Assembly (NCBI GenBank): GCA_018389105.1 | Contig: JACATO010001052.1 | Coordinates: 87,501 to 151,500, forward strand | Length of the DNA: 64,000 nucleotides | Direction: 5' to 3' | DNA from: Nautilus pompilius | Taxonomy: Eukaryota; Mollusca; Cephalopoda; Nautilida; Nautilidae | Shown here: piece after piece, positions 1 to 64,000 of the stretch | Layout of the letters: the number at the start of each line of letters is the position of its first letter | How positions within the stretch are numbered: position 1 is the stretch's first letter | Translations under genes and position numbers: made by a program | Notes under the pieces: generated by a model | Seen by the model: only the letters and a program-made list of their open reading frames with translations | The model's database searches: none | What the model was told of the DNA's origin: nothing

Positions 1-2850
1 ATCTTAGTGCATACGTTAGGGGAAATCCGCGGAGAGTTGATACCTGGGTAGTAAGTGTTTAGCTCATCTATATGTCTAAGCACGATTAACTAATGCCGTA
101 ACCACTTGCCCCCTGCATCAACTCGCCCCGGTCTCCTGTTCTCCGGTTATTTATGACCATTTGCTCTCCACCTGAATCAGATATAACATAGAATACAAGA
201 GTTCATTCTTTATCCATTAAATTTAAAAAAAACCCAAATCGAAAGAAGTTTTACTTTCAGCAAATATTAAATATTAAAATATATCAGTTTTCTTTTACTA
301 CCGATGGAAATATTTACGTTCTATGTACAGCGATGGCGAAAAGTCCTGCAACTACCCGGAATTTTAAAATTTTGGCTGATGAAATCGAATTAAATCGGCT
401 GAATTTGAATAATAACAACATTACCTTAACGTATCAAGTGCGCACGGATTTGAGATCTTCCACGTACTTAATGGTAAGATGGCGAAAATTGAAGAATGTG
501 TGACTGTTTGAAATCTAGAAGGCATATACGGGATTTTCCAAAAGACCTAATAATTGGCAGTCAATTAGAAGTCTTCCAAAGCGGACATTTAGAAGGGTCA
601 CCAGTACCCCATTAGTCCACGAGCATGACTTCAAGATAAATGTTATTATTATTACTTCTAAGATTAGTTACAGCAGTTAAAAGAGTTAAAGGATAATCAT
701 TTAAGCAAAAGGGATGGCCGATCAGCATCTGAAACTCTGTCATCAATAATATATTCTTATAGCAAAACAAACTACTGTTGAAACAAGGTTGCTGGCTTTT
801 TTCTGTATTACCATTACTCCTCACGTAGAGAGATCTTAGTCTCTCGAACGGTTACTAGTGACCAAAAACGTAAGTTGACTGAACCTCTGTTAACAAAGGT
901 TTAAGCTGCCAATTCTGTTTAATATTTAAAAACGGTGTTCTGAGGTAAATGTGATCGTATAACGTTCCGAGTGTTGGATGTCAAAGTAAGTTAACGGCTG
1001 TCCTTTTAAAAATCGATATTCCGACGACTGAACAGGTGCGTTAATCTGTTTTAGATTGAAATGGATGAATACACCTTTGTGGAAATCTTCTCTCGTCGCC
1101 TTATGCCGATAAATCTGTCAAAAAAGTATAAACTTCGATGTGTGAGCGACAAGGTAGAGAAGAATCAACCATCTTTAGAATCGTTTTACTTTCTTTTGTC
1201 CTTAAAGACTAGAGAATGACAGCTTTCCACTTTTGAAAATGATAAATAAATTTTTGGAAAGAGAAATAAAAAATATGTAATTAGACAAAATTGTTGCGAG
1301 TTAAATTATACCAAGAATCAGATTGAGACGTGGCCTTTTCGTAAAATAAACAAAGACATTGCAGACAAACTATTTTTAAAAAAATATATAACCAACACTG
1401 TAAACTTCGAGTTTGTAATGTCGCCCAAACTATAAAGGGAGACAAATGTCAGCTACCAAGAATATTTTCCGTGTCGACATGTCAGTAACGACATTGACGT
1501 TCAAAGAACACGAGTCCCAAGCTCATGGGTTGCAAATCTGCCGGTAATTTTTAAAGTGCCAATTGCTATGGTTGGAGACAAAGCAAATTTGTTTCGCTGG
1601 TTTGGATTCTAGCGAAACTTCCGATACCTTTCTTTCTAATGGTTGATTTGGAGAAGTGAAGTGACAGGCGCTAGCCCATCTCCATGGTTATGGACTGAGC
1701 AACTCCGACTAAACAGACGTGGAGAGGTGCCTGCCGAAGTTGACCACATCCCAGCCAGCCAGGGTTGGGAGCTGTCTTTGGAAGATGTTTTCTTTCAGTA
1801 TCTAGCATATTTTACAACACTCTACTGCAACTGTTTTATATTACATTACGTTTTATGTGCCAAGTCACTATGATACTGTCGTGATGGAAACTAATATGTA
1901 AATAAAAAGAGAAGCACAATGATTAGTGATGGGGCGCGTATTCGATGCGATTCTATCATTATTCGCACAGTCGGATCGGCCATTCTATCTTATTTCTCTG
2001 ATTCAAATTACAATAGAGACAGGAGTGCGGAAAGTTATGACTCCCATTCAAAAAAGTACATCGTATAAAAGTTGGTAAAGTTGTTGGCAATCACTACATT
2101 AACGTACACGGTGTTCTTTTCAAATACGGCATGTGGTAAACATCTTCTTTCTTTCCAGCTGAATGATAAACAGCACGGAACTAAAACCGTCAGGCGAATA
2201 AAACAGGAAAGCATTCAGCAGCATTACGCAGCGATGTTCCCAGGGCTGATTTGCATCCTCGGATTCCGTAGGTTAATTGGCGAAACGCGGGCTATGCGCG
2301 TACAGATGGACGTTTGAAGGCCGTGAAAAAACGTGGCCTTCGGGCTTAATCTTTATTTAAAGACCGACACCGATTTCAGAGTTTTTATAGCAGCGATGAG
2401 TCGTTAAGTTTTTTCTTTTCCTTTTTCTTTCTTTTTAAAGAGGTGAGACAAATAAGAGCGTATAGCCCGCGGTAACTCTGGCGTTAATTGTCGCTCGCGT
2501 AAACAAGCGTCGGTTGGACATTAAATAAGAATTCTTTTGTAGAATTTAAGGCACTTCTGAAACAGAAATCGTGGTTAAAGGCGTCTGGAAAAAAAAAAAC
2601 GGAAAATAAAATTCCACTGATAAAAAAAAATTTACAGGTAGAATTGCTAAAGAAGTGGTGAAGAATTTCGGACATTTTATTCGACAGTTAAAGGAAACGT
2701 GTGACAAGAAAACCATTAGCAACAACGAAAACAGAAAAACCAAAAAACAGGATCTTCCTTATTTATTACAGGGTCCAGATTCAACGCAGAGTTAAGCTTC
2801 CTTACATTAAGACAGACAAGCTGCAGCCCCTAATGTAGAGGTAAGAACTC
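1..2850. other. No gene recognised
   Basis: Mixed-composition DNA with ordinary CpG content. Frames at 1643-1873 and 2072-2317 do not match any family I know. A small hairpin of GAAGGCC and GGCCTTC lies at about 2316-2342. Confidence 0.5.
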
Positions 2851-2854
2851 GTCT

Positions 2855-2955
2855 CTCTCTCTCTGTGTGTGTACTGACGTCATCTCTCTGTGTACCGACG
2901 TCATCTCTCTGTGTACCGACGTCATCTCTCTGTGTACTGACGTCATATCTCTCTC

Positions 2956-2987
<32 letters not shown>

Positions 2988-3051
2988 GCTGTGTGTGTAC
3001 TGACGTAATCTCTCTCTGTGTAATAATGTCTCCTCTCTGTGTGTCTCGACA

Positions 3052-3089
<38 letters not shown>

Positions 3090-3090
3090 G
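2855..3090. repeat. CT microsatellite with CRE (TGACGTCA) units, cluster 1
   Basis: (CT)n tracts are interrupted by GTGTACTGACGTCATCTC and variants with CGACGTCAT. They are followed by GTAATAATGTC and TCTCGACATCAT, the same order as at the end of the 15.2-kb cluster. Long open frames here are by-products of the repeat. Confidence 0.9.
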
Positions 3091-3099
3091 TTTTTTTTT

Positions 3100-3955
3100 C
3101 TAACACGATATCATGAAAACAATAAAGAGTAGTGGAGTTTAGCATCTGTGGTTTAGTTCTCGTTATTGAAACAATCTCCGTGAAAGACTAGGAAAGGCTG
3201 GTGGCTGCTTCTTCCGAGTCAGGCAAAAAAAACAAAAAAAAAACGGTCTACCATAATTTTATTTTTTTCAAATAAACAACAACAACAACAACAACAACAA
3301 TCTCCCTTCTTTGCTATCTGGATTTCGGGAAAGAAAATAAGAATTCACTTGTTAATACTAAGCCCCCCCTCCCAATTGATCGGAACTTGCGCTTCCTTCT
3401 TGTTTTAACCTCATTCTGGCTGAGGGTAAACCAGACGCGGTTCCGGTTGGCTTCAGCTGTACGCTGTCTAAACGGCCGCTATTCGTTGTTACTCTTTTTT
3501 TTATTTTATTTTTGATGAAATTTAAATTTACGTGTTTTCTGTCTTGAATGGTTTCGTTTTAGCAAACGCGGTATCGTAAGTGCTCTCACCGCGAATTTGA
3601 TTGGTCCACGCGGCTGTGTCACGTGATCAAATGAGATCTGGATAAGTCGCATGAGTGTTGTGCTAAACGGAAATCATAGGACAATAGTGAACATCCAGCA
3701 AAGGCTCTTCCTCTTTGTTTTATGGTTAGGCTCGGTTCAGGACATCGTGAAAACATTTTTCTTTCGCTGGCAGAAACCGAGTGCTTCTCTATAACCAAAG
3801 ACGATTAATTTTCGTTTCATTTAGAGATTTTATTGGAAATAACCGTGGAAATACACACACAGTATATGCACAAATAAAGGATAAATTTCGAATTGTATTG
3901 TATATAATACAGAGAAATGCGTTAAGCAGTACATCAGTTAGTATTTGTGTGTGAA
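3100..3955. other. No gene; short poly-A and (CAA)n runs
   Basis: Poly-A and (CAA)n runs lie at 3223-3300. A CpG-containing stretch at 3410-3640 includes TCACGTGATCA, an E-box-type palindrome. Nothing else was recognised. Confidence 0.5.
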
Positions 3956-3959
3956 TTCT

Positions 3960-4425
3960 TTACTTTATATACAGCATGACACCTGTATTCATGCTCCCAC
4001 ACAGGTTATCGATGTATGACTGTGCAATGTTCTTCCAAATATACCCTAGCGCTTCCCACAATTTATCCAAGGTGTTTGGTTGCCGTCTGATTTTCCCAGT
4101 AGCCATATAACCTTATATGAATAATCTCAATGCTTTTTATATCAGGAATTTGTGAGGGCCGAAAAACCTTTGTGACTATAACATCAGCTTCTTTACATTT
4201 CAGATAATTTTTGTCGGAAAAATAATTCCTGCCAAATGACATGTCTTCCTGTCAGCAGTACCAGATTCGTTATCCTCTTCAAGAGACCTGCGTCCAGCTC
4301 CTTATGAAACACGAAGCCGGGCTGTAACCTGCCGCACAGAGCAGTCTTCAATAGCTAAGACAATAATTTCTATACGATTGTTTCGTGTTACATCCTTTCC
4401 AGAAGCCATGGTACTCACCACACAT
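3960..4425 (-). pseudogene. Possible internally deleted Tc1-type transposase relic
   Basis: On the minus strand an HTH-like start (MASGKDVTRNNRIEIIVLAI, then VRQVTARLRVS) near 4410 is followed 350 bases later by a Tc1-like end (IWKNIAQSYIDNLCGSM) near 4000. The catalytic middle is missing or unreadable. The match is from memory of family patterns and is weaker than the others. Confidence 0.35.
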
Positions 4426-4604
4426 TGACCACCCAACAGTGATGCCACTACCTATAGTTTTATAGTCCTGCAAGTGCTGCCCTTCCTGATTGCTTGCATG
4501 ACAACCAATCACAGTGCACCGTATCAACACGTGATTGTAGTACCATGGGGCATTTCGTTTTTACACACGAAATGCGTTTCTATTATGTGTTATTTGCTGC
4601 AACA

Positions 4605-4606
4605 CC

Positions 4607-4667
<61 letters not shown>

Positions 4668-4680
4668 TGTGTGTGTGTGC
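4605..4680. repeat. (GT)n microsatellite
   Basis: About 35 GT units with one GGG interruption. Shorter GT runs lie at 20256-20272 and 63248-63260. Confidence 0.95.
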
Positions 4681-4689
4681 ACAAACAGG

Positions 4690-7600
4690 TTGGCCTAAAA
4701 TTATCTCATTGGCTTAAAAACTTACATAACGTTTGTTCTAATAATGGCCGAAACTTTACATTTGTTTCATTTGAAAGATAATTTTATGCCCGTATGATTA
4801 TTATTTTGTTGTTTTTTTAGGTGTAACCAAAGATGGTGCAGCATCTGAACACTTGGACGGGACGCATGGATGAAACCTTCCTGTACCTTTTTATAATCTA
4901 GATGAGCCATAGGAAACGTGAGTGTGCACCAATAGCAGGTAATTTGAGAGAGTTAGGGAGCACGACACATGAAGGGGTTTGATAAGCTCCCATAAAAATG
5001 CTTTGCTCGCCCCTGTCGAAAACGTGTTATAGCATTTGAGAAAATGTGTCGATCAGGTGAACTAGCATACAAGGAACTTCCAAACTGACTCTAAAACAAA
5101 GATAATTCCTCCACCAGAACAAAAGCTTTAACATCTTTAGATTGGGGAACGACTCTTCGGTCATCATATATCTTTTCTTCGTCTTATATATTATGTACAG
5201 TCAAGATTAGTTATTTAAAATACGGGGAGTTTGCTTTAATTCTCATTTTTAGGCGAAATACTCTGTTAGAATTTTGTTTGTCTCCTCATTAGGAATATTT
5301 TTTCCCCAGTGGTGAGAACAATTTGTAATTATCCGTGTAAGGTTAAACAACAAATATGATGCATCTGAGTTTCAATAGCTGGCAGGCTCTTTGCGCGAAT
5401 AAATATGTAATTCCGCTTGAACTTCCGATATTTAAGCAGTAGAGAAAAACAGCAAAAAAATCTTACGCCAACGACTGTCACGTGATAAGATTTCTTTTAG
5501 ATTATAATGGAAGTACTAAGTTTCTGTGTATAGCATTTTCAGCTCGCTAAATGTTAAATATTACTCTTGTTTGCGTGTGTTATATAAAAAAACAACCTCT
5601 TTATATCAAATATGTTTTTTTTTACTTCCTAATAGAAAAGCGATCAAGAAAAAAATTATAATTTGCGAGTTTTGAAAATAATATATGCATAATGGAAAAG
5701 TCTTTTATGACGTAGATTTATCGTGAGTTTGAAGCTACCAGTAACAGAAACAGCATGAATCAAATCCTATTAACATGCCTGTAACGTTAGAAGTATACTT
5801 TGCCCAGGAGCACTTATTCACAATCGACTTCACATGAAAAGGCTAAACATGAGAGATAGAAAACGTTAATAAGAAAAGGGCAATGTCACTTGTTGTTTAA
5901 AAGTTTATTTCTTAAAATGCTTAATAATGGCAGATTAGATATTGGTAACAGATGAACATCTTCATCTAAGTTTTGACCGCTCGAATTGTCTTCATGTGGT
6001 CGCATATTAAAGAATTTTAAGTAAAAAATAAATGTTTGCTTTCTGTACATCTCTCAACATTAAACGTTTCTATGATGGTTGAGACTAAAAACTTTTGATT
6101 TAATAAGCATTCTAAAGATCAGTCTCCAGCTCTTTTAGGTAATCGCCGATCTGGCCTGTAGGCTTTGTGTAAGGTCAAGCAAGGATTCTGAAGAGAAGAA
6201 CTCACTAATTCGTACGTGTCTGACAAATAATCAGACTTAAAGCTGCACTTTCCCTCTGTTTTCTCCGAAGAACCTGGTTTAAAGATTTACTGAACTCTCT
6301 GTCGAGATATCGTTAAACTACTCTCGACGTAACTTGGAGTTACATCGTTTGAATTTCATGGAAACTAGAGACATGTCGATGCTGCTTCTCTTTGGTAAGG
6401 TGTTTTTTCCTCCTTTACAGCATAGAACATTAAACATTTAATAATAACCAATGACTTAGTCTTTTGCGTCCGATTCTTAAGCAACGCCCATCATCTATCT
6501 GTAATTATTAAAACTTACTTTTCGCATTGTTGAGGCAGAGGGTTAGAAATTTTCCACTCTAATGGAATTTTTGTCTGACAAAATGTTGGACAATTTTTCC
6601 TATTGATCTACAACCAAAAAAAAATAATAATAATCACTCATTACTGTCGTCGTTGTAGTCGTTCACGCACCTCTTGAAGGTTTCTGTAAATGTTTCTAAA
6701 TCTACACTCTCTGCGATGGTTTCCGGAAGATACGACCATTGCTGACCAAGGCAGTCTCCTCCGACTGAAGATTTCTCCGAGTAACTGAACTTTCTACTCG
6801 TATTGACGAGACATCTATTTGACAGAAGTAACGTGATTACACACACGCATAGTTATATCTAGTTTCGTCGGAGGTGGGCTTCTGAAACAAGCAAACAAAC
6901 AAACAAAAAAAGGCCTTACATCAGAAAGCCTAGTGAGTGCTAAGAACCAACAATATGCCATTATAATTAATTAATCAGATGTGATTCTATACAAAACGCA
7001 CATGCACATAGTCTGCCTAGTAAATATTAAACACTAGATTTAATTATTTAACGCCACCCTATCGCATGTTTAAAAAGAAATAAAGTAGGAAATATATTAT
7101 AAAATAAAGCTGCCAAATATCCATCTAATCAAAATTTTATTATGTTTTACAAATGCTTTCTGTTTTATTTAAAACTCGTATAAAATAATGATAGAATATT
7201 TTGCATCATATTTATTTCTTGGTTTAATTATCTAAAAAAAATGTGAAAATTTCTTTTTTTTTTTAAACAGATGGAGCATCCAACCCCTCACCATCATAAA
7301 ACTCTGCCACGCCTATCCAATATTTGCTTTTGCTGAGGTGTTGGAATATATGAAGAGGTATTCTCCACACAAAAAATCGGGACCAACGGTTTTGCTGGGT
7401 GGCGGGGGCTAGAGGTCAAAAGGCGCCATCAATTACCACTTTTTGAATTTCTATTTTGAAGTGACTTTACTACTCGATTGGAAAGATCTTGCTTTTACGA
7501 GCATTTTGATACCAAGATCATCCAAAATCGGACCAGTACAGCCTGAGATATAGCCTCTGAGAGATTGCGGGTCAACCGGGGAAGTCCAAATTTTGGTGGC

Positions 7601-9300
7601 CCCTAAAATTGGTCCCAGTGGGCCCCAAGGACTGAAAATTGGTACACAATGTTTCACTATAGAAACAAACACTTGCACAAAAAAATGAGTGAAATCTGAG
7701 ACGGTGTTTCAAAATTTTGCTGAAAAGTGTGTACATTTGACATGGAATACCCCTTCTCTGGTCTGCAATCTGTGGGTATTTGTCAAGCCATCCAGGATTA
7801 TATAGTATTATCCAGAGTAAATTGATCACCACTAATTTTAATCATATGCTCAAAACAGCGTAAATAAAAATTATTTACATTTGTACATATGGTACGATCT
7901 CACATATAACAAGAACAATGCGATCATTAAATTTTCAGATGAATTATTTGTAAAACTTGCATGACATGTGATAGACCGCATTCCAAGACTGAAAATATTT
8001 TTAAATATAAAAATAGCGAGTTATCTTGTCTATGGAAGCCTGGCACCACGGCACGGAGATACTTTTTATGGATCCATACAATCCGTATCAGCTGTCCGGG
8101 ATCAGCTTACTGACGGAAACTGATAGAATTCTCATTTAGTAAACCTATTTTCTGGCCAGTTGCAGATAAAGTTACTTAGCATGGTTCCTGGGCAGACAAA
8201 GAGGAGGGGAAAAAAGGTTATTAAAACATGAAAGCGTTCACGAATACATCTTCACTTTAAGAGAGAATAAAAACATTTACTGTCGTGCCCCGCTTCGATT
8301 TGTCGCCCAACACGGGCTTTATTATGTCCATGTGGCAATTTACGACGGATGGAGAAGCCGTGAAGCCTTCGTAGCAGCATCGAGTAGCGGGACTGTGGAT
8401 AATTCGGTCTGAAAGAGCGCTGATTAGTCGATGGCTTGCTTTTCAAGAGGACAGCGATTACAGAAGAGATGCAGGACCGAAACAACTCCACCGCAGAGAC
8501 ATCGTATAAAAATGCGTCCAGTTCCACCTAATCAGATTTGAATATCCTGCTTTCAAGCAATAATTGTTTGCGGGAATAGGACGTCATGAGGTCTGCTGTA
8601 CATATAAAAAAAAATAAAATGTAATTATATGCCCATTAATCATCAGTCAGGCAACGGCTACACCTGCAGTATTAAGTTAAAAACACTTGTGCACTTTGAG
8701 ATGTGATCTTTTCCATTACTCGATTTAGAATTTGTTAAATGCCGATCTCTCTTCTTACGCAAACTCTTCCTCGCTAAGTAGAATTTATGGTTACCTCTCC
8801 TCTTAATCTGTTTGTGCTTCTTGGTAAAGTTTCTGGGTCTGTTGTTTGTCCGTTTGTGTTCTTTTGCCCTAAGTCATTCCATAAAACATAAACAAAATCA
8901 AAATGGCGGTAAACACGACAGAAAACTAACATTATTGATATATTTTTTAAAAAATATATCATGGACTATATTAAAAACTGCTGATCAGAAGTAGCTTTTT
9001 AGACAAAGGGGTACATAAGTGGTATATATACTTTATTAACTGAACAGATTAATATATATATATATAAACCTATTTAGCGAATTATGTGCTCCATCCCGAC
9101 TAAACATTTAAAAATTTTTTATTATTCGTGTGTATTTCTATTAAATATAAGACTATTTCGTATTCATACATCCCTCGTTTCCTTCCTTACATTGATTCCT
9201 CTGGGAAGTGTATTTAATAGAGTTTATAACGTATGACGAAATAATAGATTTCGAATATAAAAAACAAATACAAAATTTAAATAGATTTTTTTTTTTCAAA
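4690..9300. other. No gene recognised; AT-rich
   Basis: Mostly AT-rich noncoding DNA. A denser block at 7280-7850 has repeat-like composition (for example GTGGCCCCTAAAATTGGTCC) and frames on the minus strand that I do not recognise. A 91-codon minus frame at 8252-8527 is also unassigned. Confidence 0.4.
8936..8961. repeat. Perfect 26-bp AT palindrome
   Basis: TGATATATTTTTT is followed directly by its reverse complement. It lies in AT-rich DNA, so it is probably of no function. Confidence 0.8.
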
Positions 9301-9312
9301 AAAACATACTCT

Positions 9313-10560
9313 GGCTGGACACTTTATTAAGATCTTTACCTAATAATGGATTGAGATGTCTTTTGGGCAGATAAACATTGGCACATCATCGCATAGAATC
9401 CACAAAGTGCTCGATGGTTTTGTGAGGATATCACTTATTAATATTTACGCAATGTATGAAACAAGGTAGGCAGATAATTGTGAAGGCTAATGCGTCTTTC
9501 AAATCCATTCCACAAATGTCTAGTTGGATTGAGATCAGGGAATTGCGTTTGCCACAGTGTGGATCTGGAGGTTTGAAGCACTGCGTCTTTTAGGTAGTCG
9601 TCTCTATCAGGTAACACATAAAGCATCACTGGATGCTGGCGTCAGTCCAATATCTACGGCCATCACACCACCAAAAGACACTTGTTCATGGTGGTAAACT
9701 GTGATTGGTAGTTTACGCAAAGGTTTGCTTCTCCTTACTACCGCAGTCCATTCGTTGCAATGTCATTCGCAAGGTACGGCTGAAGATGGACGTAGCATCA
9801 TTGCCCAGCATTGAATATCTCTTTCAGCTGGTATATTGTTTGAGGACGCTTGAACTTTACTATTCTGTCATACTGCCATTTTCTTTTTTTTTTTGTTGCT
9901 CCTTTAACTGTCACTAAGTTATTGCAGCCAAAATTCTCCTCGCAGAAGACATTTTATTTATCTTGTGCCGTTTCTGATCAAATCGAATGGTCAATGTCTT
10001 GGAGCAGCCTGCCAACAAAACTGCCTTGGCCATTCCGACACCCGCTAGACGTGTGAATACCATCGTGGCTCTTTCGAGCTCTGTGATGTATTCCCCATAC
10101 CTGTTAGACTGACTGCAAATATGCTTGTCAAAATCGTGTTTGGCGCTGCCGGGATTATCTGCTACATCAGGTGGTCACGCCTAAAGGTAATGCGACAGAA
10201 TTCCAGGTGTTAACCTAATAAACAGCCTTACATGGCTATACGGACATCAATGCTCAGTGCTTTCCTACATCAGAAATGGGGGCCATGGAACATAGACGGT
10301 CAGTACTATCAATAAAGGTTGATCTAATCGATTGTATCAAGTACCAAAACACCGGAAGATGTGCTAGAGAACGCGTGGGATATCTCAAAACGCGCTTGTC
10401 ACTCTGCTCTTGCAGGAGAAGCAAACATTGAAGGAGTCGTCTGAAAGCAGGTGTTGCACATAGGATAGAATGCTGCTTTGTTTAGAGTTGTTCAAGTCAA
10501 CACGAGACACCTGTTTTAATTTCGTGTAGAAGCAGGTTTTTGTATCACTGAAACAGAATG
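9313..10560 (-). pseudogene. Tc1-like transposon relic
   Basis: The minus strand near 9438-9629 reads DDYLKDAVLQ, then FPDLNPTRHLWNGFERRI. This is the Tc1 YL...SPDLNPIEHLWD..RRI block around the last catalytic acidic residue. Upstream, 9640-10560 keeps the layout of a Tc1 copy (for example the stretch at 9960-10110) but is full of stops and indels. The right edge is approximate. Confidence 0.6.
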
Positions 10561-10899
10561 GATACGGATTTGACTACAGTAAATCCTCAATTTACTTTGT
10601 CCATGTTTGTGAATGTAAACTAAAGTTTAATGAAATATCAAAATTAATGCTAATGTAAAACATAGGCGAGAAAAGTTAAACTAAAGAAAATTTCTATTAA
10701 ATAAAACTTTAAAAAAGAATTTTCCCTTTATTAATTTTAGTTCTTTAAAATGATTCAGAAAAATATATTGTATTTTTGGTTATTTCTGGAAATGAGACTT
10801 TTCTGGTGATGCATAAAGATCTGAATATATCACTCCAGAAGGAACAATCCTTCCTAGTTTTTACTATAAAAAACTAAAATGGTGGATTGTTTTTTGCCG

Positions 10900-11100
10900 T
10901 CAGTTGCTAGTGCTTATCTCAAAGAGCAACGAGGTACAGAGTCGAGATTCTGGATCCTTATATCAGATCATACGCAGGTGCAAATGGCGATAACTTCATT
11001 TTAATGGACAACAACTATCGCCCACAGAAAGCACGGGTATTCGATCAATATCTTCGAGACCAAAACCATCATCCGTATGAAATGGCCTGGACATTTTCTC
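10900..11100 (+). pseudogene. Second Tc1-like transposase fragment, opposite orientation
   Basis: The + strand shows ESRFWI, then GDNFILMDNNYRPQKARVFD followed by QYL and MAW. This corresponds to Tc1 DESRF and NFxxMDDNARPHRARVVDxYL...WP. It covers the middle of the DDE domain only. The second aspartate region reads MDNN where MDDN is expected, so it is broken. It runs opposite to the relic at 9.3-10.5 kb. Confidence 0.6.
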
Positions 11101-11163
11101 AAGATACATCCTTTTATGATGGTTGTTGCTTAACATTCGGAAAGCAGTGTAGTATACATGTGA

Positions 11164-11625
11164 ATTCTGAGCTTTATTCCCCCCGTGTTCTTACTGCTTG
11201 TCTGAACTTTACCCCCCCTGTGTTCTTAGTGATTATCTGAGCTTTATTCTCCCCGTATTCTTAGTGCTTGTCTGAGCTTTATCCCCCCGTGTTCTTCTTG
11301 TTTGAGCTTTATTCTCCCCATATGCTTAGTGCTTGTCGAGCTTTATCCCCCACGTATTCTTAGTGCTCGTCTGAGCTTTATCCACCCCCCGTGTTCTTCT
11401 TGTTTGAGCTTTATTCTCCCCATATTCTTAGTGCTTGTCGAGCTTTATTACCAATGTGTTCTTAGTGATTATCTGAGCTTTATTCCCCGTGTTCTTAGTG
11501 CTTGTCTGAGCTTTATTCATCCTGTTGTTAGTGATTATCTGAGCTTTATTCCCCCGTTTCCTTAGTGATTGCCTGAGTTGTATTCCCCTGTGTTCTTAAA
11601 GATTGTCGGAACTTTATTCCCTATA
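11164..11625. repeat. Minisatellite, 35-38 bp unit, about 14 copies
   Basis: The unit reads GAGCTTTATTCCCCCCGTGT followed by TCTTAGTGCTTGTCT, with variable C-run length and some shortened units. Divergence between copies is moderate. It directly follows the Tc1 fragment at 10.9-11.1 kb. Confidence 0.9.
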
Positions 11626-11639
11626 CTGATATTTGTTAA

Positions 11640-12835
11640 AGAGAAATCGTTTTGAAGATCCGATGTTTTCTTGATGTGTGAGTGACTTTATTGGTTTGGG
11701 GTCCAGTCGACTATATGTAACTCAAGTCTATGAGGAAAACCGTGAATAGAATTTCTAAATAAAAGCGACACTCATCACAATATTTAAATGCGTAATCTTA
11801 GATAAAACGCGATCAGGGAAATCTACTGTAATTGCTCATTCACCCTTTTTTAGTGTATTTTTTTCTTGTTTATCTGATTAATCGATACGTATTTGGTGGG
11901 GTGGTGCAGTCTTAAAGAGAACCCAATCTTGATTTTAAGATGAGAATTCGAGCCAGAACTGACTCTGATACACTACTTAGGCAGCAGCAAACGAATCTAA
12001 ACTAGTTTGTACAAGTTACGACGAGCGCGCGCGCGCGTTTATCAAATCACCACTTGAAACTGGTTTCAGGTTCCTTATCAACGCAATTACAGCGAAGACT
12101 TCGGTCCGACAGAAATTCTATTTACAACGCCCCCCCCCCACCCCAACCATCCACCTCCCTCTCTTCCTCCTCTGCTTCCAGTATACAGTTTGAGTGGTTT
12201 TTCCGGGTGAGAGGTAGGAGTCACGAGACCCGGGGTTGGGGGAGACAACCCCGGCCGTGCTGTTTTACGTAGCACTCTCTGTGTACTCTAGGGCTGGCTG
12301 GGACAAAACACCGCGCGGGTGTCCGTCAGCGCGGAGAATTCTCCGAGAATGAATTTGAATTTTTCCGAAGCTGATGATGGTAGGAGCACCAAAACCAGAT
12401 CTTCTCGGCCGGGCCGAAGGGAAGGCAAACGTCCCAGAGCCTAATTCGCTTTTCTTGGAGACGAATCGCACTTCTCAACGGGAAGCTGGACATGGTCAAA
12501 TAAACCCGACTATAAAGAACAGCGGTGTAAAATGTCTAGAAACTCTTCTGAAATAATCGTACGGTGAATTCCACCTTCTCCCCCTTTTTTCCGTCAAATC
12601 TCCCGCAATTAATTTTATTTTGTTTGATTTGTATGTAATCGCGTGATTAGAGGAAAAACTAATTGCTCTGAACAGTATGTTGAAAACAAGTTCCAAGGCA
12701 GTCGAGGCTCTGGTTTCCGTCTTCTTTTATTACAGAAGTAGAGATTCGATATCTGTCTCCTTCTTAAAAATCTTCCGGTCTTTGTCTACGGGGGAGTTTC
12801 GGCGAGAACGAGCCTGCGCCACGCCACGCCACCCG
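11640..12835. other. CpG-rich stretch without a recognised gene
   Basis: It holds a (CG)n run at about 12025-12038, poly-C at 12130, and a CpG-rich block to 12560. At 11895-11985 the words GTGGTGCAGTC and GAATTCGAGCC resemble pol III boxes, but too weakly to call a SINE. Confidence 0.4.
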
Positions 12836-12839
12836 GGTC

Positions 12840-12925
12840 TGACGGTGTCGCATGACGTCATTTCCGCTTCCTATGCGATGTTCGCGTTCCGCGCACCTTC
12901 ACAGCGATAAACGACGCCATCTTTG
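12840..12925. promoter_or_regulatory. Promoter-like cluster: CRE, ETS-type sites, YY1-like site
   Basis: TGACGTCA (12853-12860) is followed at once by TTTCCGCTTCCT, which holds two ETS-type cores. CpG-rich GATGTTCGCGTTCCGCGC and then GACGCCATCTTTG follow. The last reads CAAAGATGGCGTC on the minus strand, a YY1-like start motif. This arrangement is common in TATA-less housekeeping promoters. Direction is unclear. The minus-strand ATG in the motif opens only 20 codons (12920-12858). Confidence 0.45.
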
Positions 12926-12936
12926 TAAAAAAAAAA

Positions 12937-13416
12937 ATGCGACAAAACAGAACAATATTTCGTGCCTGGAAGTTGCTGCTGAACCATAGAAAGGAGCTGG
13001 GTTCTTGCGCAAATGTAAAGCTTGTAAAAAATCTGGGGGGGGGGAAACTGGTCAGAAGACATTTCAGATCCAGATATTTGGACACGAGAAATCGGTTTGC
13101 CAAAGATGATTTGTACAACCACCTGCAGTTTGGTATCCTCTTCATTCCGCTACTAACAGTACTCCACTTTATCTACCGCTTGGAACGCCGCCTGTCGGCT
13201 CATCTGTTCAGGAACGGCTCTCTTCGATCGCAAGTGACAAGAACCTTTACAGGAACAACAACAACAAAATGGTGTTGTAATGACGTCACAAGAGATACCG
13301 AACGACAGTCGGTTTTAAATATACTGCGTACGACCCGAAACTCTGTCTATATTTTATTTTCGTTATTAAAAAAAAAAGAAAAAAGTTTACAAAATCCTCG
13401 CATTCCATCGACGTAA
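12937..13416 (+). CDS. Unrecognised 159-codon open frame beside the promoter-like cluster
   Basis: The frame starts 11 bases after the YY1-like motif and runs 159 codons. It is basic (RAWKLLLNHRKELG, then LVRRHFRSRYLDTRNRF) and has one possible membrane-like stretch (FGILFIPLLTVLHFIY). It crosses a poly-G run without a shift, and its end is low-complexity. I recognise no family. No good GTAAG donor is seen inside. It could be a real first exon read too far, or chance in a CpG-rich zone. Confidence 0.2.
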   Translation: MRQNRTIFRAWKLLLNHRKELGSCANVKLVKNLGGGKLVRRHFRSRYLDTRNRFAKDDLYNHLQFGILFIPLLTVLHFIYRLERRLSAHLFRNGSLRSQVTRTFTGTTTTKWCCNDVTRDTERQSVLNILRTTRNSVYILFSLLKKKEKSLQNPRIPST

Positions 13417-13429
13417 ATCGTGTTCGGTC

Positions 13430-13440
13430 TAGTACACACA

Positions 13441-13473
<33 letters not shown>

Positions 13474-15160
13474 CCTAAGATCATGTCTGATTGAAGAAAG
13501 CGCGACTGGACACACCAATCAATATTGCTGAATAAATGTGAATTTTTATGACATAAGCCGGACTAATTGGTAGTAAGAATGCCTCGGTATGGCTCCGTAA
13601 TCGATACTTTAAATGTTGGAGAACAAACAAACAAAAATAAGGAAAAAAAAAGCCTTTAAGATTTAGGATTAGGTCGTGTTTAGGGCGGGTTAGGGTACGA
13701 TCTCCACATAAAATATTAGAAAACAAATAAAAACTGAAAGGAATTACTCGTGTTTTCGTGTCTTGCTGTCGGCCAATAATTTAATTAACACCGGGAAACT
13801 TGATTATCTAAGTAAGAAATCGCACAACACGACCAACGTTCGATCTTCTATTGTTTGTTTTTTTGTTTTAGTGCCATATCAGCAGATTTGGATACTGGCC
13901 GAACTGGTTCCCTGAAACTATGTGTTTTTTTTTTCTCTTTTGGTTTGCAAGAAGGGCTGCTAGTGAATGGCTAATAAGGTCCCTATTTCTAGAACGCTGA
14001 TAAAAAACTAAGAAAATAGCGAATTCAAAGAACATTCATTGAAAGACGACACTTGATTATGAAAGATTAGTCATATTTGCTTTTCTCTGAAGATCCTTTG
14101 GTTATCTGTCATTCATGTGACGCGGGTTCATTAATGACTGTAATCAATCATTTGGGTTGTATTCCAAAATCCGTTCTATATTTTCTTCTCGATTCTTTTT
14201 GTTTAACATTTGGCAATATGCAAATTGTAAGTCTGCATTTCTGATTAGCAGTGAGCTACTCGTCGCTAGAGGCTTCTGATTTCTACAAGAATAACGAGGA
14301 ATTCATTATAAATTACGCATTTTTCTGTATTTTGTCTATTCTCTGTGAATAACTCGACATTAGGTCTGGCAGCTAATTAAAGAAGGGAGATTATGTTAAA
14401 CAGCTGTATATCTTTCTGACCTTCAGTCATAGATTCGATAGATTTCTACCCATCTTCATTTCTCTCAAATTCTTCATGAATATCACTATTCTGGTCTGTG
14501 CTCTATCTATAGCAGTGCCTTTTTTTTTTACTGTAGACTTAAATAATACGTGGGTCGAACCTTTTGTCACTTTGAATGTTTCTAAAGAAAGTAGAATATT
14601 CTGATAAGATATTTCATACTGATTATATAAAATAATTGACTTTCGTTTGTTTTGTTTATTCAATTATCTATATTCTGTACTACACTTCGTTTTATTATTG
14701 GTTCACTGATTTATATACAAATGGAGTTGTAATCAATTCTGTGACTAGGCAGTAATCAGCTCATAAACACGAAATAAAGTTTGATGGTTCGCAAGTAACT
14801 TTGAAAATATTTAGACATTTTTTCTTTCATACATTTATTGTATTTATATGCACTTTTATTTATCTTGTTGGGCTTGTTTATTTTTTTTTAAATAAAGGTT
14901 TTTTTTAACTTGGCTCTACTAGCTTTTCTTTTTTGTTTAACTTGAAATTTGTTTGGTGGGCGTCAAATCTACTTGTCGCCACTTTACTTCGTATTTGAAA
15001 TCAGTCTGGAGCTCAATAACATCAATTTTATCCGATATAGAAAAGTATGAAAACCAAAAGTTTACTGAAAAGAAATCAGCTTTTGGTTATGAAATAGTGA
15101 ACATTAGAGCGGGAAGAAGGGTCTAGCTTACAAACCAGTCATTTGTGTATTAATCTCAGT
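13430..15160. other. No gene; TA/GA run at its start
   Basis: A TA run followed by a GA run lies at 13440-13473. The rest is AT-rich and featureless. Confidence 0.5.
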
Positions 15161-15164
15161 AAAT

Positions 15165-15663
15165 TTCTCTCTCTCTCTGAACTGAAATCATCTCTGTCTG
15201 TATGTCGATATCATCTCTCTCTCTGTACTGACGTCATCTCTGTCTGTGTATTAACGTTATCACTCTCTGTGTGTCGACATCATCTCTCTCTATCTTTGTG
15301 TGCTGATGTCATCTATGTCTGTGTAATAATGTCATCTCTCTCAGTGTGTGTCGACATCATCTCTCTCTCTGTACTGACGTCATCTCTTCTGTGTGTCGAC
15401 ATCATCTCTCTCTGTACTGACGTCATCACTCTCTGTGCGTCGACATTATGTCTCTCTCTGTCTCTCTCTCTTTGTGTACTGACGTCATCACTCTCTGTGT
15501 GTCGACATTATGTCTCTCTCTGTCTCTCTCTCTTTGTGTACTGACGTCATCTCTTTCTGTGTGTCGACATTATGTCTCTCTCTGTCTCTCTCTCTCTCTC
15601 TCTCTTTGTGTACTGACGTCATCTCTCTCTGTGTAATAATGTCTTCTCTCTGTGTGTCTCGAC

Positions 15664-15726
<63 letters not shown>

Positions 15727-15735
15727 CTCTCTCAA
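15165..15735. repeat. CT microsatellite with CRE units, cluster 2
   Basis: About six exact TGACGTCA copies alternate with GTAATAATGTCATC- and GTGTCGACATCATC-type words, all joined by CT runs. From about 15440 a block of roughly 60-75 bp containing CGACATTATG and GTACTGACGTCATC repeats three times. A pure CT run closes the cluster at about 15670-15730. Confidence 0.9.
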
Positions 15736-15739
15736 AAAA

Positions 15740-17060
15740 ACACTACTAATTTTTGTCTTATATAATTAATACGAAGATTAAAGTACAAAATCATAAATGT
15801 GTAAAATTACACGATTTTACTCAAAATATCGCCCATTTTTATGTGCATTCGCACTTTGGGCTTAGCAGATGATTGAGTCCAGTAAGAGATTCACGACGGT
15901 ATGAACGGTACTAACACTAATGCCTCCTCGAAGGCGGTGCATAGCAGCGGTTGAGAACGTGGAAAGGGGTAAGTTTTCTGTTGCACAGTGTTCATGGTCG
16001 TTGAATGTTTAGAAGGGACGTGAAGGAGGCTACAACCAAAACATTGGATAAACAGATGCTTTTAGTGGAAAGTCCTTGCTTGACTGCAGGCCTGTGGAAG
16101 ATAGTGCCATCTTGAAAGCCCCTTTTCCACCAACACTCTACTTTAGAGAGAAAAGGCTTTAGGTCTCACGTGTGTAGGGGGACAACCTGCGGTGTAGAGA
16201 CAGAATTGGCGAAAATCTCAGGAAGAATGCGCATGAAGTCTGCAGAATTCACGTGACTTGATGGCTAAAATCTACAGTGCGGTGGTTTCAGTTGTCCGCA
16301 CATCAAATGGGATTTCCTTCCACCCAGCGTCTGTTTGCGCTGGCGGTTAATGCAATTTCGGTCGATTCCCGACTGATGCATTAACCTGTCAAAACAAGCC
16401 GGTTTATCTGACGATCTGCCGGCTGCTGGGTTCGTGGTGCTGCGGTGTCGCTCTCTGGCCACCGCTGGGCTGACGAGTTATCCATGCCAACATAGCGGCG
16501 CTTACCACTGCGACTGGTTCGCGCGTGTCCGGGTTCAGGGGTACCCGCTGAAAAACCCGAAACTCGCTTCCTTTCTCGGCCCCTTGGGTTTTCTGAGGGC
16601 GGGGGTGGTTGGTGGGGGGTTAATTACACTGCCCTGCTAAATAGAGTTGAATAAGCGAGCCGAAAAAAAGAAAACGAACATTAAGAAAAAAAAGATGAAA
16701 AGGAAATACGAGATTTCTGCACCGATTCTAAGCGATGGGAACGGACAGCAGACATTTGTTTAAATCGGTTTTATTCCATTAATGCGAAGTAAGGAACACC
16801 TCATTAAAATATCGGTGAGGTCGGCCGAGTCCTCTGCTCGCCTGCTGCTGGTGTCGAGGCTAAATCAGAGCGCGGGAATTCCTTTCTTAGTGCACGCCTC
16901 CAATCGCTGATACAAAAAGGGCCATTTCGTCATAAAATCCCCGATGAAGAAAAAAGGAAACAAGGGGCGAAGTTGAACACGTGTTTGCCAATCAGTGTAA
17001 AATTTTCTTTTGCTTTCATATTCAAAAAAGTCAGCCTAATGAATTCGTTCGTCGGTCTTT
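15740..17060. other. No gene recognised; CpG-rich block at 16.26-16.64 kb
   Basis: The block at 16260-16640 has open frames on both strands without any family match. A GGGGTAAGTTT donor-like site lies at 15966. Nothing joins these into a gene model. Confidence 0.4.
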
Positions 17061-18045
17061 GACAAGGTCAGCTCCATCCTAGACGTTATCTACAGCTTCA
17101 AGGCCAGCTCCCTCCATCTTAGACGTAATCTACAGCTTCAAGGCCAGCTCCATCCTAGACGTTATCTACAGCTTCAAGGCCAGCTCCCTCCATCTTAGAC
17201 GTTATCTACAGCTTCAAGGCCAGCTCCATCCTAGACGTTATCTACAGCTTCAAGGCCAGCTCCATCTTAGACGTTATCTACAGCTTCAAGGCCAGCTCCA
17301 TCCTAGACCTTATCTACAGCTTCAAGGCCAGCTCCATCCTAGACGTTATCTACAGCTTCAAGGCCAGCTCCATCCTAGACGTTATCTACAGCTTCAAGGC
17401 CATCTCCATCCTAGACGTTATCTACAGCTTCAAGGCCAGCTCCCTCCATCTTAGACGTTATCTACAGCTTCAAGGCCAGCTCCATCCTAGACGTTATCTA
17501 CAGCTTCAATGTCAGCTCTATCTTAGACGTTACCTACAGCTTCAATGTCAGCTCTATCTTAGACGTTATCTACAGCTTCAAGGCCAGCTCCATCTTAGAC
17601 GTTATCTACAGCTTCAAGGCCAGCTCCATCCTAGACGTTATCTACAGCTTCAATGTCAGCTCTATCTTAGACGTTATCTACAGCTTCAATGTCAGCTCTA
17701 TCTTAGACGTTATCTACAGCTTCAATGTCAGCTCTATCTTAGACGTTATCTACAGCTTCAGGGCCAGCTCCATCCTAGCCGTTATCTACAGCTAAAAGGC
17801 CAGCTCCATCTTAGACGTTATCTACAGCTTCAAGGCCAGCTCCATCTTAGACGTTATCTACAGCTTCAAGGCCAGCTCCATCCTAGACGTTATCTATAGC
17901 TTTGTCAACTCCATCTTAGACGTTATCTACAGCTTCAATGTCAGCTCCATCTTAGACGTTATCTACAGCTTCCATGTCAGCTCCATCTTAGACGTTATCT
18001 ACAGCTTCAATGCCAGCTCCATCCTAGACGTTATCTACAGCTTCA
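17061..18045. repeat. Minisatellite, 36-bp unit, about 27 copies
   Basis: The unit is CTACAGCTTCAAGGCCAGCT then CCATCCTAGACGTTAT. A few copies are 40 bp long through an extra CCCT-type insertion. One variant (AATGTCAGCTCTATCTTAG) is clustered at 17508-17750, while the AAGGCC variant fills the ends, which indicates local spread of variants. One frame is free of stops through 36-bp copies but has no ATG. Confidence 0.95.
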
Positions 18046-18049
18046 AATG

Positions 18050-20425
18050 CACCATATGAACTAAAATTTTTTAAATTGTTGTCTTTAGGTTTTTTTTTTC
18101 TGTTGAAAATGGGGAGGAAATATGTAGACAGATTTTACAGCATATAAAGAAGCAGGCAGAGCAATTGTAAAAAAAATATGAATGTCTGTTTTAATTTTTA
18201 TGTGGCCGTTTTATTTCTATTTAAGCTGCTGTTGGTTTAATTACAGTTTATATCTTGTTCCGCTTAAAACAGTCTGGGGCCTACGTAGAAATCAGAGCCT
18301 TAATTTAATCGTAATAGCGGACAAAATCAAAGATCTTTAGAGAGAGACTATCATGAACGAACTTTAATGGAATCTCAGAAAAATATAGCTTGGATTTTAA
18401 CTAATAGTCGTCAGAGTCTGTTCACTCACAATTACAAAAATCAAAGACTCTCAGACTGTCGGTAAATATCGAATACACTCGGTCTACTATTACCGTTTTC
18501 TTAGCTTAAATGTTACAGAAAACAGCCAATAAAAGACTTGAAGTGATTTTTACGCATTTGTTTATATATTTGCTTGTTGGTTTTCTTTCTCCGTGCATAA
18601 CGCGCATCTACATATAATACGAAAATAAGAAACGGAATATGCGTTCCGGAGAGATTTTCCTAAATTCGGTTCAGAGGCACCAAAGTTACGCAGAACATCT
18701 CTCCTCGAAAATATTGACGTTATACGCAGAAAAGGTCGAAATATACTGGATCACGATGAAGCACAGGAAAAGAGTTATTTACCCGAAAGTGGATCATCAA
18801 CCAGGAATCTGACTGACTCTATGTGGAAACTGTGATCGAGATCCTGCGCCGCAGAGAAACGAATCAAACCAATAGAAAATTTGTTCTGTAACATCATTTC
18901 CTGTCTCCCAATAATTAAAGCTACCGAAAGAAAAAGTTAAGAAATATTTTTTTTTTAAAAGAATATCATAGATTTCCTGTTCGCACATTAACAAAGTCTT
19001 GAAAGACTTGACAAGGAATGTCCTGACCATAGAGGTAGGAAACTGAAAGCGGATGTCCGGATCTTCTAAAAAAATGACCAGAATAGAGGACAAAATCTTG
19101 ATCAGGTAGATAATAAAATACGTAAATAAATATATTGTTCCTCTCTATTATCTAACGCAAACACATCCTGGGCATCTTCGTCAGCTGTCAGATTTCAACA
19201 ATTTTGTGAAAGTATCTTCTGGAAGAGAAGGGCCAAGTGCATTTAATAAAAATAATGGCGGGGAAATTTAATGTAACAGCTATAAAAGGAGATAGAATAA
19301 ACTAATTGAACATTAACTCGTGAAAAAAAGATTAAGCTGACTTCTTTTAGTTTCTATACCTGCAATAAATCTGTAATACACTGTATTCACAAATTGCTGT
19401 AAACACCGCTTGATGACTAAAAGTAAATTCAGTTTTAACTTAAAAGCTGTCAGTTTTTGATTTTACTCATAAAAATTATTTTAGACATTTATTGATGTGT
19501 TTTCAACCAAAATTGTAATTCCTTCTTAAATTTATTTTTAAATCTTCTTACGGAAGTGTTCAGAGACAAATTGTGACACCCGTTCTGCTTTTTCATATAT
19601 TAAAATTTATTCCGCTTTAATCACATTCTTGAAAAAAGACAAGAGTGCTTGGCACGTGCTGAAGCAATCGCTAAAATACTCAAATAATCAAAACCAGACA
19701 TTTTGTGTGAAAATCCAAAGACATGAACATGAAATGATGGACAGGTACACCGTTAATTACCGTATCCTTTAGAAATTCATCGAAATTGGTAATAAACTTA
19801 AATATTAATAATAAAAACTAAAAAATATATTAATAGTATACTTTTTAACATTTTTATATAACTCCATGGAATTCTACGTGTATATTTAGTAATTAACTAT
19901 ATCAGAATCCCTTCTCTTTTATTCGAAAAACAAAAATGCCTTCGATTCTTACCTTTGACAAATTAAAGTTTTTGTAGACCAATTCTTGAGCCGGTTGTTT
20001 ATCTTGATTGGACACCGTGCCAACAATAGAGGAACCAGTTCCACTACTACGTAATCAACTTGAACATGGTACGAGGGCTAGTGACATGGAAGATGCTTGA
20101 CTCTGTTTCATTTCGGGCAACGACAGAAACCAGTGAAGAACATCACGGGTTAAGGAAGTGGCAAGTGTTTATCCGAGTTCATCTTCTTTAATCAAGGATG
20201 GTAAAACTAAAACACGAATTCTGACCTTAAACGTAGGAATGCCGCAAAGGGAATTTGTGTGTGTGTGTGTGTTTTAAATAATTCCGTGTTACCCGGATGT
20301 TACGGTAAACCAAAACAAAATTGTTTACCACTTCTTAGTCATATCCTGCCATACCTTGCGGTTTCAGCAAAGTCTGCATTGGACTTTAAAGGAACCACCT
20401 CGTACCTTTTATGCCAGTCTGCTCT
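18050..20425. other. No gene recognised; AT-rich
   Basis: No coding pattern, repeat array or element was recognised here. Confidence 0.5.
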
Positions 20426-20427
20426 TC

Positions 20428-20439
20428 TCTCTCTCTCTC

Positions 20440-20470
<31 letters not shown>

Positions 20471-20554
20471 CTCTCGTACTGATGTCGTCATCTCTCTCGT
20501 ACTGACGTCATCTCTCTCGTACTGACGTCATCTCTCTCTCTCTCTCGTACTGAC

Positions 20555-20639
<85 letters not shown>

Positions 20640-20640
20640 G
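20428..20640. repeat. CT microsatellite with CRE units, cluster 3
   Basis: Three exact TGACGTCA copies occur in the context CTCTCGTACTGACGTCATC, between long CT tracts. The CTCTCGTAC flank is the reverse complement of the GTACGAGAG flank in the 40-kb array. This makes the cluster a member of that subfamily rather than of the GTGTAC subfamily. Confidence 0.9.
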
Positions 20641-20644
20641 AAGT

Positions 20645-22630
20645 AACCCGACTTTTAGATTACAGCCACTTATGGCCAAGGCGATCAAACGTACTGCTTC
20701 ACCATAAAAAAAAAAACAACAAAAAAAATGTAACAAAACCTATCTTCAGATCAGGCTCGCACACCGAGACACTGTACCCATGGCCACCACTCCTGAACAC
20801 TTCTAATTAAATCACTCCCACCTCCCCCCCCCCCCGGTCGGGATATACACGGTCTTTTTTTGTGAAATCGCGTCAGATTTCGAAACATCAGATTTTAAAA
20901 TTTTAACTGTTTTTTTTACCATCAGGCATGCGAAAAGCCAAAGCTAGTTAACATTAGCATACAAGTTCGGCGGGTTAGTTCGACTTTATCGAGTAAAATT
21001 TTAAAATTCTAGGCTGATGCGAAACGTTTCGGTATAGCTCTACTGTGGCGCCTCAAACCGATAACGATATCCAGCTAATCCACTCAGTTTAATCCAGTGT
21101 TTATAATGAGCAAGAAAACACGAACTTAAACCATTCATCTGTCCATAACACTTACAAATATCTTTGGCAAACTTTGAAGTCGATTATTCTCTAGTATTTA
21201 GTAAAGCCATACCAACCTGACATTTGGTAAGATTTATTTACGTCAGCTAACTTTACCTAATTAATAACATTATTTTGTTCACTGTGGTGCTGGTATCATT
21301 CTTACTCTCATCAAGTGGGTGTGCACTGTGTCCGCTAATTTTCTTGTGATACTCGCAAGACAATAAAGCGTCTCACGTGTCCATCGAGACTTAACCACAG
21401 ACAAAAATTTCTGTTATTTTTTTTAAAGCTAACAGGAACAAAAGACAAATTGATGATGGTCTCAAATAAAGATAATGAGTTCACTAGAGACCGGCTGTCT
21501 AAACCATGCATCAATTATCCTGTAGTTTCGATGAATAAACTCAGTTCAGGTAGACAAACAGGTCAGCATCGAGTTACCCGTGTCTCTGTCAGACAAAGAC
21601 GGCGAGGAGAGCTTCATTTCCGTAACGCACCGCTGCTAATCGGGGTTAGATTCTTCAGCTTACTCCAAACTAGCAATAAATGCTTGGGTTCGGTCTTGAC
21701 AATTCTAAAGTATATTTACCAACGGTATTTATTCTCCGAGTTTCAGTAAATTGAGAGCGGTTTGAAATGAAACTGAATTCGTTATCGAACACTAGAAGCT
21801 GGAAGCGAAAGAGTTCTCTGCCCCTTGTGAAGCATGCTTTTGCTGACATTTTTATGAACGAGTTGGATTTTAAAAAAAAAAAAAGAAAAGCAAATGTAAA
21901 TAAATTAGCGAGAGGATGCAACTTTGGCGGATGCCTGGCTGTTCAAACAAAACCTTGTAGTTTTGTTGTTGTTTATACACACAAAAATACTATTCTTTGC
22001 AAAGTCCAAACCTTGCTAAATATTTGTGCTTGACTTTCGCGAATTTATTGCAGCTTCATGGATATTGCGCATAGGGAGAAGACAAATTACGAAGGCAGAT
22101 TATAAGGAGATACCGGGAAAATAAACTCGTTCTGTGAAGACGTTTCATAGAGGGGACGCCATGAAGATCGATACGGCAAAATAGGGAAAACGTTATGAAG
22201 AAGTGAATCACAAGGAGGCATATTATTTAGAAAAAGATAACACGATGGGGAGTTTCGTAGTAAAAGAGTTGGGTCATGTGGTGGTGGGGGACACATCGTC
22301 GGAATTTTATAAAAAGAAATAGAAATAAAGAAGAAAAAAACAACCAACACACACACATATATATTGAATCAGCTGTATATTGTGACAAACCGGGTTCTGA
22401 AACTGTTCAAGTGCCATTAAGGTGTCGCTCGACGTTTTCATCTATGACGTTTACAGAGATTCGTAACCTCAGGTGCAGAATGCTAATTATGCACTGTTTA
22501 TTGCTGCATGGAAGTTACTACACAACTAACATTCCACCAGATTTTGATGTTTGGCTTAAATATGAATATTACCCCCCCAAGAGAGCTTCACATACCCTGT
22601 GTACTCTGGTTGAATAAATTCTGATGCGCT
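20645..22630. other. No gene recognised
   Basis: A poly-C run lies at 20826-20836. Several frames of 80-113 codons (21450-22617, both strands) lack family matches and contain homopolymer runs. At 20900-21020 the word ATTTTAAAATTCTAGGCTGATG resembles one at 360-382, perhaps a diffuse repeat. Confidence 0.4.
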
Positions 22631-22636
22631 AGAGCT

Positions 22637-22950
22637 GTGGAAGGGCAACGCAGTTAACAATTGGTCACCTTGAGTTCGAATCGCGGTCTGGACCGAATCC
22701 TTTTACCGTACTTCACCGGCAGGTGGTTCCTTTTCGATCTTCTTCACCAGCTGGCCGTGTGTGTGTGGGAGGGATTCTTTGGAAACGGTCCCAGCTTAGT
22801 ATAAGAAACTAAAATCAGGTAAAAATGTTCTAGGTCTGGTGTTGTATGTGCCGACGACGCACACGGGCGAGATGGAAAGCTAGAATGGAAGTGGTCTGCA
22901 ATTTTTCCCTACTCTCTGACCCCGAAACAAGGGACGCAACATCAGGTCTG
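22637..22950. repeat. SINE-like repeat with tRNA-type B box
   Basis: The block contains GAGTTCGAATCGCGG, which fits a pol III B box, then GATCTTCTTCACCAGCTGGC, then TAGGTCTGGTGTTG. The copy near 61.3 kb shares these blocks in order. CpGs are retained here (for example GCCGACGACGCACACGGGCG). Exact ends and target duplications were not found. Confidence 0.5.
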
Positions 22951-22954
22951 GGGG

Positions 22955-23765
22955 AAGGGGTGCAGCCCGGAAAAGTGTTCAGCGTTAATCAGAGGACTCT
23001 GTTCTAGCCTCAAATGGGGTTGAGTCTTTTAGAGTTACTATGATCCGCGGACAGATAGGTACAGAAGAGAATGCTAAAAAAAACAGAAGTGTTGTCAAAA
23101 GGGAAACTGCTATGGTACAATTATATTTTTTTTAATCGGAATAACGATCCAAAGAACACCTCAGACATTACGAAGGAGTTTTTACAAAGGAAAGAAAAAA
23201 AAAGGCTGAATGCGGAGGCCATTGTCGCCAGATATAAACTTAATTAAATGGCTGTAAGAATACGTGAAGCAAAGAGTAATCCAGATCCAGGTAAAACCTA
23301 GATCGATATATATATATATATACCCTAAATCCGAACCGGATTTTCTTTATATTTATTTTTGGAATGGTCAGATCCTCCTGCGAATAGTAATTCCTCGGAT
23401 GTTCTAGTTCCCTTTCATAAATCATTAGTAAGACATCTTCTTTTGGAGTGTGCGGCTCAAACGTGGAATGCTCATCACAGAAAGGATATAGATAGCTCAG
23501 GGGGGGGTCTGCTAAGATGATCCGAGGTATCCACGAGCTCTTTTACGAAGAAAGATCAAGGAAACATCGACTGCCTGATCTGACATACAGACGTCTTCTG
23601 AGAGTCACAACAGAAGTATTTAAGTTTTTTTTTTTTTTTTTCTGGTGGATCTGTTGTTGTTGTTGTTTTTTTTTGTCTTTGATGTTAGTAGCATGAAAAC
23701 ATTAAAAGGAATTTGAAAAATTCAAGTGCCCGCTACCAGACGTGTGGAGTTAAAGTTTTAATAAC
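22955..23765. other. No gene recognised
   Basis: Contains a TA run at 23308-23322 and poly-T/TTG runs at 23625-23670. No coding signal was seen. Confidence 0.5.
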
Positions 23766-23769
23766 CGTG

Positions 23770-24309
23770 TAGTATCCGGCCGGAAGCTTTGCCGAGCCGG
23801 TGTAGCTGCGCGTTGGAAATGAAAATAGAACCTGCTACGCAATAAGAAGAAACCGGTTTCAGACCAAGGAACTACGACCACCGGGTGACGGTTTTATCGC
23901 CCGGGCGGAGACAGACTACCCGGGTGGACGGAAGCTGACGACCGGTCGTTGTCGGGGCGAACCGCGAACCGTCATATCGGCGAAAGGCGGAGAAGTCTGG
24001 GCGACCCCCTTGGTAAGAAACGGCTGGCGCGAGCGCGGGCGCGGGGCAGATTCGTTTGAGGGCGACCAGACAAGAGTTCGATCGGAAGAGATCTCCATCC
24101 AACTCCCGTTCGCCCGACGGGCGAGGATCGTACCCGTTAAAAAGAGAAAAAAAGCGCCACCTGAACAGCGGATCTGCAAACGTGGGATGTGACTTCTATA
24201 GTTCCCAGTCTGCCGAGATTGTCTTTTCCTGCTTCGCTGACGGACAAGTTCAAATAAAGGAAAAGTTCCCATTTTTTTTTGTTGTTGTTGTTGTTGTTGC
24301 GTTGCTCAG
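23770..24309 (+). promoter_or_regulatory. CpG island with a consensus splice donor at its edge (candidate first exon)
   Basis: The segment is strongly CpG-rich (CCGGGTGACGG, GCGAGCGCGGGCGCGG) and ends in TTGCTCAG|GTAAGTAATCC, a full-consensus donor with GT at 24310. Downstream DNA is abruptly AT-rich. A TTG run (24280-24298) precedes the donor. No coding exon was recognised downstream, so a noncoding first exon or a distant gene is possible. Confidence 0.3.
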
Positions 24310-24319
24310 GTAAGTAATC

Positions 24320-26545
24320 CATTTCGTGATAATGCGGAAACGTTTAGCCTGATCAAGCAAAACGGAACACACACACACACACAAATAGAATTAAGGAAAT
24401 TTTAATTTTAAATGGTGGAAATACTATAAAAATTTAAAGCGAAAGTATTTGGTAACAAGTTATCGTTATGTCTAAACTAATACCTGTTTGTTTTTTTAAG
24501 ATGTATCGTATTCATCTCAAATTTTTATACGTTTTCCCAAAGTTCGTAGTGTGTTGGAAGGGAGTTTTAAAAAAAAAAGCAAATGGGATCGTGCCTTATG
24601 GACGCTGATATTTCCAGTGTTTCTTTCACTTTTTTTATATTATAACCCACCATCAGAAAATTCTGAGTTTATTAACCCTTAGGCGCCTAATAACAAAATT
24701 AGTCCGCTAAACCAGACATCTTCTTTCCGCTGTAGGCAGTTCGTTGTCGATACCAAGGATCCGTACCTTTAAATATTAATACAATTTAAAAAAAAAAAAA
24801 TTTTTTTACAAAACTAACTTTTTTGCCCATACTAATAATTTGAGCAAAAGCGTAAAGTTAATTAATCGCGGATTACTTTAAATATCGTACCCCGTTCTCA
24901 GCGCATTAACGTCTAATTCAGTTTTTTTTCCGTTGTCTCCAAACAAATTCTTAAGAAAATCCCATTAGGGAGGAAAGTGCACCCACGGAAGGCAATCGGG
25001 GCTGTAACTTTGTAATAAGATCCCTAAATGTGATTTCTAAAATATCTGACAGATATTCAGAAGAATGCATTTGTTGATTAGCAGATTAACTGGGACTGCG
25101 TAAACAATTAAAACTCTTAACGGTTTGGCATTTTCTTAAAACTACTTTGAGAATATTTAATTGCAATTGTAAGATTCTTGACGAAAAGCAGCTGGCTTTT
25201 ATGGTATATCGCAAATATTCTTGCTTCTTTGCGAGCTCTGTAAAAAATAAAATAACAATAATAAATCAGTTTTACGTACGTACCCAATTTCTTTAAATAA
25301 AAAAAAAGAAATATTTCCACGTTAAAGGACGTATTCTTGAAAGATTTTAAACCAAAGCAACTTTATCAGAGTCGACAAAAATACTTTAAATTATGCAACA
25401 GCAGCAACAACAAAAAATAAATAAAAACTTTACCGAAAATCAACTAAAAATGTACTTTTTAATAAAGTAAGCACCAGGGTAATAGTCAATAATTTGGTCT
25501 CCGAAGAATCGCCTATAAAAGTACAGAGAGTTTTGAGGATTCAAAAGGCGAAGACCTCTCATGCTCATTTCAGGCTAAAAACACGCACACACCATCGCCA
25601 TGGAAAATAATCTTAATTTACGACACTCGCAGAATAGATTCTGGATCCACGGTGGGCGGCCGGGTTCTGCATTGTCTCTCTTGCGTCAGGGATAAAATCG
25701 CGTGGCAGTAATTCCTCCCTTTTTTAACAAAAGTTAATCGGAACCAATCTTCTTTAAAACACAATAAAATATTTTTTTTTTTTCCTTCTTTAAGCGTTTA
25801 ATTAACCGAACGCCAAATTCTCGCCCCCCCACCTTTTTGTCTCTTTTTTTTTTTTGGCTGATTTAGAATTAACTCATCGTTTCCTGACTGGTTTCGCTCG
25901 GTACTTCCAGGTTGACGCGGGGTCTGTGAGCGGGCGCCAGAACCGATGCCATCAAGGTATCCAATAAAAAGTCTTTAATCCAGCTGCGTTTCTGGTGGTA
26001 AACTGCCAGCGTTAGATGTTAGATTTCTCTGTGAAACCCTGGTGGGGTGAGGAGGGGCGTGTTAGAATTCTAAACGAAAATCTAATATGAAACTCCCTGA
26101 AACTGACTTTTAGCATCTTCACGGCCGAGTCCTTATATATACAGGGTGATCCAAAAGTAATAGCGCGCTGAGAGAAATGCTCACACTCACACACCCCGTA
26201 CGTTGCGGATTTTAAATGTTCGCTTGTTTGCTCTCGCTATTGGCTCCTGGTACAGCAATCGGGAAGCGAGTTGGGTTCGAAACGGCGTCGTCTCGAAGGT
26301 TACGACCGATAGCGAGGCTGACATATATATATATATATTTTTAATATTAGCCGCGATTTAAAATCGCATAATTATGTTCTGCTATTTGAAAACAGTTCAC
26401 TAAAATCACATCCCGGACTCCATTTTATTTGAAGGTAGACAAGTTATTCTGGCGATAGCATTTGACGTTAAATGGAAATATTGATTTACGCTGTCTGGCG
26501 AATTGACATTTATATTTTTAAATAGGAATCTCATTCGTGGTGACT
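24320..26545. other. No gene; AT-rich, with a mariner-like terminal word
   Basis: ACAGGGTGATCCAAAAGTAA at 26141-26160 resembles the outer end of mariner-type elements, but no partner end was found. Poly-T runs are frequent at 25770-25860. Confidence 0.4.
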
Positions 26546-26549
26546 CGCT

Positions 26550-26652
26550 CTGCTCTCTCTTTCTCTCTCTCTCTCCCTTGTGTACTGACGTCATCTCTGT
26601 CTGTGTAATAACGTCATCACTCTCTATGGGCCGACATCATCTCCTCTCTCTC

Positions 26653-26686
<34 letters not shown>

Positions 26687-27334
26687 CTCTCTCCTCTCTT
26701 TGTGTACTGACGTCATCTCTGTCTATAATAACGTCATCACTCTCTGTGGGCCGACATCATCATCTCTCTCTCTCTCTCTCCTCTCTCTTTGTGTACTGAC
26801 GTCATCTTTGTCTTTGTAATAACGTCATCTTTCTCTGTGGGCCGACATCATCTCTCTCTCTCTCTCTTTGTGTACTGACGTCATCTTTGTCTGTGTAATA
26901 ACGTCATCTTTCTCTGTGGGCCGACATCATCTCTCTCTCTCTCTCTTTGTGTACTGATGTCATCTCTGTCTATAATAACGTCATCACTCTCTGTGGGCCG
27001 ACATCATCTCACTCTCTCTCTCTTTTTGTGTACTGACGTCATCTCTGTCTGTGTAATAACGTCATCACTCTCTGTGGGCCGACATCATCTCTCTCTCTCT
27101 CTCTTTTTGTGTACTGACGTCATCTCTGTCTGTGTAATAACGTCATCTTTCTCTGTGGGCCGACATCATCTCTCTCTCTCTCTCTCTCTTTGTGTACTGA
27201 CGTCATCTCTGTCTGTGTAATAACGTCATCACTCTCTGTGGGGCGACATCATCTCTCTCTCTCTCTCTCTTTTTGTGTACTGACGTCATCTCTGTCTGTG
27301 TAATAACGTCATCACTCTCTGTGGGCCGACATCA

Positions 27335-27383
<49 letters not shown>

Positions 27384-27391
27384 CCCCCCCC
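26550..27391. repeat. CRE-bearing composite tandem array, cluster 4
   Basis: Nine or so monomers of roughly 75-95 bp each contain three words in fixed order: GTACTGACGTCATC, then GTAATAACGTCATC, then GGGCCGACATCATC, separated by CT runs of varying length. About eight exact TGACGTCA copies are present. The cluster ends in a CT run and poly-C. Confidence 0.9.
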
Positions 27392-27394
27392 CAC

Positions 27395-28045
27395 CCTTCC
27401 GGACACTGAAAAGTTTTAGGTTCATTACTGTTTACCGGTTTTCATGAGTGATCAGAAACAGGAAACAAAACAGATCGCTGAAAGAGAACTGATGTAGTAG
27501 CCCCACCCCAACTCTTTTTTTTTTAAAGAAAAAGCCTGACCTTTTGCACAACTAGCACCCTCCTCCTGCTGCTACTCGCCGGCCGTAGCCAAAAACTCCG
27601 CATTTCTTTATCGTGTCACCCGCCACCGTCGTCAGGGAAGTTGCTGGTCCCTAGCAACGCCTCCCAGGAGAAAGGAACTCTCACTCTTGGCACTTGTCAT
27701 CTCGTGGGTTTCCTCTACTTAGGACATCGCGTGTAAGTCGAACGCGGTCAGTTCTACGTGATCCCTATCGCCGGTTTTGCTTGGGGAGGGGAAGGGTTAG
27801 GGCTTCTTTTCTTTTAATCAGTAATCCATGAAGATGGTTTTTGTTGTCTTTATCAGTTTGGAAAAATTAACTTAAAATACGGAAAGTGCGGGGTTTCGAC
27901 GCGCAATAGCTGTTTTACTATAAAGTCATACACTTAAACTATTCGATTGATGCAGCAGGGAAACCGTAACTTCCACACAGCCACCATCTTCGGCGACCCG
28001 CCGTCCTGTCCCCTGACTATCCATCGAGCACATCCCCCATCAGTT

Positions 28046-28095
<50 letters not shown>

Positions 28096-28300
28096 TGTGT
28101 GGTGTGTGACGTCAATGATAAATCCTTGGATGAAGTAATCTCGCTTTCACCATTTTACTGACCGCTGTAAAGGGAGACGAAGAGATTCCCGTGAACTCGG
28201 CAGCCGTGGTCTCTTACTGATGTGCGCTCCACCGGGAGCGCTACCCCATCATTAACTAAACCGGTTTCCTTCTTCGGCTAAATCTCAATGGAGGTTGTCG
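27395..28300. other. CpG-rich region without a recognised gene
   Basis: CpG is frequent from 27540 to 27900, with CCGGCCGTAGCC-type words. No family-matching frame is present. Confidence 0.4.
28047..28110. repeat. (GT)n microsatellite ending in a CRE
   Basis: The GT run passes directly into TGTGACGTCAATG. TGACGTCA occupies 28107-28114, a CRE outside the CT/GA arrays. Confidence 0.9.
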
Positions 28301-28302
28301 GG

Positions 28303-28638
28303 CGGTGGATTCTCGCTGAACTCTCGACTGACCGGCGGTGGATTCTCGCTGAAGTCTCGTCTGAACGGCGGTCGATTCTCGCTGAACTCTCGTCTCAACG
28401 GCGGTGGATTCTCGCTGAAGTCTCGTCTGACCGGCGGTCGATTCTCGCTGAACTCTCGTCTGACCGGCGGTGGATTCTCGCTGAAGTCTCGTCTGACCGG
28501 CGGTCGATTCTCGCTGAACTCTCGTCTGACCGGCGGTGGATTCTCGCTGAACTCTCGTCTGACCGGCGGTGGATTCTCGCTGAACTCTCGTCTGACCGGC
28601 GGTCGATTCTCGCTGAACTCTCGTCTCACCGGCGGTGA
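28303..28638. repeat. Minisatellite, 33-bp unit, 10 copies
   Basis: The unit is GGCGGTGGATTCTCGCTGAA followed by CTCTCGTCTGACC, with almost no indels. Because 33 is a multiple of three, long frames stay open on both strands (11-residue periodicity). They have no outside support and are not called as genes. It sits in a CpG-rich stretch. Confidence 0.95.
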
Positions 28639-28639
28639 C

Positions 28640-29632
28640 CGACTGAACGCCGTTTTTGTTTCACGATGACATGATCAACAGAACGAAATATTAATGCGCC
28701 CCCTTCCTCCTCCTCCTCCACCCTTCGGCCTATTTACACGTAATTCCGGACTCTGTTAAGTTTTTCAGACGATCTCCTCACCAATTCTGAAAAAAAATTA
28801 ATTTTTTTTTTCTTTAAGTTTAATTAAAGTTTATCTAAATCAGGGACGCGGCTGTCGCACATGTTTGAGAAAGCAGCCGCCGCCCCGCGTCTTCCAAGAC
28901 TCCGGGCTAACCAGAGTACTGGGGCCACATTCTGTTTGTTTGTTTTTCTAATTATCGCTTCGCGGTTATCTCCTCTTGTGGATTCCTAACACGACGTTTG
29001 TCCCCTATAACTCCACCCCAGATAAAAGATTTTCAAAAAAGGGGTGGGGGCGTCGCGTCTGTTATTTTTTTTTATTATCATACTTCGCTTTTCTCGATAT
29101 TACAGGTTCCTGAGGCCAGCCCGACCGGCCGAGACGGGTATTGTATATTTGTCGGGCGTGAAAGAGAACTAAGGGGGGGGGAGACTCTCCCATCCCTGCT
29201 TCTTGGGGCGATGGCTACGATAGCGGCGTTCACCGACAAAATAAACAGAAGTAACCAAACTTTTCAAAACACTCCGGTCGACATAGTCAGGGTGGGGAAG
29301 GCCAAGCGTCCGTCGGCCATTTTTACTTTTACCACAGAAATGAGATTGAGCAGTAAATACATATATATATTTTTCTACCCGCCTTTCTTAAAATTAAGTA
29401 ATTTAATTTACCCACTGATGGGTTCGTTCCCATGACAAAGAAAAAAGGAAAACAACATTTTATTTGCTTGTTTGTATCACCAAGCTCAGCTAAGAGAAAT
29501 TATGTTCAGTTAATCTTTGAATCAGGTTTTCCACATGTTTGGACTTTTTTAAAGCTATTTCACGGTAAATAAAAACTTTAAGAACTGAAACTCTCTCCAT
29601 CTCACTCTCTTCTCTCTTCCATCATCATCATC

Positions 29633-29669
<37 letters not shown>

Positions 29670-29711
29670 GATCATCATCATCTCTCTCTCTGTCTCTCCA
29701 TCATCATCATC

Positions 29712-29747
<36 letters not shown>

Positions 29748-30775
29748 GCGAATCTGAGCTCCTGCAACCTAAAAAAGAAGACAGATACCGGAAACGGAAA
29801 CGTCGCCATATTAATATTTATATCGACCTGGAATCGAACGGGCGCCATCCGCTCAGGCGCCCTCAAACATTCCGGAGGAGGAGAAGAAGACGCCACGCCA
29901 GGCGCGCAGAAAGAATGTTGGTTCACCTCCCGCGAAGAAAGTCGTTCTTTTACTTGAGAGAAACAAAGGGCGTACATCGCAAACGGTGTATCGATTCCTT
30001 GGAGCGCTGTCCCCGACTCTATTCGCTATGGGAGCGAATGGGTCGGTGCACGTTCAGGCTGGATAAATAGAGAGTCTTGGCGTGGGGAATCTTTCCTTGT
30101 CCCCGACTGACGTAGTTTCACCCAACGTGTTCGCAACAACACACTAAAAGTCGAGATGCAGTTTAACGTGATCTTTTTCTTCTTCTTTTTATCCGATGAA
30201 TAAATCCTAGAATTCTTTTATGTAGAACCGTCATTGCAGCTGCTATTATACATAATTACATCCCTGTTCTAATTTGGCGGCAGACGGGTTCTGCCCTTAA
30301 TGTTTTGTAAATATCTCAATTACGACATTAAACTAGACAAGAAGAAAACGTTTACGGCAGTGAGGTTGTGGCCTTACGTCAAGCAGCCGCAAGAACTACT
30401 GTGTGTCGGTTTTCCTACGGTGTTGTCGTCCAGGTAAAAACACCGAAGACAAAGAAACTGGGGCGACGATCTCGACAGGTAACCAAGCTCTGTCCTAACG
30501 TAGAGCACTAGGCAGACCGTTTAAGCAGTCCCAAATATCCCAGGTTGATGGCTATTCCATACTTTTTCGGAAAATTTCCAAAACCGATCAGTTTGAAATT
30601 ATTGTGTTTAGCATCATCTGACAGCAAACTCTGCGTGTGCTACCGTAAGCAGACATTAGACGAAATTCTAATTCACCGAGGCGTCACTCATTTCCAAAAA
30701 CTTCCTTTTCGATCGCGTGGTGCACAACATTGTTGATTGGTAAGGATTTAAAAAAAATTCCGTAAATAAGCAGCG
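28640..30775. other. CpG-rich blocks without a recognised gene
   Basis: Blocks at 28850-28930, 29110-29340 and 29760-30110 are CpG-rich. One frame (28998-29435) holds a second ATG in a CpG-rich context at 29211 but no recognisable domain. Minus-strand CGTCGCCAT near 29805 resembles a start-site element. Confidence 0.4.
29600..29747. repeat. CT and ATC microsatellites
   Basis: Short (ATC)n blocks (CATCATCATCATCATC) alternate three times with pure CT runs. The layout is that of the CRE arrays but with ATC trinucleotides in place of the CRE words. Confidence 0.9.
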
Positions 30776-30806
30776 GGAGAGAGAGAGAGAAGAGAGAGAG
30801 AGGAGA

Positions 30807-30852
<46 letters not shown>

Positions 30853-30856
30853 TCAG

Positions 30857-30893
<37 letters not shown>

Positions 30894-30990
30894 GAGAGAG
30901 AGAAGGAGAGAGAGAGGAGAGAGGAGCGATGAGAGAAGAGAGCGAGAGAGCGAGAGAGAGATGACGTCAGTTACGAGCGAGAGAGAGAGA
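30776..30990. repeat. GA and GAT microsatellites with one CRE unit
   Basis: A (GAT)n run of about 15 units at 30807-30852 runs directly into GATGTCAGTAC and then (GA)n. A perfect TGACGTCA lies at about 30962 in the context GAGATGACGTCAGTTACGAG. The run-on of GAT into the CRE-like word hints at how the family arose. Confidence 0.9.
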
Positions 30991-30991
30991 G

Positions 30992-31790
30992 GATCGGAAA
31001 TTTATCCTTCGACAGTTTATGCAGGATACACTACCTGCTAAAGAAAGGTGATACGCACCGTGTTTACTAGAGACGGCAATACCAAGGAAAAGCTTGACTC
31101 GGGCATCCAAAATTTCTGTCAGTGTTGTAATAAAAGACTATCTGTTTACAATGAATCTCAAGAGACTCTAGAAGAGCAAACTGCGAAGCAATAGTTCGAT
31201 GCTGTAAGGACACATCTGGTTGATGGTAGCCATTGACAAAGATGCATTGCCGACGGATCTTGGAAGTACAGTCGTGTTTAAAATATCCATCTGCCTTGTT
31301 CGTATTTCATTCATGTCCACTTTTATACGTACCCACGAGTTTCTGACTGATTCCCTTGACTCCTGTCTTCGTTCTGACGAACGATTCAGCAGTTTCATTT
31401 TAAATACAGCGAACCGACTCCAAATTTCTGCAGCAGAAGCAGCTAATTTCGCCATAAAAGTAAACTAAATTAAATAAGAAAAAGTTTAGAATCTGGCGGC
31501 TATTAAGTTAAGTCCAAACTTTTTACGAAATGGATCGTCGAAATTTGATATAATGTTCGTTTTGGCTGTATTTTAAAAGCGTTCCTGGTTGTTGTTAACC
31601 ACAACACATTGTTATAAAAGACTCATCCTGAAACAAAGAGACAAAAACGTTCGTTTGTTGACTTCAGTTAAGACAATCAAGACTGGTGTGACGTCGTCGC
31701 CTTACTAATAACGTACGCTCAAGATTTATAAACATGTATCGTGAAAAGTAGTTTATACCTAATGTCAAGAAATCGATAGAATACGGGACC
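30992..31790. other. No gene recognised
   Basis: Overlapping unassigned frames on both strands at 31168-31468; neither matches a family. Confidence 0.4.
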
Positions 31791-31795
31791 CAGGT

Positions 31796-31994
31796 ATATA
31801 TCTAATTCCAGGTATATATATATACCTTGTGAAATATCCAACTCCAGGTATATATATATATAACCATTTAACGAGCTGGTGTCATGGAAACTATCTTTAC
31901 TCACAGACCGGCGATCAATAGGAAAAAATGTCTGCTACCTTTAATATACCTGGAATTGCCTTTCCTTCAAGTCAATTCCAGGTATATTAAAGGT
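31796..31994. repeat. CCAGGTATATA cluster ending in a perfect 22-bp hairpin
   Basis: The word TCCAGGTATATA recurs four times, separated by TA runs. At 31937-31958 a 22-nt arm (starting ACCTTTAATATA) is the exact reverse complement of 31973-31994, with a 14-nt loop. No ORF is involved. It could be a fold-back element end or a chance product of inverted copies. Confidence 0.7.
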
Positions 31995-34160
31995 CTTATG
32001 GAAAGATGGAGGGTACTGATTCTTTATCGCAGAGTCCGCTATACTCGGGCCTATGTCCAGTCCTGGCTCGTTTAATGTTCAAGTGTTATCGATACACCAG
32101 AAATAATTCTGGCAGTCTCTATTCTCGCTGCGGGCACCGAGTTCTTCGGTATTCTTACTTCGATTTAAGAATACGTCCCGGAAGTTTTTCGAACGGAGAC
32201 AACCGTCGCACCTCCGTCCTCCAGGCGATCTGGGGCGAGTTAGTGACTAACTGCGCCAATTCGGAGTTACTGTCGACCAGAACGAGAAAAATTTTCCTGA
32301 CGACCCGCAGACAAAACTCTGCATATTACAATCGTACTTTCCGTTAATTAAAAAGAAATTAAAAGTCAGATAAAAAAAAGAATAATAATAATAATTAAAA
32401 AATGCAAAAGAACAGCTGACGGAAAACGCAGATTGGTTTGCAATCTACAAATACTTCTGAAGGCCTCAGAAGACGCCAGTAAAGGGATTTACTTTTGTAT
32501 TATTAAATCCCTTCGAAAGAGGGAAACAGCTGTGGCAAATGAATCTGGATTTAGAATTTAATTTGCAACGGTCAAAAAGTAACAAGGAATTATATTTAAG
32601 CTTTGCTGTTGCCAACACGCGGAGATTTAAAGTGCTTCGTTACTGTTAAATAATGGAAAGAAAGAGGAGAGAGGAAACCATATGGGAACACCGAGCGCAC
32701 GAGAAGAGAGATAAATTGAGACGACACGGCATCAACACTAATCATTGAATAGGTCTTCGCATGTCTGTTTATCCGCTCTGCCTGGAGACTGCGAAACTTA
32801 GCTCGGGCATAGACGTTTTTAACCACGGGAAAAGAACTGAACTTACGAAGTTTCTTCAAAGTTGAAAACAAACTTTTTACGCCTAATATATATATATAAT
32901 GCGAGAAGACTACAAATTGCAGTTTCATTACTAAACCGGTGGTTTACGTAACGAATTCTCAACATCTATTATCTTAAACCTGACGATAAATGCAACAAAA
33001 TTTTGGCATTTTGGCTTCCCGGATCTTTGATAAACTAAGGAGCAAGTCCACTACCTCCAGAGTCGCACTGGGGAGACGGGGGGGGGGCGATGACCGAAGA
33101 GCCGCGTGTGTGTGTGTGACTGGCACTGATTTCTGGTGGAGGCCCCGTTCTGTGCAATATCAAGCAACAGCCGGCTCTTCTGTCAGCAGAGTCTGGGTTT
33201 TACGTAAGAACGTCCGCGTCAGAGCGTAACAAGGATGCCCCGGGTTTGGTGAAAGAAAATGGCGAGGAGAGAAGACAGACCCTTAAGACTAGCCCCAATC
33301 TACCGCCAAAGATTTCATGTAAGAATGGTCAAACCGCCCTTTAATTAGTACGGTCGGGTGTATCCTATATTACATTAGTAAATTAATCAGTCAGCTTAGG
33401 TAGGGTTAATGATGTTGATTATTACTGTGGGGATAGCAGACTGATGGAACTTCCATTGGCATAAAAAGACCTGCCCCCTGGTGAGCAGCTCTAGTGGTAA
33501 ACCAAGCCGTGAATATTAAATGAGGGTTAAGGTGCCCGATGGTGTGCAAAGACGCTTGTAGGTACTACATACTACCAAACGCGCGAATCTACAATTAATT
33601 CCTGGGAACCGGTTTTCCAGTAAGTATTCCGGCTGCTAGGGAAGTTTATAAAACATTTTTGACTGATTAGTTCTTTATTCTGTAATTATAAAGTTGTAGA
33701 GAGATGCCGCTATGCACAAATTCCAGCTAGAACGGAATGGCTTCTGGCGACTGCATTGACGTGAACCTGCAGAATAGAAGATGCTAACGCCATAACTCCT
33801 GCTGGTCGCACGTAGCGATAACGAAGTCTGTGACAAGGTTAATAAAACGGGGTTGTATTCTTTCAACTGTCTAAGTAGGAAGCACAAACCACCCCCCTCC
33901 CTCCCTGTCATTTTTATTGCCCACGTTTCGGAGTAAGAAATCCTGGCTTTTGTGTCAGTCACGACGCCATTCCTGCCTTCTTGTGGTAAACAGACTTGAA
34001 ATGAATCTGGTTGCCAGAGTAATGCGGACGAACCCTGATGCAAACAATATCGGAGCTATTGTAAGACTCGATAAGGTGTATCGCAGGATTTAATAATAAA
34101 TTCAATTGCAAAAACAACATGGCATACTTATAAGTTATTTTCAAATTTTTGCAGCGGTTT
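31995..34160. other. No gene recognised
   Basis: A 113-codon + frame (32006-32347), a 110-codon minus frame (32928-32596) and a CpG-rich patch with poly-G (33060-33240) were inspected. None shows a domain or convincing splice sites. Confidence 0.4.
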
Positions 34161-34162
34161 TC

Positions 34163-34226
34163 AGAGAGAGAGAGAGAGAGAGAGAGATGACGTCAGTATG
34201 AGAGAGAGAGACAAAGAGAGAGAGAG
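34163..34226. repeat. GA microsatellite with a single CRE unit
   Basis: A (GA)n run holds one GATGACGTCAGTATGAGAG unit, the minimal form of the family seen expanded at 40.1-41.9 kb. Confidence 0.9.
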
Positions 34227-34838
34227 TCAATCTCCTTCCTCTTCTTTAAGAAGTTTAATATTATCTACACAAAAATCCCTTAATAAATATATTATTTTTC
34301 CAAACCATTCAGAATATTTTAAGAGCCAGTTTAATTATTCTAAAGAAGTTAATTTAAATAGTAACGCCTCCATCGTTCCGTACAACAGCTCGCTTATTTC
34401 CCACTGGGATTGATGGGACATCGTAAATGATGGAGACTTTTCTGCTGACTAACCCCCCCAACACCTTTTTCTGCTTCATTAACTTGATGATTACGCATAT
34501 ACTTGCCCACACTCGCTCCAGAGATACCACAGGCCACTTTCTTCAAGTTTTCTTAAAGGGATAATCTGTTCTCTAGCAGAAAGACGGTCAGCCCGCCTCA
34601 GTCGCCACTAATCTATGTTCCGAGAGGGGCAGCTAATCCAACCAGTGTCCAGTACTGCATTTGTTTCTAACGACTCCCAGTGTTGGTTTTAACTAAACCG
34701 ACCTGGCGTTGCACTAAGGGTCACCCCTGACTGTGTGCTTGGTTAACAAAATATTAGCGAGTTTTATGTGTTATCTATCCGCGCATTAGCGGATATATAT
34801 ATATAAAAAAAGGAGAGACGGTAATCTAAATAGAATTA

Positions 34839-35457
34839 CAGTTGTCCCCCGGTGTTCGCGGGGGTTACGTCCCTTGAGCATCCGCGAAGAGTGAAAAACC
34901 GCGAATATTGGACGTGGTCCATAAAAATGCCTATAAATGCCTATAAATGTCAAAATATAACGTAAAATATAATAAAAAAATATATAAGTAAATATATAAT
35001 AATAATTTAATAAAAAATACAACACTCAGAGAAACACTCGAGATAGCTACACGCGGTAAACTGGGATGACGCGGGGCTGCTGGGCAGCATCTGCCTGAGA
35101 CAGCGCCACGTGGGCAGCAGCCAATCAGCAGCGAGGAGAAATGAATAACGCTTTCGGATTGGCTACTTTCAAACCTCCAGCCAATAGCGTTTTATTTTAT
35201 ATTGATATTTTGCTGAATTTACGTTAGTATTTATATTACAAAATTAGTAAATTATATTGTTGCTAATAATTTAGCGTTAAAAAACGTGAAAAAATATATA
35301 TTGCCACGAAAAAAGCCATTAAAAAATCGCGGAAGATATCTGCGATTCCGCGAATATGCGGGGGTTTCCATGAACAATTATTGGTTAGGTTCTACGGAAA
35401 ATTCCGCGAATAACCGGGGCCGCGAATGCCGAACCACGATAACGCGGGAGTCGACTT
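34839..35457. mobile_element. Non-autonomous pogo/Tigger-like DNA element, about 620 bp
   Basis: The left end CAGTTGTCCCCCGGTGTTCG and the reverse complement of the right end (AAGTCGACTCCCGCG) share an imperfect inverted pattern. Both sides are flanked by TA (34837-34838 and 35457-35458). Both subterminal zones are built of repeated CCGCGAA/TTCGCGG words, as in pogo-type elements. No transposase frame is present. Three CCAAT boxes lie inside, in ATTGG or CCAAT form at about 35120-35190. The family assignment is by resemblance. Confidence 0.5.
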
Positions 35458-35459
35458 AT

Positions 35460-37770
35460 GCTAGACGATAAGTTAGATATGTGAAGATGCATATTGAAGA
35501 TCACGAACTCCTGTGGCACGTGATGCTGCTTCCGTATCAAATAACCTATCTAAAATATTCCGAAAGCTTCGTTACTACGTAAATCTTGTAGTCTGAACAC
35601 TAACCTCCCCTAGAGCCTCTGTATCTGTTCTTGGTGGCTGAAACAACACCTAATTATTGGCCGATCTTTAAAATAATGACAGCTCCAAACGTAGACAGAA
35701 AGCCAGATATTACCATGTGCGTCACAAGTTTAGAGTACCTGCTGGAACTCAGACCTGCGTACTTTCTATTGCTACTGATCTTGAGGGGTTATATTCTGTG
35801 ACTCTCCAGCGTGTTTGTTTCTTGTCTGATTGCAGCTCAGTCTAGTTTGTTCTAGCAGTTCATCCCGACCCATCCGAGGATGGGACATTTGCGTTGTATT
35901 TTTTCTTCTCTTTCTTGTCTACCAGCCTATTCAGAAATTTAAATCAGATGTCCTTACTCTCAGCAACACCGTACTGACAGATCCGGCGCACATTTAAAGA
36001 CCACCCGCGAACCCGTACGATGTCTTACGTACGCACATCGAACAGTTCGCCCAAGAACGAGGCTTCCGGGGCGTCGTTCGCGATCTCGGTGACAGAACCA
36101 TCGATAACAGACTCCATCAGATACTTCACGGAAATCCAGAATTTTTAAATTTAAAAAAAAAAAAAAGAGTCTCATTTTCGTTACCTTCGTCCAGAATTCT
36201 TGTCTTAAAAACCGGCTTGGCGAGAAGAGTTTCATTTAGTAAGTCAGTTCCATCTAAACCAACGAGCTCTTCCGTTATTAGTCTTGTGACCATATTCGCT
36301 CCGACCGATGCTACCGGCCTGTGAATGCTGGAACATGGCGAGGCAAAAACACCTGTACCACAGTAGTGGCTGTTTACTCGTGTTGACTCAGCAGTACATT
36401 AGGAGTTTTAATTGCGTTCTCGCCAGTAGAGATGGTGATTTAATTGCATTTAATTGGCAATACATTATGGCCTTAATGGCGAAGTTAATTGTACACCGTG
36501 TAGTTAGCAGTGTTAATTGTTTTTGACAGTATATAGTAAGCTTTAATTTATATCTTCGACGCTACCCCACGGCTTTAATACCGAAATTCGCTGTACATTA
36601 AGGGTTTCGTGGGGCATCAATAGATTCCATGGCAGAGATGGCACTGAATCAGAACCGTTTCTGAAGACGGTTAGTTTTTCGTTTTTTCTCTCAAAGAGTC
36701 CAAGAACAGCCGGAAGAGCGGTTGGCACCGTGAACTGGTAAGCGACAGTCATAAGCTCGTCTACCACGTTACATGTCGTCCAGAGCCGCTCTCCTATTTT
36801 TTTTAAATGGAAAAACGGTGGATATAAGGAAGAATAGGTCTTTACGTCGACTCAGCAGGGGGGGAGGGGAGACATCTTCGGTACTCGCTCGCCCTCTACC
36901 CACGGAGCGCGCGAGATTCCCGTTCTCCTCTCGAGAGTTTACTCCAACCTGGCTGTATTAAAATTCTGCTTGTTAAATTACCTATATGATTATGGCCCCG
37001 AGATACGCATTATCCATTCTCTCCCCCCCCCCCGCCCACCTTTTTTTTTTTTTTTTTTAATTTTCTGGTTCTCTTCTCCAAATTTAATCACTCCGGTGAC
37101 TGTGGGTTAGTTAGTTATTCCGCTGGCCCGACATAGCCCCGGAAACGCGAGCAGACCGGTCACTCGGCTCTCCTGCGAAACCAGAGAGATGGAGAGATGG
37201 AGAGAGAGAGTCAGCGGCCCGGGAATGGCTGGTGTAATTGTATCTGGCCGGCCTAGGGCGAGCCGCCATACCCCGCGGCTCGCCGACGGTATGAGTACGC
37301 CTGCCCACCATTATTAGCTCTCTCTTAATTTTCTTTGATTTATGTCGTTCATCCATAAGTTTATTAGCAGGGTTCCGTCCGGTAAAAGCTGAGCTGAAAT
37401 TTACAGAAGTTCTTGGTCGGCTAATTCTCTAGAGCCGAGAGGCTTCGTGCCGTCAAGTCTAGCGGAATGTAAACGACTCGTGCATTCCTTTGTTGTTGAG
37501 ATCCTTACGAGAATTTATGTAATTATATTTATATACATATATATATATATATTATATATACTATTACCCGTTTCATCTGTAGAGTTGATAGAAGAACGAA
37601 AGAAAAAAGATACCTTTTACTTCAACTGAACTCGAAACTGCAGCTGTGTTCTCTTGTCTTCAGAGTCAGCATAGTTCAGGGTTCTCCCACTTCCCTCCTC
37701 AGCATCTTTCTGTTTTCTCTCCTCTCCTACCTCTCTTTCGCTTTTCTTCCGTTACAGTTTCCACTTATTA
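35460..37770. other. No gene recognised; CpG-rich patches
   Basis: CpG-rich patches lie at 35980-36110, 36780-36950 and 37110-37300, with poly-C/poly-T at 37021-37060 and a TA run at 37536-37556. Frames in these patches do not match families I know. Confidence 0.4.
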
Positions 37771-37771
37771 A

Positions 37772-37773
37772 AT

Positions 37774-37832
<59 letters not shown>

Positions 37833-37852
37833 GTTGTTGTTGTTGTTGTTTT
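37772..37852. repeat. (TTA)n then (TTG)n microsatellite
   Basis: About 20 TTA/ATT units pass into six TTG units. Confidence 0.95.
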
Positions 37853-38120
37853 TATCGCTGTTGCTCCTGCTATTAAACATCGCTGTGCACATCATCACCT
37901 CCCACCGAGACAAATGTCCGAAGAAAGCCCCTTACGGCAGCAACACAACCGTCCGACTGTTAAGGAAGTAACGGAAAGGTAAGCTGAATTAAGTCTGTTT
38001 ACCGCGATGTTCCGAAACTTCACACCCTGTCCACCCCGCCGCGCATCCTGATGACGGCGAGCCGGACACAGCGAAGCTCCGCCGTAATTCAGCAGCGGAC
38101 ACCTGATTTCTGCTACGTAA

Positions 38121-38516
38121 TCAAGCCGGGTAACCGGTTGTAATTAGCGCGCCGCTGTTCCACCCTCCGTACCCACCCCCACCGACACGGCGTACGGGTC
38201 CGAACGGGTCGTCTAAAAAGAACTCCGACTGGGACTGATTCGCGGGCGAAACGACAGGGCTGGCTGCAGTGGAGGCTTTGTTTCTGAAATAAAAGTATGA
38301 ACGTTCTGTCTGGATGGAAGAAGAAACTTTAAAAAAGAGAAAATAAGAGGCAAAAAATGTGGGGAAAAAATTTTTTATCTCTAACGAGCGACAGTTACCC
38401 ACGGTTTGGAAATTATAAAATATATAATCCCGATATGGTGACGGTAATGGCGACTCCGACTGTGGCTCATGTTGCTTAATCACGTTATTGATTTCTTCTT
38501 CCATTGATTCCAACAT
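38121..38516 (-). other. Unrecognised 131-codon open frame
   Basis: The minus frame begins MLESMEEEINNVIKQHEP, then SPLPSPYRDYIFYNF, and includes a Gly-rich VGGGGYGGWNSG near its end. It spans an AT-rich block and a CpG-rich block. Its composition does not look like one domain, and I recognise no family. Chance is likely, though the first 40 codons have a coding-like composition. Confidence 0.15.
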
Positions 38517-38519
38517 ATT

Positions 38520-39650
38520 TTTTAAAAAGATTTCTTGTTTTTCTCAGAGACCAAAACAATATAAATATATATATGTATATTATCCATCTCATTTTTTAAC
38601 GTGCGACTGACTCGCAGCCGCAGTAATGACGTCACTAAAACCGTTTCCTGCTCAAGAATGCGCGCGATCGAGACTCACGTGTTAACTTCCTGCAGTGATT
38701 TAAAAGGCTTCATCTAACTCGGCCTCGACGACGCAGTGTAGTTTTTAGATGAGCTTCACGCACACAAAGATGGAGAGAGAGAGAGAGAGAGAGCCTTTCA
38801 TTCTGTCAGAAGAGATGTCGTGACGTTAGTAAATCAATTAATTCCCGTTGCTTCCCTGTCTTATTAAACAGTGAATAATAGTTACAATAAATATTTTACA
38901 AAATCAATAGCCATCTCGACTCTGTCAGATGTACGGCTCACCAAGATAAGGCCACAAAGAAATATTAGGGTATTACAAACGACATTAATTTTCAATGTCG
39001 GCGGAGTTGATGTATTTCTGCTTGGCCGCTGAAAGTGAACAGCCAGCAAAACCATCCGTATCTTCTCAAAGATGCACATATAAATAAATGTTTGCTACTG
39101 CCTCTATAAGCTGACAAGAGAGCGGGAATATATTAGTATCCATTTGGTTTTGTTTCATGTTTACTTTGCATTGCAGTAGAAAACTAAAATCAGGGATCGG
39201 ACAAGACGTAAGCTTCATGCTGGTTAGGAAGAAAGCAAAGTTCCGGTTCTTCTTCTCGGGGAGGACATCAGGACAAACGAAACAGCTGGAAGCATTTCGG
39301 CGTTAAAACAAAAGATTTTTTTTTTGTGAACTAGAGATATACGAAAGTTTTTCAGTGGCACTAATACGGTGTTAAAATGACTTTTAGGTCGCGCATCAGC
39401 ATTCAAATTATTATTTTGTATCGACTTTTCCGCGAACTTTTCCAGTCAATAAAAATACGAACGTTTGAGAGCCCACAATTAAACTTTTTTGTAGGTTCAT
39501 AAGTGGCCAATGAATCTTTAGATGCAAATGCATTCATACGGGTGAAACAAATTCTAAGACTTCACACAAATGTTCCTGGACGATAGTCATATTTACAATG
39601 GTAGGTAGGATAGGTTTATTAGCTAAAACTTCGGATAAAAATCCGACCAT
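38520..39650. other. No gene; isolated CRE at 38,627
   Basis: TAATGACGTCACTAA (core 38627-38634) is a full CRE outside the arrays. A GA run lies at 38772-38792. The rest is featureless. Confidence 0.5.
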
Positions 39651-39654
39651 TCTT

Positions 39655-39990
39655 GTTCCTCTGAACATTTGAAATATACGGTGGGCTTCGTATCCTCATC
39701 TTGTTAAATATGTTGACAGACTGGAAAGACTTTCCTATCCTTAGACACCGAAGATGACATGGATATTTAATTAAGACAGTAAAAAATGTAAAAGGTATAG
39801 ATGAAATAGAAAATGTGCCGCCTTTCAGACTATAAGAGGTGATGGTTTGAAATTATATAAACACGAGTGTAGGCTGGACGTCCGGAAGTGGTTAGGATGA
39901 TAAATTCATGGAACATTCCTCTGCCTAGTAGAATTGCTCGTTGTATCCTCATGAATTCGTGTGGGGTTGGGTTAGACAGATAGATTGAGA
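39655..39990 (+). pseudogene. Non-LTR retrotransposon reverse-transcriptase tail relic
   Basis: The + strand reads YVDRLERLS, then RGDGLKLYKHECRLDVRKW, then, after a shift, INSWNIPLPSRI. This follows the usual C-terminal order in jockey-like elements: RL.KL, RGHSLKLYKKRCRLDVRK, then V.WNSLP. Stops and at least one frameshift are present. No endonuclease or upstream RT part was seen. Confidence 0.62.
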
Positions 39991-40099
39991 AAACAGTGGC
40001 ATATATAAGTGGGAAAACTTCATGCCCTTCATGCCTAAATTGTGGCGTTGTCGTAGTACAGAAAATTGAATGTGCAAAGAGAAAACGCAGCGCAGTAAG

Positions 40100-41861
40100 G
40101 GGAGAGAGAGAGAGAGAGAGAAAGATGACGTCAGTACGAGAGAGAGAGAGCGAGCGATGAAGTCAGAACGAGAGATGACGTCAGTACGAGAGATAGAGAG
40201 ATGATGTCAGTACGAGAGAGATAGCGATGAATCAGAACGACGGATGATGTCATACGAGAGAGAGATGACGTCAATACGAGAGAGATGACGTCAGAACGAG
40301 AGATGGAGATGACGTCAGTACAAGAGAGCGAGAGCGATGACGTCCGAACGAGAGATACAGATGACGTTAGTACGAGAGAGATAGAGAGATGACGTCAGAA
40401 CGAGAGATACAGATGACGTTAGTACGAGAGAGATAGAGAGATGACGTCAGAACGAGAGATACAGATGACGTTAGTACGAGAGAGAGGGAGAGAGAGCGAT
40501 GACGTCAGAACGAGAGATGGAGATGACGTCAGTACAAGAGAGCGAGATGACGTTAGTACGAGAGAGATAGAGAGATGACGTCAGTACGAGAGATAGAGAG
40601 ATGATGTCAGTACGAGAGAGTGAGATGACGTCAGAACGAGAGAGAGATATGACGTCAGTACGAGAGATAGAGAGATGATGTCAGTACGAGAGAGTGAGAT
40701 GACGTCAATACGAGAGAGAGTGATGACGTCATAACGAGAGAGACATGACGTCAATACGAGAGATACAGATGACGTCAGTACGAGAGAGTGAGATGACGTC
40801 AGAACGAGAGAGAGATATGACGTCAGTACGAGAGATAGAGAGATGACGTCAGTACAAGAGAGCGAGATGACGTCAATACGAGAGAGATAGATGACGTCAG
40901 AACGAGAGAGAGCGATGACGTCATAACGAGAGATACAGATGACGTCAGTACGAGAGATAGAGAGATGATGTCAGTACGAGAGAGTGAGATGACGTCAGAA
41001 CGAGAGAGAGATATGACGTCAGTACGAGAGATAGAGAGATGATGTCAGTACGAGAGAGAGAGATGACGTCAATACGAGAGAGTGATGACGTCATAACGAG
41101 AGAGACATGACGTCAATACGAGAGATACAGATGACGTCAGTACGAGAGAGTGAGATGACGTCAGAACGAGAGAGAGATATGACGTCAGTACGAGAGAGAG
41201 AGATGACGTCAGTACAAGAGAGCGAGATGACGTCAATACGAGAGAGATAGATGACGTCAGAACGAGAGAGAGCGATGACGTCATAACGAGAGATACAGAT
41301 GACGTCAGTACGAGAGATAGAGAGATGATGTCAGTACGAGAGAGTGATGACGTCAGAACGAGAGAGAGATATGACGTCAGTACGAGAGATAGAGAGATGA
41401 CATCAGTACGAGAGAGATAGCGATGAATTCAGAACGAGAGATGATGTCAATACAAGAGAGAGATGACGTCCGAACGAGAGAGAGAGAGATGACGTCAATA
41501 CGAGCGAGAGCGATGACGTCCGAACGAGAGAGAGAGAGATGACGTCAGAACGAGAGATACAGATGACGTTAGTACGAGAGAGAGGGAGAGAGAGTGATGA
41601 CGTCAGAACGAGAGATGGAGATGACGTCAGTACAAGAGAGCGAGATGATGTCAGTACGAGAGATACAGATGACGTCAGTACGAGAGAGAGATGACGTCAG
41701 AACGAGAGAGAGATGACGTCAGTACGAGAGATACAGATGACGTTAGTACGAGAGAGAGGGAGATGACGTCAGAACGAGATAGAGATGACGTTAGTACGAG
41801 AGAGAGATGACGTCAGAACGAGAGAGAGATGACGTCAGTACGAGAGATACAGATGACGTTA

Positions 41862-41921
<60 letters not shown>

Positions 41922-41922
41922 A
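40100..41922. repeat. Large CRE-bearing GA array, cluster 7
   Basis: About 1.8 kb consists of GATGACGTCAGTACGAGAG and GATGACGTCAGAACGAGAG units with GA/GATA spacers of 4-20 bases. By eye I count around fifty exact TGACGTCA sites, plus variants (GACGTTAG, GATGTCAG, GACGTCCG). A higher-order unit is visible: 40600-40963 is repeated as 40964-41323, and a third copy starts at 41324. The array ends in (GA)n. The only long frame (minus, 41284-41069) is a product of the repeat. Confidence 0.95.
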
Positions 41923-41924
41923 CT

Positions 41925-42985
41925 CCATAATTCCTAAAAGTTAAAATACTGAGAAATTGTTGATAGCAGCGAACGTATACAAGTTGAACACCCGAGAGAC
42001 TTTGCTTTTGCTTGACTGGATATCATCTGTGACGGTCACAAACGCTAGACAGAAAATAAGACTGTTTCTGTGGAGGAAGGTAGAAGAACTGTAAAACCGG
42101 ATGTCTTTCGACCGCCTGGTCCCAGCTGTGTCCCTTTAACGCCTTACTAACCTCTTTTCAGCAGAAAACCAATTATCCGAGCGTTAAACGAAGTCGCGCC
42201 TCGTTTGACGGGCACCCTACAGCAGTCTAAAAAAAAACGGCCAATTTTACAGCGACCTCTTACTAAACACCAAAACCAAAGTTAATCAATCAGTCAGCAA
42301 TAATTTTAAAATAAAACTGTAAAAGCAGTTCATCCTTTTTTATATTACCAAAAACAAATTGTGGATATATTTTAAAAATTTCCCTTTGTTCGAGAATGTA
42401 CATATAAGTATAAAAGTTTAGCAAGTTCTCCAAACGGTGGAATCTGTCATATTGTTTCTATAAAAGCACATATTCATAAAGCTTATTAGCCAAATGAAAT
42501 AATCATCTGTTTGTAATTTATTTAAAATTTTCAAGGGATTATTATACTGAAAAGGTATCCTTGTTTTTAACCTATATTCTTTTCGGTATTTAATCGTGTA
42601 AAGAGTATTAAGATATCAGAGTTGTTTAAATTATGGGAGCAACTATAATTATAATTCTTCTTCATCTTAAAATGCATGGAATCAATAGTTTCACGACTCA
42701 TTTTCAAACTTATCTTTTTAAAAAGACATCCGATCTCTCCTTATATCCTTCAGCTCCAGGGAAGCCTCGTTACACTCTGTAAACAGAACTATGGACTATT
42801 CACTAATGAAATAATCCATGGAGTATATTCAGATACGACAGTCTTACGACGAAAGTATACAAATTAATAATTTTTTTTTACTTGCTAGGATTTTCTAAAA
42901 AATATACTTATATGTGAAACTGTATGTACTGACATATTGATTTTTGCATTAAACATGAGATATTTATTTACCAATTCACGATCAA
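41925..42985. other. No gene recognised; AT-rich
   Basis: AT-rich spacer between the CRE array and the 50-bp repeat. No coding signal was seen. Confidence 0.5.
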
Positions 42986-42990
42986 CGACC

Positions 42991-43590
42991 ATGATACGAT
43001 AGACTTGTCAGGCCGACTCTCGGTGTGGACAGGTTAGCCAGTGATATGATAGACTTGTCAGGCCGACTCTCGGTGTGGACAGGCTAGCCAGTGATATGAT
43101 AGACTTGTCAGGCCGACTCTCGGTGTGGACATGCTAGCCAGTGATATGATAGACTTGTCAGGCCGACTCTCGCTGTGGACAGGCTAGCCAGTGATATGAT
43201 AGACTTGTCAGGCCGACTCTCGGTGTGGACAGGTTAGCCAGTGATATGATAGACTTGTCAGGCAGACTCTCGGTGTGGACATTTTAGCCAGTGATATGAT
43301 AGACTTGTCAGGCCGACTCTCGGTGTGGACAGGTTAGCCAGTGATATGATAGACTTGTCAGGCCGACTCTCGGTGTGGACAGGTTAGCCAGTGATATGAT
43401 AGACTTGTCAGGCCGACTCTCGCTGTGGACAGGTTAGCCAGTGATATGATAGACTTGTCAGGCTGACTCTCGGTGTGGACAGGTTAGCCAGTGATACGAT
43501 AGACTTGTCAGGCCGACTCTCGGTGTGGACAGGTTAGCCAGTGATATGATAGACTTGTCAGGCCGACTCTCGCTGTGGACAGGTTAGCCA
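42991..43590. repeat. 50-bp tandem repeat, 12 copies, no length variation
   Basis: The word AGACTTGTCAGGCCGACTCT recurs at exactly 50-base spacing from 43001 to 43551. Copies differ by a few substitutions only (CGGTGTGG or CGCTGTGG; AGGTTAG, AGGCTAG or ATGCTAG). High identity implies recent expansion or homogenisation. Confidence 0.95.
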
Positions 43591-43594
43591 GACT

Positions 43595-44700
43595 TTCAGG
43601 ATAGTCTCCACCTAAAACGATAGAGTTTGGAGGATTTTAAAGTTCTGAAAACGCCAGAGACATATTTCAGTCACGTCCACGTAGCTCTAACCGTTTTATC
43701 GGTGTCTGAGAATAAAATAAAGACTCGAAAATTCTGCTTCTCTTTAACTGTCTTCTGGCTCTGAGAAATATAATAATGCTTGAATTTCTACTAAGATCGG
43801 GGATTATGAAAATAGTGTAAATATTTTCGACTAAAAAAGCGCAGCAAACTTGCAGATCTACATACCTAAGTTGCTAGCCGATTTCTCTTACAATGACTGC
43901 TAGGAGAGGAGACCAGATTTTCTGCTAATGGTCTGGAGATAATTCTAATAAACAGCGTCAGAAGAACTTTATATCCACCAGAGTCGGTAAGGTGAAGGAT
44001 ATAGTCTCTTTACATTAATGACCTCTACCAGCTTTCACTGAAAAAAAAACAACAAAATATCTCCGGATCTTTGAAGACATTTTTTTTTTAGTTAAAGGGT
44101 TATTAAAAAACAGAAAACAGCCTGTTGTAGATGAGTTTTACAGCAAAATAATAGAGAGAATCGTTTTCAAGTTCATTAAAAACATTTATTTATTAAATAA
44201 AAATAAAGAAGGCAGGAAGAAAGGAGGAAACATTCGTGTTTTTTTTTCTTTTCTTCTTCTTTTCTTAAACAGACCACGTGATATCTAACCAAAATGTCGT
44301 TAAGACTTATCTCCCCTTTGACAGCTGATATTCCGTACGCACGGGGGGGGGGTCTTGAGGTGTTAGTTTTCCCATAACTTTTGTGTGAACTTCATCAAAA
44401 TTAGGATACAAAATTATTTCCCGAGATATTGATGAAAGGAATATGGTGGACCTGTGCGAGAGGAGGCTTTCATTGTCTCGGTCGTTTCTACATGTAAAAG
44501 TTAATCTATTGTTATGTTCACCATATATTGCTTAGCATAATTTTACGAGCAATACTAAGTAAATATTCAAATGTTTTGCCAGGTAAAAGTATTTATTTAT
44601 TTTTTTAATAATTAATATTTATCTAAATTTTTTTGATTGTTTGTTTTGTGGGTTAATGTGTGTGTGGGGGGGGGGCGGCAGATTTCTTAAAAAAAAAAAA
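43595..44700. other. No gene recognised
   Basis: AT-rich, with poly-G runs at 44342-44352 and 44667-44677. No coding signal was seen. Confidence 0.5.
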
Positions 44701-44701
44701 A

Positions 44702-44834
44702 ATAATGATATTTTCGGTCGCGAGGTGGCGCTTTCGTAATAATTTATATTGACAACAAAATGGCTGCCAAGCCGGTGTTAACTATTAAGCAGCTGTGCCG
44801 GGGGTGTGCTGATAACCGGAGAAAATTGTCAAAA

Positions 44835-44874
<40 letters not shown>

Positions 44875-44917
44875 GATAAAAACGTTCCTTAGAGTGGCGG
44901 GAGTCCCGTAAGTTGGG
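44702..44917 (+). promoter_or_regulatory. Candidate promoter and noncoding first exon of the EFCAB12-like gene
   Basis: A CpG-containing stretch includes ACAAAATGGCTGCC at about 44755, a YY1-like element often placed at transcription starts, and a strong donor GG|GTAAGT with GT at 44918. The ATG in that motif opens only a 26-codon frame before TAA. A (TAA)n run at 44838-44876 interrupts the segment. The link to the acceptor at 46442 would make a 1.5-kb intron. This is inference from motif placement alone. Confidence 0.3.
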
Positions 44918-45104
44918 GTAAGTATTCTGTTTGTGCTATTCACACCTCCCCCCCTTCGCAGGGAGCTGGCTGGAAATTCCGGGATTGCCCACACTCGGAT
45001 GCCTACCTGTCTCCTCCGCCTGACAGCCGAGCTAAGCGCGAGAGCTGGGGTTGGTACGACAAATAACGATATAAGGTAACAACGGTAATCCTGTTAATGA
45101 ATTA

Positions 45105-45462
45105 GGGGCGAGCCCCAGACCCGTCGTCGGGTGGTGAGAGATATAGTGGAAAGCCGAGGTTTAGGGGATGCAGATGAGAGTATTCCCAGGGAGTTAGGCG
45201 AACCCCAGACCCGTCGTCGGGTGGTGAGAGATACAGTAGAAAGCCGAGGTTTAGGGGATGCAGATGCGAGTATTCCCAGGGAGTTAGGCGAACCCCAGAC
45301 CCGTCGTCGGGTGGTGAGAGATACAGTAGAAAGCCGAGGTTTAGGGGATGCAGATGCGAGTATTCCCAGGGAGTTAGGCGAGCCCCAGACCCGTCGTTGG
45401 GTGGTGAGAGATACAGTAGAAAGCCGACGTTTAGGGGATGCAGATGCGAGTATTCCCAGGTA
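45105..45462. repeat. 90-bp tandem repeat, 4 copies
   Basis: CCGTCGTCGGGTGGTGAGAG recurs at 45121, 45211, 45301 and 45391 with few substitutions. Both strands stay open: + gives 30-residue repeats (VESRGLGDADASIPRELGEP) and - gives GILASASPKPRLSTVSLTT repeats. No coding support is seen. The array lies between the candidate first exon (ends 44917) and the acceptor at 46442, so it would be intronic for the EFCAB12-like gene. Confidence 0.95.
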
Positions 45463-45464
45463 GG

Positions 45465-46440
45465 GTGGGTGGTAAGTTCGGCTGTAGTGAAAAGACAAAA
45501 CTTACTAAGAACAGGGAGCTTGAATCCAGATAGAAATCCCCCTTTTTACTGGTGGTAAAAACTAGCAGTGTGCTGGGAATAATATTAACTAAACCATAAA
45601 ACGTAGAGCCCAGAAAACCATGAACCAGTTGCCCAAGACTATTCTAAATATGCATTTCAGGTGTGGCATCCCTGTTTGTCAGAAGAGAAGAATATTGTTG
45701 AAAAAAAAAAAAAAGAATTAATTCTGACTGTGTCATAAAATAACGACACTCGAAGTGACAGTAAATAGCTTTAGGGGCATACCAACAATAGGATTTGCAA
45801 TGTTTTTACCCCCCTTCAAAATCTGGAAAAAAAAACAACATTTATGTATATAACTCAGAACACTTTTATTATGTTAAAATTGTTATTTATTTTCTATTCC
45901 ACATCTTTGTTGGTTCTTATATTTTTAAAATATATTTTATTGATTTTATCTAATGCTCTTAATGGAACATATTCATCTGAGATTTTTTTTTTTTTTTTCC
46001 TTTTACTGTACACAAGGCTGAGTTATGTATGGCCAAAAGTCTGTAGTTGCAAGTAAGGAAAAGTGAACATTTCTGTAAGGTGAGAGCCAATCAGAGCAGA
46101 GCTGTATTTAATTTAGCTATTGCAAGGAGACTGGAAGCTGACATAAATTCCCAAGTGGAAACTTTACCAGCAGTAAAAACTAAGTGAAACTTGAGCAAAC
46201 AGAACTGAACAAGTTAACTGGTGGTCCAGGCAATTTGATAGAATGCTGGCTTTTAAGAAAGATTAAAGAATATTTTGAATAAATGGTTGGAAGTTTTATT
46301 TGACCTTTTGTAAATAAGTATAGCAATGAGCTGCTTGTTAAATGAGACCTGTTTACCCAGACAGTAGACTAGGGAAGAGAAGAGTGCGAATTTTTTATTT
46401 CTCTCTCTCTCACACACACTCAATTATTTTTATTTTTTGC
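45465..46440. other. Probable first intron of the EFCAB12-like gene
   Basis: CpG density falls along this interval. Contains poly-A at 45700, poly-T at 45985 and the pyrimidine tract before the acceptor at 46442. No coding pattern was seen. Confidence 0.35.
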
Positions 46441-46442
46441 AG

Positions 46443-46479
46443 AAAGATTTTAATCCAGCTTCACATTTGTACTGACATT
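46443..46479 (+). other. 5' UTR part of EFCAB12-like coding exon 1, with its acceptor
   Basis: A pyrimidine-rich tract ends in TTTTTTGCAG at 46441-46442, giving a good 3' splice site 37 nt before the chosen ATG. The frame stays open upstream to an ATG at 46342, but that extension crosses the pyrimidine tract and a CT/CA run, so it reads as intron rather than protein. The upstream exon is not proven. A candidate with a GTAAGT donor ends at 44917. Confidence 0.6.
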
Positions 46480-49400
46480 ATGGCGGCTGACACACCGAAT
46501 CGGCAGGATTCTGATAACAGCATTGACCTGCATAGACTATTTGAGTCATCTAATGTTAAACATCTTCCAGAGTATGTTTACAGTTCCCCTTTCAAACCAA
46601 AACGTCTTGGTATTGGTAAGAATTTTAAGTTATCATGTGATTTCTTTAGCATGAAGCCCATCATAACAAGGCTCCATGTTGCTCCCTCAATGAAAATGAA
46701 ATCAGATGTTCAGGATAAACCAAAAAATTATCCATCACCACCAAAACTTTGTGTTGGTCCAAAACCACAAAAATCTATTTTTGATAAAAAAACAACTACG
46801 AAAGAAACAGAAGCCAGTAAATTCAGAACCTGGTTCAGTAAGAGACAAGAGTTTAGAAGAGAGCTACAGAAAATGGGAAACTCTGTAAAATGGCTGGAGA
46901 ACAAACCAAGAAAATCTGCTTTTGAATGGGGGATTTTGAAGAAATTAGAACCAGGAAAATTTAAAAAATCAAGAATTTATCCTGACTCAGAAAGAGAATG
47001 CGATCAGATGTCAGTACATGACTTGAAGTCAGAAAACATTAAGAATACTAAAGTTAATCTGGCCAATAATTTTGCTTTGTTTAGGTTCTTCAGCCTGCTT
47101 GACGACTTGTGTCAGAAAAAGCAGCCCTTGGTTGATATATTTGCTGCTGCTGACTCAAAAAACAAAGCGAAGCTTTCTAATGATGTGTTTTTCAATGTTT
47201 TGAAGGTAAGTATTGCTTATGTAAAGTTGTTAATGCTATAGATATTACATGGTTTGTTTGAGTATTTTCCACAATTCAGTTGAAGAATGAAATTATCTTC
47301 CATAATAAACTTTGGAAATTATTACATCTGGTGTAAAGCAACCATTGAGTGCGAACAGGACAATTACATATAAAAAATAAATGAACTGTAAAAGTAGTAA
47401 AATTTGCAAAAAATATATATTTTTATGTAACAACTTTAAAATGAAATACTTGTGATCAATTCGGTTCTGAAACTACTTTTGGAAATAACCTATTCCTATT
47501 TTGTTTAAACCAATTTTAAGTGTAAACAAATATTTTTTTTCCAAGGCACTTTCCCCAAGGAAAGGAATTTATTATAAAGTCTTCCACTTGGAGTATTGGC
47601 AGTTTGGTTTCTAGATCAACCATAAATCCAAGTTTCATCCCCTGTTATGTTCTGAAGAAATTCTGGATCATTTTCTGCTTGTTCTTTATTCCTAAATCTG
47701 CAATAATAGTCTGACACATGCCATAGTAAATATTAACATGTTTGATAGTCCTTCACTTGCCTGTAGAAATCAAATCACAAGCAAGATTGACCAAATCACC
47801 TATGTTTGAAGTTGCTGGCCATCTAGACAATGGATCATCCTCAAGGGATGTTCTACCATCTCTAAATTTAGAAAACCATTCTTATGTTATATCGCGGGAT
47901 AATGCCATTTTCATCCAATGCTTGCTGCTTGTGTATGTCTAGAATCTTGAAATGTCCCAAATACTGCTGGAGTGTCTGCGCTGCTCTGGCTATAACACCT
48001 GATTGGCAGTAAATGATGCAATCCTATAGTGCATTAGAGTATTACATGTCAGATTTCAGCTATTGGTGATGCTGCACTAAATTCAGTTTGGGAACTTTTT
48101 CATCACACTTAATATGTTGATTTTGTTAAGCAACTATTTTTTGTTGTTGCATAGAGTTCCTTTTGGTTGATCTCTAGTTCTTTTCCCTTTCAGCTTCCAA
48201 TTTCCATGTTTGCTTGGGAATTCTTGCGTGAAGCCTTCTCAAGATGTGACCGATGCTGATACATCTCTTCCAGATTCTCCTAGTCATTCATGGCATCTTT
48301 TGATCTCTGAACTACACTTTCATATGTCACACTGCTAAACCATCTGGTGCTGAAGATTCATCTCAGACATCTAGCTTGGAACTTTTGAGGTTTTTTCGAG
48401 AACTTTCTTGGACTACTAAATTTCTGATTCCTCAACTTTAAATTTTCTCCAATCACATTTGGTTTCCAGATTGACTGAAGCATTTAAAACACTTCATTAG
48501 CTCTTCAAATTCCAGCTCTGACATTTGACAGGCAGTCCCAGTAGGTGAAAGAATGTGGTTTATAATTGTTTGCCTTCTAGGCATGTTTCTGTATCAGTCA
48601 GTATTAACTTTCCTGACCTGGGCTTTTTGCAATATTGATGTATATCTCAGCTTTTCTGGATGTCTGCATGATTATCTGTCTCTCTTCGCATGATCCTGAT
48701 ATTTTTGTACATTATTATTATCGTTTTTGTTTAACTTGACTGGTTTTCATTTTTAAAATATTTATACATTTATTCAAAACTTTTCGCTTTATATATGCAT
48801 GCATTTGGTTTGCTTTTCTTACTCAAACAAATGATGTAGTCTATTCAAACATTTTTCAAGGCAGAATTATTTTAGGCTTCAAATTTATTCCTACCATTAT
48901 TGAGAATTTTAACAAAACTTTCAGGAACACATCCCTGTACCAGACACAGTTCTGAATGAACTAAAAATGATGTTTAATCTTTGTCATCCTGAAATCAATT
49001 ATAGAAAATTTTGCAGAGAGGTGGATTTATTTAGGAAGAAGAATGAAACGTCTTTCGCTGGCCAACATCTGCAAGATGAAAAAGAAAACGGTAAGATTTC
49101 CTAGCATTGTTGTGAGGTAGTGGTTACTGTAGTTACTGGAGGTCCTCTACTGATGTAATAAATAGTGCCTGATCCGCTTTTGGGTGGGTGGGTGAGAAGA
49201 AAGACGTGAGATGGCATGAATGTTACAGAGATCTGATTTGTCATCTTGAAGCTAGTGCTTTTTATAAGCATTTAAGGGGACTTTCAACACAACAACCAAA
49301 AAAAAATAAGGATCTGTTCTGAAATGATTAGACTTGTAACTAATGGCTTGTGAAATTACTTTTTTTGTTCATTAAGAACATCAGAGACATCCTCTTCATT

Positions 49401-52400
49401 CTGACATCTCATGACAGTTTTATGTAAATCATTAACTGATATCTTCTAACGTTCATGTAATTATTTCCTTTAGGTCAACAAATGTTAGGACTTTTGGTAA
49501 ACCCATTTTTCTGTGTTGCCGTTGTTGCAAAGTCTGTTGATATGAATGCAAAGCTATTACAAGTTGTGCATATTATATATGAGAGAGACATCTCTTTAAA
49601 ATGCTCTTCTGACAGTTATCAGCAACCATAAACTGCTACAGCACAGTTTGTATCATCATCTCTTTAGGAGCAACCAGAAAATACACCTCAAATGGTGGTG
49701 TCCATTATGATAAAAAGGTGCAATGAATAAAAAAAAGTTGGACATTTACCTGGAAAGTTAATTAAATGTAAAATTATATTTCTGAAGATATTTAAAAGCA
49801 TCTGTTTATTCTGTTTGGCTGATGACTACTATGAAGTGACATGTAATAAATATTTTTAGGTAAGGAGTGAAGCAAGAGAGGCAGATTTTCTGCCCATTCT
49901 TTGTTACATTGATAAGAAATTAGAACAGCTTCCTGAACAGTAAATAGTTACAAAGTTATCTTGATTCAAAAAGCGGTCAACATTTCATATTAACCCTGTC
50001 TCACTCCTCATCTTATGAATTTCCAACATCAGCAGTATGATTTTAAAAGGATGCTCTTCAGACTTACAGAGATACAATGCATATTTGAAGAAAAGTATGG
50101 AATGACTTTAGCTAAGTTTCCTTTGTAACTTGTTAAATACCATGATGTTTATCACCTGTCACATTGTAACACCCAAATGTTTTAGAGACATCACAAATAA
50201 TACATCATACAAAGTCCAGAAATGTTATAGGTTGCTTAATTAAATGAGGGATATATATTTGTTTTCAGTATCTCGAGATACTGAAAACATCATTATACTT
50301 GTGACAAAAAGTACTAACTCAGTTACAGATATCACAGTGAGTTCTGTAGCAAAACACCGTAAATAGGGACTGTTTTTTAGTCTGCCTTTTAAATCCATAC
50401 CCAAGCTTTTTCCAAATGAAATACCATGGCAACATATTTCTCAAGCTGCAGGCCATTCCTATTCAGACGGAGAGCATAACACCAGCAAGATGACAGAACT
50501 GGGGGTGAAAATTAAAGCATATTCCACGTCTTAGGGTTAAAGTTAGCTGATACTACTCTAGCATCCACCACCTACTGTACGCCCTGATTACAAACCAGTT
50601 AAAAATAAAAATAATAGATGTTTTATGCACTACTTAAGTTTGGATAATAGATAAATGTTAAAACAGCATTTTAATCTAAAACAGACTCTTGAGTTATTAA
50701 TTTTTTCTTTGCACACACGGAAATACTGCAGCTAAACTAAGTTGCTCTTTACATTTATGTGAACCACCTCATTAAGTGACTTGAATGAAAGCTCTAATAA
50801 AATCTCTGGTATTTAAACCATTCTTCTGCTTGAAAACACATGCAGTATTTATACAGTTCATTTCCTGTAAGTTTTCCTCCATCTAAAATTTGTCTTTTTT
50901 CACTAGAAACCCTCTGAAATAACCAGAATTTTCTATTCTTTCCAAGACAAGGACTTCAAACCTTTCGATTCAGGGGAGAATATTATAGTGGAATCTGAGA
51001 ACTCTGCCCAATCGAAGGCTGAACAAATCACAACTGAAAACAAGTTAATGGCTCCAGCACCTTCAAAGAAAGATTCATTTCCAGATAATATTAAAAATAA
51101 ATTAAATGTAGGGGTAAGTAGCTAACATGACATACATGTATAATCTTCTAGCATCAGTATGTAAAAGCTCTAAACAAAATATTGTGGTAATAAAGAATTG
51201 AGAATAAAGTGAATTTTACTGGCCATGTAGCATCTAGCACAAATATTTAAAATTACAGTCTGTTTTTCATTTCATTCTCTTCGTTTACAGAGGACTAATT
51301 TGACTAACTTAACGTGAGGGTAGAGAGGTATATGCAATTTGAAACAAGCTTCTATTGATAATTATAGAATCCACAATGTAATCCCTGGACTTAACTTAGT
51401 ACATTTCATTCTTTCAATTGTAAGAATTATTCAAGATGTAATATTATACATTCTGGCATGTTTGTGGAAGCATAGTTTTACTAGAGCTGAGCAGGGTGAT
51501 GGCCTTCCACTCTAGGAAAAAAGGAGGGAGTCCATATGGTTATAATGAAAGTCCTACATGAAGATTTTTTTTTTTTTGATGGGCCACCTAACCACTAGTG
51601 GTAATTTCCTCCTACAAACCTTTTACCTTTGTGTAACAGCTGACACCTGAAAGCATAGCCATTCGTAATGATTTGAAATACCTGACCAGATCTTTTCTGA
51701 AAGTGTACAACGAACTAGAGGTGGTCATTCCAACAATTCTGAATAAATGGCAATAGAAAAAAATTTCTAAATAGAAAGCATTAACTGCAGACAATTCTAA
51801 TTTATTTACTTAATTCTCTTTCTAAATTTAAAAAAAAAAGTTTTAACAGAACTTTTAGATTTCTCCGTTTTTCTTTTAAATAGTTAGTACTTATGCCCCT
51901 TGAATAGCACTGATCAGAGAAATTCTGCTTTCTGCTGGGAGCAGTACCTAATAACCTGGTGCTTGGTTGACTGCGCTGGACTGCTTGTGGGGGATCTCTC
52001 CCTTTTATCTGTTAATTTGTTTTATTTTTAGCAGCAGCCAAAAATGAATTATGGCCGTAAAACTCTTCAAGATGTCATTGATGATCACATGCAGCCAACT
52101 ACACTGAAGGGTGAGATGGGCAGGATGTATGAGGAGAGAAAAGCAGTTTTGCTGCAAGTGTACCTGGAGGCGGTTCGCATGTGTCAAGAGCAGGGAATCC
52201 AGCTGTCTCCTGAGTTGCTAGCAAGAGGCAAGCAAATTGTTCTTTTTTTTTTTTAAATTTGGAAAACTTTATTGCAAAACCAGAACCCCCCCCAAATATG
52301 AATTATCAAATAAAGCTGCTTTATTCACTGAAACCAACTTAGTGCATAAAATACTATGAAAAGATACACAGCTGGTTTCTTCCCTTTTGTCAAAGGTATA

Positions 52401-53739
52401 TTACTATTGATCACATTTAGATGGCTTTTCAACAGTTAATTAAAATGGTTCCAAGTTAGATAAAGGAAAGTAATTTTTTAGTCTAATCTGTCACTGTTGA
52501 ACTTAGAACTTAGCAAAATGTATTATTTTCCTTTTTCTAGGAAATGACTATCCAACTTACCAGCATACTGAACTTCTCTCGGGTGTATGTATTAGTAGAT
52601 AGGCACATGTAGTAGAATTCAACATGAATGTATCGTATTACTTGGAAACTATGAATAATAATAATGTAATTTGTTTTCCTGAATGTTCTATCTTTTGTAG
52701 CATTGCTGTTTCCAGTCTCATTCCCTTACAGTTTTGACAAATCACAAAATAACCCAGACAAAACTATGCATATCAGCTGTAAGTCATTGTTTGCTGCGGA
52801 GTCAGGTCCACATAAGAGTTGTTCTGTGCAAAGGAAAAGCAAAAAAACAACTAAAGAAAAAGATTTTTTCCTAAAAGTGAAAAGAAAGTTGGATGTCAAA
52901 AATTTGTCTACTTCTAAATCCAGGGGAAAAGTGGATTGCTGGATGACATTTGAAGAATTTAAGAATATATTACAGTAAGAAATATTTTTTATTGTAAATG
53001 GAAAGTTAAAATTTCTGTACTCAAGGTAGCTTAAAACTGTTTTGTCCCTCTTATCAGATTGGCTTGTCTTTGAGAATATTATTGCTAAACTTTATATGAT
53101 GATCAGTTATTTGTGTATCAGTCAGCATTAGGGTTGGATACTGTTGGTCAGTGCTCTTAACCCATCTATGAGGGCATGCATCAAAGTTTTCTAATGTGCT
53201 TTTAGAATTCTAATTTTTACCGTCTGTAAATTTTTATTAAAAAAAGTAGAAAGCATTTTTTAACAATAGATTATTAGTGTTGAGTATAATGAAACACCAA
53301 ATTTTATGACTGGATGTATTTTGTTAAAACTTGTACAGTAGAGATCTCTTACAATGTGCAATGATCACTGTTGTAAGGAACCTTTTGCATGTAAAGAGAA
53401 AGTGCATACAGCCAGATTTGTTTTCATGAATAATTTACCCTGGTCATCACTATGAAGAAACATCAGAAAAAATTAGTTTGAGAGATTTGGAATCAATAAC
53501 AAAACAGTGCTTCAGTGATTTTAAGAATCTGAAAGGTGACTCTAACATGTATTTTTTCATCTTTCCCCAGGCGGCTTCCCATACCATACAAGACTTTACC
53601 TGGAAAGACTAAATCAAACTCATTCTGGCCTTTTCAACTTCTCAACAATTTGCGTCTTTGCATGCCTCCCTATGATGTCATACAGCAAAGGAACCATCAG
53701 CATCCTCTCTTCATGGTCATACCTCCAAAACCAAGATAA
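46480..53739 (+). CDS. EFCAB12: EFCAB12-like EF-hand-family protein, 8 coding exons, 613 aa
   Basis: Coding exons are 46480-47205, 48925-49090, 49474-49496, 50907-51113, 51640-51720, 52032-52227, 52701-52974 and 53571-53739. They total 1842 nt, which is 613 codons plus TAA, and every junction keeps frame. Human EFCAB12 is of similar size. Residues 115-143 form a basic FRTWFSKRQEFRRELQ-type helix followed by WLENKP. Residues 218-275 look like a degenerate EF-hand pair: the first loop starts DSKNKAKLSND and lacks the acidic residues needed to bind calcium. Residues 420-470 carry VYLEAVRMCQEQG and SPELLAR, and the end has a WPFQLLNNLRLCMPP segment. These resemble my memory of EFCAB12, a poorly characterised protein. 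The ATG at 46480 has A at -3 and G at +4 and lies 37 nt after an acceptor AG at 46441-46442, so at least one upstream noncoding exon is expected. The GTGG donor after exon 5 is weak, and the micro-exon is inferred from phase. The family name is less certain than the gene structure. Confidence 0.78.
47530..48000 (-). pseudogene. Mariner transposase relic in EFCAB12-like intron 1
   Basis: Read on the minus strand with several frame shifts, this shows WFSKFRDGRTSLEDDP, then YGMCQTIIADLG, then NITGDETWIYG. These correspond in order to the helix-turn-helix tail and the first catalytic-aspartate block (GDETW) of mariner-type transposases. Stops and indels are frequent, so it is dead. It covers the amino-terminal and central part only. 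Confidence 0.72.
49474..49496 (+). other. Predicted 23-nt micro-exon of the EFCAB12-like gene
   Basis: Exon 2 ends in phase 1 at 49090, while the exon starting at 50907 only reads through in phase 0. A 23-nt segment flanked by TTTCCTTTAG and GTAAAC repairs the phase exactly and adds residues GQQMLGLL. It was chosen because it fits, not because the residues are recognised. An alternative exon elsewhere in the 1.8-kb interval would also be possible. Confidence 0.5.
52029..52040 (+). other. Triple tandem acceptor TAGCAGCAG of exon 6
   Basis: Three AGs spaced three bases apart (ending at 52031, 52034 and 52037) can each serve as the 3' splice site. Use of each would give a protein with two, one or no glutamines at the join, with no frame change. 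Such NAGNAG sites are often used alternatively. Confidence 0.6.
52228..52700 (+). other. GC-AG intron in the EFCAB12-like gene
   Basis: The exon ending at 52227 is followed by GCAAGC, not GT. The junction AGAG|GCAAGC has the strong U1-complementary context typical of GC-AG introns. The acceptor is TTTTGTAG at 52693-52700. The join keeps phase 1 and reads LLAR-A-LLFPVSFP. No nearby GT donor gives a usable frame. Confidence 0.75.
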
Positions 53740-54033
53740 TGGGTATGATAAGGATCTGAATTGTCCCCATCCAGAATGGGAATTACAAACATAAGAGGCT
53801 TAACACCTAAAAAATAGATTTATATGCAAGCTTCACAATGAGCAAATGACTTATTTTTCTGTTGTACTTATCAAATATTTAATCTTGGAGAAATTTTATC
53901 AAGGTGTTTGACAGATGTGTAAGCTAAGGATGAGATTTGATAGAATTACATTTCTCCAACTCTGTTTCTCATCATTATAGAATCTTTCTTGTTCTAAACG
54001 AAACAAACAAAGCAAGAACTAAAAATCTGTTAC

Positions 54034-54204
54034 AATAAATAAGAGATCTAATTTTAAAGGAAGATGTTTTCCTTGACCATTTTTATTACATCTATTTATT
54101 TGCTTTGCTCTTTTCTGACAATCATAGTTTTTATAAAAATTATTTACTTTTATAAACAGTTTGAAGACATGGTAAACAACTGTAACTGTTTATTAGAAAA
54201 TAAA
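54034..54204 (+). terminator. Candidate poly(A) signals of the EFCAB12-like gene
   Basis: AATAAA occurs at 54034-54039 and again at 54199-54204, about 300 and 460 nt after the stop at 53739. Either could end the transcript. No cleavage evidence is visible in sequence alone. Confidence 0.45.
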
Positions 54205-54488
54205 CTGTTACTGCAAATATTAAATTAACTGTTTTCTTATGTTTAGGCATTGGACCACAGAAACACTGGCAGTGGGTGGTTTAGCAAGAATCATTGGTTC
54301 AATTAAATCACTAGCCTCACAGATGAAGAAGTGTGAAAACAGTCTGTGCTGTGAACTAATCTACTGTTCAATACTTTTATAATCTCAATTAAATACTGTA
54401 TTTCAAATGCAGGCTTTACTTAGCTCTCTACTTTTCCAGACAGTTTAGGTCTGTCTAGTCAACACTGCAAGGTGATTTGACACAAAAG

Positions 54489-54840
54489 TAATGCCTGTTA
54501 ATTTTTTACTCTGGATGTATGTAGGCAAGGCTGGTGAAAAACTTAATGCGTATTTCCCACCTTTGCCACACTGGTTCACTGCTGTCATTCAGCGAAACTA
54601 ATCCAAAATGGCTACTGTTCTCGATGGGGATGAATTTCCACCTGCAAAGGGAGTATCCCACTCTGGATATGCAACAGGTGCTACTGCAATATGACAATGT
54701 TCTGTTGCCCCTTCCAGCCTACAACTTGGATCTTGCACCATCAGACTACCATCTGTTAGACTACTGGAGGATTAGTTATGGGAACAGAACTTTTAAAGAT
54801 GACACCAAAGGAAAGGGGTTTTGTGTGCAAATGTGACAAG
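54489..54840 (+). pseudogene. Mariner transposase relic, C-terminal half, between the two genes
   Basis: The open stretch at 54534-54836 ends with QYDNVLLPLPAYNLDLAPSD followed by YHLL and FKDD. This matches the mariner DNARPH...YSPDLAPSDYHLF block with the histidine and several other residues lost. Only the C-terminal half is visible. It lies in the roughly 1.8-kb gap between the convergent stop codons, close to both 3' ends. Confidence 0.65.
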
Positions 54841-55117
54841 CAGTTTTAGTGGGGCCCATGTGTGCTTTAGTCAAGCACTGCATGTAATGGAGACTAGAGG
54901 AAAAAGATCATATGTACAATAGGGCTGCATCTATTTCCCTTGCTGATAATTTTAAAATTGCATACCAACCCTTGTACTTTTTGGTATATGTCTAAGATCT
55001 AATGGCAGTCAGTATATTTTTCCTTTTCCCTCCTAATTGAAAAGTCAAAAAATGAAAAATTTAGTTTACTGCATTTAATTTTGAATTTTTGGAGTGACTA
55101 ACATTCTAAGTTATTGA

Positions 55118-55123
55118 TTTATT
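55118..55123 (-). terminator. Candidate poly(A) signal of ZCRB1
   Basis: TTTATT on the + strand reads AATAAA on the coding strand about 410 nt past the ZCRB1 stop. It lies short of the mariner relic and the opposing gene's likely end, so it fits a convergent pair. Confidence 0.4.
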
Positions 55124-55533
55124 ATTGACATTAACAGAATTATATCCAAATAGCTTTTGTCTTCAGCACTACCAGAAAGTTAAAAAAAGTATTTCCTGTG
55201 AACTACCAAACATTTGCAACATTTAATTCTTTTAAAACAAAAATAAATAGTTTCCTCCAGGCATTTCATGATCCATAAGTTTAAAAAAACAAGAGGTACT
55301 GAATTATTTCCCTTGGCTAACGAGAGCGAGCTGAAAAGAAACGGGATATACCTGTTAATGGAAACTGATTGGACTACTTTCGCTGAACAACATTGTTAGA
55401 TGCTAGTCGGTTTATAAAGATTCTGTGTAGAAATGGTACCTGAAAGTTTACATCAGAAACAGTAAATCCAATTTACTTGTTATTGTTTGCATCCAAAATA
55501 TACCATCTCAGGCTGTTCACACCTGTCCTCTAT

Positions 55534-58500
55534 TCAGTCATCTGCCAGTTCTTCTTCATCACTAAAATAAGAGCTCTTTTTATATTTCTTCCTACCAGCA
55601 GACTGATCAGTTTGGAAGCTGCTGCATGACCTAGCTGCTGAATCCTCTGCTGCCATCTGTCGCTGCAAAGAAATAAATCTGTTTAGTCCCTGACAAAGAG
55701 GCATTTTAGCTTAAAGACCATTCTCAGATGTTGCTGCTGCTGTTGTACATCAGCAGAGTTCCTGATATAATCTCTTGAGTAACTTTAATTCCAGAAACCT
55801 TTATTAAAAGTGTAAAAATGTACCAACTTTCTAAATCCAATCTATGATAAGCAGCAATGGTCATGCTCAAATGTTCTTCCAGAACTCATGTGACATTAAG
55901 ATTATCCTACACTCTGCCAATAATACATGGCAGGATGAGAACCAGGCATGTCCATCCACTGTCACTACTGAACAGCCATGCAGTATGGCTGTAGACTTGG
56001 GTTGTTTTCTATGAAGCAAAATGCTGGGCTGTATATGTCTACTAAGAATTCCTTTCAACCCCGAGTGTTATAAGAACAATGGGAAATCATCTCAGTCTAG
56101 TCAAAATTAAAAGGTTCCTTTCATTTGTTGCCACTCTACCATCACATTGCTGACTTTTAGTGCTGGAGCTAAAGCATCACAGCTTTTCCAAAGAATGAGC
56201 CTGGGTATATGTTGATTTTCAACACCTACCTGGTACAGCCATCTTGTGCCAACAGAAACAGTGATCTCTTCTGACAACAAAAGCTATATGGGTTTGTTTT
56301 TCTGCTTCATGTTTACTTTTTATTTAGACTAGTACCATCTGAAACACACTACCTGGTAACTGATGGCTGCAGCGACACTATCCATCACAGTATCTTCATC
56401 ACCATCTTCTTCATCATCGTCATCTTCATTATTTTCACTATTTAAAAAAATGGAGACTATAAAGCATTTATTAACATTACCCAGATATTAAAACAAAGAG
56501 CAGTATGGATTTAAAAAAAACTCTTGTATGATACTACAGTTAAATTTGTGTAGATATAATGTATGTATCAACATGTTTAAAGGAAATACTACTATAAAAA
56601 CAAAGTTAATTATTATTAATACCTTCAGTTCAATATGTTTATACTGCTGATAACCCTCTTATTCAAAGTCAATGTTAATGTATTTTCCAAAAGACAAATT
56701 TTAGTTTTTCATATTTTACTATATTCTACTACCTCTCTCTCAGCCTGACTATGGTTAGATATTACTCAGTGTTCAGTAGTAGCTTCCAGTAAATATTAAT
56801 CAAATATAGGCGACTTTAAGACTATGTAGTTAAGGGTCATTCATCACCATTAAATGCACGAAACAATTTTCCAGATATAACACAAAATAAACTATAAGTC
56901 AAATTTTATGATTAATATCAAATTGTGTACAAGTGTTTTATCCCCAATAAAATCATACAATTTCTATCACAATATTCATACCTTTTGGACCAGTGTATAA
57001 GTAAATATTTTGAAGTTTTATGTAAATCTCCCTGTTCCTTCACACTTAAAGAGGACATATATGGCAAAAAAAACCCCACCACCAGTGCAGCAATTCTAAA
57101 AAAGTTTAACAAACACAGATAAGTAAACTCCTCTCTTGGTGCTTTAAGAATTAAGACAATTGTAACATCCAGAATGTGATCAATAACTCTCCTGTATTTC
57201 TCACTGGTCCTCTCTTCGCCAAACTCCACCAATGCTGAGTAGCCTTTAAAATGGTGCACTGATGTAGTGCTTAATATACTTTCCATATTTTTATGCAATA
57301 TTTACGTGTGTGTGTGTATTATATGTTGTCAGCCAGCAGTGGTCATTTCTATTGTAAAATTTCCTGGAGGCTGGATCTAAGACTTCCTACCTGTGGCTAT
57401 TAAAATTTAATTCAGTCAAATTATAAACTTTTATTTTTTGACTGCCAACTGTCTTTAACCTCTGTCCACCTAATTAACAAAATAATTATGGGCACATCTC
57501 TCTCAAAGTCGCAAAAAATTACAAGAAACACCGATTTTCTGACCTTTAAGATGAAATGTAAATAACTGAAGAATCTTGTGTGTGAATATCCTCTCTGCAA
57601 AATCCAGAAGTGCTGATGTAAATGACGTTTGAGTTGTTTCTGAAGTTGAAAGCTTATCTACACAACACAGTGTGAAATTTCCATACTCAAGAATTGTCTA
57701 AAAATACAGTATTTTAAAGCTAATGTGAGTGAGTTTTGTTGCTTTTTCAGGGTATAAAAAAACGCAGAAAATAGAGAAAACTTTTCTTAACTTACTCATC
57801 AACTTTCTCATACTTGCGCTTCTTCTTTTTCGGTGGTGGTTCTCTGTCCCCCAGAAGATTGTTAGGACATCTGTAGCTCAGATGTCCTTCTTCCTGAAAT
57901 CATGCACAGGTTGAACATCTCATTCTGTGGCTCATTACATACAAGGCATTGAATGTTTAAAGATGCAAGGTCATCAACATTTAGAACACCTTAAGTCCAA
58001 ATACAAATCTTAAATGCAGCTAAAAGTCATAGTACAGTAAAATAAAATAAGAACCTAAGCTGCTGGCATATAGTCATGAAACTACACTTACCCCACATTC
58101 ATAACACTTAGACTTGTCTTTGTAGTATTTCCGACGTATGAACTCAGTTGTCCGACCATTGTCTTTAGCTATGCTGCATTTGATGCTTCTACCAAACATC
58201 TGTAATAGTAGCAGATCATTTCATATCACTGAACATTCAAATAAAACCAAGATATAAAAAATAAACTTCACCATTTCTCTTTTTTAAGAGGCCAACAGAT
58301 GCATTCTGAGTTCTTAAAAGATTAGAAATACAATGACATGCATATAGCATCCTTCCTGATCTCTTCTCAAGCCTCATCTCTATCACTGTACCTAACATAT
58401 ACCCTCATGTACATGTTTGCCCTATTATACCACAACTACTATTTGCACAAGAAAATGTACAAATCTTTCCAACTTTTCAACTAGCAACATGTCAAACATA

Positions 58501-61500
58501 TAACAAATTTCTCAAGTAATTTACTTCCTCATTAGACACAGAAACCATTTTTATTCTCTGACCACATAGCTGTCTGGGCCCTGTAACGTCTTCAAAGCAT
58601 CCACTACTATGCTCTCTAGGGTACTGAGTACTTTAGTTATATCATGTTCAAAATCAAAAACAATCGTCTTGTAGCTGAGCCCGTGTTCTTCCAAGATGTT
58701 TTTCATCTCAGTCTTGCTTTCATCATGTTTCATTTAAGCTCTTCTACTAAGCCAAATACATCAGCAATGCCACCATTTTCTCTTTTTTTGTTGTTGTTGT
58801 AAAGACAACTGGATGATCTGGAAAATATTCATAGATCAAGTTGCAAGTGTGGAAGGTAAGTTCAAAATGACCTGTAGTAGCACAATTTTTAAATCCTGTG
58901 GCTTTGGACCTTTTGTCTGTGCTGACCTGCCCTAGCTATTGCAGATAGGATTAAATGCCGGAGAAACTGCTGAGAAAAAATTTCTAGTGCTTTCCTTGTG
59001 CCTGAGACTTCAACTCAGTCATTCCCTACAGTAGCATTGGCCCCATTCAATTGAGTGGGCTGTTGTGATAAAAAAAAAATAGTAGACATTAGTCAAAACT
59101 ACTTTATTTTTTGTAAGTAGACCATCACAGCTTTGAATGTAAGTTCTAAACTATGAGCAGCATGGTGCAATGTTAGCAGTAGGCCAACCATTTAGGTTTT
59201 GCAATCACTGACACCCCCATCTCCGCTGAAACTCACAAGTTTCTCAATCTGATAATACATGCTAGCAGCTTCTTTAAATGTTATGGAAACTGAATTGAAG
59301 ATTTCCAATCATTACAGTGACAGACATTATGTTTGGACCTTTTCTGAAGATTTTAAATTTAAATCATCACCTGCTCATGAATGGCACCATCTGCAGAACT
59401 GTCACAAATCAATGAAATTAAAGCTGTTTTTGTAAATAATCTTTCGATTTCTTTCTTTCAACTTCAGCAATGAAATGAGAAACCCAACACTGTTTGTCAA
59501 TTCTGCATGTGTATCCCAACTGAATTCCCCTTTTTTCCATCAAGTTCACAACCAATCTGTCTTTAAAAGTAACAGAAGAGCACAGGTGCTTCGGAATATA
59601 CATCCAACTTTTCTAAGTGTCTTTCTCCATTGAAAGAAGAGCTCTATCAGTTTGAGACCCCTCTGTCTTTCCTGTTGCAGTCTTTTCACTTATACAATCT
59701 TGGTGGTCTCTGGTGTCATGTTTCAAATGGGTGGTTTTCTTAAGGTTGGATGTACCTACAGATACAATGTCTAAACATTTTTGCTTTAAAAAAACTATAC
59801 ATTAAACAAATGTGGCAGAAGCAAATTTAGATAAATATTATATGAAATCCTACAGCTATCTGAATAAAATGGAAAAGGAACAGTTATGTGAGAGTAAGAA
59901 AGATATACTACTCTCAATAACTGAAACAAACAAAAGCTTTCTAAGCTACATACATCTCTAGTTAAGAATCATATAGCAAAAATTGTAATACCTAGTGTAT
60001 TATGTAAATCATTTCCTACTACTTTTACAAGACTTTTGCATTTTAAAATTATTATGACTTAGCAATAAAATAAAAAGATGATGAGACAGAAAATCATAAA
60101 AATATAAATTATTCATATTTTAAAATGTTATTCGTAAAGATCAAAGGGATTTAATCAATTCTAAAATGCAGTAATTCCTGAATTATTCCCCTTTAAAAGT
60201 ACACCATTATTCACTGTTTTTATAAATAAACAATTAATGTGCACCTTAAAACTGTCAGGGTTAAGCCTAAATATTTGAGAAAAAATAAGCGTTTCTAACG
60301 AGGTGTACAAACAATGTCATAAAAATTATCATTGGGCTTTACTCAATTTTAAAAAATACATGACATCAAGGTTTAAAAATCTTTTAACATTTTTTGTAAT
60401 TTTATTTTATTTTCTCTTAAACCAAATCTACCATATTTAAATTTAACTTTAAATAAAGGTTCATCTGTTATAATACATGCGAACTAAGAACTGATATGTC
60501 TATGATAATATGAAAATGGAAAGGTTCCAAATAAAAGAAGTTTATTACAATAAGCACAGAAAACATCTATGCATACTGCTTTCTGTTTACTAAATTAGCA
60601 CAGATCTATGAACAAATGTTTCAAGGAACATCAACTTTATCCCCATTTTTTTTTAAACTAAGAAACTCAAATGATCATCAAAATCCAAACTAGTAGTAGC
60701 CATTTGAGCTATCAGCAGTTAAAGTTTGTGTAGCTCAATATGCCATTATGATAGCCATTGGTTCCATTGGATAAGGCTAATTAAAAACACTGCTGAAGGT
60801 TTTGTGGATTATTGGTTTGCTCCAAGTCAATGATTCTTGTTGTTAAGTGTGTGGTTGTCTACAACAAGACTTGATTTGTTTGTGCAGCATGAGCAACAGC
60901 CAAAAGTCTTAAAAGTCCTTATTGGGGTACACCCTGAAATATTGGAATGGCTCCAAGTGCAGGAAAAACGAAAATAGCAAAGTATGCTGAGCAAAAGAAA
61001 CACTTAAGTCCTAAAGTATGCCACACTTACCTGAGTTTTGTTCAGAGCATGGACTGCCCTATAAGCAGACTCTCTTTCCAAGAACAAAACGAAAGCTACA
61101 CCTTTACTCTTCCGTGTTGTCTTATCTTTCATTATTGTTACCCTACACAAAACAAAAGGAGATATTTTAAGTGAATTTCAATGCTTAGCACAGAATGCTG
61201 ACTATAAACAAACCCTAAGAAAAGTAACAAGGGGAGAGGATCCACCAGCTAAATAGAACTATAAACAGTGGGCAGTCAGTGGTCAGTGGTAAGACTAATG
61301 GATTGCCAAAGCTGACAGATAACCTGGGTTTGACTCCCAGTTTGTTAACTTGGTGTACCTCCCAGGCATGGTTTCTTCTTGATCTTCTTCACTAGCCAGT
61401 CAGTTAAGTTGGTTTCCTCCCATATCTGAAAATGAAAAGACCTAGTCAGGATTTCCCTACCAAAGTCACAAGCATCTAGGTCCCTAGTAGATAAGAGACA

Positions 61501-63120
61501 CTATCTCCCTTACCAGAGTCATTTCCAATGTAGAGAGGTTATGTCTGGTGTGGAGACTTGAGTGTGACACAACTTTAAATAGTCAAAAATTGTTTTAAAA
61601 AGTATGAACAGCACTAACAGTAGTGCTATATGTTGTATTTATTGAATTGGTATAAATATAAGCATCATTTGTGAAAGAGAAAAAATCCCAAAGTGAGATT
61701 TCAAGTCCAAAGCACATTACAACAGGAAAAGAAAAGTGGTGTTAAAGTTGTGAAAAAATATTTCAAAATTTTCTGTTTTAAAGATGTACCTAGCAATGAT
61801 AATCTATAGTAGACAATATAAAAAGGTGATGTTCACATAATGACAGAAATAGTTTAATACAAATATACTCAAGTACCTTTAAGTCTTAAGCTTCTGATAT
61901 TGAAAACTTTATGCCAAATTAGAGAAGCATGAAGCTAACAGCCTCCTATATGCAATGAGCTGATTCCATGTCTGATTAAGTTGGTATAAAACTGTTCAAA
62001 AATTTTGAGTATCTTTTTTAAAAATGCATATAAATAAATATTTTAATTCTTAAAGTATACAGAGTAAAGAAAGAAAGAAGAATGAAAATAGTAGAGGTAT
62101 CTTGTTTGGATTTTACATATTTGAAGGGATATCTGACAAATTTCTTTTAAAAAAATAATTAAATGCTTGAGCATGTGGGCATACACAAAAAGTTTAATTA
62201 GTCTCAAGTTAAAAATACTCAAGATCATAATTAAATATGGATTTAATTATCAGAAATTAGTAGTATAATCGTTAACGAATGAAATAAACTGGCAGGGTGG
62301 GAATCGATGCTTAAAAGTGTATTATGATACTTCTCTTACTAAGAGCCTTCAGAATAATTGCCTTGTAGTAGCCACCATGGTATTTTGATAATAAAACAAA
62401 GAATGTCTTTCTAGCTGTGTGTGAAACCTCAGTGTGCTTGTTAAACGTCCTGCCACCAGAATAACTACATCTACTCCAGAAAAACACAAAATACTATACA
62501 TCGCTCCTCTTTTTCTCTGATGGAATTGAACTTCCCAACGTCTCCAGGAGTTTCCTTTTTCCAGTTCACTATCATCGTACAGGCGAGATGTCCTGCACGG
62601 TTATCCGGGGGTGGGGTGGTGGAATCTTCTATACTCGAGTACCAACTCACACCCGAGTACAATGATCAGCCCAGGAAACAGCGAGGCTGGGGGGAGACGA
62701 CGACGATAGGCCGCATACAGACTACACGTCCAAAGATTAAAATAATGCCCCCCCCCACCACCGATAACCTCAACACAGACAGACAGACAGACACGAATCA
62801 ATCAACTGGGGGGGGGGGGTGGGGTGGGTGGTAGTTCTGTCTGTCCTGAGGATCGCTGGTCGATCTGCTTCTGTTATCCGGCAGACAAAGGAAACAACAA
62901 CCGCCCACCCAGCAGATTTTACCAAACCACTGACTTTCGTCTGTGTCTGTCCGTCCGTCTGTCTGTGTATATGTGTTGTTGTTGTTGTTGTTGTTTTTCT
63001 TCCTTACTTGGCCACCCTTCCATATTTCTGGAATATCTTGTGGATATCGTTATTGGTCAAGGAAAAGGGCAGATTGCCGACGTATATTGTGCTTTTGCTC
63101 GGAGCTAGCCCTCCGCTCAT
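55534..63120 (-). CDS. ZCRB1: ZCRB1 (U11/U12 snRNP 31K), RRM and CCHC zinc-knuckle protein, 6 coding exons, 214 aa
   Basis: Coding exons in reading order are 63120-63008, 61142-61031, 58199-58092, 57893-57796, 56437-56353 and 55662-55534. They total 645 nt, giving 214 residues plus TGA, and all phases close. The human protein has 217 residues. The RRM spans about residues 10-85, with RNP2 IYVGNL (12-17) and RNP1 KGVAFVLF (51-58). A CCHC knuckle follows with C107, C110, H115 and C120 (CX2CX4HX4C). After it come [11 protein letters not shown], an acidic stretch at 143-160, and the hallmark C-terminus [13 protein letters not shown]. The protein is a component of the U11/U12 di-snRNP of the minor spliceosome and acts in the nucleus. 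The start [10 protein letters not shown] matches the family start and has a purine at -3. The gene is convergent with the EFCAB12-like gene. Its five donors (GTAAGG, GTAAGT three times, GTAGTG) are all U2-type. Identification is secure. Confidence 0.96.
56918..57298 (-). other. Unrecognised 126-codon open frame in ZCRB1 intron 4
   Basis: The frame is open for 126 codons on the coding strand of ZCRB1 but is not part of the ZCRB1 model. It has a hydrophobic run ([19 protein letters not shown]). I do not recognise a family. It may be transposon-derived, like its neighbours, or chance in AT-rich DNA. Confidence 0.2.
58500..59760 (-). pseudogene. hAT (ZNF862-type) transposase relic in ZCRB1 intron 2
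   Basis: On the minus strand the order of matches is [11 protein letters not shown] with [10 protein letters not shown], then [20 protein letters not shown] with [10 protein letters not shown], then FFYHNSPLN, then [19 protein letters not shown]. These follow the order of the vertebrate ZNF862-like family, which is derived from hAT transposases. Several in-frame stops and shifts break it. It is on the same strand as ZCRB1 but intronic. The last piece (58733-58551) is a 60-codon open stretch. Confidence 0.68.
61265..61580. repeat. SINE-like repeat, copy inside ZCRB1 (flank of exon 2)
   Basis: This segment has GTGGTAAGACTAATGG followed by GGGTTTGACTCCCAG, resembling pol III A and B boxes. It then runs through GATCTTCTTCACTAGCCAGT and later TATGTCTGGTGTGG. 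The same order of blocks occurs at 22637-22950. It lies in intron 1 and is CpG-depleted relative to the other copy. Confidence 0.5.
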
Positions 63121-63420
63121 CTCGGTGGGTGGGACACCGGCCGATGGGACACCGCCGGTGTCACGGGTGACGGAGTCCCGTCTTCGTTACCGGTCACCGT
63201 TCGCATCAAACAACCCTCACCCTCACCCCCGCCGACTCGGTATCCTGTGTGTGTGTGTGTTTTAGCGGTGAATAAACTGCATATAAACTGAACTCACACC
63301 GGAAAAAAAAAAAAAATAGCCCCTAAATATATATAAATATATAATGATATAGTAATAGTAGTGAAGAGTTATCGGCGATTATCTTAACGTCGGATAATTC
63401 CGGCAGAGGGCGCAAGCAAA
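63121..63420 (-). promoter_or_regulatory. ZCRB1 upstream region, CpG-rich
   Basis: The 300 bases upstream of the ZCRB1 ATG are CpG-rich up to about 63250, in contrast to the CpG-poor gene body. They also include a short GT run. No TATA box is evident. The CpG-rich zone also extends into the first 700 bases of intron 1 (about 62520-63007), which holds GACA and poly-G/poly-C runs. Confidence 0.4.
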
Positions 63421-63891
63421 AAAAAAAAAACGGTTTTGATAAACACACTAACAGTAATAAATAGGAGTATAGCTACAATTAGTACTGTTAATAAAATGTA
63501 AAAATACGGCTTACAAATCAATGGGTGACGAGAGAGAAAATGTTCTAATAATCAATTTTTTTTTAAAAAAAAGGAGATAAATCTATGTGATTCCCCCCAT
63601 TTTTTTAAAAGTAGCATTAGATCAGTAAACAAACTTAACAGGTTTTTAACAGTTTTAGAGAAATTTTCCCATTATAATAATTGATGCAGTTGTCCATATC
63701 ATCAGTACCACACCAACAGAGGCAGTCGAAGATGTTCTTATCATTTGCGCTGACTGTGCGGTTACTGTTATGGAAAACGTAAATTAATCAATCAACATAA
63801 ATCTTGGTCCATTTTCCATTTACAAAAATAAAAATATCTGTCGAGCATGTGTTCGGAAAATAAGAAAATGTCTACATTAAACATTTGCTCA

Positions 63892-63952
<61 letters not shown>

Positions 63953-64000
63953 TTACACGCAGATTTTTTCCATGATTATGTACACGAGGCTGTGGTAGAA
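63421..64000. other. No gene recognised; AT-rich right edge
   Basis: Poly-A (63419-63431), poly-T and the (TAA)n run noted separately. It may hold the 5' flank of ZCRB1 or of a neighbour beyond the window. Confidence 0.4.
63892..63951. repeat. (TAA)n microsatellite
   Basis: About 20 TAA/AAT units near the right edge. A shorter run of the same type lies at 44838-44876. Confidence 0.95.

Follow-up and report, generated by a model that had tools for sequence, protein, structure and literature searches.

A dispersed GA-microsatellite repeat carrying palindromic CRE octamers in the genome of Nautilus pompilius

Introduction

How does a GA microsatellite come to hold dozens of copies of one perfect palindrome? 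The question is raised by a locus of the cephalopod Nautilus pompilius (assembly GCA_018389105.1, contig JACATO010001052.1), in which a preliminary description of a 64,000-nucleotide stretch (referred to here as the window) had pointed to an array of the octamer TGACGTCA. This word is the exact palindromic CRE (according to the portion of PMC9775316 consulted) and the array could be a platform or sink for bZIP factors. The alternative given at the time was a process acting on the GA tracts themselves. We have analyzed the array, related arrays elsewhere and the whole assembly (727,640,739 bases in 2,558 contigs), using as control word the letters of TGACGTCA in reverse order.

Among the matches listed in open-licence PMC text no title describes this repeat, and neither of two 12-mers of its unit is present in the PMC texts among the matches listed. 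The words "simple repeat" and "microsatellite" are absent from the main text of the Nautilus genome paper (PMC8257504). A cephalopod repeat paper, as far as the matches listed for it go, makes no mention of the repeat either, and simple repeats were set aside in that study.

Results

The array and its neighborhood

The dense GA/TGACGTCA array at positions 40100-41922 is confirmed as real. It contains 71 copies of the octamer, 48 of them exact, 22 with one mismatch and one with two, while in 500 dinucleotide-shuffled versions of the array exact copies averaged 0.16 and never exceeded two, so that the figure of about fifty sites, said to be far above chance, was well founded. For the whole window the corresponding values are 73 exact copies against a mean of 0.64 and a maximum of four (100 shuffles). 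The regular spacing that had been noticed was also found: of the 70 distances between consecutive copies (up to two mismatches allowed), 62 lie within 22-28 bp, mostly at about 24 bp, and TRF reports a 24-bp unit in 72.5 copies. Two of these 70 distances are odd and all 47 distances between exact sites are even, as expected for a spacer that grows or shrinks by GA dinucleotide steps.

The one-base variants of the core are of few kinds (TGATGTCA nine times, TGACGTTA eight, TGACGTCC three and two others once each). The flank variants GTACGAG and GAACGAG, described before, were recovered together with ATACGAG. Two blocks within the array are nearly identical over 156 nt (Table 1), indicating that many of its copies are recent mutual duplicates and hence not independent of each other.

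Six more GA/TC stretches with TGACGTCA, missed in the preliminary description, are found in the window (four on the opposite strand, two with a single exact copy each), and its octamer density (73 in 64 kb) is much above the genome mean (93,914 in 727.6 Mb). One copy, at 28107-28114, borders a GT microsatellite and not a GA one. A Pfam scan of four of the ten ORFs tabulated in the window gave no match in any of them, and provided no gene context.

Table 1. Repeat features of the window (positions count from its first base).
Feature	Position	Strand	Details	Basis
Main array	40102..41921	+ (GA strand = +)	48 exact and 22 one-mismatch TGACGTCA units, GA spacers	sequence and counts
Left bounding tract	40102..40121	+	pure (GA)n	read from sequence
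Right bounding tract	41866..41921	+	(GA)n, 96% matches	TRF
Higher-order duplication within main array	40832..41347 (span)	+	40832-40987 vs 41192-41347, 99% identical, 156 nt	
Related array	2853..3086	-	2 exact cores, GTAC after both on the GA strand	
Related array	15167..15732	-	6 exact cores, GTAC after all	
Related array	20427..20638	-	3 exact cores, GTAC after all	
Related array	26553..27380	-	8 exact cores, GTAC after all; higher-order unit about 80 bp	
GA tract	30777..30990	+	1 exact and 1 one-mismatch core; exact core without GTAC after it	
GA tract	34164..34225	+	one exact core, without GTAC after it	
Other minisatellites	11166-11621, 17063-18046, 28301-28637, 42992-43591, 45107-45460		units 34, 36, 33, 50, 90 bp; 75 to 97% matches	TRF

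A family found throughout the genome

Exact TGACGTCA occurs 93,914 times in the assembly and the control word 19,528 times. When one mismatch is allowed the counts become 355,411 and 365,734. The 24 one-mismatch neighbors of TGACGTCA average 10,896 copies each, so that the exact word is 8.6-fold more frequent than its neighbors (1.35-fold for the control word). The preliminary description had made its reading depend on such an excess over neighboring 8-mers, and the excess is strong. The 8-mers that overlap TGACGTCA within the unit are likewise enriched. Pairs of exact octamers separated by 5-35 bp number 33,652 (control 88), and a strict unit pattern, GAGANNTGACGTCANNNNAGAGA, has 20,974 occurrences (control 1). 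Long-read assemblies do err in simple repeats, and chance or polishing errors in low-complexity sequence could be invoked to explain the arrays. An octamer excess over its neighbors that extends to the whole genome and is orientation-specific (see below) makes this scarcely credible, even if the assembled lengths of individual arrays may not be right.

On the 1.05-Mb contig C1, 82 strict units were listed in 22 loci. From the 20,974 sites this would give very roughly 5,600 strict-unit loci in the genome, a figure extrapolated from that contig alone. Head-to-tail copies at many loci, the mark of a dispersed minisatellite, are seen in the tandem copies of the main array, in the excess of close pairs and in the 20 arrays analyzed below. 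The GA-CRE arrays, as we call them, are one real genome-wide family, a dispersed minisatellite in kind, and what sets the family apart is its word, its locked orientation and the lack of a visible carrier.

The octamer is also found outside this family. Sixteen stretches (146,776 bases) chosen by contig number and position, irrespective of the octamer, contained 24 exact copies, of which four were in a GA/TC array (L019), five were lone and 15 belonged to an unrelated satellite (L021, positions 1-1466 of G000:C400:40001-44418) with 110/62-bp periods and other spacers, where they are all the exact TGACGTCA copies of the locus. The octamer is thus present in at least two repeat families. Among the 24 longer loci (L009-L027 and L045-L049), 10 of the 11 clusters with at least two exact octamers are GA/TC arrays, the remaining one being the L021 satellite. 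Lone octamers outside GA tracts were seen at window positions 12853, 13281 and 38627 and in loci L033-L042 and L044. They seem to exceed the Markov background (at least 10 within the initial 183 kb of C2, with about 2.8 expected per 295 kb), and two of these loci (L035 and L040) could by eye be taken for reverse copies of a single dispersed repeat.

Anatomy and orientation of the unit

For a closer look at the unit we have delimited 20 arrays by script, each with at least one exact octamer and at least two GA/CT tracts separated by gaps of up to 60 bp (nine from contig C1, three from C2, one from C200 and seven from the window). Given this rule, and the fact that the C1 and C2 loci had been fetched for holding the octamer, the presence of the octamer and the GA/TC setting of these arrays are partly true by definition. 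Read on the GA strand, the unit consists of (GA)n, T or G followed by A, TGACGTCA, GTAC, A and again (GA)n. The four bases following the 194 exact cores are GTAC in 96 cases, GGAG in 24, GAAC in 16 and ATAC in 10, the rest being others. A tally made without regard to the core gave a similar picture: of 280 islands of 8-26 bp lying between GA tracts, 153 hold an exact core and 46 a core with one change (0 and 1, respectively, after shuffling of the islands), in DNA much of which had been fetched for holding the octamer. The smallest case is a locus (L043) with a single unit within a TC tract.

The orientation of the insert relative to its host tract is fixed. In the 20 arrays GTAC follows the core on the GA strand 96 times and never precedes it. 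Genome-wide, the intact unit GAGANNTGACGTCAGTACAGAGA has 10,530 occurrences and a search for the reversed insert in the GA strand with flexible edges found none, a comparison between patterns of different shape that covers units with intact GTAC. Palindromes created independently in different GA tracts would not have fixed the side of GTAC, and the locked orientation therefore argues for a single, common origin of the unit.

Array edges and the search for a carrier

Nearly all arrays end in a GA or CT tract (19 of the 20 left ends and all 20 right ends, 39 of 40 altogether), which is in part a result of the delimiting rule. The left end of L013 starts with the octamer itself. Beyond these ends, 39 flanks were compared with one another by blastn (E 1e-3, low-complexity filter). 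Of these, 33 had the full length of 495 bp and the shortest measured 70 bp, and no match was obtained. A larger carrier transposon was considered and discarded, there being no sign of it in these flanks, which share no sequence within 495 bp.

The unit might instead travel with a small non-autonomous mobile element. The precedent is the oyster Crassostrea gigas, where Cg_HINE elements of the Helentron superfamily carry short, dispersed, satellite-like arrays (PMC7492417, consulted in part). The resemblance is considerable, since both are found in a mollusc genome as thousands of short, scattered tandem arrays and both involve a microsatellite segment, in the oyster case inside the element (same portion of PMC7492417). 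Besides, a locked orientation would come naturally to an element. In the oyster, however, the arrays are framed on both sides by conserved flanks of the element, while in the 39 flanks of our 20 arrays no conserved sequence was found on either side and GA or TC repeat stands at 39 of the 40 ends. The unit lengths are also different, about 24 bp here and mostly 160-180 bp for the Cg_HINE monomers (PMC7492417, as far as consulted). On balance we think that a small element of this kind is rather unlikely to be behind the arrays.

Conservation of the core and of its flank

One way to see which part of the unit matters is to fix one segment and let the other vary. Throughout the genome there are 20,974 units with an exact core and GTAC left free, 19,535 with an exact GTAC and the core left free (1,049 for the control) and 10,530 with both exact. 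In other words, GTAC is intact in 50% of the core-intact units, and the core, which is twice as long, in 54% of the GTAC-intact ones (57% after subtraction of the control). Per base this amounts to a divergence of 6.8-7.4% for the octamer and 15.8% for GTAC. By this measure the octamer is kept about two-fold better per base than GTAC genome-wide, a factor to which no clean error bar can be attached because copies within arrays are not independent. A narrower pattern (GAGATA before the core and GTACAGAGA after it) has an exact core in 2,369 of 4,081 occurrences (58%).

The 20 arrays point in the same direction. Counting distinct units once per array, GTAC diverges by 25.8% (60 units) and the core by 8.2% (47 units), two units with more than three core changes having been left out. 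The ratio is 3.1 (2.2-4.9 by bootstrap over arrays). Restricted to units with no more than one change, the comparison gives 4.7% (15/320) for the core and 8.1% (12/148) for GTAC, a 1.7-fold difference based on few events. This small gap indicates that much of the flank difference reflects replacement of whole flanks from one subfamily to another rather than point mutation. The first 100 listed units, with 38 changes in 800 core bases (contigs C1 to C8) and 24 in 400 GTAC bases (C1 and C2), and with GTAC exact in 79 and the core in 65, suggest near-equal conservation. We have given more weight to the whole-genome intact rates. Sliding an 8-mer along the unit in the 20 arrays, the copies fall from 194 for TGACGTCA to 115 for GTCAGTAC and 74 for CAGTACAG, and the arrays containing them from 20 (a consequence of how they were chosen) to 18 and 13.

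The core could look better conserved than it is if GTAC were being lost into the GA tract beside it. The T at the left of the core also borders GA. In one tally it ranks with the better kept bases, and on that count erosion at the GA edge would not by itself account well for the difference between core and flank, though a smaller tally has this T as the least kept base of the core (12.8%). Inside the core, the CpG is intact in 10,530 of 13,169 units (80%) when GTAC and the remaining six bases of the core are fixed. Divergence per base is about 10.6% for the CpG and about 5.5% for the other six, so that the CpG changes fastest. This is what CpG decay looks like, and it hints at methylation in the germ line.

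The preliminary description had proposed that the core is the conserved part and that the sites stay intact while their flanks vary. The first claim survives in a weaker form than it was given (7% against 16% genome-wide, 8% against 26% in the 20 arrays). The second has to be corrected, as 22 of the 71 copies of the main array differ from TGACGTCA by one base and one of the 71 by two, although the sites are indeed kept better than their neighbors.

Discussion

Are the sites functional CREs?

The arrays could be clusters of functional CREs, bound by CREB/ATF bZIP factors as a sink, an enhancer platform or an organizer of chromatin, with the octamer under selection. The word itself is what such a role would call for, and it appears in its perfect consensus form 48 times in the main array and tens of thousands of times in the genome. 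Its divergence per base is about half that of GTAC, and in one array (L031) 23 cores are exact and one is changed even though the spacers differ. However, selection on each of tens of thousands of sites would hardly be possible, and little excess conservation is left once the count is limited to single changes. Moreover, the core CpG is the fastest to decay, as expected of methylated DNA, and CpG methylation hinders CREB binding. A functional role of this kind seems to us unlikely.

Does the core promote its own spread?

The core might also matter for the propagation of the repeat. The CRE-like heptamer M26 is a recombination hotspot in fission and budding yeast (PMC3534124; PMC9775316; both consulted in part). 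A bZIP protein bound at ATGACGT could likewise make a meiotic hotspot of the arrays, so that those with intact cores would break, be repaired and expand more often. On the GA strand the heptamer has 195 occurrences, distributed over all 20 arrays (which had been chosen for the overlapping octamer), and the better preservation of the core relative to its flank would fit. On the other hand, the native TGACGTCA in ade6 is neither bound by Atf1-Pcr1 nor a hotspot, according to the consulted portion of PMC9775316.

A further objection comes from the behavior of hotspots in general. The copy that breaks is usually converted to the sequence of its partner, and hotspots tend to be lost and not spread. 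We regard a meiotic hotspot as quite improbable. The known M26/CRE hotspots and the GA-CRE repeat share an ATF/CREB-type binding word, but the former are single sites with a demonstrated dependence on bZIP proteins (PMC9775316 and PMC3534124, in the portions consulted) and the latter are tandem arrays with a putative binding factor.

In a more general version, a bZIP factor at the CRE might open the GA tracts to breakage and copying. Units with an intact CRE would multiply most, leaving behind tens of thousands of perfect CREs as the by-product of a self-spreading repeat with a transcription factor site as its cis-requirement. This is an improbable conjecture too. If true, such a repeat would be a standing reservoir of cAMP- and stress-responsive elements.

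A proposed origin: a single insert copied between GA tracts

Our preferred reading is that the GA-CRE family probably descends from one ancestral insert in a GA microsatellite, which multiplied in place and spread, anchored by GA, to thousands of GA/TC tracts. The insert, approximately TATGACGTCAGTAC, would have arisen once. Multiplication in place would have proceeded by slippage and unequal exchange, for which the GA-step spacing and the 99% identical higher-order duplication provide support. The spread to other tracts would have required homology-guided copying, for which gene conversion, template switching and break-induced replication, all anchored in the GA repeats, are candidates. Such anchoring would explain the orientation lock, the GA/TC sequence at nearly every end of the arrays fetched and the flanks that are not shared. 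Of the two alternatives in the preliminary description, a process acting on GA tracts is thus the one that better fits the anatomy of the arrays. The better kept octamer could mean that an intact core favors the multiplication of the copy that contains it, or that weak functional constraint acts on the core, and we infer some bias toward intact-core units.

There are arguments against GA-anchored copying. With a mobile element that has GA ends of its own, orientation would be locked just as well and the array ends would look alike. Besides, the step from one locus to another is deduced from the arrays, and the 20 arrays come from few places.

Compound or interrupted GA microsatellites, the arrays of which are shaped by GA slippage and unequal exchange, are similar in these processes. 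They differ in that here the interruption is one word of 12-14 bp, in one orientation throughout the genome. Human satellite III is a tandem repeat tied to a stress factor by its binding words, and the GA-CRE repeat resembles the satellite III/HSF1 pair in being a tandem repeat with the binding words of one factor. Satellite III, though, has a pericentromeric location and is reported to be activated by HSF1, while the GA-CRE arrays are dispersed and their binding by a factor is putative.

If GA-anchored copying holds, the host repeat has fixed the orientation of a short insert that reached GA tracts by the thousand with no transposon in sight, and the family would be a natural test case for copying from microsatellite to microsatellite. 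In practical terms, sites contributed by the repeat would overwhelm any search for CRE motifs, ATAC footprinting or CREB ChIP done on the Nautilus genome.

Other content of the assembly

Two observations on the assembly are independent of the repeat. There are 117 COX1 matches distributed over many contigs, some with internal TAA or TAG (TGA does not count here, since it codes for an amino acid in animal mitochondria), and these are probably many nuclear mitochondrial copies, which cloud the mitochondrial reading of the assembly. The beta-sandwich domain PF14830, which we take to be a molluscan haemocyanin family, has 14 matches on two contigs, seven on each, and none in 14 prokaryote control genomes, in keeping with a molluscan host. 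The haemocyanin of Nautilus and octopus has seven units. The best single-unit matches also look cephalopod-like: one functional unit scores 613.8 bits with 4yd9_C and 593.5 with 1js8_A (presumably squid and octopus haemocyanin chains), the next single-unit chain being at 486.7.
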